A stretch of DNA of 64,000 nt from Methylophaga sp. (GTDB lineage Bacteria > Pseudomonadota > Gammaproteobacteria > Nitrosococcales > Methylophagaceae). Location of the stretch: the NCBI GenBank assembly GCA_011053005.1, contig DRHW01000037.1, forward strand, positions 1 through 64,000, read 5' to 3'. Below, piece after piece: positions 1-64,000 of the stretch. Positions within the stretch are counted from its first letter, which is position 1. Each line of letters starts with the position of its first letter. The translations under genes and the position numbers were made by a program. The notes beneath the pieces are model-generated. The model searched no databases. It saw only the letters and a program-made list of their open reading frames with translations, and was not told where the DNA came from.

Positions 1-95
1 AAGAATCGACCTAACGAAAGTACCCACACAAATTACTTGATACTATTTTTTTAAAGAGCGTTTGTTGCCACTACTGCCTGCAACAAAGAAGCGAG
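1..95 (-). promoter_or_regulatory. Leader of a ribosomal RNA operon (16S gene off the left edge)
   Basis: Read on the minus strand, this is the transcribed leader of an rrn operon. A boxA-like CGCTCTTTAA lies at 60-51. It is followed by the boxC-like GTGTGGGTACTTTCG, as in the gammaproteobacterial 16S leader. The mature 16S sequence is not reached; by comparison with E. coli it should begin roughly 100 bases beyond the left edge. tyrS upstream of an rRNA operon is also the Pseudomonas arrangement. Confidence 0.85.
51..86 (-). promoter_or_regulatory. rrn antitermination site (boxB hairpin plus boxA)
   Basis: TTGTTGC (86-80) and GCAACAA (68-62) form a 7-bp hairpin with an 11-base loop, immediately before boxA at 60-51. 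This boxB-boxA order is the layout that recruits the Nus factors for rRNA antitermination. The match is by pattern only. Confidence 0.75.
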
Positions 96-96
96 A

Positions 97-124
97 ATTA
101 TACAGGCTCTCACTAAACTGTCAA
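97..124 (-). promoter_or_regulatory. rrn promoter proximal to 16S (P2-like)
   Basis: Minus-strand -35 TTGACA (124-119) and -10 TATAAT (102-97) are both perfect consensus hexamers with a 16-bp spacer. Transcription should start near position 90, just before the boxB hairpin. Confidence 0.85.
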
Positions 125-181
125 ACTTTATTTCTTAACCATTTCACCGTGGTGCTGGTTGAATGCCTTAAGAAGTGGTGC

Positions 182-209
182 ATTCTACAGCCTAAAATGA
201 CTTCGTCAA
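182..209 (-). promoter_or_regulatory. rrn promoter, upstream copy (P1-like)
   Basis: A second minus-strand promoter, TTGACG (209-204), 16-bp spacer, TAGAAT (187-182), lies 85 bp upstream of the first. AT-rich sequence upstream (about 255-300) could act as an UP element. Tandem promoters are typical of rrn operons. Confidence 0.7.
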
Positions 210-533
210 CAGGAAGTTTTTCCCAACAGTCTTTGAATCTCGCTAAGCAGATGAAGTCATTGTTAATTTTAATTTTCAATTGTCATTATTTTGTAATAAA
301 TAATCACTTCAGCTCCTAGTCCAGCTGAAAACATCTCGATTTGCCAGCTATTTATTGCAATTATTTGTGATTGGAGTAATGACTCATTTAAAGTATTTAC
401 ATGGGGCTTGGGATATCGAATGCTTGAAAAGCTGACTATGCTTTCATTTTTCTTGATCGTTCTGATGAACTACGAACCAGGTCATTGTTAAACTATTATT
501 GTATAGACCCTAAGAAAATATTTAATTCTTTGG
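210..533. other. Non-coding stretch upstream of the rrn promoters
   Basis: No credible gene is visible. The sequence is AT-rich, with a run of A/T at about 255-300 that could be an UP element or Fis-binding region for the rRNA promoters. Short open frames here lack ribosome binding sites. Confidence 0.5.
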
Positions 534-580
534 TTCATGCCACCGAGATTAATTGGAGAAACTAATCTCGGTGGCATGAA
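534..580 (-). terminator. Long perfect hairpin after tyrS
   Basis: Arms 534-551 and 563-580 pair over 18 bp without mismatch around an 11-base loop, starting 11 bp after the tyrS stop. The minus strand has no good U-tract after it, while the plus-strand exit is T-rich. It is probably a transcript 3' end, but an unusual terminator. Confidence 0.55.
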
Positions 581-590
581 GAACTTTTCT

Positions 591-1790
591 TTATTGACTA
601 GTTATACGTGCGAACCTTCTTTTGCCCACTTGAAAAACAGCTTCAACGCCTCTTTCAATCAATAAGGCTTTATCTTCGACTTTTTCACCATCAATTTTAA
701 CCGCGCCTTGTTTAATCATTCGAATGGCTTCTGATGTACTTGCCGTTAAACCTGCTTCTTTAATCACATTGGCTATTGGCATACCTTCAACACCGACATC
801 AATTGTAATGTCCTCAATATCTTCAGGTAACTCACCTTTTTTAAATTGGTTTTCAAAACCATCACGAGCTTGCTGCCCTTCTTCTATACTATGGAAGCGT
901 GAAACGATTTCTTGTGCAAAGTCCTTTTTGATATCGATTGGGTTTTTACCAGCATCAACATCATTACGCCATTGCTGAATATCTTCGATACTTCTGAAAC
1001 TTAAAAGATCTATATAACGCCACATTAAGTCATCGGATATCGACATTAGTTTGCCAAAAATATCTTTCGGACTATCACTAATACCAATATAGTTGCCTAA
1101 AGACTTAGACATCTTTTGAACGCCATCAAGTCCTTCTAAAATCGGCATCGTTAAAATAGACTGTTGTGGTTTGCCATAAGCCTTTTGTAATTCACGGCCC
1201 ATTAATAGGTTGAACTTTTGATCTGTTCCGCCTAATTCAACATCGGCATTTAATTCAACTGAGTCGTAACCTTGTATTAATGGATACAAAAATTCATGGA
1301 TAGCGATAGGTTGACCACCTTTATAACGCTTATCAAAATCATCTCGTTCTAACATTCTGGCAACTGTGTGATTTGATGCTAAACGAATCATGTCAGCTGA
1401 CGACAACGCATTCATCCAATGAGAATTAAAAACAACCGTGGTTTTTTCTGGGTCTAAAATCTTAAAGACTTGTTCTTGATATGACTTTGCATTTTCTTTA
1501 ACTTGTTCGGGAGTTAGAGGTTTACGAGTCACATTTTTACCCGTCGGGTCACCAATCATGCCAGTGAAGTCTCCAATTAAAAATAATATTTCATGACCGA
1601 GATCCTGAAATTGTTTTAATTTATTGAGTAAAACAGTATGACCTAAATGAAGATCAGGTGCTGTAGGATCAAAACCCGCTTTAATGCGAAGTGGACGACC
1701 GGTCTCAAGCTTTTCAACTAATTCGCTTTCAACCAAAATCTCTTGTGCGCCTCGACGTATTATCGCTAAGGATTCTTTTACAGAAACCAT
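591..1790 (-). CDS. tyrS: Tyrosyl-tRNA synthetase
   Basis: Charges tRNA-Tyr with tyrosine in the cytoplasm. The class I signatures are present: HLGH at residues 48-51 and KMSKS at 226-230. They are followed by a C-terminal S4-like RNA-binding segment ending in a basic tail. The frame stays open 22 codons further upstream, but ATG at 1790 is preceded by GGAGAT at proper spacing and gives the family N-terminus, so it is chosen. Length is about 399 residues, normal for the TyrZ-like bacterial form. It lies directly upstream of the rRNA operon leader and shares its direction. Confidence 0.96.
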
Positions 1791-1990
1791 ATTATCTCCA
1801 TTTAAATTTAATTTTGTCGGCATAATATCATAAAGGCCTATCATTAAGATGGTCATCTCCTACTAATCAGTAGTCAAGATTACAATTCATAACTATAATA
1901 GATAGGCTTAATATCTGAATCCAAAAGTATTGGCGATTATCATCAACAAGTGCTATTGTTTTTTTCGATTCATTTCGGAGAGAAATTATT

Positions 1991-2098
1991 ATGTTGGCAA
2001 AATTAGAAAAAAATATCATCGAAAACTTTGGCGGAATTATTTTTGCATTTTCAGCTTTTTGGTTTGCACTAATAGCATACGGCTTGTTAAGCCAATAA
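1991..2098 (+). CDS. Small single-span membrane protein (paralogue 1)
   Basis: A 35-residue frame, ATG to TAA, with a GGAGAG ribosome binding site 8 bases upstream. It has a charged start (MLAKLEKNIIENF), then a hydrophobic span from about residue 14 to 33. It aligns along its whole length with the second small gene at 2259. Shared positions are KLE, I, ENF, IIF, and YGL near the end. A strong palindromic terminator follows 13 bases after the stop. The paralogy and ribosome binding sites make it a real gene in my view. I do not recognise the family and assign no function; a small subunit or regulator of a membrane complex is one possibility. Confidence 0.65.
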   Translation: MLAKLEKNIIENFGGIIFAFSAFWFALIAYGLLSQ

Positions 2099-2110
2099 TT
2101 CGTTTCAATA

Positions 2111-2155
2111 TCGCCCATAAAAAAACCAGTCATTGACTGGTTTTTTTATGGGCGA
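2111..2155. terminator. Bidirectional terminator
   Basis: A perfect 22-bp inverted repeat centred on 2133. The core stem CCAGTCA/TGACTGG is flanked by A7 on one side and T7 on the other, so it can act as a rho-independent terminator in both directions. It separates the two small membrane-protein genes and ends the transcript of the first. Confidence 0.85.
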
Positions 2156-2181
2156 AAGCTTTATATTGATCTGCGCATACA

Positions 2182-2223
2182 TTGATCCATGTCAATGCTT
2201 CCTCGTATAAAATAAATCATAAT
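2182..2223 (+). promoter_or_regulatory. FNR/ANR-like site and promoter of second small gene
   Basis: TTGATCCATGTCAA at 2182-2195 matches the FNR/ANR consensus TTGAT-N4-ATCAA at 9 of 10 positions. A -10 element CATAAT lies at 2218-2223. With a start at 2230 the box is centred at -41.5, the classic class II activator position. An alternative sigma-70 reading, TTGATC-N18-TATAAA (2182-2211), would place the box over the -35, where it could repress. Confidence 0.5.
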
Positions 2224-2258
2224 TTATCCACACTATTTTTTATATTTCGAGGTGAGCC

Positions 2259-2369
2259 ATGGATAAATTGGAACATTTTATTGTTGAAAACTTTACGTTA
2301 ATTATTTTTGTAATTGCTTTATCGTGGATTTTTTTAGTCAGTTATGGATTGATTATGTCTTTATCTTAA
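2259..2369 (+). CDS. Small single-span membrane protein (paralogue 2)
   Basis: A 36-residue frame with ribosome binding site GAGGTGA 3 bases before the ATG. The N-terminus MDKLEHFIVENF is followed by a hydrophobic span from about residue 13 to 34. It is clearly related to the protein at 1991: the KLE, ENF, IIF and YGL positions are shared and the length is nearly equal. The upstream region carries an FNR/ANR-like box, suggesting oxygen-responsive expression. It ends 10 bases before the convergent alkC stop. The family is unknown to me. Size and topology resemble small oxidase or transporter subunits, but no sequence motif supports a specific one. Confidence 0.65.
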   Translation: MDKLEHFIVENFTLIIFVIALSWIFLVSYGLIMSLS

Positions 2370-2379
2370 ATAATTGAAC

Positions 2380-3501
2380 TCACACTATTAATTCAAATTT
2401 GGTAGTCGCATAACTCACACCGTTGATTAATAATTCAACAAAGTGTGTACCAGCATGATATTGCCGTGTTGTGATAAGTCTGAATGGATGACGTTTTTTT
2501 AGCACCAAGCTGGTTTGGCCATGTAATGTAATATTTTTCCATTTGAATACCTTACTACTGGTTGAACCATTCGCTTTGACGTGATGAATTCTATAATCAA
2601 TAACCAGCTTTTGGGTTTCAATCGAGTCTGATTGCAATAAAGTGTCAATGTCAAGATTGTCACCGAGTAGTATTGTCGTTTTTGCCAGTTGAAAATTCAA
2701 CAGCACTACTTTAGGACATTCGCTATAACCCAATAAAACGAAGACTTCAGGGTATCCCTGTTTCACTAGACTTCGTAAGGCATGACGAATAAGCCACTTC
2801 CGTTCAGTGGAAGCATCAACTAACCAAGACTGGCATAACTTAATCACCAGTTGAGGATGATCTTTGGCAATATCATTGAGATTATTCGCCACTGATCGAC
2901 GTACATATAAACTTGGATCATCCTTCAAGTTTTCCAATATTGGGAATAGTGGTGCTGGATCTTCACAAAACTGAGTGAGTCTTTTCCCCCAAGGCAATCT
3001 TGGTCGACTACCTTCAGATGCTAATCGCCTTACATGCACATCGTCATCACGCGTCCATTTCATAAGAAATGCATATGTAAGATCAGCATGCTGTGCGATA
3101 AAAGGTCGAATGGCAAATTCTGCTGAGAATAATGAGGTTAGGTTTTTTAATACATTTAATGCTATTTCAGGATGATTTAAGCCAAACACCGCAACATAGT
3201 CAATTAATGGCCAAGCAGTGAAACCTCCCCAACTCTCGCGTGATGTTGTTCCATCAGGCCAATGCTGTTTTACAGCTAATAAAACATCTGCAGCATCAGC
3301 AAAGTCAGCCGGCAAATAATCAGCTAAAACGACAATTAAATGTTCAACTCTTTGTTTGAGTTCTAGTTTCTCTAGCCCAACCAATGCCTGATTAATAAAT
3401 TGCTGTGCAGGAAAATCAGTCAGGCAGAGAGTTAATACCTGACTAATTCTATTGACCGCTTGTTCACCAAGCTGATCTTTCATGAGTTTTTGCTCACTCA
3501 T
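2380..3501 (-). CDS. alkC: DNA alkylation repair protein, AlkC type with Ig-like tail
   Basis: Resembles AlkC (COG4335), a HEAT-like-repeat DNA glycosylase that removes N3-methyladenine and related lesions without flipping the base. Helical repeats fill about residues 1-285, with the family-typical VRRLASEGSRPRLPW near residue 155. The last ~80 residues look like a beta-rich, Ig-like domain, known in one AlkC subfamily. It lies 13 bp after rlmD on the same strand, so the two are probably co-transcribed. Assignment to AlkC rather than AlkD rests on this central motif and the tail. Confidence 0.78.
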   Translation of the reverse strand: MSEQKLMKDQLGEQAVNRISQVLTLCLTDFPAQQFINQALVGLEKLELKQRVEHLIVVLADYLPADFADAADVLLAVKQHWPDGTTSRESWGGFTAWPLIDYVAVFGLNHPEIALNVLKNLTSLFSAEFAIRPFIAQHADLTYAFLMKWTRDDDVHVRRLASEGSRPRLPWGKRLTQFCEDPAPLFPILENLKDDPSLYVRRSVANNLNDIAKDHPQLVIKLCQSWLVDASTERKWLIRHALRSLVKQGYPEVFVLLGYSECPKVVLLNFQLAKTTILLGDNLDIDTLLQSDSIETQKLVIDYRIHHVKANGSTSSKVFKWKNITLHGQTSLVLKKRHPFRLITTRQYHAGTHFVELLINGVSYATTKFELIV

Positions 3502-3514
3502 GGTTTATATCACT

Positions 3515-4849
3515 CTATTTTTTAACAAATAAGGCGATAGATTCAACATGTGTTGTGTGAGGAAACATATCCATCACGCCCGTTGAGACTAAAGTATAAC
3601 CATGATTATTAACCAATTCGCCAGCATCACGAGCCAAAGTAGCAGGATTACACGAAACATAAACTAAACGTTCAGCACCTAATGCGGCCAATTGATGCAA
3701 CACTTCAAATGCGCCACTACGCGGTGGATCAAGCAAGATTTTATTAAATCCCGCTTTTGCCCAAGGATAATCTTTTAACTCTGTTTTAGTCAGATCCGCA
3801 AGTTCAAATGTTGCATTGGCAAGCCCATTTTTAGCTGCATTATCTCGCGCATGTTTGACTAAGGCTGCATCACCTTCAACACCAACGACTTCAGTTACTC
3901 GTTTAGCAAGTGGTAAAGTAAAATTCCCTAAGCCACAAAATAAATCAAGAATACGATCTTCGGCAGAAATATCTAATAATTCCATCGTTCGCTGAATCAT
4001 TTTTTTATTGATTCCAGCATTAACTTGAGTAAAGTCGCCTGGTTCAAATTCAAGGTTTAAACCTTCTTCTGGCGCATAACTTAATTGTGGGTTTTCAGGC
4101 CACAAAGGTGTGACGGTATCTGGCCCACCAGATTGTAGATAAATCCATAAATCATTCGCTTGACCATAAGCAATCAAAGCCTGCTGATCTTGATCCGATA
4201 AAGGATCGAGGTTCCTAAAAACTAACGCGGTGTGGTCATCATCCATCGCCACTTCAATTTGGGCGATACGATTATGACTTTCTAACTTGGCGATCATTTC
4301 ACCTAACTCAGCTAAGCGATCGCCCACTCGAGGATCTAACACTTCACAACGATCTAATAGAGCAAGGTAAGGTGTGCCTTTTTCTCTAAAACCTACTAAT
4401 ACTCGGCCTTTTTTCGGCACATCTTTTACACCTAAACGTGCCTTACGACGATAGCCCCACAATGGTCCCCTTAATGGTTCTAGCCATTGTTGTGGCACCA
4501 CATTTCCAAAATGGTTTAAATGTTCTTCCAAGGTTTTTTGTTTTAAGGCTAATTGTGCTTCTGGCGACATATGCATCAAACTACAACCACCGCATACACC
4601 AAAGTGCTGACATTTGGCATCAACCCGATCATTAGCGGCTTGCAATACTTCAATCGTGCGTCCTTCATCATATTTACTGTGCATTTTGCTATAGACGAAT
4701 TTGACTTGTTCACCCGCTAAAGCGCCATCAATAAATACCGTTTTTCCGTCAATTCTTGCTACGCCACGACCATCGTGGGATAAAGATTCAATATGAGTTT
4801 CAACAGGATCTTGTGGGATGCGTTGTCTGCGGTTAGTACGTCTTGCCAT
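3515..4849 (-). CDS. rlmD: 23S rRNA (uracil-1939-C5)-methyltransferase RlmD
   Basis: Methylates U1939 of 23S rRNA using S-adenosylmethionine. A TRAM domain occupies about residues 10-70. Iron-sulfur cysteines are at 80, 86, 89 and 168, matching the E. coli RlmD spacing. A Rossmann methyltransferase domain follows, with FCGLGNFTLPLA, DPPRSG and the nucleophile loop VSCNP. At 444 residues it is full length. A terminator precedes it on the minus strand, so it begins its own transcript, with alkC following. Confidence 0.95.
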   Translation of the reverse strand: MARRTNRRQRIPQDPVETHIESLSHDGRGVARIDGKTVFIDGALAGEQVKFVYSKMHSKYDEGRTIEVLQAANDRVDAKCQHFGVCGGCSLMHMSPEAQLALKQKTLEEHLNHFGNVVPQQWLEPLRGPLWGYRRKARLGVKDVPKKGRVLVGFREKGTPYLALLDRCEVLDPRVGDRLAELGEMIAKLESHNRIAQIEVAMDDDHTALVFRNLDPLSDQDQQALIAYGQANDLWIYLQSGGPDTVTPLWPENPQLSYAPEEGLNLEFEPGDFTQVNAGINKKMIQRTMELLDISAEDRILDLFCGLGNFTLPLAKRVTEVVGVEGDAALVKHARDNAAKNGLANATFELADLTKTELKDYPWAKAGFNKILLDPPRSGAFEVLHQLAALGAERLVYVSCNPATLARDAGELVNNHGYTLVSTGVMDMFPHTTHVESIALFVKK

Positions 4850-4915
4850 GTTTAATCTCTATTCTCTAATCTAAGAAATTTTTACAACTACTGTAAAAAT
4901 TTCATTCTGAAATAA

Positions 4916-4949
4916 AAAATCCAGCGATGTCATGACATCGCTGGATTTT
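4916..4949 (-). terminator. Terminator of the lepA-ydbL operon
   Basis: A perfect 17+17 inverted repeat (core CCAGCGATGTC/GACATCGCTGG) followed on the minus strand by a U-rich run. It lies 20 bp after the ydbL stop and upstream of rlmD. Confidence 0.85.
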
Positions 4950-4968
4950 AGTCACTTAAATTTATGGG

Positions 4969-5583
4969 TTATTTTTGCTGCCATTGACCATTTTTTTGAT
5001 ACCACCAACCGGAAGCCGCATTACTAATCCAACGCTCTGCGAAAGTAGCTTGGATGTCTGCCTGCCATTCTGGATGATTATTAGCGCGGGCAATTTCTGC
5101 GTACAAAGCAGCACGGTCTTTATTTTCATCAGCAACTAAACCATTAACGGTGTTGCGATCTTTTAGCGACACCGCTTTAGCATCACGTATTGTAATCAAA
5201 CCATTTTCTGTCAAACCAACCGCACCATTTCCATAATAAGCTTTCAAACTTTCGTGGCGTGTTTTCATTCTATTTTGAATGCTGGTCACGGCAGCCGAAT
5301 TAATATTTAAATTAGCGTCCGCTGCGGCTGGTGAAATCAACCAATTAAGCACACTCATAGCAACAGGTATATTTGTTGAATTTGCAGGTAAAGCACTAAG
5401 AGGTTTGGACTGTTCAGATGGAGCAGGAACCGCGCTTGGTTTGGCCTCTTCACCCCAGACATCACCAATGATTTTATCCGCGGCTTTTTCTGCCGCTGCT
5501 TCTGGGAAATAAATATTAATCGTCACGCATGACACTAGCATCAGTCCTGTCACACTGCTTGTTAACCACTTAAATAACGCCAT
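4969..5583 (-). CDS. YdbL-like DUF1318 lipoprotein
   Basis: A 204-residue protein with a lipoprotein signal peptide (lipobox LVSC, Cys19). The mature start is VTINIYFPEAAAEKAADKI, then a low-complexity linker (about 45-80), then a DUF1318/YdbL region (about 90-180) and a Trp/Gln-rich tail. In E. coli, YdbL is encoded with YdbH and the outer-membrane lipoprotein YnbE, which form an intermembrane bridge for phospholipids. Here no separate ynbE exists between ydbH and this gene, and the acylated N-terminus could supply that part. It starts 25 bp after ydbH, with ribosome binding site AAAGGA. Confidence 0.8.
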   Translation of the reverse strand: MALFKWLTSSVTGLMLVSCVTINIYFPEAAAEKAADKIIGDVWGEEAKPSAVPAPSEQSKPLSALPANSTNIPVAMSVLNWLISPAAADANLNINSAAVTSIQNRMKTRHESLKAYYGNGAVGLTENGLITIRDAKAVSLKDRNTVNGLVADENKDRAALYAEIARANNHPEWQADIQATFAERWISNAASGWWYQKNGQWQQK

Positions 5584-5608
5584 TTTATTTTCCTTTGCTT
5601 AAATTACT

Positions 5609-7678
5609 TTACTGGATTACAGGGCCAGAGCTTTGGCTCACCGCTTTTAAACGTTCAATCAAATCAGGCCAATCTACTTGGCGAGTATAGCCCACTACGT
5701 TGATACGTGGAGGTAATCCGCCACCTTTTACTATGTAATAACCTTGTTTAGCTTCGTCTATACCCGACATCACACAGACTTCATTGAGAAGTTTGCAGTT
5801 TAGACCTAATTTTTGATACGAAAAGTCCTCAAAAAAGCGTAAAAAACTGCGTGATAAAATGCCGCCTACGCCACCGCCAATTTGCGATAAATTATCAATC
5901 GCTCTTTGACTAATACGCCGCCGATTTTTATCATTTTCCGGTGTCGCAAAATGTGCATCAAATTGTACCGGTTGCCAGTTCGACAATCGAAGTCCAGTCA
6001 AACGTCCATCTAACTTTCCGGTTATTTTACCAAAGTCGAATGTTTGTGTGAGTATTTCTAAGTCCAAGCCGGTTAAATCAACATTGGCATAAAGCTGTGG
6101 CAAGGTGCCAAACGGTTTATCTAAACGCAAATCGCGAATAACCGTTGTGCCATCAAATAGCTTAACCATCAGTGCGCCATCAACTTGCACTTGCTCATTG
6201 GCATAACTGACTTTGGGAATAACCCCCGATAACTTGCCATGTAATGACGGCCAATCTAATGCCGCACTGAGTGACTCCATTGAGATTGGCGTGACCAAAC
6301 CATCAAATGTCCATTCAATTTTGTCATCAAGCGCGTTATTTAAAGTGAAGTCGTTGACTAATAAAGCACCATCTAAAATAGGTAATGACCAAGGTTCTAA
6401 AAGTGATAATGAAGAAGAATGAGCGGCAATGTGTAAGGTTGATTCACCAAATGGCACGGCATAAATTGAACCGCCTTGCCACGATAATTTAGATTCCGTG
6501 ACGGTTTCATTATTAGACCATGCAAGATCGCCATCTAAACCATAAAGTGCAAAGCGACTATTTTGATCATCGACATAAACCTTATTCAAATTGACTGATA
6601 ATTGATAATTGCCTGCTTGTTGTTTAAATTCCAGTCCAAGCTGCCCAGCTAGTTCGAGTTTATCTGCTGCCGAGCCTAATGCAAAAGGCTGCAACCACAC
6701 GGGATATAACGTGGCTAAATTAGCTTGTTGAATCGTCACATCCAATGCATCAATCTTTTGCAAGGTACCCGAATAACTGCCATGTGCTTGCATAATATTC
6801 TGATGATTGAGGTACGCATCTTTAATCACTAAATATTGTTGTTCGTTTTGCCATTCTCCCGTCGCCTGCAATGACAAAGCAGCATCATCAAAATCGACAA
6901 AGACTGGCTGAGCATAGGCTTGCCCTGATTTTAAATTAATATCAGTTTGCCATTGCCATGTTTTATTTTTCAAGGCTAAGTCTAGCAACATGTTCATCAC
7001 TAAATTTTCAGTGACATATTTGCCCTCTTTGTCGCTTAAATTTAGTGCTGATGTTGTTAAATCCAATTTCAATTGTTCAAGTTGCTGCTGATGACCCGTT
7101 AAATTTGCTTGTACAGCAATATCAGAATCATAAGTCCAATTTGATAACTGCGATTTTTGACTGTCATCTAAATAAGGCGAAATATTGTGAACTAATTTGC
7201 TTAAAGCCGCTTTGGGCGTTTGAATTGAAGCTTGCCAGTGTTTGTCGTCATAATCTAGCTGTGCGACAAATGTTGCACCGGCAAATTTTAAGTTAGATAC
7301 CGATACTTGATAATGTGTTTGTTCAGGCATCGCTTTAATTGAAAAGGCAATATTTTGTGTGCCGTATTCTTTATGAATAAACCCGAGTTTTCCAGCAGCA
7401 CAATTTGTTTGGCCTGACAGCAATACTAATTCGGTGCACTTTAATGTAACTTTATTTAGGATCCCGATCGGCGGAGCTAACTCAATTGAATCGGCACTCG
7501 CATTCACTTTCAAACCTTGCTGAGTCAATTGTAAATTAACGGCTAAATTTTGAGCATTAACATTATCAAAAGCCCAATTGGCTATGGATAATTTAAGCTC
7601 GTCAGTTGCAAAAGCCATGCTCTGCCAAAGGACTAACATCGCCGCCCAGAAAACCAGCCATGTTGATGTCGTTTTCAT
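5609..7678 (-). CDS. ydbH: YdbH-family AsmA-like intermembrane lipid transport protein
   Basis: A 689-residue protein with an N-terminal signal/anchor (about 1-24) and a long beta-rich body, ending in a conserved C-terminal segment (about 540-689) typical of YdbH. YdbH belongs with TamB and YhdP, the AsmA-like proteins that span the periplasm and carry phospholipid to the outer membrane. Its ATG overlaps the cysM stop by one base (TAATG), indicating translational coupling at the end of the lepA operon. It is shorter than E. coli YdbH (about 880 residues). Confidence 0.8.
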   Translation of the reverse strand: MKTTSTWLVFWAAMLVLWQSMAFATDELKLSIANWAFDNVNAQNLAVNLQLTQQGLKVNASADSIELAPPIGILNKVTLKCTELVLLSGQTNCAAGKLGFIHKEYGTQNIAFSIKAMPEQTHYQVSVSNLKFAGATFVAQLDYDDKHWQASIQTPKAALSKLVHNISPYLDDSQKSQLSNWTYDSDIAVQANLTGHQQQLEQLKLDLTTSALNLSDKEGKYVTENLVMNMLLDLALKNKTWQWQTDINLKSGQAYAQPVFVDFDDAALSLQATGEWQNEQQYLVIKDAYLNHQNIMQAHGSYSGTLQKIDALDVTIQQANLATLYPVWLQPFALGSAADKLELAGQLGLEFKQQAGNYQLSVNLNKVYVDDQNSRFALYGLDGDLAWSNNETVTESKLSWQGGSIYAVPFGESTLHIAAHSSSLSLLEPWSLPILDGALLVNDFTLNNALDDKIEWTFDGLVTPISMESLSAALDWPSLHGKLSGVIPKVSYANEQVQVDGALMVKLFDGTTVIRDLRLDKPFGTLPQLYANVDLTGLDLEILTQTFDFGKITGKLDGRLTGLRLSNWQPVQFDAHFATPENDKNRRRISQRAIDNLSQIGGGVGGILSRSFLRFFEDFSYQKLGLNCKLLNEVCVMSGIDEAKQGYYIVKGGGLPPRINVVGYTRQVDWPDLIERLKAVSQSSGPVIQ

Positions 7679-8565
7679 TATTCAGCAGGAAATACGCCCG
7701 TTGAAAGATAGCGGTCGCCGCGATCACAGACGATACTAACAATCACAGCATTAGAGACTTGCTCTGATAATTTTAATGCCACAGCCACAGCGCCACCCGA
7801 AGATACACCACAAAAAATACCTTCTTCAGCAGCCAAGCGACGCATGGTATGTTCTGCGGCCTCTTGTTCTATATCCATAATAGAATCAACACGTGCTGGT
7901 TCAAATATTGTCGGCAAATATTCTTTTGGCCAACGACGTATGCCGGGAATACTTGCACCATCAACAGGTTGCACACCGACAATTTGTACCTTTGGATTTT
8001 GTTCTTTTAAATAACGTGATGTGCCCATAATTGTGCCGGTTGTGCCCATTGAACTAACAAAATGGGTTATTTCACCATCAGTATCACGCCAAATTTCAGG
8101 TCCCGTTGTTTCATAGTGCGCCAAAGGATTATCAAAATTAGCAAACTGATTTAACACTTTACCCTTGCCTTGTTGTTGCATTTCTAAGGCTAAGTCGCGA
8201 GCGGATTCCATATTTTCTGTCAAGATAATTTCAGCGCCATAAGCTTTCATAGAAGCACGTCGTTCTACACTCATATTTTTAGGCATCAACAAAATCATTC
8301 GATAACCTAAAATAGCCGCGACCATGGCTAGAGCAATACCTGTATTACCACTGGTTGCTTCGATTAAGGTATCACCCGTTTGAATATCGCCGCGCATTTC
8401 CGCTTGGCGAATCATTGTCATTACCGGTCGGTCTTTTACTGACCCTGCTGGATTATTACCTTCTAATTTGACCAAAATAATATTCGAAGTATCGCCGGGT
8501 AAGCGTTGTAATCTGACTAAAGGTGTGTGGCCAACAAAGGCTTCAATTGTAGGATACTGTTTCAT
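7678..8565 (-). CDS. cysM: Cysteine synthase B
   Basis: A PLP enzyme making cysteine from O-acetylserine and sulfide or thiosulfate. KLEGNNPAGSVKDRP contains the PLP lysine (about residue 43), and SGNTGIALA binds the substrate. GVQPVDGASIPGIRRWP is CysM-like rather than CysK-like. Length of 295 residues is typical. Start and stop overlap acpS and ydbH by one base each (TAATG). Location after acpS is seen in other gammaproteobacteria. Confidence 0.92.
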   Translation of the reverse strand: MKQYPTIEAFVGHTPLVRLQRLPGDTSNIILVKLEGNNPAGSVKDRPVMTMIRQAEMRGDIQTGDTLIEATSGNTGIALAMVAAILGYRMILLMPKNMSVERRASMKAYGAEIILTENMESARDLALEMQQQGKGKVLNQFANFDNPLAHYETTGPEIWRDTDGEITHFVSSMGTTGTIMGTSRYLKEQNPKVQIVGVQPVDGASIPGIRRWPKEYLPTIFEPARVDSIMDIEQEAAEHTMRRLAAEEGIFCGVSSGGAVAVALKLSEQVSNAVIVSIVCDRGDRYLSTGVFPAE

Positions 8566-8948
8566 TATTGTCGTTCCATTAAGATCACATAAGCCATGGC
8601 ATATTCTGATTCATCACTCAAACTTAGCATGCTACGACCGATATTCAATTCATCTAATAGTTCTAAACCACGTTCATAAAACGTCAATTCAGGTTTGCCG
8701 TGGTGATTATTGCTCACTTCAATATGACGCAAACTTAATCCATCTCTAAAGCCCGTGCCTAATGCTTTTGCCGTTGCTTCTTTGGCTGCAAATCGTTTGG
8801 CCAAAAACGCGGCGGGTTTATGTGCTTGTTGAAAAAGTAAAAATTCATTATCACTCAGAATACGATGAGCAATTTTATCGCCATGTTTAGTTATTAATCC
8901 CTGCATCCTCGGAATATGTACTAGATCAGTACCGATACCAAAAATCAT
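8565..8948 (-). CDS. acpS: Holo-[acyl-carrier-protein] synthase
   Basis: Transfers 4'-phosphopantetheine from coenzyme A to acyl carrier protein. The family signatures [11 protein letters not shown] (residues 4-14) and [20 protein letters not shown] (about 50-69), with the metal-binding Asp and Glu, are present. Length of 127 residues is normal. It overlaps pdxJ by 4 bp (ATGA) and cysM by one, in the usual pdxJ-acpS order. Confidence 0.95.
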
Positions 8949-9676
8949 CCGCGGCGTGCAATCTGCATGAGTTGTTTCATTTCACGTACGGCAGATTGAA
9001 AACCGATAAACATTGATCTTGCCACAATTGCATGACCGATATTTAGTTCGACAATATCAGGAATTTCGGCAATCGCTGCCACGTTATGATAATTCAAACC
9101 ATGTCCTGCATTAACTTGTAAGCCTAATTTAGCTGCGTATTGTACGGCATTGATGATGATATCTAATTCGTGTTTCATCTCTGCTGGTGTTTCAGCATCG
9201 GCATAACGACCTGTATGCAGTTCAATGACAGGTGCACCACATTCTAAAGCTGCATCAATTTGCGCCATATCAGGATCAATAAATAACGAGACGTTCACTT
9301 TTGCCGCTGCAAGTCTGTCACACGCCTCTTTGATTTTTGATAACTGCCCAGTGACATTCAAACCACCTTCTGTCGTTAGTTCTTCTCGACGTTCAGGGAC
9401 AAGACAAGAATCTGCTGGGCGATACAATTCTGCCATGGCCAGCATCTCGTCAGTTACCGCCATTTCGAGATTCATTTTGGTTTGCAAAATATCCGATAGC
9501 ATCGCGACATCACGTTGTTGAATATGACGACGATCTTCTCGCAGATGAAGCGTTATACCATCTGCTCCAGCCTGTTCAGCTTCAATTGCAGCTTGAATAG
9601 GATCAGGATAACGCGTACCACGCGCTTGTCTTATCGTCGCTACATGATCAATGTTAACACCGAGGAGAATCGCCAT
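8945..9676 (-). CDS. pdxJ: Pyridoxine 5'-phosphate synthase
   Basis: Condenses 1-deoxyxylulose 5-phosphate with 3-amino-2-oxopropyl phosphate to form pyridoxine 5'-phosphate, the last ring-closing step of DXP-dependent vitamin B6 synthesis. The TIM-barrel sequence begins [18 protein letters not shown] and includes [12 protein letters not shown] and [10 protein letters not shown], all PdxJ signatures. Length of 243 residues is normal. It lies between recO and acpS. Confidence 0.96.
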
Positions 9677-9699
9677 ATTATTGTCTAAACCTTATAAAA

Positions 9700-10419
9700 T
9701 TAATTGTTGCTTGCATACTGCTGTAGATCAATGAAAAGCTGTCTACTTTGTAAGGGTTTGCCGCCTAAATAAAAATATATCACGGTTCGCATCACCCGTT
9801 TTATTTCTTGAAGACTTTGTTGATCAAAATCTGATTCGGTGATCAGATGACGTAGGCTACGACCAGAAACCATCGGTAAACGAACACCTTCCTGCCAATG
9901 TATTAAGCCAACATCAGCTTGATAATAATACTGCCGCTGATCCTCTATTAACTGACCATTTTCAGATTCACTATCAAGTACTAAACCGTACCCTAAATGA
10001 CCCAACAAATTTTTCTCAAATAAACGAAGAATAATTTCTGTATTGTCTTCTTGATGTAAACCTAACAAGGCGCGTCGATAAGCAATAAAAACATCGGGTT
10101 CAGCAACATGAGGACCTAATAACCGGACAATTAACTCATTAATATAAAGACCACATAATGCCGCATCAGCTTGTAAGATATAGCGTGCCGATAAGGCTTC
10201 AACCGCGGTTAATGTAAACAAGTCACCATGACCAAACCACGATAATAACAAGGGCTGATACAGTTGTAATAAACCTGCTTTATTACCTCTTTTTTGGTTC
10301 AGACCCTTAGCAACAATGCTGACGCGTCCATATTGTTCACTAAATACATCTAATAAAGCGCTGTTTTCACGGTAAGGCCGTTGGTGTAAAACAAATGCGG
10401 GCGTTAATTCAACCTTCAA
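9700..10419 (-). CDS. recO: DNA repair protein RecO
   Basis: RecF-pathway mediator that helps load RecA on SSB-coated single-stranded DNA. The N-terminal OB-fold has AFVLHQRPYRENSALLDVFS (about 8-27), followed by the helical domain with CGLYINELIVRLL. The zinc-binding cysteines of some RecO proteins are absent, as in other gammaproteobacteria. Length of 239 residues is normal. It follows era at 23 bp. Confidence 0.93.
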   Translation of the reverse strand: MKVELTPAFVLHQRPYRENSALLDVFSEQYGRVSIVAKGLNQKRGNKAGLLQLYQPLLLSWFGHGDLFTLTAVEALSARYILQADAALCGLYINELIVRLLGPHVAEPDVFIAYRRALLGLHQEDNTEIILRLFEKNLLGHLGYGLVLDSESENGQLIEDQRQYYYQADVGLIHWQEGVRLPMVSGRSLRHLITESDFDQQSLQEIKRVMRTVIYFYLGGKPLQSRQLFIDLQQYASNN

Positions 10420-10442
10420 GATTCACCCAACCTGAAAAGCTA

Positions 10443-11348
10443 TTAAAGCTCGTCGTTATAACCTAGATTTTTTAGCATGCGTTCGTTATCACCCCAGCCT
10501 TCACGTACTTTAACCCATAGACGTAAAAACACTTTTTTACCAAAGAGGCTTTCCATTTCTAATCGCGCATCTTTACCAACAGATTTCAGCAATTCGCCAC
10601 CTTTACCGATAACAATCGCTTTCTGGCCGCTACGTTCTACATAAACTACCGCGCCAATTCGGTATAAATTTTCTTCATCATCGAATTGTTCGATTTCGAC
10701 CGTAATAGAATAAGGTAATTCTTGACCTAAATGACGGAATAATTTTTCACGTACCAATTCAGCCGCTAAGAAACGCGAACTACGATCAGTTAGTTGATCT
10801 TCAGGAAAAATTAACTCACCTTCTGGCATTAATTTTTTGATTTCTGATTCTAATTGATCAAGATTCACACCTTTACGAGCTGAAATCGGCAACACATTTG
10901 AATAGTTATATTGAGCGGCTAATTTTTCAATATGTGGCAACATCACTTCTTTATCAGCTAGTTTGTCCATCTTATTAATCACTAAAATTACTGGCGCTTC
11001 GGCACTTGTTTTTAAGCGTTGTAAAACTTGCTCGTCTTCCTCGGTCCAATTCATGCCATCAACCACAAATAAAATCACATCGACATGATCAATTGACGAT
11101 GCAGCAGCACGATTCATGTATTTATTCATCGCCCGCTTATCATCAATATGCATACCCGGCGTATCAACATAAATCAACTGGCTATCGTCGGTGGTTTTAA
11201 TGCCTAAAATGCGATGACGCGTGGTTTGTGGCCGTCGTGATGTAATGCATAACTTTTGTCCTAAAACACGATTAATCAGGGTTGATTTACCTACATTTGG
11301 CCGGCCAATAATGGCTACATAACCTGATTTGAACGTACTGTCTGTCAT
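10443..11348 (-). CDS. era: GTPase Era
   Basis: GTPase needed for 30S ribosome assembly, binding the 3' end of 16S rRNA. GTPase motifs are GRPNVGKST (P-loop, about 16-24), DTPGMH and NKMD. The C-terminal KH domain contains VIGKGGELLKSVG. Length of 301 residues is normal. It overlaps rnc by 4 bp, the conserved rnc-era coupling. Confidence 0.97.
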   Translation of the reverse strand: MTDSTFKSGYVAIIGRPNVGKSTLINRVLGQKLCITSRRPQTTRHRILGIKTTDDSQLIYVDTPGMHIDDKRAMNKYMNRAAASSIDHVDVILFVVDGMNWTEEDEQVLQRLKTSAEAPVILVINKMDKLADKEVMLPHIEKLAAQYNYSNVLPISARKGVNLDQLESEIKKLMPEGELIFPEDQLTDRSSRFLAAELVREKLFRHLGQELPYSITVEIEQFDDEENLYRIGAVVYVERSGQKAIVIGKGGELLKSVGKDARLEMESLFGKKVFLRLWVKVREGWGDNERMLKNLGYNDEL

Positions 11349-12028
11349 AATTTTTCTTCTATTAGTTTCAATGCTCGCTCAGCAGCTGTTGTTTCAGCTT
11401 TACGATGACTACTGCCTTGGGCAATGATAAGTTTTTTTAATATTGCCACTTGGCATGAAGCTTCAAATAAGGGCTCATTATCAGCTCGTTTAACTTCTTT
11501 AACACTGTAAAGCGGCAAAGGTTGTTTACGGCTTTGTAATAATTCTTGCAAACGTGTTTTTGCATCTTTAACGACTTCGTTAACATCAATCGCTGACAAA
11601 CGCTCATCGTATAATCTCAGAATAAGCGCCTTAACAGCCTCAAGTCCGCTATCTTGATATAAGGCACCAAAGATTGCTTCAACCGTGTCCGCTAAAATGG
11701 ATTCACGTCGATAACCACCGCTTTTTAATTCGCCAGGACCTAGTATCAATACTTCGCCCAAACGTAATTCTCTGCCAATTTCGGCTAAGGTGACGCCTTT
11801 AACTAAAGAAGCCCGTAAACGGCTTAACTTGCCTTCTTTCACTTGGGGGAAACGATTGAATAATGCTTCAGCAATCACGAAACTTAAAATAGCATCACCT
11901 AGATATTCTAAGCGTTCATTATTGAGTGAAGCCGCACTACGATGTGTCAGAGCTTGTTGCAATAACGTAATGTCAGTAAAGCTTACCTTCAATTGTGTGC
12001 ATAATGATTTTTGTCCTGCCGTCATCAT
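11345..12028 (-). CDS. rnc: Ribonuclease III
   Basis: Double-strand-specific endonuclease that processes rRNA and mRNA. The RNase III signature NERLEYLGDAILSFV (about residues 38-52) carries the catalytic acidic residues. A double-stranded-RNA-binding domain covers about 155-226. Two adjacent ATG codons (12028 and 12025) overlap the preceding DUF4845 stop, so either could be used. It sits in the lepB-rnc-era-recO order. Confidence 0.96.
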   Translation of the reverse strand: MMTAGQKSLCTQLKVSFTDITLLQQALTHRSAASLNNERLEYLGDAILSFVIAEALFNRFPQVKEGKLSRLRASLVKGVTLAEIGRELRLGEVLILGPGELKSGGYRRESILADTVEAIFGALYQDSGLEAVKALILRLYDERLSAIDVNEVVKDAKTRLQELLQSRKQPLPLYSVKEVKRADNEPLFEASCQVAILKKLIIAQGSSHRKAETTAAERALKLIEEKL

Positions 12029-12408
12029 TGAGCTTGAGGCTCCTCGACATTAATTTCTCTATGGAAATGCCCCACTAAACTAATCTGTGCAATAAAGGGG
12101 ACTCTCACTTCATAATCCGCCACAACTTTAACGACACTGTGATTATCTCGACCTGTGGAGAAAGTGAGGTTTTCTGGTTTAACACTGCTGATATAGCCAG
12201 TATTAAATCGTTTAGCAAACATCAGATTTACTTGTTGTTTAGATAACTTATTGTCTTTCAATTCCGTTTCCATTGATTCCATTATCTGAACTACACTGAA
12301 ATATTCTTGATACATCGGTAATATACGAATTACAAGCGTCGTGAAAAAGGCAATAAGTCCCAAGACGATGATCCAGCTAATTAATGTCATTCCACGTTGT
12401 TTATTCAT
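12025..12408 (-). CDS. DUF4845 membrane protein
   Basis: A 127-residue protein with one N-terminal membrane span (about 7-28) and a periplasmic C-terminal domain. The N-terminus (RGMTLISWIIVLGLIAFF) resembles a type IV prepilin start but lacks the usual Glu at position +5, so pilin processing is not assumed. DUF4845 genes are commonly found between lepB and rnc in gammaproteobacteria; the function is not established. It lies 15 bp after lepB and overlaps rnc. Confidence 0.85.
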   Translation of the reverse strand: MNKQRGMTLISWIIVLGLIAFFTTLVIRILPMYQEYFSVVQIMESMETELKDNKLSKQQVNLMFAKRFNTGYISSVKPENLTFSTGRDNHSVVKVVADYEVRVPFIAQISLVGHFHREINVEEPQAQ

Positions 12409-12423
12409 TTTAATCGCCTTAGC

Positions 12424-13185
12424 TTAGTTAATTTTATTACCCATGCGTTTCCAGACTATACCGCCGTTATTCCAGTCCCAGCTCATCCAAATAAAGAAAG
12501 CTTTACCCACTAAATTGGCTTCCGGAACAGTTCCCCAAAACCGGCTATCGTTACTATTATCGCGGTTATCACCCATCACAAAATATTGACCTTCAGGTAC
12601 CACCATTTCGCCCTCAATTAAACGACGGCTAGGGTCAAGCAATATTTGATGTGAATGTTCGCCCAAAGTCTCACTGTAAAGCTCGCTATCATCAGGCACG
12701 ATTCCATCTAAACTTGCTGTTTTTTCTTCTGGTATTTGGGAAATCGCTTCACCATTGATGTAAATTGTTTTATTGAAATAACCAACTTTATCGCCCGGTA
12801 AACCGACTAGACGCTTTATATAATCAACTTCTGGATTTTTAGGGTAGCGAAATACAACCACATCACCACGTACCGGTTCAGAGACATCAATAATTTTGGT
12901 ATTTATAACCGGTAAACGTACACCGTAAGCGAATTTATTCACCAAGATAAAATCACCGACATGTAAAGTCGGCAACATTGACCCTGATGGAATTCTAAAA
13001 GGTTCGGCAATAAAAGAACGAATCACCAATACCACTAAAATAATAGGAAAAAACGAACGTGCGTATTCTACAATTAATGGTTCTTTGGTATTTTTAACTC
13101 TTTTCGGTGCCCAAAAAATACTATCTATTAGCCAAATAATGCCTGTCACAAAGACAAGGGTAACCATGATTGCAGGGAAGCTCAC
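12424..13185 (-). CDS. lepB: Signal peptidase I
   Basis: Inner-membrane serine protease that cleaves signal peptides from exported proteins. Two membrane spans (about 4-24 and 43-60) precede the catalytic Ser69 (PSGSM) and the general base Lys124 (DYIKRLVGLPGD). The C-terminal box MGDNRDNSNDSRFWG is present. Length of 253 residues is slightly short of E. coli LepB. It follows lepA by 12 bp. Confidence 0.96.
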   Translation of the reverse strand: MSFPAIMVTLVFVTGIIWLIDSIFWAPKRVKNTKEPLIVEYARSFFPIILVVLVIRSFIAEPFRIPSGSMLPTLHVGDFILVNKFAYGVRLPVINTKIIDVSEPVRGDVVVFRYPKNPEVDYIKRLVGLPGDKVGYFNKTIYINGEAISQIPEEKTASLDGIVPDDSELYSETLGEHSHQILLDPSRRLIEGEMVVPEGQYFVMGDNRDNSNDSRFWGTVPEANLVGKAFFIWMSWDWNNGGIVWKRMGNKIN

Positions 13186-13197
13186 TAATAATATCCT

Positions 13198-14994
13198 TTA
13201 TGATTTTTTAGATAATTGTAAAACAGCTAAAAAGGCCTCTTGTGGAACATCAACCTTACCGATAGATTTCATCCGCTTTTTACCCTTTTTTTGTTTATCT
13301 AATAATTTTCGTTTACGTGACACGTCGCCACCATAACATTTCGCAATTACATTTTTACGCATTGCTTTAACGGTCGATCTTGCAATGATATGACCACCAA
13401 TTGCAGCTTGAATAGCGATATCAAACATTTGCCGCGGGATCAATTCTTTCATTTTCTCTACTAAATCACGACCACGAGAAACACTTTGTTCACGATGTAC
13501 AATCATCGAGAGAGCATCCACTCGTTCACTATTAATCATTACATCCAGCTTTACTAAGTCAGCTTGTTGGAATCGCACAAAATGATAATCCAAGGACGCA
13601 TAACCACGGCTCACTGATTTTATCCGGTCAAAGAAATCAATGACCACTTCATTCATCGGTAACTCATAACTCAATGCAACTTGTTTACCCATATACTGCA
13701 TTGATTTTTGTACGCCACGCTTTTCAATACAGAGTGCGATAACGGCACCAAGATGTTCTTGGGGCACCAAAATATCTGCTATCACGATCGGTTCACGAAC
13801 TTCATCAATCATATTGGGTTCAGGCAACATTGCAGGATTCTCAATGTTGACGATATCGCCTTTCCCGGTCAGCACTTCAAAGACAACGGTCGGTGCAGTA
13901 GTAATAAGGTCAAGGTCATATTCACGTTCTAAACGTTCTTGAATGATCTCCATATGCAATAAACCTAAGAAACCACATCGAAATCCAAAACCTAAGGCTT
14001 GCGAGTTTTCTGGTTCAAAAAAAAGTGAAGCATCATTCAACCGTAATTTTCCTAATGCATCACGGAATGATTCAAAGTCATCAGAACTCACTGGAAACAA
14101 ACCGGCATAGACTTGCGGCGTGGCTGATTTAAAACCAGGTAACATTTCTGTTGCGCCGTGATGAACATGCGTCAAGGTATCACCCACTGGGGCACCATCG
14201 ATATCTTTCACGCCAGAAATAACATAACCCACTTCGCCACAATACAGTGCCGTTTTAGGCTTACGTTTCGGCGTAAAAATACCGACTTGTTCAATTTGAT
14301 ATTCATGTCCTGTCGACATGACTTTAATTTTGTCACGCGTTTTCATCGAACCTTGCATGATTCTGACTAATGAAATCACACCAACATAACTGTCAAACCA
14401 CGAATCAATGATCAATGCTTGTAAAGGTCCATCTGGATCGCCTTTAGGTGCAGGAATACGCGCCACTAATGCTTCTAATAGATCTTCAATTCCAAGCCCA
14501 GTCTTGGCACTACACTGCACCGCATCCATGGCATCAACACCGATAATATCTTCGATTTCTTGTGCAACACGATCGGGTTCTGCTGAGGGTAAATCAATCT
14601 TATTTAATACAGGTACCACTTCAAGACCTAAATCAATCGCGGTATAACAGTTGGCAACACTTTGCGCTTCTACACCTTGTGCGGCATCGACAACCAGCAA
14701 AGCACCATCACAGGCTGCTAAAGAGCGAGAAACTTCATAAGAAAAGTCGACGTGGCCTGGTGTATCAATGAAATTTAGATGATATGTTTCACCATTGCGA
14801 GCTTTATAGTCCAATGAAACACATTGCGCTTTAATAGTGATACCGCGCTCTTTTTCAATATCCATTGAATCAAGCACTTGGGCTGACATTTCTCGGGCAG
14901 TTAAACCACCACAAACTTGAATGAAACGGTCGGCGATCGTAGATTTGCCGTGGTCTATATGGGCAATAATTGAAAAATTTCGGATGTGATCCAT
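13198..14994 (-). CDS. lepA: Elongation factor 4
   Basis: Ribosome-bound translational GTPase related to EF-G. It acts in translation initiation or elongation quality control. G-domain motifs [17 protein letters not shown] and NKIDLP are present, and the C-terminal domain ends in [20 protein letters not shown], the LepA-specific region. Length of 598 residues is normal. First gene of the long minus-strand operon reaching ydbL; a terminator-like hairpin lies in its leader. Confidence 0.97.
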
Positions 14995-15020
14995 GAAGTC
15001 AAAATAACCTTTTAAACAGT

Positions 15021-15057
15021 AAAAAAATCGGCCGGAAGACTGTGTTTCCGACCGATT
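15021..15057 (-). terminator. Terminator-like hairpin in the lepA leader
   Basis: On the minus strand, arms 15057-15046 and 15037-15026 pair over 12 bp with one G-U, around an 8-base loop. A U7 run ends at 15021. It lies only 26 bp before the lepA ATG and 150 bp after the mucD terminator. It is either a second terminator behind mucD or an attenuator for lepA. Confidence 0.65.
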
Positions 15058-15195
15058 AATATAATTAACGCTAGATTTTACGGCAAAACATCCCTTCTGT
15101 CCTGCTTAGCATTCAGTTCAATGCCCAATCTAACTAGGTCCGTTTATTGTTTGACGTTGTTCAAACTTTAAAATGATCTATTTAATAGCGAATAA

Positions 15196-15232
15196 ACACA
15201 AAAACCGATGAGCCTTTAACAAAGCTCATCGG
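15196..15232 (-). terminator. Terminator of the rpoE-mucD operon
   Basis: Minus-strand hairpin CCGATGAGC/GCTCATCGG (15232-15224 with 15213-15205), followed by TTTTTGTGT. It begins 8 bp after the mucD stop. Confidence 0.85.
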
Positions 15233-15240
15233 CAATAAGG

Positions 15241-16677
15241 TTAATTATTTTTATCAATTTTTACAGCTAAGAAGATAGCACCTTCGCCACGCTGGACCAG
15301 CACAGGAATCGCTTTATTGACAGGCAATTCTTTCGCAAGATTCAAAAATTGTTTCGCATTTTTAACTTTTTGATTATTAATACTCATGATGATATCACCG
15401 GGGCGCATGCCAGAAGCTGATGCTGGGCCTTGTTCAAGATTAGCCACTAAAACACCGCCAGCCTTAATCGAAAACTCATCACGTTGCTTTTCATCTAAAT
15501 CAGCGACTTCAATGGCAAGACGTTCATCAATCAATCGACCTTGGATACCATTGGTTTTATTAAAATCTTGATCCTCAGGTAATTGCTCAATAACAACATT
15601 CATAGAAGTACGTTTATTATTCCGCATCACTTCCACAGGGATCGTTGTACCTATTTTAGATCTTCCGACAATCGGCGGTAAATCCGATGATGAAGGTACG
15701 TCTTTACCGTCAAACTTAAGGACCACATCCCCCGCTTCAAAACCTGCTTTGGCTGCTGGACTTTCAGGCAATACTTTTGAAATCAAAGCCCCTTGAGGTT
15801 TGTTTAAGCCGAAGGATTCAGCTAGCTCACCCGTCACATCTTGAATAACGACACCTAACCAGCCACGACTCACAAAACCTTGTGACTTAATTTGGTCGAC
15901 AACATTCATTACAACATCCATCGGTATTGCAAATGATAAGCCCATAAAGCCACCTGTGCGGCTGTATATTTGGGAATTAATACCAATCACTTCGCCATCT
16001 AAATTAAATAACGGCCCCCCCGAATTACCCGGATTAATCGCCACATCTGTTTGGATGAATGGGACATAACTATCACTTGGTAAACTACGGCCTAATGCAC
16101 TCACGATACCCGCAGTAGCTGAATGATCAAATCCGAAAGGAGAACCGATAGCCAATACCCATTCACCTACTTTTAAATTAGTTGAATCGCCTAATTTAAC
16201 AGCCTCTAAACCAGTTGCTTCAACTTTTAATAAAGCGACATCACTACGTGGATCGCTTCCTAATACTTTCGCTTCAAGTTCATTACGATCACTAAAACGA
16301 ACAATAATTTCATCAGCATCTTTGATCACGTGATAGTTCGTTAAAATATAGCCATCAGATGACAAAACAAAGCCTGATCCTAATGAATGCGCTTCATATG
16401 GTGCCGGATTTTGATTTGGTTGCTCTAAAAAATGTTTAAATAATTCATCGAATGGCGTGCCTTCTGGGATCTCAATACCTGGCGGTAATTGTGGCATTTC
16501 ACGTTTATTAAGATTGGTTTTGGTATTTTTCATCGTTGTGCTGATGTTCACTACCGCAGCCGCATTATCAGAAACTAACTGAGTGAACTCAGGTAGGTTT
16601 CTAGCGTTAACATTAGCAGCGAATAACAACCAAGTAAAAGTGACAGAAAGCAGTGTCAAAATTTTATATTGTTTCAT
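15241..16677 (-). CDS. mucD: DegP/MucD-like periplasmic serine endoprotease
   Basis: HtrA-family protease and chaperone of the periplasm. A signal peptide covers about residues 1-26. The catalytic triad is His116 (NYHV), Asp146 (SDVALL) and Ser219 (GNSGGPL), followed by two PDZ domains (about 265-355 and 380-475). The frame extends 11 codons upstream, but ATG at 16677 has AGAGGAA at good spacing and starts the signal peptide. It is the last gene of the sigma-E operon, as mucD is in Pseudomonas. Expression is presumably driven by RpoE. Confidence 0.93.
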   Translation of the reverse strand: MKQYKILTLLSVTFTWLLFAANVNARNLPEFTQLVSDNAAAVVNISTTMKNTKTNLNKREMPQLPPGIEIPEGTPFDELFKHFLEQPNQNPAPYEAHSLGSGFVLSSDGYILTNYHVIKDADEIIVRFSDRNELEAKVLGSDPRSDVALLKVEATGLEAVKLGDSTNLKVGEWVLAIGSPFGFDHSATAGIVSALGRSLPSDSYVPFIQTDVAINPGNSGGPLFNLDGEVIGINSQIYSRTGGFMGLSFAIPMDVVMNVVDQIKSQGFVSRGWLGVVIQDVTGELAESFGLNKPQGALISKVLPESPAAKAGFEAGDVVLKFDGKDVPSSSDLPPIVGRSKIGTTIPVEVMRNNKRTSMNVVIEQLPEDQDFNKTNGIQGRLIDERLAIEVADLDEKQRDEFSIKAGGVLVANLEQGPASASGMRPGDIIMSINNQKVKNAKQFLNLAKELPVNKAIPVLVQRGEGAIFLAVKIDKNN

Positions 16678-16678
16678 A

Positions 16679-17098
16679 TTATTCCTCTGTAATTCTGGCT
16701 TGAAAGCCATCTTTTTTATTCGACAAATTAAGTTTGACCCAATAAAAACCTAACAATAGACCACCCAGTCCAGCAAAAATTTCTATCGTTTCATTAAAAT
16801 TTAAAGCCCGTGCTCCAGCGGCCATAATAAACATCAAAATTAGGGGTAAGATGTACATCAAAAAAGCACCTTGTAATAAGGTCTCTTCAGGGATCGCTAA
16901 TTGCACTTGTTGACCAACGCTTACATCGCTTGTTTTAATCACTGCGATGCTCGAAAATCGCTTACCAACATGTTTCGCTAACATACCTGTTCCACAACCT
17001 TGTTTAACTTGGCAGCCACTACAGGTTGATTGACGTTCGGCTTCAACCCACACCGTTTTGTCATCAAATTTAACTACTTTAGCTGATTGTTCTATCAT
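16679..17098 (-). CDS. rseC: Sigma-E factor regulatory protein RseC
   Basis: Inner-membrane protein of the RseC/MucC family, linked to sigma-E regulation and, in other bacteria, to Rnf/SoxR reduction. The N-terminus carries a cysteine cluster (CSGCQVKQGCG, about residues 22-32). Two membrane spans lie at about 75-95 and 103-122. Length of 139 residues is normal. It sits 2 bp after rseB and its stop nearly touches mucD. An Rnf complex is also encoded in this window. Confidence 0.9.
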   Translation of the reverse strand: MIEQSAKVVKFDDKTVWVEAERQSTCSGCQVKQGCGTGMLAKHVGKRFSSIAVIKTSDVSVGQQVQLAIPEETLLQGAFLMYILPLILMFIMAAGARALNFNETIEIFAGLGGLLLGFYWVKLNLSNKKDGFQARITEE

Positions 17099-17100
17099 CG

Positions 17101-18078
17101 TTATTCATGCTCAAAATATTGAATTGAATTACCTATTTTTTCGACAGTTCGCTCTGGCACTTCACCAACTATTGTCACGAAATGACGGTTAATAATCGTA
17201 CCAAAAGCATTGGTTGCCCCCATTTTAGAACCTCCATGTAAGTGGTTATGTTGAGCACGAATTTTTTCCATAAAAATAGAAATCGAATTTAAACCGTCAC
17301 TGTAGACATGTTGTTCAATAAAGGCGCCATTTTTAGCTTTTAACCGGTTTTGTTGGGCCACTAAAACGAAACCTTCTGGCAACCAATCTATCCGCCAAGC
17401 AGAATGAGCTTTATTGGCCTTCGTTTTTGTCGTCATAACATGTTCAGCGCGATTCCAAGTCATTTGATTACCTTGAACCTGAGTTTGAAGTAACGCATCA
17501 GGTATATCATGTCGCATTTCTACCGATGAAAAGGCAACACTTTCTAAGATATTATTCTGCTCATCGACCAACTCAGACTGTAATAATAAGTCAGTGACTT
17601 TATCAACCCACAAGTGATAACCATATCGATAATTATCGATGGGCTTTACGTTAAGCTCTTGTGCACTATGGCCAGCTATACGATCTTCTTCACCTAAAGA
17701 AAGCTGGTAATAAGCCGAAGCTTGATTTAAACGATTAAGAAAGTCACTTGGAAATCCTAGTCCTAATGGGCGGTGGTTAGGCTGCACACTATTACCTTCA
17801 GGATAAATGCACGTCATTATTTCATTATTGCGAATCACTTCTCTCGCAACACCATTTAAAGAAATGAGTCGTTCGACTTCACCTTGTGCATCAGCCCGAT
17901 GAATAATCCGAATAGATTGCGTTTTGTTACCTGACGGATAAGAAAACACACCCTCATAATTAAGTTGCTTGGCTGCATCACCCATACGTTGCAATAGTGT
18001 TGTCGGATCTTCAGCATAAGCTGTCAAGCTCATTACCAGTAAACTGCAATTTAAAAAAACATGAAGTAAAAACCGCAC
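17101..18078 (-). CDS. rseB: Sigma-E factor regulatory protein RseB
   Basis: Periplasmic protein of the RseB/MucB family that protects RseA from proteolysis and senses off-pathway envelope lipids or lipoproteins. A signal peptide covers residues 1-22 (cleavage near AYA). Then a LolA-like domain (about 25-195) and a smaller C-terminal domain (about 215-320) follow. WRIDWLPEGF is typical of the C-terminal domain. Length of 325 residues is normal. It lies 2 bp from both rseA and rseC. Confidence 0.92.
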   Translation of the reverse strand: MRFLLHVFLNCSLLVMSLTAYAEDPTTLLQRMGDAAKQLNYEGVFSYPSGNKTQSIRIIHRADAQGEVERLISLNGVAREVIRNNEIMTCIYPEGNSVQPNHRPLGLGFPSDFLNRLNQASAYYQLSLGEEDRIAGHSAQELNVKPIDNYRYGYHLWVDKVTDLLLQSELVDEQNNILESVAFSSVEMRHDIPDALLQTQVQGNQMTWNRAEHVMTTKTKANKAHSAWRIDWLPEGFVLVAQQNRLKAKNGAFIEQHVYSDGLNSISIFMEKIRAQHNHLHGGSKMGATNAFGTIINRHFVTIVGEVPERTVEKIGNSIQYFEHE

Positions 18079-18080
18079 GC

Positions 18081-18653
18081 CTATTGCCCCGCATCATATG
18101 AAACAACGCGAGCATAAGAAAAGACATTTGATGCACCCGCATATTCATTATGATTCACTAAATAAGTATTCAAACGATCTTCCACTTCTGGCTCACCGAC
18201 AGTCCAACGATCACCTGCTTGTGCGACTCTTACTGGCGCGGCTGTAGGTATACTTTCAACTGAAGCCAGTGCATTAACATTTGTAGGTGTTAATTGATTT
18301 TGCGACTGATTCATTACCCCTATAACCGCTAATGCACCAACTGAAGCAGCTAGTGCTAACCCTGAAGCTTGCTTCCAGAACTGCGTTGGGAAAGGAATCA
18401 CAGAGGCTTTATCCTTAGTGGGTAAAGCAAGCGCAGGCTCATCTAATAAGGCATCGGCTATCCGCTGAGTTAAATCTACCGTTCGACTTTTAGTTACGTG
18501 TCCATGCAACGCATCACTGATAAGTTGATGTCGCTGGAATTGTACTCGTGCTATGTCATTGGTGCTTAATAGTTGCAAGGCTTGCTGTAATTCTTCGCCC
18601 TTGAGTTCACCATCAACTAATGCAGACAATAATTCATTTTGATTGGCTGTCAT
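18081..18653 (-). CDS. rseA: Anti-sigma-E factor RseA
   Basis: Inner-membrane anti-sigma factor holding RpoE inactive. The N-terminal domain (LLSALVDGELKGEEL, about 8-22) binds sigma-E. One membrane span (about 95-113) leads to a periplasmic tail. ATG at 18653 is preferred because the GAGG box lies 7 bases upstream. ATG at 18659, which overlaps the rpoE stop, is the alternative and adds two residues. It is the MucA-like member of the operon. Confidence 0.9.
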   Translation of the reverse strand: MTANQNELLSALVDGELKGEELQQALQLLSTNDIARVQFQRHQLISDALHGHVTKSRTVDLTQRIADALLDEPALALPTKDKASVIPFPTQFWKQASGLALAASVGALAVIGVMNQSQNQLTPTNVNALASVESIPTAAPVRVAQAGDRWTVGEPEVEDRLNTYLVNHNEYAGASNVFSYARVVSYDAGQ

Positions 18654-18655
18654 TA

Positions 18656-19231
18656 TCATTCCTCTTCACTCATTGTGTTGTATATTTGTTTTTCTATCGC
18701 TTCACGTGCACGAAAAATTCGTGAGCGTACTGTACCTATTGGACAATCCATCACCTGTGCAATTTCTTCGTAACTCATGCCTTCAAACTCACGTAATCGA
18801 ATCGCTGTTGCCGTATCTTCTGGCAAGTCCTGAATCGCTTGCTGAATGGTCTGTTCCAATTCGTTACTTATCAAATTACTTTCTGGCGTTTCAAATTCTT
18901 TCAATTCTGGTGCATCGTAATAATTGGTAGCATCAAGCGCATCGACATCCATTGCGGGGGGTCTGCGTGCTCGTGCGGTCAAATAGTTTTTAGCCGTATT
19001 GATCGCAATTCGATATAACCACGTATAAAAAGCACTATCACCTCGAAAATTGGGAATGGCACGATATGCTTTAATGAATGCCTCCTGAGCGACATCTAAA
19101 GCTTCAACCGGATCGTGCACAAAACCTGTAATTACATGCACAATTCGTTGTTGATACTTTAGTATCAACACATCAAATGCTTTTTTATCACCCTGTTGTA
19201 CTCGCTGTACTAGCTCTAAATCCACATTCAT
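18656..19231 (-). CDS. rpoE: RNA polymerase sigma-E factor
   Basis: ECF sigma factor (RpoE/AlgU) for envelope stress. Region 2 includes VLILKYQQRIVHV and DVAQEAFIKAYRA; region 4 includes MSYEEIAQVMDCPIGTVRSR. It heads the rpoE-rseABC-mucD operon. The start is uncertain: ATG at 19231 matches the family but has AAAGG directly against it; GTG codons at 19246 and 19225 are alternatives, the latter with better AAGGA spacing. A sigma-E-like promoter lies about 55 bp upstream. Confidence 0.95.
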   Translation of the reverse strand: MNVDLELVQRVQQGDKKAFDVLILKYQQRIVHVITGFVHDPVEALDVAQEAFIKAYRAIPNFRGDSAFYTWLYRIAINTAKNYLTARARRPPAMDVDALDATNYYDAPELKEFETPESNLISNELEQTIQQAIQDLPEDTATAIRLREFEGMSYEEIAQVMDCPIGTVRSRIFRAREAIEKQIYNTMSEEE

Positions 19232-19284
19232 CCTTTGAGCCTGCACGCTCCGAGTTGCCGGCGATTCTGTTTTTTTGTTATATG

Positions 19285-19312
19285 ATTGACCATCATTAGT
19301 TAACTTTGTTCC
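19285..19312 (-). promoter_or_regulatory. Possible sigma-E autoregulatory promoter of rpoE
   Basis: Minus-strand GGAACA (19312-19307) and TCAAT (19289-19285) are spaced as in GGAACTT-N16-TCnAA, the sigma-E/AlgU promoter. Autoregulation of rpoE is the norm. The -35 departs from consensus after GGAAC, so this is tentative. Confidence 0.4.
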
Positions 19313-19681
19313 TAGGATTTGTAAATATACTATAAATGCTTCTGCTCATTCAGCTAACAATTATTTAATAAATTGTTATTTACCTCTGCCGTTCAACAAT
19401 AATCTTTCTCAAAAGTGTTTGTCTCAATCACGTAATCTTGTACTACTGTATCGGGGTTTATAATTTATCCTAACTCACAACTGCCTAGCCATTTAATTAC
19501 TAATGAATATTCATTTTTTATGCTAAATTTCAGATAATTCAGAGTTTAACCATCTGAGAGATTTCGAAGCTTACGATTACAAAGGCTGCGTTATACTGTT
19601 TAATGACATCCCTAAATCATAGATCCCTTTTACCTACGAGAATAATTCGAAGCCCTATTCTCTTTTAAAGCTACAGGCCTT
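19313..19681. other. Non-coding region between rpoE and nadB
   Basis: Together with the promoter above, a divergent intergenic region of about 435 bp. I see no open frame with a ribosome binding site and no clear RNA fold. TATACT at 19592-19597 (plus strand) may be a -10 for nadB, but no good -35 accompanies it. The nadB start has only a weak ribosome binding site. Confidence 0.4.
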
Positions 19682-21283
19682 ATGACTGCATCTCATCATT
19701 TTGACGTTCTTATCATCGGTAGCGGCGCTGCAGGATTAACATTAGCGCTACAACTCGCCGAACACTCCCAAGTCGCTGTCTTAGCAAAAGGTCAGCTTGA
19801 AGAAAGCGCCTCGTTGTATGCCCAAGGCGGCATTTCGGTGGTACTCGATCAAACAGATTCATTACAATCACATATCGACGATACCTTACAAGCTGGTGCG
19901 GGTTTATGTAATGAGGAAACGGTGCGTTTCACAGTTGAGCATGCCCGCGAAAGTATCGAATGGTTAATTGATCAGGGTGTTTCATTTACCAAAGATGGCA
20001 CTACATCAGAAACTTACCACCTTACTCAAGAAGGTGGCCATAGTCACCGTAGAATTATTCATGCTGCCGATGCAACCGGACGAGAAGTAGAAACAAGTTT
20101 ACTGAGTAAAGCTAAAGCACATTCCAATATTCATTTATTTCCATACCATATTGGCATTGATCTTATTACCAGTCGGAAAAACTTGGGCCAACACGAGAAT
20201 CAATGTATCGGTTGTTATGTCTTAGATATTAAAACCGATACGCCGCTTACTTTCACCGCGCCTATCACCGTTATGGCGACCGGAGGAGCAGGAAAAGTGT
20301 ATTTATATACCAGTAATCCTGATGTCTCAACGGGCGATGGCATTGCGATGGGCTGGCGAGCAGGTTGTCGCGTCGCTAATATGGAGTTTATTCAATTTCA
20401 TCCCACCTGTTTGTATCATCCTAAAGCGAAGTCCTTTTTAATTAGTGAAGCGTTACGCGGAGAAGGCGCAAGGCTATTATTAGCCGATGGCACGCCTTTT
20501 ATGGCACGTTTTCATCCACAAGCAGAACTGGCGCCAAGAGATGTTGTAGCACGCGCCATTGATCATGAAATGAAGCGACTCGGTGATGATTGTGTTTATC
20601 TCGATATCAGTCATCAACCAAAAGAATTTATCGAAAGCCACTTTCCTACTATTTATCAACGCTGTTTAGATTTTGGCATCGACATGACCCAAGAACCGAT
20701 TCCAGTTGTGCCTGCAGCTCATTACACCTGCGGCGGTTTGATTACTAACTTAAATGGCCAAACAGATATTCCAGGCCTCTATGCCATAGGTGAAACGGCA
20801 TCTACTGGTTTGCATGGCGCAAATAGAATGGCGAGTAATTCACTTTTAGAATGCCTCGTTTTTGCTCGATCAGCCGCCCAGCATATTAAACAAAATCAAC
20901 CTTTTAAAGATTACAAACCTACTATTCCTGCTTGGGATGCCAGCCGTGTGCAGCCAGCAAAAGAAGCAATATCAATTAGTCATAACTGGGATGAGTTACG
21001 CCGTTTTATGTGGGATTATGTCGGTATTGTGCGTAGCAACGAGCGGTTGCACAAAGCACAATTACGCTTACGATTATTGCAGCGAGAAATTGAAGAATAT
21101 TATAGTCAACATCATATTAGCAGTGATTTGTTAGAGTTACGTAATCTCGCCGACATCGCAGAGTTGATTATTACTTCTGCGTTACATCGCCAAGAAAGTC
21201 GTGGCCTACATTACACGCTTGATTACCCTGAGGTCGATGATAGTAAACCAGCAATGGATACCATCATTGCTGGAAAGTTTTAG
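19682..21283 (+). CDS. nadB: L-aspartate oxidase
   Basis: FAD enzyme that oxidises aspartate to iminoaspartate, the first step of de novo NAD synthesis. The dinucleotide motif GSGAAGLTLAL lies near residues 13-23. SLYAQGGISVVL and HGANRMASNSLLECLVF are succinate-dehydrogenase-family signatures shared with NadB. Length of 533 residues is normal. Convergent with ygfX, overlapping it by 20 bp. Adjacency to the rpoE operon is conserved in gammaproteobacteria. Confidence 0.95.
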   Translation: MTASHHFDVLIIGSGAAGLTLALQLAEHSQVAVLAKGQLEESASLYAQGGISVVLDQTDSLQSHIDDTLQAGAGLCNEETVRFTVEHARESIEWLIDQGVSFTKDGTTSETYHLTQEGGHSHRRIIHAADATGREVETSLLSKAKAHSNIHLFPYHIGIDLITSRKNLGQHENQCIGCYVLDIKTDTPLTFTAPITVMATGGAGKVYLYTSNPDVSTGDGIAMGWRAGCRVANMEFIQFHPTCLYHPKAKSFLISEALRGEGARLLLADGTPFMARFHPQAELAPRDVVARAIDHEMKRLGDDCVYLDISHQPKEFIESHFPTIYQRCLDFGIDMTQEPIPVVPAAHYTCGGLITNLNGQTDIPGLYAIGETASTGLHGANRMASNSLLECLVFARSAAQHIKQNQPFKDYKPTIPAWDASRVQPAKEAISISHNWDELRRFMWDYVGIVRSNERLHKAQLRLRLLQREIEEYYSQHHISSDLLELRNLADIAELIITSALHRQESRGLHYTLDYPEVDDSKPAMDTIIAGKF

Positions 21284-21695
21284 GTGATTTTAAATAAACA
21301 CGTAGTTGCCGAAACAATTCGGCATCAACTGCGTCATTTATTATCGTGACCACGTCACTTTGCCAAAAATAACGGCGGTTAAAATAGAGCATTACTAAGT
21401 GCGGGGTCACAAAACACCCCATCAATTTGAGCCCCGATTTTTGCCATCCATCTGAATAATTTAATAACCAACCTTTATCAACATCATAATCAATGCTCAT
21501 CAACGATCTTTTAGATTTCAGCCATTGATGTTGCCGAAGATAATAAATAAGACTGACTAATACTAGTATCGAGGCTAGACCCCAGCACCAACTGATCGCC
21601 AGTAAACTCAATAACGTCGTTAACATCACGCTATGAACCACTATCAAATAGATAAGTAGTTTTCTAGAGCGCGTAATCATCAATTTTGTCATCAA
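21264..21695 (-). CDS. YgfX/CptA-like membrane protein
   Basis: A 143-residue protein with two membrane spans near the N-terminus (about 12-33 and 36-52) and a soluble C-terminal domain. Composition and position fit the YgfX (CptA) family, described in E. coli as a membrane protein affecting cytoskeletal proteins and encoded with the succinate-dehydrogenase assembly factor SdhE. Here sdhE is not next to it: only 72 bp separate it from the divergent ygfZ. Assignment rests on topology and synteny with nadB and ygfZ. Confidence 0.65.
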   Translation of the reverse strand: MMTKLMITRSRKLLIYLIVVHSVMLTTLLSLLAISWCWGLASILVLVSLIYYLRQHQWLKSKRSLMSIDYDVDKGWLLNYSDGWQKSGLKLMGCFVTPHLVMLYFNRRYFWQSDVVTIINDAVDAELFRQLRVYLKSPKTFQQ

Positions 21696-21767
21696 ACGGA
21701 TTCCATTCTGTATAAAGACTTAAGTGAGATACAATACGTAAACATTACCTAAACTTGAAGTATATTT

Positions 21768-22721
21768 ATGACATCTAACCAAGACTCGCTTGATCAAGCC
21801 TCACTGACCTACTCTTCTTTTATGCCATTGACCCAACTCGGCGTATTACAGATTGAAGGTGAAGATGCTCAAAGTTTGTTACAAAATCTGCTGACCAACG
21901 ATGTCGCTGCTTTAGCCATTGACCAAGGTCAACTCACAGGCTTGTGTAATCCAAAAGGTCGTTTATTAGCGATATTTTTATTACTTCGTCGTAGTAATGG
22001 CTATCAACTCATTTTACCTAAAACAATGTGTACGGGTTTACAGCAGCGACTTAGCATGTATATTTTACGTTCTAAAGTATCTATTAGCGATGCAAGTGAG
22101 AACCTAGCATGTATCGGTCTTTCTTTAGCGGCTAATGGCAGCGTTAATGCCCTAAAACTACCCGACACGATCTTTCAAGCCACTGAACATGACGACAACG
22201 TGTTAATTAAATACCCCGGTCATCAAACACGATTTTTATCTATTTCTCCATCGAATAAGGCCAGTACATTCACTGCCCAATTAACTGAACAACATTGGCA
22301 TGCTGCCGACGAGTCAAACTGGGAATTACTCGATATCGCAGCCGGATTACCAATGATCCTGCCAGAAACCAAGGAACAATTTACTACGCAACAAGTCAAT
22401 CTTGATTTAGTTAATGGCGTAAGCTTCAAAAAAGGCTGTTATCCAGGACAAGAAATTGTCGCTCGTTTGCATTACCTTGGCACACCAAGTCGTAGAATGT
22501 TTCAAGCAGAAGTTCAAACAAGTAATGCGATCATTGAAGGAGCTGAAGTCACTTCTAAAAGTGGTGATATTGCTGGACATGTCGTTCGTATTCAACGCAA
22601 AAACAATGAAACATTACTTATGCTACTCAGTCTTAAATTAAGCGCGATTGAACAAGATATTTTTATCAACGGTAGTGAGCTCATGACCATTTTTGATAAC
22701 GAATTAGTCACTAAAGAATAA
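21768..22721 (+). CDS. ygfZ: Folate-binding protein YgfZ
   Basis: Member of the YgfZ/GcvT family, which uses tetrahydrofolate in iron-sulfur cluster assembly or repair and affects tRNA thiolation. The diagnostic motif KGCYPGQE is at residues 222-229, with the conserved Cys224. The N-terminus has QLGVLQIEGEDAQSLLQNLLTND, typical of the family. Length of 317 residues is normal. Divergent from ygfX with a short shared upstream region. Confidence 0.93.
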   Translation: MTSNQDSLDQASLTYSSFMPLTQLGVLQIEGEDAQSLLQNLLTNDVAALAIDQGQLTGLCNPKGRLLAIFLLLRRSNGYQLILPKTMCTGLQQRLSMYILRSKVSISDASENLACIGLSLAANGSVNALKLPDTIFQATEHDDNVLIKYPGHQTRFLSISPSNKASTFTAQLTEQHWHAADESNWELLDIAAGLPMILPETKEQFTTQQVNLDLVNGVSFKKGCYPGQEIVARLHYLGTPSRRMFQAEVQTSNAIIEGAEVTSKSGDIAGHVVRIQRKNNETLLMLLSLKLSAIEQDIFINGSELMTIFDNELVTKE

Positions 22722-22810
22722 CGATCTATTTATTTCTCTCATGCAGAAATACAGATAGGTTTAATTTAAAGGAAGTTTTTGTGAGATTTATTACTGAATA
22801 AGTAATAAAT

Positions 22811-22983
22811 GCCCCGCGATGCCGTTACGAACGAGGTTCTTGAACCAGGAGATTCAAGTGGTGACATCAATAAAATTTCGGGCTTCCCATCTAGTGGGCT
22901 TGCACTCCAATCTCATATCAGTCTCCGAGCAATTTGCTTATCGGCACAAGACACGCTGTCGCTATCGAACACCGCAGGGACTT
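22811..22983 (-). ncRNA. ssrS: 6S RNA
   Basis: Directly downstream of zapA on the same strand, the conserved place of ssrS. The 5' end (CCCTGCGGTGTT, from 22979) and 3' end (GGCATCGCGGGG, to 22812) pair as a closing stem with wobbles. The 3' half has CACTTGAATC...GGTTCAAG, as in the E. coli and Pseudomonas 6S RNAs. A -10-like TAGTAT (22995-22990) sits just before the expected 5' end. 6S RNA mimics an open promoter and sequesters RNA polymerase holoenzyme in stationary phase. Ends are approximate. Confidence 0.85.
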
Positions 22984-23034
22984 AACTTAATACTACGCTT
23001 TTTTTATTCTCAGATCTTAAATTTTTATATTTTT

Positions 23035-23340
23035 TTATAACTCAAGCTGACGAGTTTCTTCTAAAAAGTCGCTAACTCGCTCTTTCATTTGCAAAATACT
23101 TTTATTAATTTCGTCAGCGCCACTACCTTGATTATTTTGAAGTGTAATCAATTCATGCGCTAAATTAAGCGCGGCAATAACAGCAATTCGATCTAAACCA
23201 ACAATTTTTCCAGAATTGCGAATTTTCTCCATGTTCTTGTGAACCATTTTTGCAGAAGCAACTAGCGCAACTTCTTCATCAGCTGGACACGCAACTTGAT
23301 ATTCTTTACCAAGAATAGAAACCGTAACAGGAGAACTCAT
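23035..23340 (-). CDS. zapA: Cell division protein ZapA
   Basis: Small Z-ring-associated protein that bundles FtsZ filaments. The N-terminal SPVTVSILGKEYQVACPADEE and the C-terminal coiled coil (about 60-100) are typical. Length of 101 residues is normal. It overlaps the preceding coiled-coil gene by 4 bp, and 6S RNA follows. Confidence 0.93.
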   Translation of the reverse strand: MSSPVTVSILGKEYQVACPADEEVALVASAKMVHKNMEKIRNSGKIVGLDRIAVIAALNLAHELITLQNNQGSGADEINKSILQMKERVSDFLEETRQLEL

Positions 23341-23546
23341 AACTCATCATCCATTTCTTTCAGGCGCGTCATCATTTTTTCAATCCGATTTCGCGCAAGG
23401 TCTGTTTTTTCAATTAGTTGTGCACGTTCAAGCAACCATGCAGACTGCTGAGATCTTAGTAAAATATTCTCTTCACGTGAACGACGACATATGCGAAGTA
23501 GCTCTTCGACCTGACGTTCAAACTGTTGAATTTCGCTCTTTTCCAT
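23337..23546 (-). CDS. ZapB-like coiled-coil protein (TIGR02449 type)
   Basis: A 69-residue, almost entirely coiled-coil protein encoded just before zapA and overlapping it by 4 bp. Such small proteins are annotated as TIGR02449 family in gammaproteobacteria and are placed near ZapB by size and fold. ATG at 23546 is chosen; the frame extends 11 codons upstream to a GTG with no support. A function in cell division is inferred from context. Confidence 0.8.
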   Translation of the reverse strand: MEKSEIQQFERQVEELLRICRRSREENILLRSQQSAWLLERAQLIEKTDLARNRIEKMMTRLKEMDDEL

Positions 23547-23581
23547 TAATATGTTCTTAGCCGTGCAAAAATAATGCACTA

Positions 23582-23611
23582 ACTATAGTCGCGCCCTGCC
23601 AACGGGGTCAA
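23582..23611 (-). promoter_or_regulatory. Promoter of the zapA operon
   Basis: Minus-strand TTGACC (23611-23606), 18-bp spacer, TATAGT (23587-23582), about 35 bp upstream of the first ATG. It lies in the short divergent region shared with ygfB. Confidence 0.6.
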
Positions 23612-23651
23612 GCTGGTCATAATAAATCTTTTAACTTTAGGTCCTATCTTT

Positions 23652-24200
23652 ATGTCTGAATTATATTTTCCATCCACATCTTCCGATGAATCTACTAGTG
23701 ATGGTCCTAGCAGTGCTGCGGAGTTACAAGGCGCATTATGTGGCCTTCTATGCATGGATGCTGAAGCAAACCGCGCAAATTGGCATAAAAAAATATTTAT
23801 CGACTATGCGCCAAATGAAGATGACTTGTTGGATTTAACCATATTGTTTGATGACACAATTCAATCTTTAAATAGTCTTGATTTTGATTTACAACTTGAC
23901 CTAGCTGATGACAGCGCCTCCCTTCCTTCGCGATTAGCGTCGATGACTAGCTGGTGCCAAGGACTCATTTTTGGTTTGGGCGTTTCAGGACTCACCGATG
24001 AAACGGATTTATCCGCTGAGAGTCAAGAGTATATTGCAGATGTCATTAATATTAGCCAAATTCGTGAAGCTGATCTTGAAGAGAACGAAGAAGACGAAGC
24101 CAATTTCGAAGAATTAGTGGAATATCTACGCATGGGCTTGTTTTTATTACACGGGGAACTACAACCCGTCTCACCATCAGAAAATATAACTGAACACTAA
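23652..24200 (+). CDS. ygfB: UPF0149 family protein YgfB
   Basis: A 182-residue acidic protein of the UPF0149/YgfB family. Family features visible are AELQGALCGLLC near residue 23 and SWCQGLIFGLG near residue 101. In Pseudomonas aeruginosa YgfB is reported to affect expression of beta-lactamase-related genes; its general role is unclear. It lies 2 bp before pepP in the conserved ygfB-pepP-ubiH-ubiI order. Confidence 0.9.
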   Translation: MSELYFPSTSSDESTSDGPSSAAELQGALCGLLCMDAEANRANWHKKIFIDYAPNEDDLLDLTILFDDTIQSLNSLDFDLQLDLADDSASLPSRLASMTSWCQGLIFGLGVSGLTDETDLSAESQEYIADVINISQIREADLEENEEDEANFEELVEYLRMGLFLLHGELQPVSPSENITEH

Positions 24201-24202
24201 TA

Positions 24203-25516
24203 ATGAATAAAAAACAATTTGCCAAACATCGCCAGCAACTGATGGACATGATGGGCGAAGATAGTATCGCCGTGTTACCGAATGCGGCCGTAGCTGTTCG
24301 TAACCGTGATGTTGATTTTCCTTTTCGTAGCGATAGTAATTTTTATTATCTCAGTGGATTTGAAGAACCTGAATCGGTGATTGTTATCGTTCCCGGCCGT
24401 CCACAAGGCGAATATATTTTATTTTGCCGTGAACGTGATCTTGATAAAGAAATTTGGGATGGTTATCGAGCAGGTCAAGAAGGTGCTGTTGAAATTTATG
24501 ACGCTGATGATTCCTACCCTATTACTGATCTAGATGATATTTTGCCGGGATTGATGGAAGGCAAAGAACAAGTGTTTTACACCATGGGAAATCTACCTAG
24601 CTTTGATCAACGCATCGTTGGTTGGATGAATCACCTGCGTAAAGCATCACGCCAAGGCAAACATTCACCGACAGAGATCATTGAATTAGAACATTGCTTA
24701 AATGAACTGCGTTTATTCAAAAGTAGTGCCGAGATAAAAGCCATGCGCACTGCGGCAGAAATTTCAGCAAAAGCTCATATTCGTGCTATGAAATTCACCC
24801 AAGTAGGCCAATGGGAGTATGAAGTTGAAGCGGAAATCATCCACGAATTCATGAAAAATGATTGTCGTTCTCCAGCTTACCCTTCTATCGTCGGTGGTGG
24901 CGAAAATGGTTGTATATTGCATTACATCGAAAACAATCATCGTTTAAAAAATAATGATTTATTGCTTATTGATGCCGGTGCTGAATATAAAAATTATGCT
25001 GGTGATATTACACGCACCTTCCCCGTAAATGGCAAATTTACGCCGGATCAAAAGGCGCTGTATAACGTTGTCTTAGATGCACAAAAAGCCGCTATTGCAG
25101 AGGTCAAGCCGGGCAATCATTGGAATCAACCCCATGAAGCTGCAGTGCGAGTATTAACCGAAGGTTTATTAAACTTAGGCATACTCAAAGGTGAGCTTAA
25201 AACATTAATCGACAATGAAGATTACCGCGAATTTTATATGCACCGTACTGGCCACTGGTTAGGTATGGATGTGCATGACGTTGGCGATTACAAAGTGGGC
25301 GGTGAGTGGCGAGTATTAGAACCTGGCATGGTTTTGACAGTTGAGCCCGGTTTATATATTCGCGATTCAGCACATGTCGCTAAAAAATGGCACTTTATCG
25401 GCATTAGAATCGAAGATGATGTGCTGGTGACGAAAACAGGTCATGATGTTTTAAGTAAAGATGCACCTAAAGAAGTAGATGAAATAGAAGCTTTAATGGC
25501 TGCAGCTGCGCACTAA
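24203..25516 (+). CDS. pepP: Xaa-Pro aminopeptidase
   Basis: Dinuclear-metal aminopeptidase P that releases N-terminal residues preceding proline. The pita-bread catalytic domain (about 175-430) shows IDAGAEYKNYAGDITRTFP with two metal-binding Asp, HRTGHWLGMDVHDVG with metal His, and VLTVEPGLYI and GIRIEDDVLVT with Glu ligands. Length of 437 residues matches E. coli PepP. Part of the ygfB-ubiI operon. Confidence 0.96.
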   Translation: MNKKQFAKHRQQLMDMMGEDSIAVLPNAAVAVRNRDVDFPFRSDSNFYYLSGFEEPESVIVIVPGRPQGEYILFCRERDLDKEIWDGYRAGQEGAVEIYDADDSYPITDLDDILPGLMEGKEQVFYTMGNLPSFDQRIVGWMNHLRKASRQGKHSPTEIIELEHCLNELRLFKSSAEIKAMRTAAEISAKAHIRAMKFTQVGQWEYEVEAEIIHEFMKNDCRSPAYPSIVGGGENGCILHYIENNHRLKNNDLLLIDAGAEYKNYAGDITRTFPVNGKFTPDQKALYNVVLDAQKAAIAEVKPGNHWNQPHEAAVRVLTEGLLNLGILKGELKTLIDNEDYREFYMHRTGHWLGMDVHDVGDYKVGGEWRVLEPGMVLTVEPGLYIRDSAHVAKKWHFIGIRIEDDVLVTKTGHDVLSKDAPKEVDEIEALMAAAAH

Positions 25517-25526
25517 AGGAAGAACG

Positions 25527-26741
25527 ATGAGCAATGAGACCCATTATGATTTGATTATTGTAGGCGGCGGCATGGTCGGAGCCAGTTTAGCCATCGCATT
25601 AAAAAATAGTGGGCTACGGATCGCGGTTATTGAAGCTATTGCGACTAATGCGCCACAACAACCAAGCTATGATGATCGCGGCATTGCACTTGCCTATGGC
25701 TCACAACGTATCTTTGAAAGCATGGGTCTTTGGCCGCAGTTTGCTCAACACTGCACGGCAATTAGTGATGTCCATGTGTCTGATCGCGGCCATTTTGGTG
25801 TCACCCGTTTATCAGCTAAAGATGAACACGTACCGGCCTTAGGGCAGGTCATTACCGCTCGTGTGATGGGCTCAATATTGAAATCAGCGTTATCTTCGCA
25901 AGATAATTTGTCCTACCTATGTCCGATCAAAGTTAAAGCAGTACAGCAATACGACGATTTTGTTGAAGTCGAATTAGACAATAATCAAATGCTCTCAACG
26001 CAATTATTGGTTGCAGCTGATGGTGGGCAGTCTACTATTCGTCACTTGCTTAAATTAGGTGCTTTGGAACACGATTACCAACAAACAGCAATCACGGCTA
26101 ATATCACCACTGAACGTCCTCATAACGGCAAAGCTTTTGAGCGCTTTACTGATAGCGGCCCTATCGCATTGTTACCTATGTCCGATAATCGCAGTAGCTT
26201 AGTTTGGACAGTTAAGACAGGCGATGAAACGGCGTTACTTAATGCGACTGAACACGAATTTTTAAACCAACTACAAGCGCGTTTTGGTCATCAGCTGGGT
26301 CGTTTTTTACGTGTCGGACAACGTCATCATTATGCTTTAAAGCGCATGCAAACGGATCAACCGGTTCAGCAACGAATTGTTTTAATTGGTAATGCCGCAC
26401 ACAGCCTGCACCCTATCGCCGGTCAAGGGTTTAATCTTGGTTTACGCGATGTTGCCGCTTTAGCCGATGTGCTGGTTAATGCGGATGCAAAGCATGATTG
26501 TGGCGATGCACGTTTATTACACGACTACCAACAATGGCGAGTGCAAGATCACGATAAGGTAATCAAAGCAACGGAGCATCTCGTTAATATATTCAGCAAT
26601 GATAACTTTCTACTCGGTCATTGTCGTGGCGCTGCATTAAGCATGATGGATGCGTTACCGCCTGCTAAACATTGGCTAGCGCAAAAAAGTATGGGGCTTG
26701 GTAACAAACAGCCGCGATTAGCACGAGGAATTCCCCTATGA
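25527..26741 (+). CDS. ubiH: 2-octaprenyl-6-methoxyphenol hydroxylase UbiH
   Basis: FAD monooxygenase of ubiquinone biosynthesis, hydroxylating the ring at C1. GGGMVGASLAIAL (about 13-25) binds FAD, and GNAAHSLHPIAGQGFNLGLRDV (about 289-310) is the second FAD motif of the UbiH/COQ6 family. Length of 404 residues is normal. The name rests on order (ubiH then ubiI after pepP), since the two paralogues are similar. Its end overlaps the next gene by 4 bp. Confidence 0.92.
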   Translation: MSNETHYDLIIVGGGMVGASLAIALKNSGLRIAVIEAIATNAPQQPSYDDRGIALAYGSQRIFESMGLWPQFAQHCTAISDVHVSDRGHFGVTRLSAKDEHVPALGQVITARVMGSILKSALSSQDNLSYLCPIKVKAVQQYDDFVEVELDNNQMLSTQLLVAADGGQSTIRHLLKLGALEHDYQQTAITANITTERPHNGKAFERFTDSGPIALLPMSDNRSSLVWTVKTGDETALLNATEHEFLNQLQARFGHQLGRFLRVGQRHHYALKRMQTDQPVQQRIVLIGNAAHSLHPIAGQGFNLGLRDVAALADVLVNADAKHDCGDARLLHDYQQWRVQDHDKVIKATEHLVNIFSNDNFLLGHCRGAALSMMDALPPAKHWLAQKSMGLGNKQPRLARGIPL

Positions 26742-27937
26742 ACTCGCATTATGATGTCATCATAGTGGGTGGAGGCATGGTTGGTGCAACACTTGCCGTG
26801 GCGTTGACTCAACAATCAAACATCAAGGTCGCTTTAATCGAAGCACATCAAATCACACCAATTGCAGAAACTGATGAACCAGAATTACGCGTCAGCGCTT
26901 TAACACGTGCTAGCGAAACATTACTGAAAAATCTAAATATCTGGCCGCTATTAATCCCTAGTAGAATCAGTCCTTTTACTGATATGACCGTGTGGGAAAC
27001 TGCGAGCAGTACTTTACATTTTGATAGCGCTGAAATTGGCGAGCCTTTATTGGGCCACATTATTGAAAATCGCCATTTGCAACAAGCCTGTCTTGCTCGA
27101 TGCAATCAAATAACAAATATTGATGTTATTTGCCCAGCAAAACCGATCTCTCGAACTGATAAGACACTAGTTTTAGAAGATGGCACCATCTTAACCGCCG
27201 ATTTAATTATCGCTGCGGATGGTGCTCAATCGCGTTTACGTGAATGGTCAGGCATTACAACTAAAGGCTGGGATTATCAACAATCGGCAGTGGTATGCAC
27301 AGTCACGACTGAGCATCCCCATCAAAAAATGGCTAGACAACGTTTTCTTGCTGACGGGCCTTTAGCTTTTTTGCCCTTAGCAGATCCTCATCAATGTTCG
27401 ATTGTGTGGTCAAATTCGACCGAAGAAGCTGAGTTAATCGGGCAGCTTGATGATGAGCACTTTAAACAGATATTAGGCAAAGCGTTTGATTTCACTTTAG
27501 GAGAGATTATTACGGTCAGTCATAGAGCGAGTTTTCCACTCAAGCTTAGCCATGCAAACCATTATGTTGAAGCAGGTTTTGCACTTGTTGGCGATGCAGC
27601 GCACACCATTCATCCACTTGCAGGACAGGGTGTCAATATTGGTTTATTAGATGCAGCAACATTAGCTGAAATTGTATTAGATGCAAATAATAAAGGACGA
27701 GATATTGGCAGTTTGCATACTCTGAATAAATATCAGCGTCGTCGTAAAGCTGATAATCTAATCATGCAATTGACAATGGATGCGTTCAAGCGTGTATTTG
27801 GTAGCGAATTGGCACCCATTCGCTGGGCGAGACGATTTGGCTTACATACGGTTAACAAACATGGCTTATTAAAAACACTGTTTATGCGTCAAGCCGCTGG
27901 TCATCGTTTTGCTAATCCAATACTCACTAAACGTTAG
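26738..27937 (+). CDS. ubiI: 2-octaprenylphenol hydroxylase UbiI
   Basis: A second FAD hydroxylase of the UbiH/F/I family, expected to hydroxylate C5 of the ubiquinone ring. GGGMVGATLAVAL and GDAAHTIHPLAGQGVNIGLLD mark the FAD site. Length of 399 residues is normal. In E. coli the gene after ubiH is ubiI (visC), which supports this name; specificity cannot be read from sequence alone. Confidence 0.88.
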   Translation: MNSHYDVIIVGGGMVGATLAVALTQQSNIKVALIEAHQITPIAETDEPELRVSALTRASETLLKNLNIWPLLIPSRISPFTDMTVWETASSTLHFDSAEIGEPLLGHIIENRHLQQACLARCNQITNIDVICPAKPISRTDKTLVLEDGTILTADLIIAADGAQSRLREWSGITTKGWDYQQSAVVCTVTTEHPHQKMARQRFLADGPLAFLPLADPHQCSIVWSNSTEEAELIGQLDDEHFKQILGKAFDFTLGEIITVSHRASFPLKLSHANHYVEAGFALVGDAAHTIHPLAGQGVNIGLLDAATLAEIVLDANNKGRDIGSLHTLNKYQRRRKADNLIMQLTMDAFKRVFGSELAPIRWARRFGLHTVNKHGLLKTLFMRQAAGHRFANPILTKR

Positions 27938-27958
27938 CTAATTCAATGAGCTACTTGC

Positions 27959-28174
27959 TTATTGATTGACTTGTTGCTCAATTGTTTTTTGTCGTTGAAT
28001 CGCTGCATCATTCAATAACTGCTCAACATTTTTTGCCTTGTCGATCATATCAGTTTGTTGTTTCCAGACATGCTCCTTGTCAACTTTTTTAAGTGTATCT
28101 GAGTCATCACAAGCAGAAATAATCAGCATTAGTACCATCATGCACAAAATTTTTGTCACACTATTCTCGCTCAT
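27959..28174 (-). CDS. Small lipoprotein of unknown function
   Basis: A 71-residue protein with a lipoprotein signal (lipobox IISAC, Cys22). A charged helical mature part is rich in Lys, Asp and Gln and ends in a Gln-rich tail. It is not recognised as a known family. It lies 15 bp after the globin-coupled diguanylate cyclase on the same strand and may belong to the same transcript. It converges with ubiI. Confidence 0.6.
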   Translation of the reverse strand: MSENSVTKILCMMVLMLIISACDDSDTLKKVDKEHVWKQQTDMIDKAKNVEQLLNDAAIQRQKTIEQQVNQ

Positions 28175-28189
28175 AAGTTTAACAAAAGT

Positions 28190-29266
28190 TCAAAACCGTA
28201 TCTGAAAGCCCTGTTCTTTTTTAGCTTCATACATTTTTCTATCAGCTCGCTTAATTAACTCATCGCTAGTAATAAATGCTTTAGGGCCTGTTTCAGCAAT
28301 ACCGATACTTAAGGTGATATTGCCACCATATCTAGCATTGAAGTCATCAATAATATTTTGGGCTAGAAGCTTGCCATTTTTGATATTACAATCTGGTAAA
28401 ATAACGCAGAATTCATCCCCGCCATAACGACAAGCAAGATCAGTTTCACGCGTACAATTAATTAGACTAAGACCGAGGTTTTTAAGCACTTCATCACCTT
28501 CCTGATGACCCTTGGTATCATTAATATTTTTAAAATCATCAACATCCAAATATAGAATACAAATCGCAGTTTGACCTCTATGCGCATTTAACATCGCCAT
28601 TCTTATCAACTCTTGCATGGCACGTTGATTATAAATATTGGTTAAGGGATCTATTCTGGCTTGTTCTTCAAGCTGCTTAGTGCGCTCAGCCACAGTCTCT
28701 TCAAGGCTTTTTGCATAAATTTCAATTTTATTTTTAGCCGTTTGGATTTCATTAACCAAGCTATCAATATAAGTATCAAACACCAAGGTGGTGTCAAAAT
28801 AAAATAATTTATCTAGCGCTACTAAGCTATCAGATAATATTTCTTGATTTTCGATTTCAGCCGTCAACGTAGCGATAATGATTTGTTTAAGTGTACTTAC
28901 TGCTGATAAATAAAGTTTGGGTTCGACACCGATACGTTTATGGACCATACCAATGCGTAAGCGGTTATTAACATAGGCTACATCATAAAAACCACCAAAC
29001 AAATCCAATATATAGGTATGTTGCGCAGCCCGTAAACGTCTTAACGTATCAGCATCTCCAATCAATAAAGCTATTTCCTCAATGGCAGTTTGCTTTTCAT
29101 AAAACAAATCAACCATTGCCTGAATATGCTTTTCTATTATCGGCTTATGACTTGCTAGCAGTGCTAATGCCTTTGCATCTAGATTAAGTAAGTGCATCCT
29201 ACCCTTGATTTCAAACTCTGAAATCTGCATTTGTTCCAGCAATGTTCTTTCAATTCTATTAATCAA
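28190..29266 (-). CDS. Globin-coupled diguanylate cyclase
   Basis: An N-terminal globin sensor domain is followed by a short coiled linker and a GGDEF domain that makes cyclic-di-GMP. The sensor (about residues 15-165) contains GMVHKRIGVEPKLYL with the likely haem proximal His109, as in HemAT and DosC-like oxygen sensors. GGDEF is intact (GGDEF at about 282), with an inhibitory RxxD site (RETD) five residues before it. The open frame begins with a TTG at 29296. TTG at 29266 is preferred because AAGGAGG precedes it by 8 bases; neither start is ATG. Oxygen or another gas is the likely input. Confidence 0.88.
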   Translation of the reverse strand: MINRIERTLLEQMQISEFEIKGRMHLLNLDAKALALLASHKPIIEKHIQAMVDLFYEKQTAIEEIALLIGDADTLRRLRAAQHTYILDLFGGFYDVAYVNNRLRIGMVHKRIGVEPKLYLSAVSTLKQIIIATLTAEIENQEILSDSLVALDKLFYFDTTLVFDTYIDSLVNEIQTAKNKIEIYAKSLEETVAERTKQLEEQARIDPLTNIYNQRAMQELIRMAMLNAHRGQTAICILYLDVDDFKNINDTKGHQEGDEVLKNLGLSLINCTRETDLACRYGGDEFCVILPDCNIKNGKLLAQNIIDDFNARYGGNITLSIGIAETGPKAFITSDELIKRADRKMYEAKKEQGFQIRF

Positions 29267-29302
29267 TGACTCACCCTCCTTCTCCTTGTCACCCAATTAA
29301 TT

Positions 29303-30016
29303 CTAGATGGGTAAAAAAACCATTGAAGCGGCTGTAACGACAAAGTTTTTAAGTAATCGCCCTGACTTATTCGCCATTATCAGCGCTAAATTATCTTGTG
29401 TGGCAATCAACTGACCGATCAGCCGTTGGTAACTTAAATTACGATGCTCCCCTTGCACACTATCACTCAGTAATAGTAATTGACCGTGAACATTTCGATT
29501 TTCAGCCAACATCCAGGCTGCAATCTCGATATTTCTAGCACTGTTATACAGTTTTTGTCCATCAATACTGGTTAAATAAAAAAACTCGGTATGGTCTTCG
29601 TAAGAAGCCATGATCATCTTTCTTAAACCGACAATCAACGGTAAAACACGATCACTACCTTGATAACTTTCATCTAATGCAATGCGTACAATATCTGTCG
29701 CTTTGATTGGTTCCCACTGAGGGTAATAATTATTTGAACGTGAAAAAGTGAGATTGACACTTTCTTCTATTGTTCTCAGCTTAGCATCATGTCGACCTTG
29801 AGGATTACGGTGGTATAACTTCACCATCAATGCTTTCAAGTTTTTCATTGCTGCACGTTGATGAACTTCAATTACCTCATCCATATCGCTTTTACCCCAG
29901 CGAGCGATACTAGAATCATCGATATTTGCATAAACACCGTTCTGATTGGCTAACATATCCGTGCACGCTGACAGATTTGAACACAGTGCAATAACAATAA
30001 AATTAAACAGTTTCAT
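29303..30016 (-). CDS. Predicted lipoprotein of unknown function
   Basis: A 237-residue protein with a lipoprotein signal (NLSAC, Cys18). The mature part is mixed helical, contains RNPQGRHDAKLRTIEESV, and ends in a hydrophobic stretch (about 215-237) that could be a membrane span. I do not recognise the family. It overlaps the upstream 125-residue gene by 14 bp and precedes the globin-coupled cyclase. A sensory or envelope role linked to that cyclase is inference only. Confidence 0.7.
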   Translation of the reverse strand: MKLFNFIVIALCSNLSACTDMLANQNGVYANIDDSSIARWGKSDMDEVIEVHQRAAMKNLKALMVKLYHRNPQGRHDAKLRTIEESVNLTFSRSNNYYPQWEPIKATDIVRIALDESYQGSDRVLPLIVGLRKMIMASYEDHTEFFYLTSIDGQKLYNSARNIEIAAWMLAENRNVHGQLLLLSDSVQGEHRNLSYQRLIGQLIATQDNLALIMANKSGRLLKNFVVTAASMVFLPI

Positions 30017-30377
30017 CTAATAAATTTTGTTTGATTTGAAGGTCAGTGGCGGCTACTTGTAAATATTGCTGAACACCCTTTGGTAACTGAACTAGGTTGG
30101 TTTGAGATGGCGTTTGTTTATCAGTGTTGATTAAAGATGAAGACGATTCATTGATAGAAAAGAATCGTATGAACTGAGCTTGCTGTTGCTCATTAACCCT
30201 AATCGCTGCATCGCTCGTTCTAAACGCTGCAATTTTGGTAGAAGAATCAGCAGTGGAAATACCGTCAAATTCGACATTGGCTTTAACATCTATCGTGACC
30301 GGTTTGCGAGCATTATCCTGAGGTTCTAATAACTTCTGAGGAAATACACTCGCAAACTGGCCACTATTAATCTGCAT
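30003..30377 (-). CDS. Hypothetical protein
   Basis: About 125 residues, low in cysteine and rich in Ser, Thr, Asn and Gln, without signal peptide or membrane span. No family recognised. ATG at 30377 is used; the frame opens upstream to a TTG at 30392 without a ribosome binding site. It starts 15 bp after rhlB and overlaps the next lipoprotein gene by 14 bp, which suggests coupled translation of the two. Confidence 0.55.
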   Translation of the reverse strand: MQINSGQFASVFPQKLLEPQDNARKPVTIDVKANVEFDGISTADSSTKIAAFRTSDAAIRVNEQQQAQFIRFFSINESSSSLINTDKQTPSQTNLVQLPKGVQQYLQVAATDLQIKQNLLDETV

Positions 30378-30392
30378 TAATGATGTATCCAA

Positions 30393-31676
30393 TTAGCCAT
30401 TGTTGGCAGATTTACGTTTAGGTGAGTGGAAACGTTTCGTATTATCACCTTGTTTTTTACGTGGCGGCGGCGATGCTCTTTTTTCTGGTTTTATGGCTGG
30501 CTGAGGTTCCTCTAATATTTCATCTGATGCCATCGAAACGGGCAGTTTATGTTTTATATAAGCTTCTATATCAGGCAAAGAAAATACATACTCTTCGCAC
30601 GCAAAGGTAATGGCAATACCGCTGGCTCCTGCGCGGGCTGTACGACCAATTCGATGCACATAATCTTCTACATCTTGAGGTAAATCATAGTTAAACACAT
30701 GACTCACTTCAGGAATATGCAACCCACGCGCCGCCACATCAGTAGCGACTAAAAAGGGAAACTCGCCATTTTGGAAGTGCTTGAGGAGACTTTCACGTTT
30801 TTTCTGTGGCACATCACCTGATAATAAAGCAGCCTTATAACCGTTACCTTCTAAATAGCCCCACACAGTATCGGCTGCACGTTTTGTATTAACAAAAACG
30901 ATGCCCCGAGGCGGTGCTAAGCGTTTAATAATCGCTAATAATAAGGGAATTTTTTCTTCATTCGCGGGGTAATACACTGTTTCTTCTATTCGATTACTTT
31001 CCACTCTAGCCGCTGTTATTTCAACCTTTTCAGGATTGTTCATATGTTCATAAGCAAGCTCAGTCACCTTGTAACTCAAGGTCGCAGAGAACAACATGCC
31101 TAAACGCTCTGAAGGTGCGGGTACTCTTCGTAAAAAATAACGTACGTCTTTAATAAAACCTAAATCAAACATCCGATCCGCTTCATCTAACACTACCGCC
31201 TGAATAGATTTCAGGTTAAAAACATGTTGTTTGTGATAATCCAGCAATCGTCCTGGTGTGCCAATTAAAATATCCACGCCGTCAGTAATCGCTGTTTTTT
31301 GCTTGTCATAATCTTTGCCGCCATATGCCACTACAATGCGCAAATTGGCTTCTTTGTTCAACAATATGGCATCTTTTGCAATTTGATTTGCCAGCTCCCG
31401 GGTAGGTGCTAGAATAAAGGCGCGAGGTTGTTTACCATCCCAATTTTTAGGGGGCTCTTGTGTCAACAGGCGCTGAAAGGTCGCCAACAAAAAAGCAATG
31501 GTTTTGCCCGTTCCTGTTTGCGCCTGTCCAGCGACATCTTGTCCAGCTAACAGCAAAGGTAAAGATTGTGCTTGAATCGGCGTGCAAAACTCGAATCCCG
31601 CGCTACGTAAGCCACCTTGAAGTGTTTCATGTAAAGCGAAGGACGAAAAAGCCTGTTTTGTTAGATGTGCACTCAT
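30393..31676 (-). CDS. rhlB: DEAD-box RNA helicase RhlB
   Basis: ATP-dependent RNA helicase, the RNA degradosome helicase in E. coli. Helicase motifs are AQTGTGKT (I), PTRELANQIA (Ia), DEADRMFD (II), SAT (III) and HRIGRTARAG (VI). A basic, proline-rich tail covers about 390-427. The frame runs 14 codons further upstream, but ATG at 31676 gives the family N-terminus (MSAHLTKQAFSSF). Divergent from trxA as in E. coli. Confidence 0.92.
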   Translation of the reverse strand: MSAHLTKQAFSSFALHETLQGGLRSAGFEFCTPIQAQSLPLLLAGQDVAGQAQTGTGKTIAFLLATFQRLLTQEPPKNWDGKQPRAFILAPTRELANQIAKDAILLNKEANLRIVVAYGGKDYDKQKTAITDGVDILIGTPGRLLDYHKQHVFNLKSIQAVVLDEADRMFDLGFIKDVRYFLRRVPAPSERLGMLFSATLSYKVTELAYEHMNNPEKVEITAARVESNRIEETVYYPANEEKIPLLLAIIKRLAPPRGIVFVNTKRAADTVWGYLEGNGYKAALLSGDVPQKKRESLLKHFQNGEFPFLVATDVAARGLHIPEVSHVFNYDLPQDVEDYVHRIGRTARAGASGIAITFACEEYVFSLPDIEAYIKHKLPVSMASDEILEEPQPAIKPEKRASPPPRKKQGDNTKRFHSPKRKSANNG

Positions 31677-31722
31677 ATAAATACTTGCATTACCTTTGAT
31701 GATAGGAAAAAATGTCATTCAA

Positions 31723-31751
31723 TATTGGAATGTGAGTATAGCCTTCCAATA
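31723..31751. promoter_or_regulatory. Inverted repeat in the rhlB-trxA divergent region
   Basis: TATTGGAA (31723-31730) and TTCCAATA (31744-31751) form a perfect 8-bp dyad with a 13-base gap. It sits just upstream of a -10-like TATATA (31755-31760) for trxA, where a regulator could act on either gene. No known binding consensus is recognised. Confidence 0.35.
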
Positions 31752-31776
31752 CTTTATATACCACTGGAGATAGAAC

Positions 31777-32103
31777 ATGAGCGAAAACGTCACCCAAGTG
31801 ACTGATGGCGATTTTGAAAGCCAAGTACTGCAATCTGACTTACCTGTATTAGTCGATTACTGGGCTGAATGGTGTGGCCCATGCAAAATGATTGCCCCTA
31901 TTCTGGAAGAAATTGCTGTTGAATACGCTGGTAAATTAAAAGTGTGCAAACTCAACATTGATGAAAATGCAGAAACGCCTCCTCGTTACGGCATCCGCGG
32001 TATTCCTACCCTTATGTTATTCAAAGATGGTGAAGTTGAAGCGACTAAAGTGGGCGCATTAACTAAATCACAACTTGCTGCATTTTTAGATAGCAATATC
32101 TAA
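31777..32103 (+). CDS. trxA: Thioredoxin 1
   Basis: Cytoplasmic disulfide reductase. The active site WCGPC is at residues 32-36 and the cis-proline loop [11 protein letters not shown] is present. Length of 108 residues is normal. The ribosome binding site GGAGA precedes the ATG. In E. coli trxA is followed by rho; here a terminator and then uvrD follow. Confidence 0.97.
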
Positions 32104-32153
32104 ACCTAAGTAATCCCTAATTAAATTAGGGATGCTTAAAATGCTAAATCATT

Positions 32154-32191
32154 AAAACACTGGTCATGGTCATCATGTCCGGTGTTTTTCT
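32154..32191 (+). terminator. Terminator of trxA
   Basis: Hairpin AAAACACTGG/CCGGTGTTTT (32154-32163 with 32179-32188, one G-U pair), followed by a T-rich run. An earlier AT-rich dyad at 32112-32133 may add to it. Confidence 0.8.
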
Positions 32192-32321
32192 GTTTTATAC
32201 CTAACCTAAAACTCGCGACAAATAATGCTACAAACACGCTTACTCTTGGCTAGCTAAATAGTGATTAACACCAAGAAGGTGAGTATTGTTGATAACGAGC
32301 CTAACGTAGTAAAAAATCTTA

Positions 32322-34490
32322 ATGGATGTTTCTGAATTACTTGACGGCCTGAACAAACCCCAACGTGAAGCGGTCGCCGCACCGCTCGGTCATGCTCGAA
32401 TATTAGCTGGTGCAGGCAGTGGTAAAACTCGTGTACTCGTTCATCGCATCGCTTGGTTGATTCAAGCTGAAGGCTTATCACCCGCTAATATTCTCGCCGT
32501 TACCTTCACCAATAAAGCCGCGAAAGAAATGCGCGGCAAAATTGAAGATAGCCTGGGTTTTCCTATCGGCGGTATGTGGGTCGGTACATTTCATGGTTTA
32601 GCCCATCGTTTATTACGCGCTCACTGGCAAGAAGCAGATTTACCACAAAGCTTTCAGATCCTCGATAGTGATGATCAACTTCGTATGTTGAAACGTATTA
32701 TCCGTGCAATGGAACTTGATGAAACATTATGGCCGCCTAAACAAGCACAATGGTTTATCAATGGCCAAAAAGATGAAGGTTTACGCTCGCAGCATGTCCA
32801 AGTTGGCAATGATCCTTATTCTCAAAAAATGTCGGCGATTTATCAGGCTTATGAACAAGCTTGCCAACGTGCTGGCGTGATTGATTTTGGTGAAATATTA
32901 CTGCGAAGCCATGAGTTATGGTTAAAACGTCCCGATATTCTGGCTAATTATCAGCAACGCTTTCAACAAATTTTAGTCGACGAATTTCAAGATACCAATG
33001 CTATTCAATATGCATGGTTACGTCTACTCGCCGGCAATACTGGTCATTTGTTTATTGTGGGAGATGATGATCAATCTATTTACGGTTGGCGTGGTGCAAA
33101 AATTGAAAATATTCAAAAATTTCACAAAGATTATGCCGATGCCAGTTCAATTCGACTGGAGCAAAATTATCGTTCTACAGGCAATATTTTAGCCGCAGCG
33201 AATGCTGTCATCGCCAATAATAGTGAGCGTTTAGGCAAAGAATTATGGACTGAAGATGCTGATGGCGATCTCATTCAACTTTATAACGCTTATAACGAAC
33301 GTGACGAAGCAAGCTACTTAGTTCAACAAGTTAAAACATGGGTCGAACAAGGCGGTAAACGCGCTGAAAATGCCGTGTTATATCGCTCTAATGCCCAGTC
33401 GCGCATTATTGAAGAAGCGTTAATGCAAGCTAATATGCCCTATCGCGTTTATGGCGGTTTACGTTTCTTTGATCGTGCTGAAATTAAAGACGTCTTATCT
33501 TATTTACGTTTAGTCGCAAATCGTAATGATGATGCGGCTTTTGAACGCGTAGTAAATACACCGACACGCGGTATCGGTGCAGCGACACTGACTCAATTAC
33601 GCCAACATGCTCGTGAAAATAACCAAACCATGTGGCAAGCTGCTGTCGACTTAATCAATGCTAAATTTTTTGCCGCCCGTGCAGGTAATGCCCTACTTGG
33701 CTTTTTAACATTGATTGATTCGTTGACGCCTGAAGATCCTGACATGCCGTTACATGAGCTCACTTCTTTAGTCATAGAAGAAGGTGGCTTGAGACTGCAT
33801 CACGAAAAAGATACCTCTGAAAAAGGCCAAGGTCGAATTGAAAACTTAGATGAGTTAATCAATGCTACCCGCACTTTCGAACCTTCAGATGAAACGGTAG
33901 ACATGCCATTGCTTGATGCGTTTTTATCACACGCAGCATTAGAAGCAGGTGAAAATCAAGCCGATCAATGGGAAGATTGTGTGCAATTGATGACTTTGCA
34001 TTCGGCGAAAGGTTTAGAGTTTCCAGTAGTCTTTATGGTCGGCATGGAAGAAGGTTTATTCCCCAGTCAAAAAACCAGTGATGATCCAAGCAGACTCGCC
34101 GAAGAACGCAGACTTTGTTATGTCGGCATGACACGCGCAAGAGAAAAATTATATTTATTAAACACCGAATCGCGCTTTTTGTATGGTCAAACGATGATGC
34201 CAACGCCATCGCGCTTTTTAAAAGAAATTCCTGTTGAACGCATTGAAGAAGTACGTGCTCGAAAAACAATGATCAGTAGCGGCAGTTCAAGTTTTGCCGC
34301 ACCGAAACACACTGCAAAAACAAATGAAACGGGGCTTAATCCAGGGCAAGCCGTGCATCATCAAAAATTTGGCCCCGGCATTGTGATAGATACTGAAGGT
34401 TCTGGTAAAAGTGCCCGCGTTCAAGTGAACTTCAAACATGCGGGCAGTAAGTGGCTTGTGCTCGCTTATGCTAATTTAGAAATAGTCTAA
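32322..34490 (+). CDS. uvrD: DNA helicase II
   Basis: SF1A 3'-5' helicase for nucleotide excision and mismatch repair. It has motif I AGAGSGKT (29-36), motif II VDEFQDTN, QNYRSTGNIL, and LMTLHSAKGLEFPVVFM. The C-terminal domain after about residue 650 contains GQAVHHQKFGPG, a Tudor-like element found in UvrD and not in Rep. Length of 722 residues is normal. A second SF1 helicase, rep, lies at 58461. Confidence 0.95.
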   Translation: MDVSELLDGLNKPQREAVAAPLGHARILAGAGSGKTRVLVHRIAWLIQAEGLSPANILAVTFTNKAAKEMRGKIEDSLGFPIGGMWVGTFHGLAHRLLRAHWQEADLPQSFQILDSDDQLRMLKRIIRAMELDETLWPPKQAQWFINGQKDEGLRSQHVQVGNDPYSQKMSAIYQAYEQACQRAGVIDFGEILLRSHELWLKRPDILANYQQRFQQILVDEFQDTNAIQYAWLRLLAGNTGHLFIVGDDDQSIYGWRGAKIENIQKFHKDYADASSIRLEQNYRSTGNILAAANAVIANNSERLGKELWTEDADGDLIQLYNAYNERDEASYLVQQVKTWVEQGGKRAENAVLYRSNAQSRIIEEALMQANMPYRVYGGLRFFDRAEIKDVLSYLRLVANRNDDAAFERVVNTPTRGIGAATLTQLRQHARENNQTMWQAAVDLINAKFFAARAGNALLGFLTLIDSLTPEDPDMPLHELTSLVIEEGGLRLHHEKDTSEKGQGRIENLDELINATRTFEPSDETVDMPLLDAFLSHAALEAGENQADQWEDCVQLMTLHSAKGLEFPVVFMVGMEEGLFPSQKTSDDPSRLAEERRLCYVGMTRAREKLYLLNTESRFLYGQTMMPTPSRFLKEIPVERIEEVRARKTMISSGSSSFAAPKHTAKTNETGLNPGQAVHHQKFGPGIVIDTEGSGKSARVQVNFKHAGSKWLVLAYANLEIV

Positions 34491-34504
34491 CTCAAGGCAA
34501 TATC

Positions 34505-35608
34505 ATGATTTACCATTCACTCATTCGTTCGTTATTTTTTGGCACTTTGGCACTAATTTTGACGGCTTGCGGCCCAGAAGATAGTACGAATAATACTGCT
34601 GCAGCCGTTGATAATAACAAAATTTATAATTGGAAAATGGTCACAGCCTGGCCGCCCGGCTTTCCCGTGTTACAAGAAGGTGCTGAGCGTTTTGCCAAAA
34701 ATATTCATGCTATGTCTAATGGCCGACTCAATATTAAAGTGTATGCAGGCGGCGAATTAATCCCTGCTTTACAAACCTTTGATGCAGTATCACAAGGTAC
34801 CGTTGAAATGGGTCATGGCAGCGCTTATTACTGGGCGGGTAAAGTACCCGAGGCACAGTTTTTCTCAACCGTGCCTTTCGGTATGACGGCACGCGGCATG
34901 AATGCCTGGCTTTATCATGGTGGGGGGTTAGAAATATGGCGTGAAGTGTACAAACCCTTTCATGTTATTCCCTTCCCTATCGGCAATACTGGTGTACAAA
35001 TGGGTGGGTGGTTTAATAAAGAAATTAATTCTTTGGCCGATATTAAAGGTTTGAAGATGCGTATTCCGGGTCTTGGCGGTAAAGTATTTGCTAAAGCAGG
35101 TGGTAATCCGGTGTTATTAGCGGGTAGTGAAGTTTATACAGCATTAGAGCGTAATACGATTGATGCAACCGAGTGGGTGGGACCGTTTCATGATCAGCGT
35201 TTAGGTTTATATCGTGCGGCTAAACATTATTATTATCCAGGCTGGCATGAGCCGGGAAGCGTGCTAGAACTCACGGTTAATGAACGAGCATGGAATTCAT
35301 TACCTGCTGACTTACAAGCGATTATTAAAAATGCTGCGATGGCGGAAAATGTACAAATGTTTTCTGAAATCGAAGAAAAAAATCTTTCCGCATTACAAGA
35401 ACTAAAAGATCGTCCCGGTATTGAACTGCATCGTTTTCCAGATGATGTACTTGCAAAGCTGAAAATGTTAACTGATGAAGCTCTTGCAGAAGAAGCTGCT
35501 AATGATCCAAAGTTCAAACACGTATATGATGCTTATCAAGCATTTCGAAAAAATGATGATGCATGGTCTGACGTATCTGAAAAAGCCTATTTAGCTATCG
35601 GAAAATAA
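34505..35608 (+). CDS. TRAP transporter substrate-binding lipoprotein (DctP family)
   Basis: Extracytoplasmic solute receptor of a TRAP transporter. The signal ends in a lipobox (LTAC, Cys22), so it is probably membrane-anchored instead of freely periplasmic. GLKMRIPG contains Arg186, the conserved Arg that clamps substrate carboxylates in this family. The sequence resembles receptors for 2-oxo acids or other monocarboxylates, but the substrate cannot be read. No dctQ/dctM membrane genes are nearby. It starts 14 bp after uvrD and is followed by a small gene at 2 bp. Confidence 0.88.
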   Translation: MIYHSLIRSLFFGTLALILTACGPEDSTNNTAAAVDNNKIYNWKMVTAWPPGFPVLQEGAERFAKNIHAMSNGRLNIKVYAGGELIPALQTFDAVSQGTVEMGHGSAYYWAGKVPEAQFFSTVPFGMTARGMNAWLYHGGGLEIWREVYKPFHVIPFPIGNTGVQMGGWFNKEINSLADIKGLKMRIPGLGGKVFAKAGGNPVLLAGSEVYTALERNTIDATEWVGPFHDQRLGLYRAAKHYYYPGWHEPGSVLELTVNERAWNSLPADLQAIIKNAAMAENVQMFSEIEEKNLSALQELKDRPGIELHRFPDDVLAKLKMLTDEALAEEAANDPKFKHVYDAYQAFRKNDDAWSDVSEKAYLAIGK

Positions 35609-35610
35609 TT

Positions 35611-35862
35611 ATGATCTACCTTATTTTTACCCCAGAAGGCTTTGCTGAAGCACAAGCTGATATTTTAGAAGACAAAGCAGCGTTGTGGATTAATAACAAT
35701 CTACTGTCACCAGAACAATTAGCGTCATTAAGTGCTCATGATATTAATGTTTCATTTTTACCTAATCTGATTGATGCTCGCGATGAAAAAGCCATTATTG
35801 CTGCACTAGAGTATGTGGAGACACAGTCACCTAAAGAAGAAATTCTGGTCGAGTATCCATAA
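35611..35862 (+). CDS. Hypothetical protein next to TRAP receptor
   Basis: An 83-residue acidic protein without signal or membrane span, starting 2 bp after the TRAP receptor stop and so probably co-translated. It has a small alpha/beta pattern (MIYLIFTPEGF, VSFLPNLIDARDEKAI, EEILVEYP). I do not recognise the family. The tight spacing suggests a link with the TRAP receptor or the following cyclic-di-GMP protein. Confidence 0.65.
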   Translation: MIYLIFTPEGFAEAQADILEDKAALWINNNLLSPEQLASLSAHDINVSFLPNLIDARDEKAIIAALEYVETQSPKEEILVEYP

Positions 35863-35877
35863 CTAACGGCCCCCCAA

Positions 35878-38800
35878 ATGACTTTCTTTACTAAGCATCG
35901 TCTTTTAATTCTGCTAAGTTTATTGCTTGCAATAATAGCCTGTGCTTTTGTCGTTTTAACGCATTCTCAAGCTAAATATAACTTACATCAAGAAGAGCAA
36001 CGACTTGCCGAAAACTATTTTTCAGCCTTTAATATTGCCTATCAATCAAACAAAAACCATCTAAGTAACGAGCATCACTCTGCTGATATTAATGCCTCAA
36101 CAGACAGTAAATTTTCATTTATATTTAAAAGCCTTGCTTTAGAGTTTGGTGTCAATGCAGCTATTTTATTAAATGAAAACAATATCTCCAACGGATCGTC
36201 CTCAAGTGTTATCCAACATAATCAATATAATACGCCAATCATTAATGGTCTAATTGTCGAAGAAACGACCAGTGATCAAATAGAGTATTTGATAGCTGCA
36301 AGCGTAGATCACACGCATAGTAATGCTCAAAACACATCAGTTAATGTTGAAGTACGTTCTTTTAATAATCACATCTACCTTTATTCAAGCAGATCATTGC
36401 ACGATTACATCTCCAGTGAACCAGATACAAGTCAGCTCGTTATTTGGCAGGATATAACGACGCGTTATGACTTGTTAAACAAGCAGTTCAAGATAACGAT
36501 TTATTATGCAGTTACGTTTTTTTTGTTCATCGCAATATGCGTAATGTTTTTACTCAAACGCCTTTCATATCGCTTTAATAACGTCATAGATCAGCAAACT
36601 ATCGAGTTACGCTCGCGTAATGAAGTGCTCGAACAACTGCTTGAAGATAAGCCTCTTGGCACTATTTTAGAGTCCATCATACTTGCGATAGAACAAATTG
36701 ATCCCAGAGCATCGTGTAGTATTTTACTGTTAGATAATGACGGTAAACACCTAATACATGGTGCGGCGCCACATTTGCCAGACTTTTATAATAAACTTGT
36801 TAATGGCTTAGCGATTGGTTATGGCGTAGGTAGTTGTGGTACCGCCGCATTTACTCAGGCTCGGGTTGTTGTTGAAGATATTCAATCTCATCCTTACTGG
36901 CAAGACTATACAGAAATTGCTCGTAAAGCTAAGTTGGGCGCGTGTTGGTCAGAGCCAATTATCGGCACCGATAACATGTTGTTAGGCACTTTTGCGATCT
37001 ATCATGCTCAGCCGACTTCACCTTCTGAAGACGCGTTAAAACTTATCGAATCAGCGGCAAGACTAGCCGCGGTCGTTATTCAACATAAAAAAACCCACGA
37101 TGAACTGCTGTTATCATCACGCGTATTTAATGCTGCCCGTGAAGGAATTATCGTTACAGATCCGCAAAGCAAAATTATTGCGGTTAATCCTATGTTTACT
37201 GATATCACGGGTTATAGTTTTGACGAGGTTGTCGGTAAAGATCCTAGTATGCTCAGCTCAGGCAAACACAATGCAGCGTTTTATGAGGCGATGTGGCAAT
37301 CTGTTATGACTAATGGTCACTGGCAAGGTGAAGTATGGAATCGCAAAAAAAATGGCCAACTATATGCTGAACAACTAACTATCTCATCATTATTAGACGA
37401 AGCAGGACAGCCTCGTCATTATCTAAGCTTATTTTCAGATATTACTAATAGCAAAGAACAGCAACAATCGCTTGAGATGATGGCACATTATGATGTGCTC
37501 ACTCAATTACCTAATCGCGCACTATTTGCCGATCGCTTTGAAAGATCGATTGCCCACAGTAAACGTGATCATACTTTGCTCGCTGTTTGTTTTCTCGATT
37601 TAGATGACTTCAAACCCATCAACGATAATTATGGCCATGAAATTGGTGATCTATTATTAATTGAAGTCGCTTCACGTTTAAAACAAGCATTAAGAGAAGA
37701 AGATACCGTTTCTCGTCAGGGCGGCGATGAGTTTGCTTTACTGCTTTCTAATTTTGAATCTATCGGTCAATGTGAAACCTTGCTCAGCCGTATTCATCGC
37801 TCGCTTGCTCAACCCTATTTAATTGCTAATGAAACACATTATATTAGTGCTTCTAGCGGTACCACGATTTATCCCCTTGATAATGCTGATATCGATACTT
37901 TGATTCGCCACGCTGATCAAGCGATGTATCAAGCAAAACTAGCGGGGAAAAATAATTATCGTCTATTTGATGCTGGCAATGATCAAAAAATAATGACACA
38001 ACACACTCGCTTGCAAGAAATAAAACGTGCTTTAGAAAACAATGAATTTTGTTTGTATTATCAACCTAAAGTCAATATGAAAACGGGTAAGGTTTTTGGT
38101 GCTGAAGCATTAATTCGTTGGCTCCACCCTGAAAAAGGACTGATTTCACCATCAGATTTTTTGCCGATCATCAATGGAACAATGCTGGAAATTGAACTGG
38201 GCGATTGGGTTATAAATACAGCACTCGCTCAAGCTGAGTTATGGTTAAAACAAGATATAGAACTTGAAATTAGTGTCAATATCGCTTCTTCTCATTTGCA
38301 ATCTGCTTCTTTCATTACCCAATTGAATGAAGCTCTACTACGCCATCCTAATGTTCAAGCAAAACATCTGCAGCTAGAAATTCTCGAAAGTAGTGATTTA
38401 GGTGATATTGAAACCATCCGAAGCATTATTCAAACCTGCCGCGAGTTACTAGATGTAAAAATTGCGCTTGATGATTTTGGCACTGGCTACTCTTCATTGA
38501 CTCATTTACGTATTTTGCATGTCAATGTCATTAAAATAGACCAAAGCTTTATTCGTGATATGTTGGACGATCCGAATGATTATGCAATTATTGAAGGCGT
38601 TATCAGCTTAGCAAGTTCTTTTAATCGAACCGTTATTGCTGAAGGTGTGGAAACAGCTGAACATGGCAATACTTTATTATTAATGGGATGTAATGCTGCT
38701 CAAGGTTACGAAATTTCACCACCATTGCCCGGACATGTTTTTCCCAATTGGTTAAAACATTATCAACCGAATAGAGACTGGATCAACCACGGTGCTTTAA

Positions 38801-39156
38801 AACTCACCTCAAAAGAAACAAAACTAAAACTAATGCTGCTTTCTACTCAGCATTGGTACGACACATTCATTCGTAGACAAAGCGAACCCGCCAAATTAAA
38901 CACAAAGTGGCCATTAATGAACCCTAAGTTTTGCCAGCATAGTAGTTGGTTAAAGCGTGCTCATGATGAACAGATTTTTGATATGAAATGGTTACAATCA
39001 TTGGAAGATGCACATGAAGAAATGCATATGATTGCCACTCAAATTATGATTAAACATCAAGATAAACACGCGACGGTTAGCCCAGAAGACCTTAGTCTAT
39101 TGCATGAGGCCTTCGTATATATGATGCAAATTTTAAATACCGATAATACTAATTAA
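35878..39156 (+). CDS. GAF-PAS-GGDEF-EAL protein with CZB-like C-terminal domain
   Basis: A 1092-residue membrane cyclic-di-GMP enzyme. Two spans (about 9-29 and 205-227) flank a periplasmic region. Then follow GAF (about 260-405), PAS (409-530), GGDEF (534-670; GGDEF at 615-619 with RxxD site REED) and EAL (672-925; EAL at 743-745, with DDFGTGYSS). The tail (about 975-1090) has His992, Cys1019, His1046 and His1050. This closely resembles the zinc-ligand spacing of CZB domains such as that of E. coli DgcZ. Both catalytic motifs look intact, so net activity is unclear; zinc is a plausible input. Confidence 0.88.
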   Translation: MTFFTKHRLLILLSLLLAIIACAFVVLTHSQAKYNLHQEEQRLAENYFSAFNIAYQSNKNHLSNEHHSADINASTDSKFSFIFKSLALEFGVNAAILLNENNISNGSSSSVIQHNQYNTPIINGLIVEETTSDQIEYLIAASVDHTHSNAQNTSVNVEVRSFNNHIYLYSSRSLHDYISSEPDTSQLVIWQDITTRYDLLNKQFKITIYYAVTFFLFIAICVMFLLKRLSYRFNNVIDQQTIELRSRNEVLEQLLEDKPLGTILESIILAIEQIDPRASCSILLLDNDGKHLIHGAAPHLPDFYNKLVNGLAIGYGVGSCGTAAFTQARVVVEDIQSHPYWQDYTEIARKAKLGACWSEPIIGTDNMLLGTFAIYHAQPTSPSEDALKLIESAARLAAVVIQHKKTHDELLLSSRVFNAAREGIIVTDPQSKIIAVNPMFTDITGYSFDEVVGKDPSMLSSGKHNAAFYEAMWQSVMTNGHWQGEVWNRKKNGQLYAEQLTISSLLDEAGQPRHYLSLFSDITNSKEQQQSLEMMAHYDVLTQLPNRALFADRFERSIAHSKRDHTLLAVCFLDLDDFKPINDNYGHEIGDLLLIEVASRLKQALREEDTVSRQGGDEFALLLSNFESIGQCETLLSRIHRSLAQPYLIANETHYISASSGTTIYPLDNADIDTLIRHADQAMYQAKLAGKNNYRLFDAGNDQKIMTQHTRLQEIKRALENNEFCLYYQPKVNMKTGKVFGAEALIRWLHPEKGLISPSDFLPIINGTMLEIELGDWVINTALAQAELWLKQDIELEISVNIASSHLQSASFITQLNEALLRHPNVQAKHLQLEILESSDLGDIETIRSIIQTCRELLDVKIALDDFGTGYSSLTHLRILHVNVIKIDQSFIRDMLDDPNDYAIIEGVISLASSFNRTVIAEGVETAEHGNTLLLMGCNAAQGYEISPPLPGHVFPNWLKHYQPNRDWINHGALKLTSKETKLKLMLLSTQHWYDTFIRRQSEPAKLNTKWPLMNPKFCQHSSWLKRAHDEQIFDMKWLQSLEDAHEEMHMIATQIMIKHQDKHATVSPEDLSLLHEAFVYMMQILNTDNTN

Positions 39157-39174
39157 CACACCACAAGAGGCGCC

Positions 39175-39687
39175 ATGAAAATCTATTTATTTTTGCTGAT
39201 GCAGTTGTTCGCTTTCAATATTTTTGCTGCTGCACCAAGTTATACAGAAATCCAAAGTAATACTGAAATAAAAGTCTACCGCGATCCTGAATGCCAATGC
39301 TGTCACAAATGGATAGCTCATTTAGAAGAAAATAAATTCAATGTATTAGATTTGTTAAGGCCTGATATGGCAAGCATCAAAGAAGCGGCACATTTGCCTA
39401 AACAAATGACATCCTGTCATACGGCAATGGTGGATGGTTATATTATTGAAGGCCATGTGCCCGCTGCAGATATTCGTCGGCTACTTACAGAAAGGCCCGA
39501 GATTGCAGGCTTAGCCGTACCACAAATGCCTGTCGGCGCACCTGGCATGGAAATGGGTGAAGTCAAACATAATTTCACTGTATTTCAATTTAATAAAGAC
39601 GGCAAATATACTATTTTTACCAGTTATCAACTCGATGAAAACAATAACTACCAAGCACACCCATACACATCTACAGAACAAAAATAA
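39175..39687 (+). CDS. DUF411 putative metal-binding protein
   Basis: A 170-residue exported protein with a signal peptide (about 1-19). DUF411 signatures are CQCCHKW (Cys40, Cys42, Cys43) and a later MTSCHTA (Cys81), followed by DGYIIEGHVPA. DUF411 proteins are often found with copper-handling genes and are presumed to bind metal. No copper transporter is adjacent here. A C-terminal Met-rich stretch (MPVGAPGMEMG) fits copper binding. The next gene begins one base after its stop. Confidence 0.85.
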   Translation: MKIYLFLLMQLFAFNIFAAAPSYTEIQSNTEIKVYRDPECQCCHKWIAHLEENKFNVLDLLRPDMASIKEAAHLPKQMTSCHTAMVDGYIIEGHVPAADIRRLLTERPEIAGLAVPQMPVGAPGMEMGEVKHNFTVFQFNKDGKYTIFTSYQLDENNNYQAHPYTSTEQK

Positions 39688-40560
39688 GTGGAACTGTTGG
39701 TTGTTTTTGGGCGATTAGTCTTCTCATCATTTTCCAATGTTTTTCAGAAAAAACTAGCTCAACAAGGGTTGCACCCTTTTTTTATTGTAATGGCATCTTA
39801 TCTGATACTCAGCATAATCTGCTTACCCTTGTTATGGATGTTAAACCCTACTGAGCTTAGTCTTAGCTTTTGGATCAATATATTTTTTGCTGCTTTATTT
39901 GATATGGCGGGGACATTATTTCTCGTCATGTCATTATCAAAAACAGATTTATCTGTCTTTGGGCCACTCAATGCCTACAAAGTCGTTATCTCGATGTTTT
40001 TAGCGATGATTTTTCTTGGTGAAATACCGAGTCTGCAAGGTTTTATCGGTGTTGGCATTATTGTCTTAGGCAGCTATTTTCTGTTTCCTGTTGCTAGCAA
40101 TATTAATTCCAATCGATTATTACAATTACTATCCGATAAAGGTGTGCAATACCGTTTTCTCTCCATCGTGCTATTTTCTATTGGCACTTTGCCACTTAAA
40201 CAAGCTGTTGTTTTAGGTGATGCTTTAGCCACCACTGTATTCTGGTGTTTAATTGGTTTGCCACTAGCGATTATAGCTAACCGACTATTTTTAAAAGATA
40301 ATTTTAAACATGATATCGCCCTATCCAAAAATAATCTTTCACAGTTTATTTATCTCGGTAGTCTTATCTTTTTAATGCAATATATGACGATGATTGTTTT
40401 TTCACAGTTATTCATCGCTTATTCTTTGGCATTATTTCAACTAGCGATGGTGCTGCAGGTTTTTCTTGGCTATCGAATTTTCAATGAAAAACACTTGCTA
40501 CGACGCCTTGCCGCCAGCGCGGTTATGATCGTTGGTAGCCTGTTAGTGCTTAAAGCCTAA
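39688..40560 (+). CDS. EamA/DMT family transporter
   Basis: A 290-residue integral membrane protein with about ten hydrophobic segments in two EamA repeats. A conserved pattern at the end of the first (VVISMFLAMIFLGEIPSLQGFIGVGII) is typical of drug/metabolite exporters. The substrate is unknown. The GTG start lies immediately after the DUF411 stop, suggesting translational coupling. No ATG with a better ribosome binding site is seen upstream. Confidence 0.82.
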   Translation: MELLVVFGRLVFSSFSNVFQKKLAQQGLHPFFIVMASYLILSIICLPLLWMLNPTELSLSFWINIFFAALFDMAGTLFLVMSLSKTDLSVFGPLNAYKVVISMFLAMIFLGEIPSLQGFIGVGIIVLGSYFLFPVASNINSNRLLQLLSDKGVQYRFLSIVLFSIGTLPLKQAVVLGDALATTVFWCLIGLPLAIIANRLFLKDNFKHDIALSKNNLSQFIYLGSLIFLMQYMTMIVFSQLFIAYSLALFQLAMVLQVFLGYRIFNEKHLLRRLAASAVMIVGSLLVLKA

Positions 40561-40681
40561 TACTTTAACGCTGGTGTTGCTTTGGAAATAGCTCTCAGCC
40601 ACCTTGCGTATGAGTAATTCAAGCAATCAAATTTGAAGATATAAACCTGATAATCATTCTTGGTTTTGCCCATTCTGGTAC

Positions 40682-41242
40682 TTAGGATAAATTGAGGAAG
40701 TCTTCTACCATTTCTTCAAATTGCACTTCACGATTTAATGAACGCATCACAATAAGCGTGCCTTCTAGCATAGCTAATATTTTCATCGCCTTAAAATGAC
40801 TGATTGCTATGTCATTTACTCCAAAGTGTAACTGCAAAACGTCGGTAAGCCATCTCAGGTTTTCGATAAAAAACTGGCGTGTTGCATCAGCTACTTCATC
40901 AGGTAAAGACGTCAATTCAGCACTGAGAATACCGCCTAAACACATACTATCGTTACTTATCAATACGTTTTGAAATTCTTGTATATAGTTTTTCAACAAG
41001 TCTTTTGCGTCGGCATTTGGCGAGTTAGGCTCACCTAAGCTTTTAATAAAACTGTCGGTGTAACGTAAAACAACAGCAGCAGCTAAATTTGCTTTAGTTG
41101 GAAAATGGTAATGCACGCTAGCACTTTTGATTCCAATTTCATGGGCGATTTCTCTAAAGCTAAAAGCGTTATACCCTTTCTTACAGATATGGCTTTCTGC
41201 ACTATCTAAAATGCGAGTTATGGTTTCAGATCGAGATGACAT
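40682..41242 (-). CDS. TetR/AcrR family regulator
   Basis: A 186-residue repressor with an N-terminal helix-turn-helix (FSFREIAHEIGIKSASVHYHF, about 25-45) and a helical ligand-binding domain. It is divergent from the AhpD-like gene, with a palindrome in between, so it probably controls that gene and possibly itself. The sequence around YHFPTKANLAAAVV is canonical TetR. The ligand is unknown. Confidence 0.9.
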   Translation of the reverse strand: MSSRSETITRILDSAESHICKKGYNAFSFREIAHEIGIKSASVHYHFPTKANLAAAVVLRYTDSFIKSLGEPNSPNADAKDLLKNYIQEFQNVLISNDSMCLGGILSAELTSLPDEVADATRQFFIENLRWLTDVLQLHFGVNDIAISHFKAMKILAMLEGTLIVMRSLNREVQFEEMVEDFLNLS

Positions 41243-41267
41243 GATATTCCAAGATTAAATTGAGCAG

Positions 41268-41296
41268 TTGATCTTACTAGATAGATCCAATAGTAT
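41268..41296 (+). promoter_or_regulatory. Promoter of the AhpD-like gene
   Basis: TTGATC (41268-41273), 17-bp spacer, TAGTAT (41291-41296). A TAGATAG half-site lies inside the spacer and the main palindrome begins just after the -10. Confidence 0.6.
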
Positions 41297-41302
41297 GCAT
41301 TT

Positions 41303-41335
41303 AATCAATCTATCTACTGATAGATAGCTTTGATT
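41303..41335. promoter_or_regulatory. Likely TetR operator
   Basis: CTATCTA-CTGA-TAGATAG (41310-41327) is a perfect 7-bp dyad. It extends outward with AATCAA (41303-41308) and TTGATT (41330-41335) into a near-perfect larger palindrome. It lies just downstream of the -10 of the AhpD-like gene, a position that would block transcription. A third half-site TAGATAG is at 41278-41284. Confidence 0.65.
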
Positions 41336-41372
41336 CTATTTTTATTTTCTTCAATGAAACGAGGGTATTAAT

Positions 41373-41672
41373 ATGTATGATATGGCGAATATAGACAAGC
41401 TAGGTAAATTAGGTGAGCTCAGCGGCGATGCAATGAAAGCATTTCAAGCGCTAGATAAAGCAGCACTTGCCGATGGCGCTATCCCTAAAAAATATAAAGA
41501 GTTAATGGCTTTAGCCGTTGCTTTAACAACGCAGTGTCCTTATTGTTTAGAGATCCACAAAGCTGAAGCTAAAAAAGCGGGTGCAACAGAGCAAGAATTA
41601 GCAGAAACTATTTTTGTAGCGACGGCGTTGCGTGCTGGAGCCGCATTAACGCATGGCACGCATTTACTTTAA
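41373..41672 (+). CDS. AhpD-like carboxymuconolactone decarboxylase family protein
   Basis: A 99-residue helical protein with the AhpD-type redox motif CPYCLEIH (Cys55, Cys58, His62). Such proteins act as peroxidase or disulfide-reductase partners, or in ring-cleavage pathways. The CxxC points to redox activity, not lactone decarboxylation. Control by the divergent TetR is suggested by the palindrome. A terminator follows, so it is monocistronic. Confidence 0.88.
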   Translation: MYDMANIDKLGKLGELSGDAMKAFQALDKAALADGAIPKKYKELMALAVALTTQCPYCLEIHKAEAKKAGATEQELAETIFVATALRAGAALTHGTHLL

Positions 41673-41699
41673 GAAAATGATTTATTTATCCCATTTATT

Positions 41700-41722
41700 A
41701 AAGGGGCTTAAAAGCCCCTTTA
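41700..41722 (+). terminator. Terminator of the AhpD-like gene
   Basis: AAGGGGCT/AGCCCCTT (41701-41708 with 41713-41720), loop TAAA, followed by a short AT run. Confidence 0.7.
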
Positions 41723-41858
41723 TAAACAATATCGACGGCTAATCAATACATCGCCGGTTAGCTCTGACGAGGAACTTAAGACTTGGCCTATACTGGATAA
41801 GCCAAGCGATTTCACCAGTTCAAACTTAAAGTATAACGAGACTAGTTAAAGCAACAAT

Positions 41859-43064
41859 TTAAGGACTTGTTTCAACCAATTTTACCCAGTTAGTCATAAT
41901 ATCCAACTGCCTTGCGGCAAGTTTAAAGCACACTAATAAAGGGACTGCTAATAACACGCCAGCCGGTCCCCACAACCAACCCCAGATCAGTAACCATAAG
42001 ATTAGTACCAGTGGATTGAGTCGCATGTGAAGCCCTAATACTGTCGGCGTTACAAATTGTGCTTCTATCATGTTTATTCCAAAATAAACGGCCGCTGGTA
42101 GCAATGCAATCAGCTCCATCCCGTACTGAGTAACCCCTGCGAGACAAAGTATTATTATGCCAAGAAATGGACCCACATACGGTGCAAAGTTCAGTAAACC
42201 AACCACAGCGCCCCACAGTAAAGCATCATCAACACCTAATGCCCAAAATACGCTTGCTGTCACAATACCTAATACGGTATTGATTATGGTGACCGTGACG
42301 ATATAACGAGATAATTCTTTTTGAAGCTTGCCTACTAATACAACTGGACGACGTTTATTTACTTCTGATGGAAAAATTTCTAAATAGCTCTCATATAAGT
42401 GTGAGCCGAAGCTGAGTAGGAATAAAACTAAAATAATAAACGTCATAAACTGAGCTATGACAACGGGTGTTTCACCTAAGATAGAGATTAGTTTTTCGAC
42501 TCCACCTTGCATAACACGCGCTGACAATGCACTACTATTGTTGGCAGGTGCCTCTTTTTCTTGTGCAATGACAGGAGCTGGTTCATCATGCGTTTTGTTG
42601 AACCAGCCAAATACATTAAAGCTTGACTGCTTAGGCTCGACTTTTTTCGGTTTTACCTTTGGCGGTGGAGGTGTATCTGGATTCATTGCCTGGCTAATGT
42701 TATCCAGTTCTTCAGTCAAATGTGACGACAATTTAGGAAGTTGCACTAACCACTTTTGAGCAGGTTCTGCCAACTCTATTGCCAATATAGTAATCGGGCC
42801 ACCAATCATTGTTAAGAGTAAGATTGCCGATACCGTTCGAGGTATATAAAAGCGTCTAAATAACGTCACCAATGGGCTTAATAATAGCGAAAACAGTAGC
42901 GCAACGATGATTGGGATTAATAACGTTTTTGCGAAATATAAAGTATACAGAATCGCCAAGGCGAGTAGTCCATAAACAGCAAGGGTTGATATAGGACGCT
43001 TGGGTGTTGTTTCGCTGACCACTACTGGCGTTACGGTACTCGAATCCAGACTCATATCACTCAT
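41859..43064 (-). CDS. AI-2E family transporter (PerM-like permease)
   Basis: A 401-residue membrane protein with an N-terminal pair of spans, a soluble insert (about 105-180, rich in Pro and Lys) and a C-terminal group of spans. The conserved GAVVGLLNFAPYVGPFLG (about 280-297) and GLHMRLNPLVLIL are family motifs. Members include TqsA-like exporters and PerM; the substrate is not predictable. It overlaps the YqjK-like gene by 4 bp and is the last gene of the yqjDEK-like group. Confidence 0.9.
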   Translation of the reverse strand: MSDMSLDSSTVTPVVVSETTPKRPISTLAVYGLLALAILYTLYFAKTLLIPIIVALLFSLLLSPLVTLFRRFYIPRTVSAILLLTMIGGPITILAIELAEPAQKWLVQLPKLSSHLTEELDNISQAMNPDTPPPPKVKPKKVEPKQSSFNVFGWFNKTHDEPAPVIAQEKEAPANNSSALSARVMQGGVEKLISILGETPVVIAQFMTFIILVLFLLSFGSHLYESYLEIFPSEVNKRRPVVLVGKLQKELSRYIVTVTIINTVLGIVTASVFWALGVDDALLWGAVVGLLNFAPYVGPFLGIIILCLAGVTQYGMELIALLPAAVYFGINMIEAQFVTPTVLGLHMRLNPLVLILWLLIWGWLWGPAGVLLAVPLLVCFKLAARQLDIMTNWVKLVETSP

Positions 43065-43324
43065 TGCACGTTCTCATCTGGCGATAAACCACTCATTATA
43101 AACGGATAAAAACTCAACCCCGTGCCCATTAAACTATAGACCTTTCGCCAGCCCATCCTGTTAGTAATAAATCCTGCTAATAAACCACCGCCGATCAATA
43201 AATAAGGATGCAACTGATGAAAAGCTGTTTTGGATTGCTGATGAGTCTGCTGAAATTGCAAGCGATGAATGGTAAGACGTAAATTTACAGCTTGAATTTC
43301 ACGACATAGAGATTTACGTGTCAC
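43061..43324 (-). CDS. YqjK-like small membrane protein
   Basis: An 87-residue basic protein with a hydrophobic segment near residues 41-60 and a second near 66-78. Position after DUF883 and YqjE-type genes matches yqjK of the E. coli yqjCDEK group. Overlaps of 11 bp upstream and 4 bp downstream indicate one operon. The assignment is mainly by context. Confidence 0.65.
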   Translation of the reverse strand: MTRKSLCREIQAVNLRLTIHRLQFQQTHQQSKTAFHQLHPYLLIGGGLLAGFITNRMGWRKVYSLMGTGLSFYPFIMSGLSPDENVQ

Positions 43325-43736
43325 TGTTTTTCTTCCCTATGAATTGGCGAATATTTTGTCTAGTAAGCGGCAACGATAAACTTCTTTTATAATAATTACA
43401 GCTTATGATGATGCCTACTAACGCTAATAGTTGAATAATACAAAAAGCAAGTAAGCCCTGAGTTACTGACATATTGAATAAATAAATTTGCCATGCAATC
43501 AAAGCACTCATGCTGATCCATGTCAGCATGAGCAGCGGCAAAAATAACAGTCCGAGTAAAAATAAACGTTTGCTATCATCAATAGCAAGTCGTAACTCAA
43601 GCAGTGCTAATTCAAAAACATCAGCACTGATCGTCTTCGCTTGCTCAAGCCAGCTTGCCCACACCTCTAGTATATCTAACGGTTCGGCTTTTTCCGTCTT
43701 ATTATCTGGGCCTGCTGTATCTAAGCGATCAATCAT
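43314..43736 (-). CDS. YqjE-like phage-holin-family membrane protein
   Basis: A 140-residue protein with two membrane spans (about 56-80 and 87-112), matching the DUF1469/YqjE (holin superfamily III) topology. It is not a phage gene here: the context is the yqjDEK operon. It overlaps its neighbours on both sides. Confidence 0.8.
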   Translation of the reverse strand: MIDRLDTAGPDNKTEKAEPLDILEVWASWLEQAKTISADVFELALLELRLAIDDSKRLFLLGLLFLPLLMLTWISMSALIAWQIYLFNMSVTQGLLAFCIIQLLALVGIIISCNYYKRSLSLPLTRQNIRQFIGKKNSDT

Positions 43737-44023
43737 TTACGCGAAAATAATTGCGAAAGAAGGTAGCCCGTAGCAAAAGCAATACCTAATGACGCCAATG
43801 GCTTTTCCTTAATATAATCAGTTGCTTGTTCTCCTAGCGCTTCTGTTTTAGCACGACCTTTAAGAAGCTGTTCGGTAGCAACACCTTTTAGATCAACCCC
43901 CGCCGCTTCTGCTGCTAATTTAAAATGATCTTTAGCTTCTAATAGTTTTTCGTAAGCACTTAACGCCGCTTCTTTACTCGCTGCTAATTCATCTTCTTTT
44001 GTCTTAGTGGTATTTGTAGCCAT
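43733..44023 (-). CDS. DUF883 protein, YqjD/ElaB type
   Basis: A 96-residue protein with an alanine-rich, charged helical N-terminus and a C-terminal span containing GIAFATGYLLSQLF, as in YqjD/ElaB. In E. coli these tail-anchored proteins bind stationary-phase ribosomes and are RpoS-induced. A strong ribosome binding site (GAAGGAGAGG) precedes it. First gene of the operon ending in the AI-2E transporter. Confidence 0.88.
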   Translation of the reverse strand: MATNTTKTKEDELAASKEAALSAYEKLLEAKDHFKLAAEAAGVDLKGVATEQLLKGRAKTEALGEQATDYIKEKPLASLGIAFATGYLLSQLFSRK

Positions 44024-44044
44024 GATGCCTCTCCTTCGATTTAA

Positions 44045-44075
44045 ATCTCAATTGTGAGATCCATACATTACTATA
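44045..44075 (-). promoter_or_regulatory. Promoter/dyad upstream of the yqjD-like operon
   Basis: Minus-strand -10-like TATAGT (44075-44070) without a clear -35, followed by a perfect dyad ATCTCA-4-TGAGAT (44045-44060) between promoter and ribosome binding site. A regulator or stationary-phase promoter is possible. Confidence 0.35.
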
Positions 44076-44102
44076 ATCTTTTATTTATGTCTTCGTGCTC
44101 TA

Positions 44103-44150
44103 TTTTGCTTGTTGATTGATAATTTCAATCAACAATAAGTCCAAGCAAAA
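44103..44150. other. Nested inverted repeat
   Basis: TTGTTGATTG/CAATCAACAA (44109-44118 with 44126-44135) forms a 10-bp hairpin, and TTTTGCTT/AAGCAAAA (44103-44110 with 44143-44150) encloses it. It lies between the lipoprotein gene at 44256 and the DUF883 operon. It may be a transcript end or a binding site. Confidence 0.4.
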
Positions 44151-44255
44151 GTACGACTTAGATCGATAATTATATAGTCCAATTTTTAGCCGAAATGAGC
44201 CCGCAAAATAAAATGAAAAACGCCTAATTTAGTTAGAAAATTAGCTTTAGTCAGT

Positions 44256-44759
44256 TTACTTAACAGTGCGACTAATCGTTTCTTTATCTTTCTGTATTTC
44301 TACTAATTGTGCTTGTAATAAAGTCTCATCGTTATCTAACAGAGCATTTTTTAAGCCTATACCAATATAAATTAAGTTTTCATATACATCAAAAAGTGGT
44401 CTTGTGGATGAAGTGGCAAGATAAGCTGAGTTTTGTGCCAATACTGATTGATAATAATCTTTTTGCTTAATATAAGCAGGCGTCCATTTGTTATTTCTAA
44501 AGTTAACAAATTCATAGACATGATCATCCCCTTTAGCCTTATTAAAGGACGCCAATAAACTATCACGCTTAGCGTTATAATCTTCAGCCATTTTGATAAC
44601 GAAGCTTTTTATATTTTCATCGCTCAATGTTGGCACTACTGGTTCTGCTTCGGCCTCTTTTGGATCTTCAGCTCCTTTGTCACAAGCAATAACAAAAATG
44701 CTGATGAATAACATCAAAAATACATGTTTAAATATAGATAAGTAATAGTTACCTAGCAT
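44256..44759 (-). CDS. Predicted lipoprotein of unknown function
   Basis: A 167-residue protein with a long signal peptide ending in VIAC (Cys26), an acidic linker (about 30-45), then a helical domain with conserved-looking YNAKRDSLLASF and NNKWTPAYIKQKDYY. No family recognised. It stands alone, with more than 200 bp on both sides; a weak AT-rich hairpin followed by TTTTT lies after the stop (about 44213-44243). Confidence 0.65.
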   Translation of the reverse strand: MLGNYYLSIFKHVFLMLFISIFVIACDKGAEDPKEAEAEPVVPTLSDENIKSFVIKMAEDYNAKRDSLLASFNKAKGDDHVYEFVNFRNNKWTPAYIKQKDYYQSVLAQNSAYLATSSTRPLFDVYENLIYIGIGLKNALLDNDETLLQAQLVEIQKDKETISRTVK

Positions 44760-44990
44760 AATACTGCTACCTTTTAAAGATAATGGGTGATCAAGACGAT
44801 TATATATTTAAAATTGTTTAACTTAACAGCATGCTGAGCAACACCAATTTTAATAAGTAAACACTTTACAATATATAAACCAATAATGTATTTCGGTTTT
44901 TGTGATGTTTTGTGCTTTATCATGCTAAATCATCAACATGACGGTAAAATAAGGCTGTGTAGTACTTACTGATTAACAGAAGATATAACT

Positions 44991-45842
44991 ATGAAATGGC
45001 GTAATAGAAGAACAAGCAGCAATATCGAAGATCTGCGTTCAACATCGGGCAGAAAGACTGGTGGTAAAAAAGGTGGAATCGGTATTATTGCTGTTGCATT
45101 AATAGCGATGTATTTTGGTGTTGATCCGCGAATTATAATGAGCCTACTTGATGGCACGCCCATGACACAAACAAGCAGTCAGCCCGATCCTAATTACAAA
45201 CCAACAGCTGAGCAGCAACAACTTGCTGAGTTTACAGCGGTGGTGTTGGCTGATACTGAAGATACATGGCAAGCATTATTCCAACAAATGGATCGCCGTT
45301 ATGAAGATCCAAAATTAGTGTTATTTACTGATTCTGTACGTTCAGGTTGTGGCCATGCTGAATCTGCAATGGGTCCATTTTATTGCCCTAGTGATAAAAA
45401 GATCTATATTGATTTAGGCTTTTATAAACAACTTAAAGATAGACATAATGCCCCTGGCGACTTTGCCCAAGCTTATGTTATTGCCCATGAAGTCGGTCAT
45501 CATGTACAAAACTTACTCGGTATTTCTAGGCAAGTACGTCAAGCGCAGCAAGGGCTAAGTGAAGCACAAGCAAATGCTTGGTCGGTAAAGTTAGAACTAC
45601 AAGCGGATTGTTTCTCTGGTGTTTGGGCGCATCACACCGAACAAGAAAAACATATACTTGAGCAAGGAGACATCGAAGAAGCATTGAATGCAGCCAGCGC
45701 TATCGGTGATGATCGTTTACAAAAAGAAGCGCGAGGTTACGCTTCGCCAGAATCATTTACTCATGGCACATCACAACAACGTATCTATTGGTTTAAGAAA
45801 GGCTTTGTTGATGGCACAATAGAGAGCTGTAGCACAGTATAA
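44991..45842 (+). CDS. ypfJ: YpfJ-like neutral zinc metallopeptidase
   Basis: A 283-residue protein with an N-terminal basic segment, one membrane span (about 29-45) and a zincin domain. HEVGHH (His166-Glu167 to His170) is the zinc site. DCFSGVWA holds the third ligand region. It matches the YpfJ/zinc-metalloprotease family in length and order. Substrate unknown. A rho-independent terminator follows about 50 bp after its stop. Confidence 0.9.
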   Translation: MKWRNRRTSSNIEDLRSTSGRKTGGKKGGIGIIAVALIAMYFGVDPRIIMSLLDGTPMTQTSSQPDPNYKPTAEQQQLAEFTAVVLADTEDTWQALFQQMDRRYEDPKLVLFTDSVRSGCGHAESAMGPFYCPSDKKIYIDLGFYKQLKDRHNAPGDFAQAYVIAHEVGHHVQNLLGISRQVRQAQQGLSEAQANAWSVKLELQADCFSGVWAHHTEQEKHILEQGDIEEALNAASAIGDDRLQKEARGYASPESFTHGTSQQRIYWFKKGFVDGTIESCSTV

Positions 45843-45891
45843 AATTTGTAATTAATAGCTATAACAAGCTGTTCCTATTCTAGTTCTAGGA

Positions 45892-45927
45892 ATAAATAGT
45901 CTGAACACTATTTATGCCTTTTTATTT
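45892..45927 (+). terminator. Terminator between ypfJ and the fae-like gene
   Basis: ATAAATAGT/ACTATTTAT (45892-45900 with 45907-45915), 6-base loop, then GCCTTTTTATTTT. It lies only 36 bp upstream of the next ATG. It either ends the ypfJ transcript or acts as an attenuator in the leader of the fae-like gene. Confidence 0.75.
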
Positions 45928-45963
45928 TCCCATCAACAACGATGGATTACTTTTCTTTAAAAT

Positions 45964-46527
45964 TTGGAATTATTTATGTCAGATGAAATTTGGTTCAAAA
46001 CCGGTGAAGCCACCGTATTTGCTAGTGAAGATCAAGGTACCGATGCGATGCCTGAAATTCTTATTGGTAACGTTAAAGGTCCAGCAGGTCACGCATTTGC
46101 TAACTTAATGGGCCAAACTGAAGGTCATACTCGTATGTTCGCTATACGCGCGACCAATCAACAAGTTAAGCCTGCAACGATCATGGTTCCAAAAGTGACC
46201 ATTAAATCTACAGCTTATGTTGAGTTATTAGGTGGTCCAGTTCAATCAGCAATTGCTGATGCGGTATTAGATAGCGTTATTGCTGGCGTGATTCCAGCCG
46301 ATCAAGCAAATGACATTTGCATTATCGCAATGATCTGGATTAATCCTGCTTTAGCTAAAGAGCTAAATGTCGATCGCAAAGATTTATACCGCACTAACTA
46401 TGAAGCGATGAAATTAGCTATTTCTCGTGCGATGAGCAACTCACCGACTATCGAAGAATTGACAGCAAACCGTCATAAAATCGTTCATGAAATGTATGAC
46501 CCAGAAACTGGCGAATCACAATGGTAA
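45964..46527 (+). CDS. Formaldehyde-activating enzyme family protein (Fae-like)
   Basis: Fae condenses formaldehyde with tetrahydromethanopterin in methylotrophs. This 187-residue protein aligns over its length with Fae: GPAGHAFAN, KPATIMVPKVTIK, GGPVQSAIADAVLDSVIAGVIPADQAND and the YNYEA-like TNYEAMKLAI. However, Met25 (sequence AMPEILIG) stands where Fae has catalytic His17 (AHIDLIIG, recalled from Methylorubrum extorquens). It is therefore likely a paralogue without the same chemistry, perhaps a formaldehyde- or pterin-binding or regulatory protein. It appears monocistronic, without C1 genes nearby. Confidence 0.85.
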   Translation: MELFMSDEIWFKTGEATVFASEDQGTDAMPEILIGNVKGPAGHAFANLMGQTEGHTRMFAIRATNQQVKPATIMVPKVTIKSTAYVELLGGPVQSAIADAVLDSVIAGVIPADQANDICIIAMIWINPALAKELNVDRKDLYRTNYEAMKLAISRAMSNSPTIEELTANRHKIVHEMYDPETGESQW

Positions 46528-46590
46528 ATCTCGTCTAAATACTATTGAATATCTACTGATAAACGGAAATATTCGATATTGTTTTTTTTC

Positions 46591-46631
46591 ATTGTCTTGC
46601 CACTCCCACTCTTGTGGGAATGGCAAACAAT
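46591..46631. terminator. Hairpin between fae-like gene and nhaD
   Basis: TTGCCACTCCCAC and GTGGGAATGGCAA (46597-46609 with 46614-46626) pair with one mismatch or wobble and a 4-base loop, extended by ATTGT/ACAAT. A separate T8 run lies upstream at 46582-46589 behind a weaker GAATAT/ATATTC fold, which may be the actual end of the fae-like transcript. Confidence 0.5.
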
Positions 46632-46802
46632 TTAATAATTCGCCGAACAGTCAAAAAATTAACTGACAATGCTATTTATAGCAACGCCCAATGCCGCAAA
46701 ATAACTCCCTTCAAATAAATATCAATGCTTTGCTTTCACTGAACCCACCGTCACGGTATGATTATATTTTTTCAAATTCGACCTTAGTACAAAAGGATTT
46801 TC

Positions 46803-48272
46803 ATGCTAAAACAATTGCAATCGAAACACTCAACAATAACCACACTGATTTTCAGTTTGCTTTTGTTCTCTTTCCCACAAATTACATTGGCTTCTGAAGA
46901 TGCTCATTTGATAGATCTAACCACTCATTGGATTGGTTATGCATCATTAGCTATTTTCTTTCTTGCCTATATTTTGGTTATTGCTGAAGAAAAAATTCAC
47001 ATGCGTAAATCTAAATCCGTCATGGTTGCAGCGGGTATTATTTGGGCACTGATTGCCATGATTTACGCACAACAAACTGATCCGGTATTTCATGATACCG
47101 CTGAAATAATGATTCGTCACAACCTGCTTGAATATGCAGAACTATTATTATTTTTATTATCAGCCATGACCTATATCAACACCATGGGGGAACGCGGCGT
47201 ATTTGATGCACTACGCAGTTGGTTAGTCAATCAAGGTTTTTCACTTCGTACTATTTTTTGGCTAACTGGACTTTTGGCTTTCTTTGTTTCACCGATCGCA
47301 GATAACTTAACGACTGCATTACTGATGTCAGCAGTTGCAATGGCAGTAGGTGGTAACAATCATAAATTTGTTACCTTAGCGTGTATTAATATTGTTGTCG
47401 CTGCTAATGCTGGTGGAGCATTTAGTCCGTTTGGCGATATAACAACCTTAATGGTTTGGCAAAAAGGCGTCATAGAATTCAAAGACTTTTTTGTTTTATT
47501 TATACCTTCTTTAGTCAATTGGCTTGTTCCAGCCACTATCATGTCAATGGCCTTAGCCAATGAGAAACCAGCAGCACATAATGAAAAAACTGTTATGAAA
47601 AAGGGTGCTTTTGTAGTTATAGGCCTATTTTTATTAACGATCACAATGGCAGTTTGTGCCCATAACTTTTTACATCTCCCCCCTGTAATTGGCATGATGA
47701 CCGGCTTAGGATTTCTTAAGTTATACGGATACATAATTAAAATGCGTGATAAAAAAGCATTTGCAGTTTTAAACCAAAGCGACAGTTCGTTAGGATTAGA
47801 GGGCACGGTACAGCAAGGACAACCGTTTAATATTTTCCAACAATTAGAGCGTGCTGAGTGGGATACATTGATGTTTTTCTACGGCATTATTTTATGCGTC
47901 GGGGGGTTAGGTACCATTGGTTATTTATCGCTTGGTTCGCAGTTAATGTACGTTGATTTAGGGCCAACAACGGCTAATATTCTCGTCGGTGTCATTTCCG
48001 CTATTATTGATAATATTCCGGTGATGTTTGCAGTTTTATCTATGATGCCGGATATGAATACAGGCCAATGGTTGCTTGTCACTTTAACTGCTGGCGTTGG
48101 TGGTTCGTTATTAGCAATTGGTTCCGCTGCTGGCGTTGCCGTGATGGGTCAAGCTCGAGGTATTTATACCTTTGCATCACACTTGAAATGGACATGGGCA
48201 ATTGCTTTAGGTTATGCCGCGAGTATCCTGGTTCACCTATGGCTTAATGCTGATAAATTTCAGCCTATTTGA
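46803..48272 (+). CDS. nhaD: Na+/H+ antiporter NhaD
   Basis: Inner-membrane antiporter of the NhaD/IT superfamily that exports sodium. The start is signal-like, followed by about twelve spans. Family-typical are SPIADNLTTALLMSAVAM near residue 162, NAGGAFSPFGDITTLMVWQ near 200 and IDNIPVMFAVLSM near 400. Ribosome binding site AAAGGA precedes the ATG. At 489 residues it is full length. A sodium exporter suits a marine organism and complements the Rnf complex in this window. Confidence 0.93.
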   Translation: MLKQLQSKHSTITTLIFSLLLFSFPQITLASEDAHLIDLTTHWIGYASLAIFFLAYILVIAEEKIHMRKSKSVMVAAGIIWALIAMIYAQQTDPVFHDTAEIMIRHNLLEYAELLLFLLSAMTYINTMGERGVFDALRSWLVNQGFSLRTIFWLTGLLAFFVSPIADNLTTALLMSAVAMAVGGNNHKFVTLACINIVVAANAGGAFSPFGDITTLMVWQKGVIEFKDFFVLFIPSLVNWLVPATIMSMALANEKPAAHNEKTVMKKGAFVVIGLFLLTITMAVCAHNFLHLPPVIGMMTGLGFLKLYGYIIKMRDKKAFAVLNQSDSSLGLEGTVQQGQPFNIFQQLERAEWDTLMFFYGIILCVGGLGTIGYLSLGSQLMYVDLGPTTANILVGVISAIIDNIPVMFAVLSMMPDMNTGQWLLVTLTAGVGGSLLAIGSAAGVAVMGQARGIYTFASHLKWTWAIALGYAASILVHLWLNADKFQPI

Positions 48273-48437
48273 AAATAACGACACTATGCATAAAATTATT
48301 GCACAGCCTGACTGGCATTTAATCTAGCTCAGGTTGTCGATAAAAACATGTTGTCTACATTTAAATCTTATAGTCCAAAATAAAAACTTCTAAACCGAAT
48401 TTATAGCCTAGGAGGTTAACCTTTTGGATTGTATTTT

Positions 48438-49118
48438 CTAAAAGTAAAGTCTTATAACTGTTTCTGCAATACATGCTGGTCTGGTGCTATTTTCAATTTC
48501 AATACGCACTTCACGCACAATTTCTAATCCGCGTTTCATAGGTACTAATTTAATGATTCGGCTACGCGCTCTGATACGACGTCCTACTTTAACTGGAAAT
48601 GGAAAGTGCACATGGTTAAGGCCATAATTCACCACCATTCTTGCCTCAGGATAAACATTTTTTTCAGGATCGACACTGTCAGTCAAAAAAGGAATGAGTG
48701 CTAGGGTTAAAAAACCTTGAGCAATGGTAGTTTTGAAGGGTGATTCTTTACTTGCTCGTACAGGATCGGTATGGATCCATTGCTGATCACCAGTAATATT
48801 TGCAAACTGCTCAATACACTCCTGCTCAAGAGTAAACCATTCACCAACATACGATTCTTCACCCAGTTCTGTATTTAAACGGCTATATACATTTCTAAGC
48901 GGCTCACACTGTTTTAATGACATTTTCTGATCTTGGTATTCATGATCAAAAAAATGTAAATAAGACTCTAAAAATTCAGGGACATTTAAAGTATTAATAA
49001 ACTTTTTATTAAAGTTGTTGGGCCATTGACGGAGCTGTGATTCCAATTTATTGATTAATTCACCACGCGTTGCTTGGTATTTATCATGATTTTTCTTAAT
49101 CGATTCAACAATGCCCAT
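48438..49118 (-). CDS. MaoC-like hot-dog protein
   Basis: A 226-residue protein. The C-terminal half (about 95-226) is a MaoC-type hot-dog domain with FANITGDQQWIHTDPVRA and GFLTLALIPFL, carrying the Asp and His of the hydratase site. The N-terminal 90 residues are charged and helical and not recognised. Members hydrate enoyl-CoA or 3-hydroxyacyl substrates. A perfect 14-bp palindrome (49145-49158) lies just upstream. No fatty-acid genes are adjacent. Confidence 0.85.
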   Translation of the reverse strand: MGIVESIKKNHDKYQATRGELINKLESQLRQWPNNFNKKFINTLNVPEFLESYLHFFDHEYQDQKMSLKQCEPLRNVYSRLNTELGEESYVGEWFTLEQECIEQFANITGDQQWIHTDPVRASKESPFKTTIAQGFLTLALIPFLTDSVDPEKNVYPEARMVVNYGLNHVHFPFPVKVGRRIRARSRIIKLVPMKRGLEIVREVRIEIENSTRPACIAETVIRLYF

Positions 49119-49144
49119 CTAAGACTCCTTAATTCTTTAAAATA

Positions 49145-49158
49145 GTATAGTCCTATAC
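49145..49158. promoter_or_regulatory. Palindrome upstream of the MaoC-like gene
   Basis: GTATAG-TC-CTATAC, perfect 6-bp arms, 27 bp upstream of the MaoC-like ATG and about 160 bp upstream of aroG. It overlaps the likely -10 region of the minus-strand gene, so it could be an operator. Confidence 0.4.
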
Positions 49159-49320
49159 GACTTATTACTAAGTTTAAATTTGCAGATATTGTGCCAAACA
49201 ATCGTCAAAATTAATTCAGCGCTTGTTAATAGTGACGACCCGTAACCACTATCAAGCATAGTAGAAATGACATTCAGCTAGTATAATGCGCGATTGTAAT
49301 ATTTTCGAGTGCAACCTTTC

Positions 49321-50376
49321 ATGCTATACAACACTGATGATTTGCGTATTACTGGTATGCAGGAAGTTTTACCCCCGATACAACTGCACCAAGAACTACC
49401 TATAACTGATCTTGCCTCTGAAACGGTGTTTAACGCTCGCGCAGCCACACAAAAAATTCTTCACAATGAAGATGATCGACTTGTGGTTATTATCGGCCCA
49501 TGTTCAATTCATGATCCCGATGCTGCACGTGAATATGCAACCCGTTTAAAGCCGCTTATCAGCGAATTAAAAGGCGAATTACAAATCATCATGCGGGTTT
49601 ACTTTGAAAAGCCGCGTTCTGTCGTTGGCTGGAAAGGCCTCATTAATGATCCGTACTTAGATGGTAGTTTCAAAATTAATGATGGTTTACGCATAGCTCG
49701 AAAATTATTACTCGATCTTGCTGAAATGGGTGTCCCTGCTGGCAGTGAATACTTGGATTTAATTAGCCCTCAATATATTGCTGACTTGATTTCTTGGGGT
49801 GCCATTGGTGCACGTACGACAGAAAGCCAAGCGCATCGTGAATTAGCTTCTGGCTTATCTTGTCCTGTCGGTTTCAAAAATGCCACTGATGGCGGCTTAC
49901 AAATTGCCGTTGATGCCTGTTTATCAGCTTCTAGACCGCATCACTTTATGTCGCTGACAAAAGCGGGGCATTCGGCTATATTTTCGACCACCGGTAATCC
50001 TGATTGTCATGTTATTTTACGTGGTGGAAAAATGCCCAATTATGATGCAGCAAGTATTAACGAAACTGCAGAAGTGATGGCTAAAACAGGTTTGAAAACG
50101 CGCTTCATGGTTGATTGTAGCCATGCTAATAGTGGAAAAAGCCATGAACAACAAGAAGTAGTGTGCCGTGATGTTGCTAATCAAATAGCGAAAGGTGAAG
50201 ATCGCATAATGGGGTTGATGCTTGAAAGTAACTTAATAGCCGGTCGTCAAAATGTGGAACAAGATGTACCTCTTGTTTATGGACAAAGCATCACTGATGC
50301 GTGCATGGCATGGGACAATAGTGAAGTGTTATTACGTGAACTTGCAGCGGCTGTTCGTACTCGTCGTCAAAAATAA
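49321..50376 (+). CDS. aroG: DAHP synthase (3-deoxy-7-phosphoheptulonate synthase)
   Basis: Condenses phosphoenolpyruvate and erythrose 4-phosphate, the first step of the shikimate pathway. Class I signatures are VIIGPCSIHDP, GWKGLINDP and SHANSGK, with residues for metal and PEP. ATG at 49321 gives MLYNTDDLRI, matching the E. coli AroG start; a GTG four codons upstream is not needed. A -10 TATAAT is at 49282-49287. Which aromatic amino acid inhibits it cannot be read here. It is monocistronic, before rnf. Confidence 0.93.
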   Translation: MLYNTDDLRITGMQEVLPPIQLHQELPITDLASETVFNARAATQKILHNEDDRLVVIIGPCSIHDPDAAREYATRLKPLISELKGELQIIMRVYFEKPRSVVGWKGLINDPYLDGSFKINDGLRIARKLLLDLAEMGVPAGSEYLDLISPQYIADLISWGAIGARTTESQAHRELASGLSCPVGFKNATDGGLQIAVDACLSASRPHHFMSLTKAGHSAIFSTTGNPDCHVILRGGKMPNYDAASINETAEVMAKTGLKTRFMVDCSHANSGKSHEQQEVVCRDVANQIAKGEDRIMGLMLESNLIAGRQNVEQDVPLVYGQSITDACMAWDNSEVLLRELAAAVRTRRQK

Positions 50377-50479
50377 CTATGTTAAGGTTTTAATATATCG
50401 TTATATGAAAACCTGCTAAGCCCTTCATAAGAAACAATTAATATCATTATTAGCACTACGAAATCTGCTATTTATCAGC

Positions 50480-50485
50480 TATAAT
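50480..50485 (+). promoter_or_regulatory. -10 element upstream of rnfA
   Basis: TATAAT at 50480-50485, about 79 bp upstream of the rnfA ATG, in an AT-rich region. No convincing -35 is seen at 16-18 bp, so the start is approximate. Confidence 0.4.
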
Positions 50486-50563
50486 ACCTGATGAAAATTT
50501 GCAGTCATTTTTAACATCACAATTGAAAATGAACAAATCCCGATAAAATCAGTAGGTTATTGC

Positions 50564-51145
50564 ATGACAGATTATGCGCTCATTCTAATTAGCACCATTT
50601 TGGTGAACAACATTGTCTTAGTTAAATTTCTAGGACTCTGCCCTTTCATGGGTGTTTCTCGCAAATTAGAAACAGCTATTGGCATGGGGCTGGCCACAAC
50701 ATTTGTATTAACGCTATCATCAATCAGTAGTTATCTAATTAATGAATACTTGCTCGCACCGCTAGGTATTGAATTCCTACGGACGATTAGTTTCATTTTT
50801 GTTATTGCTGTGGTGGTGCAATTCACTGAACTCGTTGTACATAAAACTAGTCCTATTTTGTATCAAGTTTTAGGCATATTTTTACCGCTCATTACCACTA
50901 ACTGCGCTGTATTAGGTGTTGCACTTCTTAATGTTCAACAAGGTCACGGCTTTTTAGAGTCTGCTTTATATGGCTTTGGTGCAGCGATTGGTTTCTCAAT
51001 GGTCTTAATAATCTTTGCTGCAATGCGCGAACGTATTGCCGTCGCTGATGTGCCTGTAGCCTTTCAAGGTGCAGCCATAGGTCTTATCACAGCGGGCTTG
51101 ATGTCAATGGCATTTATGGGCTTTGCTGGTCTGGTTCACGTTTAA
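50564..51145 (+). CDS. rnfA: Rnf electron-transport complex subunit A
   Basis: First subunit of the RnfABCDGE (Rsx) complex, which couples electron transfer between ferredoxin and NAD to an ion gradient. It has six predicted spans with [18 protein letters not shown] (about 14-31) and [14 protein letters not shown], the cysteine-containing half-helix motifs. 193 residues, normal length. Its stop overlaps the rnfB start by one base. The whole operon is complete and in the E. coli order, ending with nth. Confidence 0.95.
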
Positions 51146-51708
51146 TGTTTACTGCGATTCTTGCCATTACGCTATTAGCGTTAATTCTTGGACTCGTGCT
51201 GGGCTTTGCTGCGATTCGATTTAAAGTTGAAGGCGATCCTATTGCCGATCAAATCGATAAGATATTGCCCCAAACGCAATGCGGTCAGTGTAGCTTTGCG
51301 GGTTGCCGTCCCTATGCGGAAGCAATAGCCGCAGGTGAAGTGGATATTAACCGTTGCCCTCCAGGCGGTGAAGCGACTATTCACGCTTTAGCGGACTTAT
51401 TAGAAGTAGAATTCAAACCACTTGATGCTGAGTGCGGCGTTGAAAAACCCAAAGTACTTGCCGTTATTGATGAATCACGTTGCATCGGTTGTACTTTATG
51501 TATTCAAGCTTGCCCTGTTGATGCCATCCTTGGTGCAGCGAAGCACATGCATACGGTCATTGCGAGTGAATGTACGGGCTGTGAACTGTGCCTGCCACCT
51601 TGCCCAGTAGATTGCATCGATATGGTCGAAACTAAACCTAATCCAAATACTTGGCGTTGGCCCGATCCAGCACATCTTGATTTAAAACTAGGCAGTGATA
51701 AGCCATGA
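51145..51708 (+). CDS. rnfB: Rnf complex subunit B (iron-sulfur)
   Basis: Membrane-anchored iron-sulfur subunit. One N-terminal span (about 4-27) is followed by the [13 protein letters not shown] cluster motif, then two ferredoxin-type 4Fe-4S sites ([14 protein letters not shown] and [14 protein letters not shown]). 187 residues. It overlaps rnfC by 4 bp. Confidence 0.95.
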
Positions 51709-53237
51709 CACAAAAATTAGGCTCATTTCCTGGCGGCTTAAAATTAAATGGTCAGAAAAAACGTTCTACTCAAGTAGCAATACGTAAAATGCCATTGAGC
51801 AATAAGCTCATATTGCCGTTACAACAACATATAGGTGAAGCATCAACACCTATCGTTGCTGTGGGCGATAAAGTACTAAAAGGCCAAAAAATAGCCAACG
51901 CCGAAGGTCATGTTTCTGTTCCGTTACATGCGCCAACATCAGGTACGATTATTGCGATAGATGAGCAGCCGATTCCTCATCCATCAGGCTTATCGGCACT
52001 TTGCATTAGTATTGAAACAGACGGCAACGATGAATGGATTGAGCGTCATCCTATTAGTGACTATACCAAGCTATCTGCTCATGAAATACGTCAGCTGATC
52101 CGTGAAGCCGGTATTGTTGGTCTGGGTGGAGCTGGCTTTCCAAGTTTTATCAAACTCAATCCCAGCGTGCATCATACGGTTGAAACATTAATCATCAATG
52201 GCGTGGAATGTGAACCGTATATTACTTGTGATGACATGATCATGCGCGAGCGTGCTGACGGCATACTTGATGGCATTGAAATCATGTGTTTTGCATTACA
52301 TGTAAAAGACTGTGTGATTGCCATTGAAGATAATAAACCTGAAGCCATTTCAGCGATGGAACTCGCCTTAAGTGCACGGCCACACCTTAAAGATACAAAA
52401 GTAGTCTCCATTCCTACGCGCTATCCCACAGGTAGTGAAAAACAACTGATTCAAGTTATCACCGGCAAACAAGTACCGTCGCGTGGCCTACCAATTGATA
52501 TTGGGGTTGTCAGCCATAATGTGGGGACAACCTATGCTGTTGCACGGGCGATTAAACATGGTGAACCTTTGATATCACGTATTGTGACCGTCACCGGTAG
52601 AGAAGTGAAAAATGCGGGTAACTTTGAAACCTTGTTTGGCACACCGATGCATGAGCTATTGTCTTTTTGTGGCACTGAACGTCAGGCTGGAGAACCCTTT
52701 ATTTTAGGTGGCCCGATGATGGGCTACAATTTATCGGGCGATCATTTACCGGTCACCAAAACGGCAAACTGCATTATAGTTGGCGTTGATGATGGTGCAA
52801 AATCATCGACTCCTTTACCGTGTATTCGTTGTGGTGAATGTGCAGTCGCCTGCCCTGTTAGCCTATTACCTCAGCAGCTTTACTGGTACTCGCGCGCCAA
52901 AGATCTTGATAAAGCAAGTGAATATAATCTGTTTGATTGTATTGAATGTGGCTGCTGCAGTTATGTTTGCCCAAGTGAAATTCCATTGGTTCATTATTTC
53001 CGCTTTGCTAAAACAGAAATCATGACTCAACAGCAAGAAAATGCAAAAGCAGATGTCGCACGTATTCGCCATGAAAATAGGCTTGAGCGTCTAGAACAAG
53101 AACAGCAAGAAAAAGAACTTCGCCAGCAACAGCGAAAAGCAGCATTAGCGGCAACACAAGCAGCAAAAGCAAAACAAGCCGCTGAGTCTGAGTCATCTGC
53201 TGAACCCACAACTACTGATAGTCAGGAGACACAGTAA
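51705..53237 (+). CDS. rnfC: Rnf complex subunit C (NADH/FMN/iron-sulfur)
   Basis: Peripheral subunit with NADH- and FMN-binding domain and two 4Fe-4S sites. [13 protein letters not shown] near residue 140 and the cysteine motifs [14 protein letters not shown] and [14 protein letters not shown] are clear. The C-terminal tail (about 440-510) is charged, Gln/Ala-rich and coiled-coil-like, shorter than the long E. coli RsxC tail. 510 residues. Confidence 0.94.
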
Positions 53238-54262
53238 TGCCATTAAGTCGACTATCATCACCGTTTTTAGCAGGGACTAATCGCGTCACCTTGCAAATGT
53301 TGCAATTATTATTCGCGCTTATTCCCGGCGTGATTGCCATTGTGTATTTTTTTGGACCAAGCGTCTTAATCAATATCACCTTAGCCGTTGTTGTTGCATT
53401 ATTAGCAGAAGCGTTAATGTTATGGCTGCGTAATCGCCCGCTTAAACCTTTTTTAACCGATGGTAGTGCGATTGTTACAGCCGTATTATTAGCTATTGCA
53501 ATACCGCCTTTAGCACCGTGGTGGTTAACGGTTACGGGCATATTATTTGCCATTATTTTTGCTAAACACCTTTATGGTGGTTTGGGTTACAACCCTTTCA
53601 ACCCTGCGATGATTGCCTATGTTTTGCTGTTGATTTCATTTCCATTAGAAATGACAACATGGTTACCTGTCAGCAGTTTAAGTGAACAGCCACTTGATCT
53701 CAGCTCTGCTTTTCAGTTCATTTTTAATGGTCAATTAACAAACAGTATGGATGCCGTGTCAGGCGCGACACCACTTGATGCGATGAAGACTCAAATAGGT
53801 TTACATCAGATACCTGTTCATGTTTTTCAGCAACCCGTGTTTGGTTTATGGGGTGGTAAAGGCTGGGAATGGATTAATATTTGGCTAGCCGTTGGTGGTG
53901 CATTTCTTCTTTATCGTCGTGTGATTAGCTGGCATATTCCTGTGGCAATGTTAGCAGGACTTAGTGCTATTAGCTTAATGACTTGGCTTGTGGCTCCTGA
54001 AATAACAGGTTCACCCATTTTCCATTTGCTCAGTGGCGGCACAATGTTGGGCGCATTTTTTATCGCGACTGACCCTATTACGGCTTCAACAACGGTTAAA
54101 GGTAAGTTAGTTTTTGGGGCCGGTGTTGGTTTATTAACCTATATTATTCGCATCTGGGGTGGTTATCCTGACGGCGTAGCATTTGCCGTATTAATTATGA
54201 ATATGCTTGTGCCGTTGATTGATTATTACACGCAACCAAAAGTATATGGGGCGGTAAAATAA
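53237..54262 (+). CDS. rnfD: Rnf complex subunit D
   Basis: Membrane subunit with about nine spans. The SGATPLDAMK loop (near residue 174) contains the threonine that carries covalent FMN in RnfD/NqrB-type proteins. 341 residues. Start and stop overlap neighbours by one base. Confidence 0.94.
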   Translation: MPLSRLSSPFLAGTNRVTLQMLQLLFALIPGVIAIVYFFGPSVLINITLAVVVALLAEALMLWLRNRPLKPFLTDGSAIVTAVLLAIAIPPLAPWWLTVTGILFAIIFAKHLYGGLGYNPFNPAMIAYVLLLISFPLEMTTWLPVSSLSEQPLDLSSAFQFIFNGQLTNSMDAVSGATPLDAMKTQIGLHQIPVHVFQQPVFGLWGGKGWEWINIWLAVGGAFLLYRRVISWHIPVAMLAGLSAISLMTWLVAPEITGSPIFHLLSGGTMLGAFFIATDPITASTTVKGKLVFGAGVGLLTYIIRIWGGYPDGVAFAVLIMNMLVPLIDYYTQPKVYGAVK

Positions 54263-54888
54263 TGAATGTCATTCAAAAACAAATATTGGGTGTTGGCATT
54301 ATGTTAGCCGTGTTTGCTATCGGTGCGACCAGTTTGGTTGCGATTACTGAATCTTATACTCGCGATAAAATTATCGAAAATGAACGACAATCATTACTCG
54401 ATGCAATTAATGCTCTGGTAAATCGTAATGAGTATGACAATGATATTTTAACCGATACGATTACTTTGCCAGGTACACCGCAGTTAGCGACCAAAGAAGA
54501 TACTGTCGTTTATCGTGCTCGTAAAAATGGCGAGCCTGTTGCTGCGGTATTCACCAGTGTTGCACCTAATGGGTACAGCGGTTCAATCAAAATGCTGGTA
54601 GGTGTTTATTATGATGGTACTTTAGCGGGTGTTCGCGTTATTAATCATAAAGAAACGCCAGGGCTAGGCGATAAAATTGATGTGAAAAAAACCAATTGGA
54701 TCTTAGTATTCAAAGGTTTATCACTGGAGAATCCAGATGATTCTCAATGGGCAGTAAAAAAAGATGGCGGTCAATTTGATCAGTTTACAGGCGCAACTAT
54801 TACGCCTCGCGCTGTGGTCACCGCGGTAAAAAAATCATTGCAATTTTTTGAACAAAATCGTGATGAATTGTTTAAGGAGACTAAGTAA
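54262..54888 (+). CDS. rnfG: Rnf complex subunit G
   Basis: Subunit with one N-terminal span (about 10-30) and a periplasmic FMN-binding domain. [10 protein letters not shown] (near residue 175) is the flavinylation motif with the acceptor threonine. GLGDKID is also conserved. 208 residues. A flavin transferase (ApbE) is required for this modification; none is encoded in the window. Confidence 0.94.
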
Positions 54889-55574
54889 TGAATGACGTCT
54901 ATGGTCCTATTATTCGTGATGGTTTATGGAAAAATAACCCCGCATTAGTGCAATTGCTCGGTTTATGTCCTCTACTCGCGGTAAGTAATACTTTTATTAA
55001 CGGATTAGGATTAGGTCTGGCCACCACGTTAACCTTGGTTGCTTCTAACGGCATCGTGTCATTGCTCCGCAAGCAGATCCCTGATGAAGCACGCTTGCCA
55101 GTATTTGTGATGATTATTGCGTCAATCGTAACCGCAATCGAATTATCGATGAATGCTTGGTTCCATGAGCTTTATTTGATCCTCGGTATTTTTATTCCAT
55201 TAATCGTGACCAACTGTGCTATTACCGGTCGTGCTGAAGCCTTTGCTGCCAGAAATCCTGTAGGCCCAGCGATAGTCGATGGTCTGATGATGGGAATTGG
55301 CTTCACAGCAGTACTCGTCTTGCTTGGGGCAATGCGAGAACTTATCGGTCAAGGTACGATCTTAAGCGAAGCACACTTAATGTTTGGTGAAGGAGCGCGT
55401 AATCTTTCGATAGTCTTATTTGAAGATTACCGTGGCTTTTTAATGGTGTTATTGCCGCCAGGTGCTTTTATTGGTTTAGGTTTAATTGTTGCTTTAAAAA
55501 ATGTGATTGATACACGTCAAAAAGCAAAACAAGCTAAACAGGTCATGACGGATACTGTACCCGCTAGCGCATGA
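54888..55574 (+). CDS. rnfE: Rnf complex subunit E
   Basis: Membrane subunit paralogous to RnfA, with six spans and the conserved [18 protein letters not shown] (about 16-33) and [17 protein letters not shown]. 228 residues. It ends overlapping nth by 4 bp. Confidence 0.95.
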
Positions 55575-56227
55575 ACCAAACACAAAGGCATGAATTTTTC
55601 AGCATACTGAAAGCGAATAACCCTGCGCCGACCACTGAACTAAATTCAACCAGTACCTTTGAGTTACTGATCGCGGTTATTTTATCGGCACAGGCTACCG
55701 ATGTAGGTGTTAATAAGGCGACGGCGAAACTTTATCCCGTCGCCAATACGCCGCAAGCGATTTTAGATTTAGGCGTTGAAGGCTTAAAGCCCTATATCAA
55801 AACTATCGGTCTTTTTAACAGCAAAGCCGAAAATGTCATTAAAACCTGTCGTCAATTAATCGAATTACATAATAGCGAGGTGCCTGATGATCGTGTCGCC
55901 TTAGAAGCCTTACCGGGTGTAGGTCGTAAAACCGCTAATGTCATTCTCAATACAGCATTTAAACACCCTGTTATTGCTGTCGATACGCATTTATTTCGAT
56001 TAGGTAATCGCACAGGTTTAGCCAAAGGAAAAACCGTTCGAGCTGTTGAAGATCGCCTGATGAAAGTTATCCCTGATGAGTTCAAACAAGATGCCCATCA
56101 CTGGCTTATTTTGCATGGTCGATACGTCTGTACCGCCAGAAAACCACATTGTGAAACCTGTCTAGTCTCACATTTATGTGATGAATTTCGCCGTCAACAA
56201 AAAACACGTATCTCTATCGTAAAATAA
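55571..56227 (+). CDS. nth: Endonuclease III
   Basis: DNA glycosylase/AP lyase removing oxidised pyrimidines. The helix-hairpin-helix [13 protein letters not shown] carries the catalytic Lys, with [11 protein letters not shown] the catalytic Asp. The C-terminal cluster is [17 protein letters not shown] (four Cys, 4Fe-4S). 218 residues. It is translationally coupled to rnfE. Confidence 0.96.
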
Positions 56228-56293
56228 TCATTTCGTTTGAGTCTCCCCCGCTTTGCCGTAGAATATAGGGCACTCACAAAAGTGGAGATAACC

Positions 56294-56542
56294 ATGATAG
56301 ATACCAAAAAATTTGAAGAAGTCGTGCAATCGTTTACCAATGCATTGCCATCTGGCTTCACCAACATTCAGGCTGATGTTGAAAAAAATGTGCGTTCGGC
56401 AATGAGTGCCACATTCGCTAAATTAGATTTAGTCACCCGTGAAGAATTTGATATTCAAACCCAAGTGCTACATCGTACCCGTGAAAAATTAGATGCGTTG
56501 GCGCAACGTGTCGCTGAACTAGAATCTACATCTAAAAACTAA
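56294..56542 (+). CDS. ubiK: Ubiquinone biosynthesis accessory factor UbiK
   Basis: Small BMFP/YqiC-family protein with a trimeric C-terminal coiled coil (about 50-78), which assists late ubiquinone biosynthesis in complex with UbiJ. The frame opens 19 codons upstream, but ATG at 56294 has GGAGAT at good spacing and gives the family start (MIDTKKFEEV). 82 residues. Confidence 0.88.
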   Translation: MIDTKKFEEVVQSFTNALPSGFTNIQADVEKNVRSAMSATFAKLDLVTREEFDIQTQVLHRTREKLDALAQRVAELESTSKN

Positions 56543-56551
56543 GAGAACTTT

Positions 56552-56866
56552 ATGTCTGAATTTACCAATGTCACCATCACCCGCGAAGCCAACGTTTATT
56601 TTAATGGTAACGTCACCAGCCGTGCCATCACCTTTGCTGATGGTTCAGTCAAAACACTTGGTATTATGATGCCTGGTGATTACACTTTTGGCACAGCCAA
56701 AGCAGAATTGATGGAAATCTTAGCGGGTGCATTAACGTATCGTCTAGACGGTACAACTGAATGGCTAACCATTAAAGGCGGCGAAGATTTTAACGTGCCA
56801 GCTGATTCATCATTTGATTTGAAAGTGACTGAGTTAGTTGATTATTGCTGTACTTACTTAGACTAA
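56552..56866 (+). CDS. ppnP: Pyrimidine/purine nucleoside phosphorylase
   Basis: A 104-residue cupin of the DUF1255/YaiE (PpnP) family, which phosphorolyses several nucleosides. Signatures NVYFNGNVTSRAITFADGS, MPGDYTFGT and FNVPADSSFDLKV are visible. It follows ubiK by 9 bp. Confidence 0.93.
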   Translation: MSEFTNVTITREANVYFNGNVTSRAITFADGSVKTLGIMMPGDYTFGTAKAELMEILAGALTYRLDGTTEWLTIKGGEDFNVPADSSFDLKVTELVDYCCTYLD

Positions 56867-56949
56867 AATTTGGTTTAGACTAGATTTAAACGAGAAAAAC
56901 TTGCTTGAACATTGATTAATAAAGGGATTTATTTGGACATGGATATCCA

Positions 56950-58455
56950 ATGAGTATCGCAACAGTTTATAGCCGAGCGATTACGGGAATAGATGCGCCC
57001 GTCGTCACCATAGAAGTACACATTTCAAACGGTCTACCTAGTTTATCAATAGTGGGAATGCTTGAAACGGCGGTGAAAGAAAGTAAAGATCGGGTGCGTT
57101 CTGCTTTATTAAACTCGCAGTTTAATTTCCCGCAGCAGCGAATCACGATTAACTTGGCTCCTGCAGATTTACCTAAGGAAGGCGGTCGTTTTGACTTACC
57201 GATTGCCTTAGGTATTTTGGCCGCATCGAATCAATTACCACTTAGCAGTTTAGCGAATAAAGAGTTTATTGGTGAATTAGGTTTAACAGGTGAATTACGT
57301 GCGGTACGTGGCGTATTACCAACAATACTCGCTGCATCACAAGCTAATAACGAACTCATCTTACCCTTAGTCAATGCCGATGAAGCCGCGTTAATTGATG
57401 ACGCAACAAGCTATGGCGCAAGTCATTTGTTAGAGGTCTGTGCACATTTATTTGGTCAACAACGCTTAGCATTGTCGATCAATGACCAGACAAAACCTGA
57501 GAATTATTATCCTGATTTAGCTGATGTTCGCGGTCAATCTCATGCACGACGTGCATTAGAAATCGCGGCAGCAGGATCGCATAGTGTTATTTTCAGTGGT
57601 CCGCCAGGAACCGGTAAAACCATGTTAGCCAGTCGTTTACCCAGTATCTTAGTTGAAATGACGGAACAAGAAGCAGTAGAAACGGCGACGGTACATTCTA
57701 TTTCAGCACAAGGTTTTAAAGTTGAACAATGGCGACAGCGCCCTTTTCGTTCACCTCATCACACGGCATCGGCCGTTGCAATGGTGGGCGGCGGCAGTCA
57801 ACCTCGTCCGGGTGAAATATCCTTGGCACATAATGGCGTATTATTTTTAGATGAGTTGCCGGAGTTTGATCGTAAAGTGTTAGAAGTGCTTCGCGAACCG
57901 ATTGAGTCAGGTAAAATAACGATTTCGAGAGCGGCTAATCAAGCTGAATTTCCAGCGCGATTTCAACTCATCGCAGCGATGAACCCATGTCCCTGTGGGT
58001 ATTTAGGAGAAAGTCGCTGTCATTGCACTGAAGATCAAGTACGCCGTTATCGCGCAAAAGTATCGGGACCTTTAATGGATCGTATTGATATGTTGGTTGA
58101 AGTACCGCCCGTTGCCAAATCAATGTTACGGCCAACACAAGATAGTGATCAAGAAGAAGATAGTACGACTGTTGCAAAGCGAGTATTACAAGCCCGACAA
58201 AAACAAATGGCGCGAGCCGGTAAAACAAACACCATGTTAGAAAACAAAGAATTAGATATTTATTGCACCTTAAGTGATAGCAATTACCAGTTATTGGAAC
58301 ATGCGATTAGCCGATTTAGTTTATCTGCTCGCGCCTATCACCGAATTTTAAAAGTCGCCCGAACCATTGCTGATTTAGCGGGTTCTGAGCAAATTGAAAC
58401 TGCACATCTTAGTGAAGCAATAGGCTATCGACGCCTCGATACAAGGAATACATAA
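56950..58455 (+). CDS. comM: ComM/YifB-like Mg-chelatase-type AAA ATPase
   Basis: Hexameric helicase related to ComM, which supports branch migration during natural transformation; YifB is the E. coli name. An N-terminal Lon-like fold (about 1-170) is followed by AAA motifs GPPGTGKT (about 217-224) and FLDELPEF, plus a zinc-like CPCGYLGESRCHC near residue 345. 501 residues. It lies upstream of rep. Confidence 0.93.
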   Translation: MSIATVYSRAITGIDAPVVTIEVHISNGLPSLSIVGMLETAVKESKDRVRSALLNSQFNFPQQRITINLAPADLPKEGGRFDLPIALGILAASNQLPLSSLANKEFIGELGLTGELRAVRGVLPTILAASQANNELILPLVNADEAALIDDATSYGASHLLEVCAHLFGQQRLALSINDQTKPENYYPDLADVRGQSHARRALEIAAAGSHSVIFSGPPGTGKTMLASRLPSILVEMTEQEAVETATVHSISAQGFKVEQWRQRPFRSPHHTASAVAMVGGGSQPRPGEISLAHNGVLFLDELPEFDRKVLEVLREPIESGKITISRAANQAEFPARFQLIAAMNPCPCGYLGESRCHCTEDQVRRYRAKVSGPLMDRIDMLVEVPPVAKSMLRPTQDSDQEEDSTTVAKRVLQARQKQMARAGKTNTMLENKELDIYCTLSDSNYQLLEHAISRFSLSARAYHRILKVARTIADLAGSEQIETAHLSEAIGYRRLDTRNT

Positions 58456-58460
58456 ACTTA

Positions 58461-60473
58461 ATGCATGATCTTAATCCGCCGCAGCGGGAAGCTGCGCGTC
58501 ATGTAGATGGACCTTTACTTGTATTAGCGGGAGCTGGCAGTGGTAAAACACGTGTTATCACCCGAAAAATAGCCTACTTAATTGAACAATGTGGCATTAA
58601 TGCCCGAAATATTGCGGCGGTAACATTCACCAATAAAGCTGCGCGTGAAATGAAAAGTCGTGTTGCTGAAATGATGGCTTCGCGTAATGCATCTGCCCGT
58701 GGATTAATGGTATCGACCTTTCATACTTTAGGTCTCAATATTCTTCGTAAAGAACACAGTCACCTCGGTTATCGTCCAGGATTTTCGATCTTCGATGCTC
58801 AGGATAGTTTGGCAGTATTACGCGATTTAATGGGCCGCGACTTTGCCGCCGATAGTGAACATGCCGAAAAATGTCAGTGGCAAATTTCCGAATGGAAGAA
58901 CCAACTTATTTTGCCAGATCAGGCAATGAGTATTGCCGAAGATGAGCAACAAGCCTCCGCAGCTAAAGTTTATCAACGTTATGTTGATGCATTAAAAGCC
59001 TATAACGCAGTGGATTTTGATGATTTAATCTTAAAGCCAGTATTACTGTTTCGTGAACATGCGGAAGTATTAAAAAAGTGGCAAGCGCGCATTCATTATT
59101 TATTAGTTGATGAATATCAAGATACCAATGGTTGCCAATATGAATTAGTCAAACAATTGGTCGGCATTCGTGAAGCACTGACAGTGGTAGGCGATGATGA
59201 TCAATCAGTTTATTCTTGGCGCGGTGCTCGCCCAGAAAACTTAGTGCAATTACAAAAAGATTTCCCACGTCTGAAACTGATTAAACTTGAACAAAACTAC
59301 CGTTCGATGGGTCGTATCTTGCGTGCAGCGAATGAGCTCATTAGCCATAATCCACATATTTTTGATAAGAAATTATGGAGCGCAATGGGCGAAGGTGATC
59401 CGATTCGCGTTATTGGTTGTCGTGATGATGAACATGAATCTGAAAAAGTGGTGTCCGAACTGCTTTATCACAAATTAAAAAACCAAGCTGACTTTAAAGA
59501 CTATGCCATTTTATATCGTAGTAATCACCAATCACGGCCAATAGAACGTGTGTTACGCGAACATAATGTGCCCTACTTTCTTTCCGGCGGCACGTCGTTT
59601 TTCTCACGCGTAGAAGTGAAAGACATCATGGCTTATCTCAGACTGTTAGCTAATCAAGATGATGACAATGCGTTTTTAAGAGTGATTAACACGCCGCGAC
59701 GTGGCATAGGTGCCAGCACATTACAAGCGCTAGGTAACTACGCATCTAAACGCAATACCAGCATGTTTGGCGCGTGTTTTGAAATGGGTTTAGCTGAGCA
59801 ATTATCTGAAAAAGCGATGCATAAACTTGAACATTTCACTAAATGGCTCATTGATATCGCTGATCGTGCAAAACGTGGCAATTTGATGGAAGCCATTCGC
59901 GATATGATTGAGGAAATTGATTATCGTGCTTGGTTAGAAGAAGTCACTGGCGATCCTAATCAGGCCACGCGCCGCATGGATAATGTTGAAGAATTATTAA
60001 CCTGGATTGCTCGCATCATCGATAACGATACCGTCGAACAAAGTATTGGTGACATTGCTTCACGGTTAACGTTGATGGATATTCTTGAACGGCAAGAAGA
60101 TGAAAACCAAGCTGATGCAGTGCATTTGATGACCTTGCATGCAGCTAAAGGTTTGGAGTTTCCGCATGTCTTTATTATCGGCATGGAAGAAGAAATTCTG
60201 CCTCACCGCACCAGTATTGAAGAAGATGGCATCGAAGAAGAACGCCGCTTGGCTTATGTCGGTATTACGCGGGCTCAGCGTAGTTTAGTATTCACCTTGG
60301 CAAACTCTCGTAAGCGTTATGGTGAAAAAACAGAATGTGAAGAAAGTCGCTTTTTACGCGAATTACCATCTGAAGATTTAGTGTGGATGAGCGAAAAATC
60401 CAAAGTCGATCCAGAAGAACGTAAAGAACGTGGCAAAGCACATTTATCTAATATTCGCGGTATGTTGAAGTAA
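58461..60473 (+). CDS. rep: ATP-dependent DNA helicase Rep
   Basis: SF1A helicase that clears replication-fork blocks. Motif I AGAGSGKT (about 22-29), VDEYQDTN, VVGDDDQSVYSWRGA, LMTLHAAKGLEFPHVF and YVGITRAQ are present. 670 residues with no Tudor-like tail, and the first residues match Rep (LNPPQREAA). It follows comM by 5 bp. Confidence 0.95.
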   Translation: MHDLNPPQREAARHVDGPLLVLAGAGSGKTRVITRKIAYLIEQCGINARNIAAVTFTNKAAREMKSRVAEMMASRNASARGLMVSTFHTLGLNILRKEHSHLGYRPGFSIFDAQDSLAVLRDLMGRDFAADSEHAEKCQWQISEWKNQLILPDQAMSIAEDEQQASAAKVYQRYVDALKAYNAVDFDDLILKPVLLFREHAEVLKKWQARIHYLLVDEYQDTNGCQYELVKQLVGIREALTVVGDDDQSVYSWRGARPENLVQLQKDFPRLKLIKLEQNYRSMGRILRAANELISHNPHIFDKKLWSAMGEGDPIRVIGCRDDEHESEKVVSELLYHKLKNQADFKDYAILYRSNHQSRPIERVLREHNVPYFLSGGTSFFSRVEVKDIMAYLRLLANQDDDNAFLRVINTPRRGIGASTLQALGNYASKRNTSMFGACFEMGLAEQLSEKAMHKLEHFTKWLIDIADRAKRGNLMEAIRDMIEEIDYRAWLEEVTGDPNQATRRMDNVEELLTWIARIIDNDTVEQSIGDIASRLTLMDILERQEDENQADAVHLMTLHAAKGLEFPHVFIIGMEEEILPHRTSIEEDGIEEERRLAYVGITRAQRSLVFTLANSRKRYGEKTECEESRFLRELPSEDLVWMSEKSKVDPEERKERGKAHLSNIRGMLK

Positions 60474-60485
60474 GGAACAAGCAAG

Positions 60486-60965
60486 ATGATAAAAATATTT
60501 ACAACAGGTGGCACAATCGATAAAACCTATTTTGACCAAAAAGATCTCTATCAGGTTGGAGAGCCACAAGTTGCTGGCATATTAGAAAGAGCCAATGTTG
60601 TTGTTGATTTTGAAGTAAGTTCCCTAATGAAAAAGGACAGTTTAGAACTTGATAATACCGATCGGCAAATACTGAGAGACGCCATTCTATCAGAACAAAG
60701 TCGCCATATCATCGTTACTCACGGCACAGATACAATGATTGAAACCGCAGCGTTTCTGCAGAACATTCCCAATAAAACCATTGTATTGACAGGCTCGATG
60801 TACCCCGCTCAGTACAGAGATAGCGATGCAATTTTCAACTTAGGTTGCACGTTAATTGCTGCTCAGATTTTAGAATCAGGGGTTTATATTGCGATGAATG
60901 GCCGCATATTCGATCCGTTAAACTCAGTGAAAAATATTGCACTTAACCGATTTGAAAACAAATAA
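60486..60965 (+). CDS. Single-domain asparaginase-like protein
   Basis: A 159-residue protein corresponding only to the N-terminal domain of L-asparaginase. It has FTTGGTIDKTY with the first catalytic Thr and THGTDTM with the second catalytic Thr-Asp pair. TGSMYPAQ matches the domain's later loop. Full-length asparaginases are about 330 residues. The ending is clean with no remnant of the second domain before the convergent roxA gene, so it looks like a natural single-domain family, not decay. Activity is uncertain. Confidence 0.8.
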   Translation: MIKIFTTGGTIDKTYFDQKDLYQVGEPQVAGILERANVVVDFEVSSLMKKDSLELDNTDRQILRDAILSEQSRHIIVTHGTDTMIETAAFLQNIPNKTIVLTGSMYPAQYRDSDAIFNLGCTLIAAQILESGVYIAMNGRIFDPLNSVKNIALNRFENK

Positions 60966-61025
60966 CACAGCATCGATTAATAGAAACGTGGCAAGCAAAA
61001 TTTAGCTAGCTTTCAGCCTGTTCGC

Positions 61026-62195
61026 TTATAGCCAAAACCACCCACCTTCAGCAATCAGTTGGCATAATAAATCAGCAATTTGAGGGTCTTGTTTTAACTG
61101 CTGCCAATCTGTAATGGTTAATTCATGTTGTTCGGTTAACCTTGCTAAATGGATGACTCCTTTTAGAGTCACGGGATAAACTTCCCCCGCTAAAAAGAGT
61201 TGACCACCCTGTTCATTAGCCGTCCATGCAAAGCGGCAATATACATTTTTTTGTAAAATATCACCTTGCTCGAACAGTAAGTTTACCTCCTCAATTGTCG
61301 GCAAATCTGTCAGTGATTCTTCCACTATTGCCGCTAAACTGGCTTTCGTTTCAGTTACAAACTTACCCAGTGCATTGGCTAAAATAGGTTCAGCATTATC
61401 AATTGCTTGGTGTAACATCGCTTTCAATCTGGCGATGGCTTGGGCATCAATCTCAGCACTATGTGCTGATAACGTTAAATCCGCATCGTTATATCTTGTT
61501 TTTCCTAGGTCTTGTTCCAACATGGCATTGACGACCGCATCTAACATATCGACTTGTGATGGTGCACGAAAACCGATGGAATACGTCATGCAATCATTCA
61601 TTGCGACACCGTGATGAGCAAAGTGTGGCGGCAGATATAACATATCGCCAACTTGTAAATCCCATGTTTGATCAGGTGTAAATTCGCTTAAAATCTGCAC
61701 ATCCAGACCATCAATAATAGCTGCATCCATAATCGGCATGTCACTGATTTGCCAACGACGCATGCCTAATGCTTGTAGTAAAAACACATCATAGCCATCA
61801 GTATGCGGGCCAACAGTGCCATGCTCAGGCGCGTAACTAATCATTAAATCATCTCGTCGCCAATCAGGAATAAAGTGAAAAGGCGCTAATACAGATTCAA
61901 ATTCAGGCAAATGTTTGTCGACATCTTGGACTAACATTGTCCAATTAGTGGCGGGCAAACGGGCAAAGTCTTCTTCGGAAAATGGGCCTTGTGTCACTTG
62001 CCATGGCCCCTCTTCGCCATTTTCTTCAATCAGCCTAGATTCAATTTCCGGCTCACAGGCTAAACCCGCCAAATCTTCAGGGCTGATGGGGGATTCAAAA
62101 TCGACAAAAGCCTGTCTAATTAATAAGGGCTTTTTTTGCCAATATTCATCTAAAAATTGCTGCTGACTCATGCCAGTATTAAAAAATGATGACAT
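61026..62195 (-). CDS. roxA: Ribosomal protein uL16 arginine hydroxylase RoxA
   Basis: JmjC/cupin 2-oxoglutarate-iron oxygenase related to E. coli YcfD/RoxA, which hydroxylates an arginine of ribosomal protein L16. GPHTDGYDVFLLQALGMRRW has the iron-binding His-x-Asp, and HHGVAMNDCMTYSIGFRAPS has the distal His. A winged-helix C-terminal domain follows. 389 residues. It uses molecular oxygen. It converges with the asparaginase-like gene and lies 4 bp after the NfeD gene. Confidence 0.92.
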   Translation of the reverse strand: MSSFFNTGMSQQQFLDEYWQKKPLLIRQAFVDFESPISPEDLAGLACEPEIESRLIEENGEEGPWQVTQGPFSEEDFARLPATNWTMLVQDVDKHLPEFESVLAPFHFIPDWRRDDLMISYAPEHGTVGPHTDGYDVFLLQALGMRRWQISDMPIMDAAIIDGLDVQILSEFTPDQTWDLQVGDMLYLPPHFAHHGVAMNDCMTYSIGFRAPSQVDMLDAVVNAMLEQDLGKTRYNDADLTLSAHSAEIDAQAIARLKAMLHQAIDNAEPILANALGKFVTETKASLAAIVEESLTDLPTIEEVNLLFEQGDILQKNVYCRFAWTANEQGGQLFLAGEVYPVTLKGVIHLARLTEQHELTITDWQQLKQDPQIADLLCQLIAEGGWFWL

Positions 62196-62199
62196 CGTT

Positions 62200-62643
62200 T
62201 TAATTTATAATCTCAACTTGAAAGACCACATTATTGACACTGACAATTTTCACTTTAGTGCCCGCCGGACAATCTTGACCTTCTATTTTCCACGTTGAAT
62301 CATCTACTTTTACTTTGCCTTGACCATCTTCAATAGGCACTGTTAGCGTAATTACACGACCGATATATTGTTCACTGCGTCGATTAAGTAATGGCTCATC
62401 GGAGCTAAGTGGATTATTTTTATAATAAATTTTCCAAGCAATAATGCTAGCAACCGATAATAAGGCAAAAACAAACACCTGATATTCCCACTGCATTTCC
62501 GGCATAAAGTACACGGCAAGACCGGTTATAAAAGCAGCGACGCCCATCCATAACGCAAAAAACATAGGCGCTAATATTTCAATGCAAATCAGCACTACTG
62601 CAGCAATCCACCAATGCCAAAAATCAGGGGCAAATAATTCCAT
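62200..62643 (-). CDS. NfeD family membrane protein
   Basis: A 147-residue protein with membrane spans at about 12-40 and 48-70 and a C-terminal OB-fold (about 85-145), typical of short NfeD. NfeD partners an SPFH protein in neighbouring genes, as here (2 bp apart, YbbJ-QmcA type). The role is in membrane microdomain organisation. Confidence 0.88.
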   Translation of the reverse strand: MELFAPDFWHWWIAAVVLICIEILAPMFFALWMGVAAFITGLAVYFMPEMQWEYQVFVFALLSVASIIAWKIYYKNNPLSSDEPLLNRRSEQYIGRVITLTVPIEDGQGKVKVDDSTWKIEGQDCPAGTKVKIVSVNNVVFQVEIIN

Positions 62644-62645
62644 TG

Positions 62646-63566
62646 TTAGCTTTCCTTCTTGAAGGCGTCTTTCGCTAACTCCGCAATACCGCCTAAAGAG
62701 CCAATGACACTACTAGATTCCAACGGCATAAAAACCACTTTGCTATTGTTGGCTGAGGCCATATCTTTAATCGCTTCAACGTATTTTTGAGCAACGAAGT
62801 AGTTAATTGCTTGAATATTACCTTTGGCAATCGCTTCTGATACCACAAATGTTGCACGCGCTTCTGCTTCAGCCGAACGTTCGCGTGCTTCGGCATCACG
62901 AAATGCTGCTTCTTTACGACCTTCTGCATCTAACATTATCGATGCTTTTTCACCTTCAGCCTTTAAGATAGCTGATTGGCGAAGTCCCTCTGCTTCAAGA
63001 ATGTTAGCGCGTTTAACGCGTTCTGCTTTCATTTGACGACCCATCGCCTCAACCAAATCCGCAGGTGGTGCAATATCTTTAATCTCAATACGCGTAACTT
63101 TGACGCCCCAAGGTGTTGTCGCATCATCCACAACATGTAATAAACGCGCGTTAATGTCATCACGTTTTGATAACAATTCGTCTAAATCCATCGATCCCAT
63201 AACGGTACGAATATTAGTTTGCGTCAAATTCAAAATCGCATTGTGCAAATTATTCACTTCATAGGCCGCTTTTGCCGCATCAATGACTTGAAAAAACACG
63301 ACACCATCAACACGGACCATCGCATTATCTTTGGTAATAATTTCTTGCGATTCAACGTCAAGCACTTGCTCCATCATATTGATTTTTGCGCCGATGCTAT
63401 CTAAAACCGGAACAATGACATTAAATCCTGGCCGTAAAGTACGTGTATACCTTCCAAAACGTTCTACTGTATATTCACGTCCTTGCCGCACAGCTTTGAC
63501 GCCCATCAATATAATAATAACGGCGAGCACTAGAAAAAAGAGTACAAACGCTGAAAAACCTACCAT
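62646..63566 (-). CDS. qmcA: SPFH/Band 7 membrane protein (QmcA-like)
   Basis: Stomatin-type scaffold. One N-terminal span (about 3-24) precedes an SPFH domain (about 30-190), then a long alanine- and glutamate-rich helix (about 190-260). Signatures are [17 protein letters not shown] and [15 protein letters not shown]. 306 residues, like E. coli QmcA. A good ribosome binding site (AGGAGA) precedes it. In an operon with nfeD. Confidence 0.9.
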
Positions 63567-63690
63567 GTCGAGTCTCCTGAAATTTTATGACAAAAACGAT
63601 ATGCTTGATGATAACGCATAATGATAATACTTGGACTTTTTCCGTTTAAAGCCTGACAATATGCGCACTACAATTACCGTAATTTGAATC

Positions 63691-64000
63691 ATGAAATCAC
63701 TTTCTGCTATGCGTTTTATCACTGGATTTATTTTATTGCTTGTCAGCATTCAGTCTTATGCCGATCAGTGGTATCACGTTGAATTAGTTGTCTTTGAGCA
63801 ACTCAGTAATAATACAGATGAACAATGGCCAGCGATGTCAGGCAATGATATTAGAGCAAGTTTAGCGCCTGGAATGTCGACACCTCAGATCCAACCAGCC
63901 AGTAACAATACATTGAATAGTATCGCCTCACGCTTAAGCAGTTCATCACAATATCGCGTCCATTATCACCAATCATGGCAGCAATATATTATGAGAAAAG
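63691..64000 (+). CDS. CsiV-like periplasmic protein (partial)
   Basis: The frame begins at ATG 63691 and is still open at the right edge, so it is truncated by the window. A signal peptide (about 1-24, cleavage after SYA) is followed by DQWYHVELVVFEQL, the start typical of the CsiV (PF10972) family, described as peptidoglycan-binding in Shewanella. csiV often neighbours mfd in gammaproteobacteria; that cannot be checked here. Confidence 0.75.
   Translation, partial: MKSLSAMRFITGFILLLVSIQSYADQWYHVELVVFEQLSNNTDEQWPAMSGNDIRASLAPGMSTPQIQPASNNTLNSIASRLSSSSQYRVHYHQSWQQYIMRK

Follow-up and report, generated by a model that had tools for sequence, protein, structure and literature searches.

Tandem paralogous single-helix membrane proteins in Methylophaga and its relatives: candidate aerobic and low-oxygen accessory proteins of the cbb3 oxidase

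Mitochondria contain oxygen-regulated COX isoforms, such as yeast Cox5a/5b and mammalian COX4; Escherichia coli has two CydX/AppX paralogues, of which AppX is encoded in appCBX; and CcoM, a bacterial protein with one transmembrane (TM) helix, is encoded outside the cco operon. CcoM is described as a 36-aa subunit of the cbb3 oxidase of Pseudomonas stutzeri that is essential in adaptation to oxygen limitation (PMC10433244). YnhF/CydY is reported as the fourth subunit of E. coli cytochrome bd, a single-helix, low-oxygen protein whose gene lies away from cydABX, and CydX as a 37-residue single-helix oxidase subunit encoded in cydABX (PMC6853902). Subunit IIa of B-type (ba3) oxidases is given as a single-helix protein of 34-71 aa with a conserved Trp and a PX1-3G(T/A) motif, and its gene as standing beside that of subunit II (PMC3128077).

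Here we analysed two short open reading frames (ORFs), A and B, in a stretch of 64,000 nucleotides from a Methylophaga contig (hereafter, the window). The likeness of their products to CcoM lies in the 36 aa that CcoM shares with B and in its being a subunit of cbb3 oxidase, the enzyme to which we tentatively assign A and B below, rather than in any demonstrated homology, and A and B differ from it in forming a paralogous pair with separate promoters that is known here from one family. By description, they also resemble YnhF/CydY in having a single helix, in the low-oxygen production predicted for B and in the location of the gene off the oxidase operon. However, YnhF/CydY is a subunit of a bd oxidase, while cydA was found in just 20 of the 44 genomes that carry A or B; and the CydX and AppX genes lie within oxidase operons, whereas A and B have no link to cydA. 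The B-type subunit IIa, a comparison prompted by what we take to be an FW motif in the Thermus protein, was rejected as an identity for A and B because both the PX1-3G(T/A) motif and adjacency to subunit II are absent. In the mitochondrial case, two interchangeable small subunits are chosen by oxygen level; the proteins concerned are unrelated to A and B, between which such an exchange would be our inference only.

Two paralogous single-helix proteins of one family

The two tandem ORFs described in the original prediction are present in the window and encode proteins of 35 aa (A, MLAKLEKNIIENFGGIIFAFSAFWFALIAYGLLSQ) and 36 aa (B, MDKLEHFIVENFTLIIFVIALSWIFLVSYGLIMSLS), each preceded by the ribosome binding site that had been claimed for it (Table 1); among the A members, an SD-like core is found upstream in 38 of 41 when a loose pattern is used. 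Their paralogy, also claimed before, was borne out by an end-to-end alignment in which 15 columns are identical (K, L, E, I, E, N, F, I, I, F, W, L, Y, G, L). The Smith-Waterman score of A against B is 76 (shuffled mean 20.6, sd 4.4), a value reached by 0 of 20,000 shuffles and again by 0 of 20,000 when the N-terminal and hydrophobic parts were shuffled separately. With either A or B as query, just these two proteins are matched in the window's own genome and no third copy is found. On these comparisons, A and B are true paralogues.

Table 1. Positions of the two genes, their putative control elements and the flanking genes in the window
Feature	Position	Strand	Remarks
Gene A	1991-2098	+	35 aa, single-TM protein; start one codon later in many orthologues
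Gene B	2259-2369	+	36 aa, single-TM protein; candidate low-oxygen paralogue of A
Ribosome binding site of A, GGAGAG	1977-1982	+	Shine-Dalgarno-like, from sequence
Ribosome binding site of B, GAGGTGA	2249-2255	+	Shine-Dalgarno-like, from sequence
Probable promoter of A	1931-1959	+	-35-like TGGCGA at 1931-1936; TG-extended -10-like TATTGT at 1954-1959
Putative FNR/ANR box of B, TTGATCCATGTCAA	2182-2195	+	One mismatch to TTGATNNNNATCAA
-10 hexamer of B, CATAAT	2218-2223	+	29 nt past the box centre
Hairpin between A and B	2111-2155	.	21-pair stem, 3-base loop; probable intrinsic terminator for both strands
HEAT/DNA-alkylation-repair-like gene	2380-3501	-	Converges on B, 10 nt from the B stop
tyrS	591-1856	-	Flanking gene, not conserved as a neighbour

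The two proteins follow the consensus MxKLExxIIExFTxIIFxFxxxWIxLVAYGLIxx. Of the 81 members tabulated, two have 37 aa and one is truncated at the end of a contig; all others have 34-36 aa. Hydropathy indicates one TM segment, with a 19-residue Kyte-Doolittle maximum of 2.1 in the A protein of the window and 2.6 in its B protein. The C-terminal side is almost devoid of positive charge (K/R occurs there in 4 of 41 A proteins and in 1 of 40 B proteins), and the N-terminal side carries some. A topology with the N terminus inside and the C terminus outside is suggested for both proteins, the call being weaker for B because its N-terminal flank is net acidic on average (K+R 1.3, D+E 3.2). The AlphaFold2 model of A is a single helix spanning residues 2-34 (mean pLDDT 94.5), and this predicted helix is uninformative about partners.

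The statement in the original prediction that the proteins belong to no recognised family is in line with the searches of Pfam, NCBIfam, PHROGs and the PDB, none of which gave a convincing match. Matching against Pfam covered 32 members of both types at E values up to 10, with filters that drop most matches above about 0.1, and YbgT_YccB (the CydX/AppX family) is not among the seven Pfam families matched by any of these members. We attributed to chance the sub-threshold matches to DUF3285 (E 0.033, B only) and to phrog_31453 (best E 0.012, 8 of 32 members), and likewise the cannabinoid receptor constructs that formed the best PDB match (E 0.48) of the A protein of G030, a genome of the Methylophaga group. 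The A/B profile matched zero PDB chains at E values up to 10, in a searched set that need not include a CcoM chain. In the literature searched, including the parts of PMC9264385 and PMC12719787 covered by term searches, we found no mention of the pair.

With a 32-member profile, confident matches were obtained in 44 of 57 genomes of the one family that includes Methylophaga, and these represent four genera. None of six genomes of the sister family gave a confident match to the profile, and in a sample of 369 genomes from the class such matches were confined to the family, with weak partial matches outside it in G356 (E 4.8e-4) and in G067 and G265 (both near 4e-3); in viral contigs, the single peptide pattern used gave zero matches. 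At E values up to 0.1 the list grows to 49 genomes, five of which (G008, G009, G011, G018 and G028; E 0.009-0.089) were excluded as members, the weak match in G011 falling on a decayed relic of A. G028 was included in the profile search of 57 genomes and is absent from the later searches of 62 genomes. Many of the family genomes are draft assemblies, and their contigs often break at or near the A-B locus, as in G007, G019 and G024 (L125-L130), G005, G008, G026, G412, G420 and G424; in three genomes the break falls between A and B.

Within one genome, A and B are on average 41% identical (33 genomes), and in a tree the B sequences form a group apart from the A sequences, on few columns and with weak support. 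The sequences show the locus to be coding and the tandem order of two subfamilies to be conserved. Pooled dN/dS, calculated only from pairs with pS 0.05-0.55, amounts to 0.36 in A, where 79 of 820 pairs qualified, and to 0.38 in B, where 60 of 780 did, in a set that includes G029 and G031. Conservation of the frames in relatives with mostly synonymous change, which had been put forward as a check on the original prediction, is thus seen across 44 genomes, and both genes are under purifying selection. That the ORFs are untranslated, their likeness reflecting a duplicated RNA or chance, is scarcely credible considering the frames kept in these 44 genomes, the low dN/dS, the SD-like sites, the defined termini and the shuffling results. 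In G411 (L088:7754-7876), the frame of A is broken near its start and B is intact; the break corresponds to one base fewer than in G410 within an A tract and may be either a sequencing error or a real loss, and this A was omitted from the tables of A members.

Promoters, hairpin and neighbourhood of the two genes

The original prediction held that the two copies are transcribed separately and used under different conditions, and it missed the regulation and offered no function. Its claim fits what is found upstream of the genes, namely an FNR-type box on B and a different promoter on A. The promoter of A was placed by eye, as a consensus reading, from the conserved aactgctatctt-like upstream element, an extended -10-like element that is recognisable in many relatives. 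The upstream regions of B in relatives share a TTGATC(C/T)AGATCAATG-like sequence, which corresponds to an FNR/ANR box. Allowing at most one mismatch, TTGATNNNNATCAA occurs upstream of B in 36 of 37 usable regions (38 of 40 overall), and in 58 of 4000 shuffled B upstream regions; the regions set aside were those of G019, whose contig starts 51 nt upstream, and of G029 and G031, whose single copies are not clear B orthologues. Since a one-mismatch box in 64 kb is not significant alone, the claim rests on this conservation. In 27 of the 37 B promoters, the window included, a -10 hexamer lies at +29 from the box centre, the next commonest real offset being found in 7; when the downstream parts were shuffled 1000 times, a hexamer at +29 turned up in 1.4 promoters on average and in at most 7. 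This spacing places the box centre at about -41.5 relative to the predicted start, which is the class II position of an FNR-type box. G408, in which B lies far from A, retains a perfect box.

The genome of the window has an FNR gene (G000:C5:159063-159749; 263 bits, over the cut-off), and it contains 38 perfect TTGATNNNNATCAA sites compared with 8 for a reversed control pattern. FNR was found in 49 of 62 genomes of the order, in 45 of them above the cut-off of the family. In Methylophaga nitratireducenticrescens, narXL is listed with an upstream FNR/ANR box of this form (PMC4689864). The B promoter is probably of the FNR/ANR-activated class II type, with FNR as the expected binding protein. 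Upstream of A, a box with at most one mismatch occurs in only 3 of 41 regions (G007, G017 and G023), where it is located 30-31 nt before the ATG of A, just past the -10-like element; from its position, FNR may repress A in these three genomes.

A box within one mismatch is also found upstream of ccoN, in 32 of 37 B-bearing genomes, whereas just 1 of the 6 genomes whose copy is single or of A type has it (Fisher p 0.0014, with no correction for kinship, although four of the six seem to belong to a single clade); it also occurs in 70 of 2350 shuffled ccoN upstream regions. This count covers 37 of the 38 B-bearing genomes, G414 being left out, and omits second ccoN copies (G001b, G427b and those in L216, L218 and L226, the last belonging to G010); the A/B-less genomes G008, G412, G420 and G424 stand outside it, and three of these four have the box. 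Five of the 37 B-bearing genomes have no ccoN box within one mismatch, G031 has a ccoN box and B was not found there, and the A-only genome G010 has a boxless operon plus, outside the count, a second ccoN copy whose perfect box lies 853 nt upstream. The ccoN box and the presence of B appear to go together in most genomes examined, with a reservation for the second ccoN of G010, and co-regulation with ccoNOQP would hold for B and not for A.

The hairpin that had been noticed between the genes is real (Table 1). The stretch around it folds at -37 kcal/mol (z -8.0) and its arms carry A and T tracts, and it is plausible that it forms a terminator usable in both directions; a simple terminator scan listed no terminator at this place, probably because the T-run sits within the stem. 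In 33 loci, A and B are close together in tandem (under 600 nt apart), and a hairpin with 10 or more pairs follows the A stop by 11-27 nt in 29 of them; its core is CCAGT/ACTGG in 25 of the 29, and no such hairpin was detected in G413-G416. As the HEAT/DNA-alkylation-repair-like gene faces B with an interval that leaves no room for a hairpin, its transcript may run antisense through B, and the hairpin between A and B may also end the transcript of this convergent gene. The hairpin could likewise end an antisense RNA, and Ldr, Ibs and Hok peptides resemble A and B in length, in their one TM helix and in occurring as tandem paralogous copies. Nevertheless, a role as type I toxins, or as comparable peptides that damage membranes, under antisense RNA control is very improbable for A and B, considering that they form stable subfamilies across genera, that B has FNR-type control, that the genes show the pattern of co-loss described below and that the genome of the window has only two copies.

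The conserved tyrS-alkC context assumed in the original prediction did not hold. Adjacency of tyrS to A is seen in only 3 of 48 mapped loci (G000, G001 and G006), with a variable left flank, and the gene named 'alkC', which we describe as HEAT/DNA-alkylation-repair-like (Pfam DNA_alkylation 27.6 bits, HEAT 25.2 bits), comes next after B in 19 of 48; tyrS-alkC was rejected as a functional context. In G002, the stretch between A and B encodes a 222-aa protein (L104:6724-7392) that matched nothing in Pfam or NCBIfam at 1e-5; homologues of it precede B in G024 and A in G020. Some genomes have a SulP-family anion transporter (L085:6086-7618 and equivalents) shortly upstream of A, BicA/DauA-like by NCBIfam models though below their cut-offs, and in 12 of 12 such genomes from four genera the gene of this orthologue (80-100% identity) stops 55-79 nt short of A, in the same orientation. 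Regulation of this transporter by A, and by B, seems very unlikely, however, because the other genomes with A or B, that of the window included, lack this orthologue and contain at most a SulP protein of about 40-47% identity at another place, some having none that reaches the threshold, and because a conserved position alone can be ancestral synteny.

Co-retention of the pair with ccoN

All 44 family genomes with A or B gave a match to ccoN. Twelve family genomes without A and B were searched, and eight of them have ccoN and four do not (G009, G011, G018 and G022, with completeness of 81%, 99%, 99% and 84%, respectively); in these four, the syntenic site by ppsA is on the contig, without an intact A or B. 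The eight ccoN-bearing genomes were left out because the contig ends in or before the locus (six) or because the RlmD neighbour was not found (two). Among the 48 resolved loci, intact A or B is accompanied by ccoN in 44, and neither is present in four.

In a single-gene tree of RlmD, one clade unites the four ccoN-less genomes with G010, G012 and G016, in which A and ccoN are kept. Within this clade, the sister of G011 is G012, and G009 clusters with G018 and G022, which implies at least two losses; G011 has kept the promoter of A together with a decayed reading frame. The association with ccoN, as read from these genomes, rests on at least two losses, mostly in small genomes (1.2-2.2 Mb), and anything else lost with cbb3 would therefore fit equally. 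Genome reduction is a confounder of the match between the pair and ccoN, though G029 (1.1 Mb) keeps ccoN and one copy.

The other oxidases do not track the pair. The aa3 subunit CoxA is found in G011, G018 and G022, which have neither A nor B, in the sister family, and in 15 of 44 genomes with A or B at the threshold used; A and B were rejected as aa3 subunits on this distribution, and as bd subunits on the cydA count given above. Wherever the pair and ccoN share a contig, they are at least 47 kb apart, and they are therefore not linked in an operon.

Two further features of the cbb3 genes may be recorded here. A hydrophobic ORF of 45-56 aa, which we take to be reminiscent of CcoM, directly follows ccoP in G000, G006, G029 and G033 (in the genome of the window it is L215:3927-4064, minus strand, with the similar ORFs in L219, L221 and L229); the ORF of G000 gave no convincing match in the PDB. 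A second ccoN homologue of 472-483 aa, beside ORFs of 80-81 aa, is found in L216 (genome of the window) and L218 (G034), with no CXXCH-bearing ORF nearby, and represents a non-canonical C-type oxidase.

Alternatively, A and B might be small membrane regulators of another low-oxygen process (such as transport, denitrification or membrane energetics) or of general membrane stress, co-regulated by FNR and lost along with cbb3 while being no part of the oxidase. An FNR box such as that of B would suit any member of the FNR regulon, to which the excess of perfect sites in the genome of the window is pertinent, and three of the four genomes without ccoN likewise lack FNR. However, G009 has FNR and lacks both ccoN and A, and the reverse is seen in G029 and G016 (the latter 67% complete), where no FNR was seen and ccoN and one copy are kept; the presence of FNR was rejected as the cause of the distribution of A, being contradicted by these three genomes. 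In addition, the copy that tracks ccoN in the A-only clade is A, which has no FNR box. We regard a regulatory role of this kind as quite possible, though somewhat on the unlikely side.

Proposed role and implications

We tentatively favour the reading that the cbb3 oxidase of this lineage has an accessory subunit, or assembly/stability factor, of its own, with A as the aerobic isoform and B as the low-oxygen one, and we hold it with a confidence that falls a little short of evenly balanced. According to this proposal, they would be two isoforms of a family-specific single-helix protein of the inner membrane, with the N terminus probably inside, that serve the oxidase from genes located away from its operon. 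A would be made from an ordinary promoter, and when oxygen falls, FNR/ANR would switch on B together with the cbb3 operon ccoNOQP, so that B would replace or supplement A at low oxygen. Considering that many bacteria outside the family possess cbb3 oxidases and that the class sample of 369 genomes gave no confident homologue of the pair beyond the family, A and B cannot be a universal cbb3 subunit.

A more specific version is that the pair is a bacterial counterpart of mitochondrial hypoxic switching, with A and B as two subunits of 34-36 aa in one cbb3 oxidase whose operon lies far from their adjacent genes, and in which FNR-induced B replaces the aerobic A and retunes the assembly, stability or oxygen affinity of cbb3, with FNR perhaps also repressing A in G007, G017 and G023. 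We consider this version unlikely as it stands, although it is not far-fetched.

A and B represent a small-protein family without a Pfam, NCBIfam or PHROGs model and with a clear regulatory logic. If the link to cbb3 is true, bacteria, like mitochondria, would exchange tiny accessory subunits of a terminal oxidase according to the oxygen level, and lineage-specific subunits below the usual gene-calling length would tune high-affinity respiration in methylotrophs, here ones that live across oxygen gradients.
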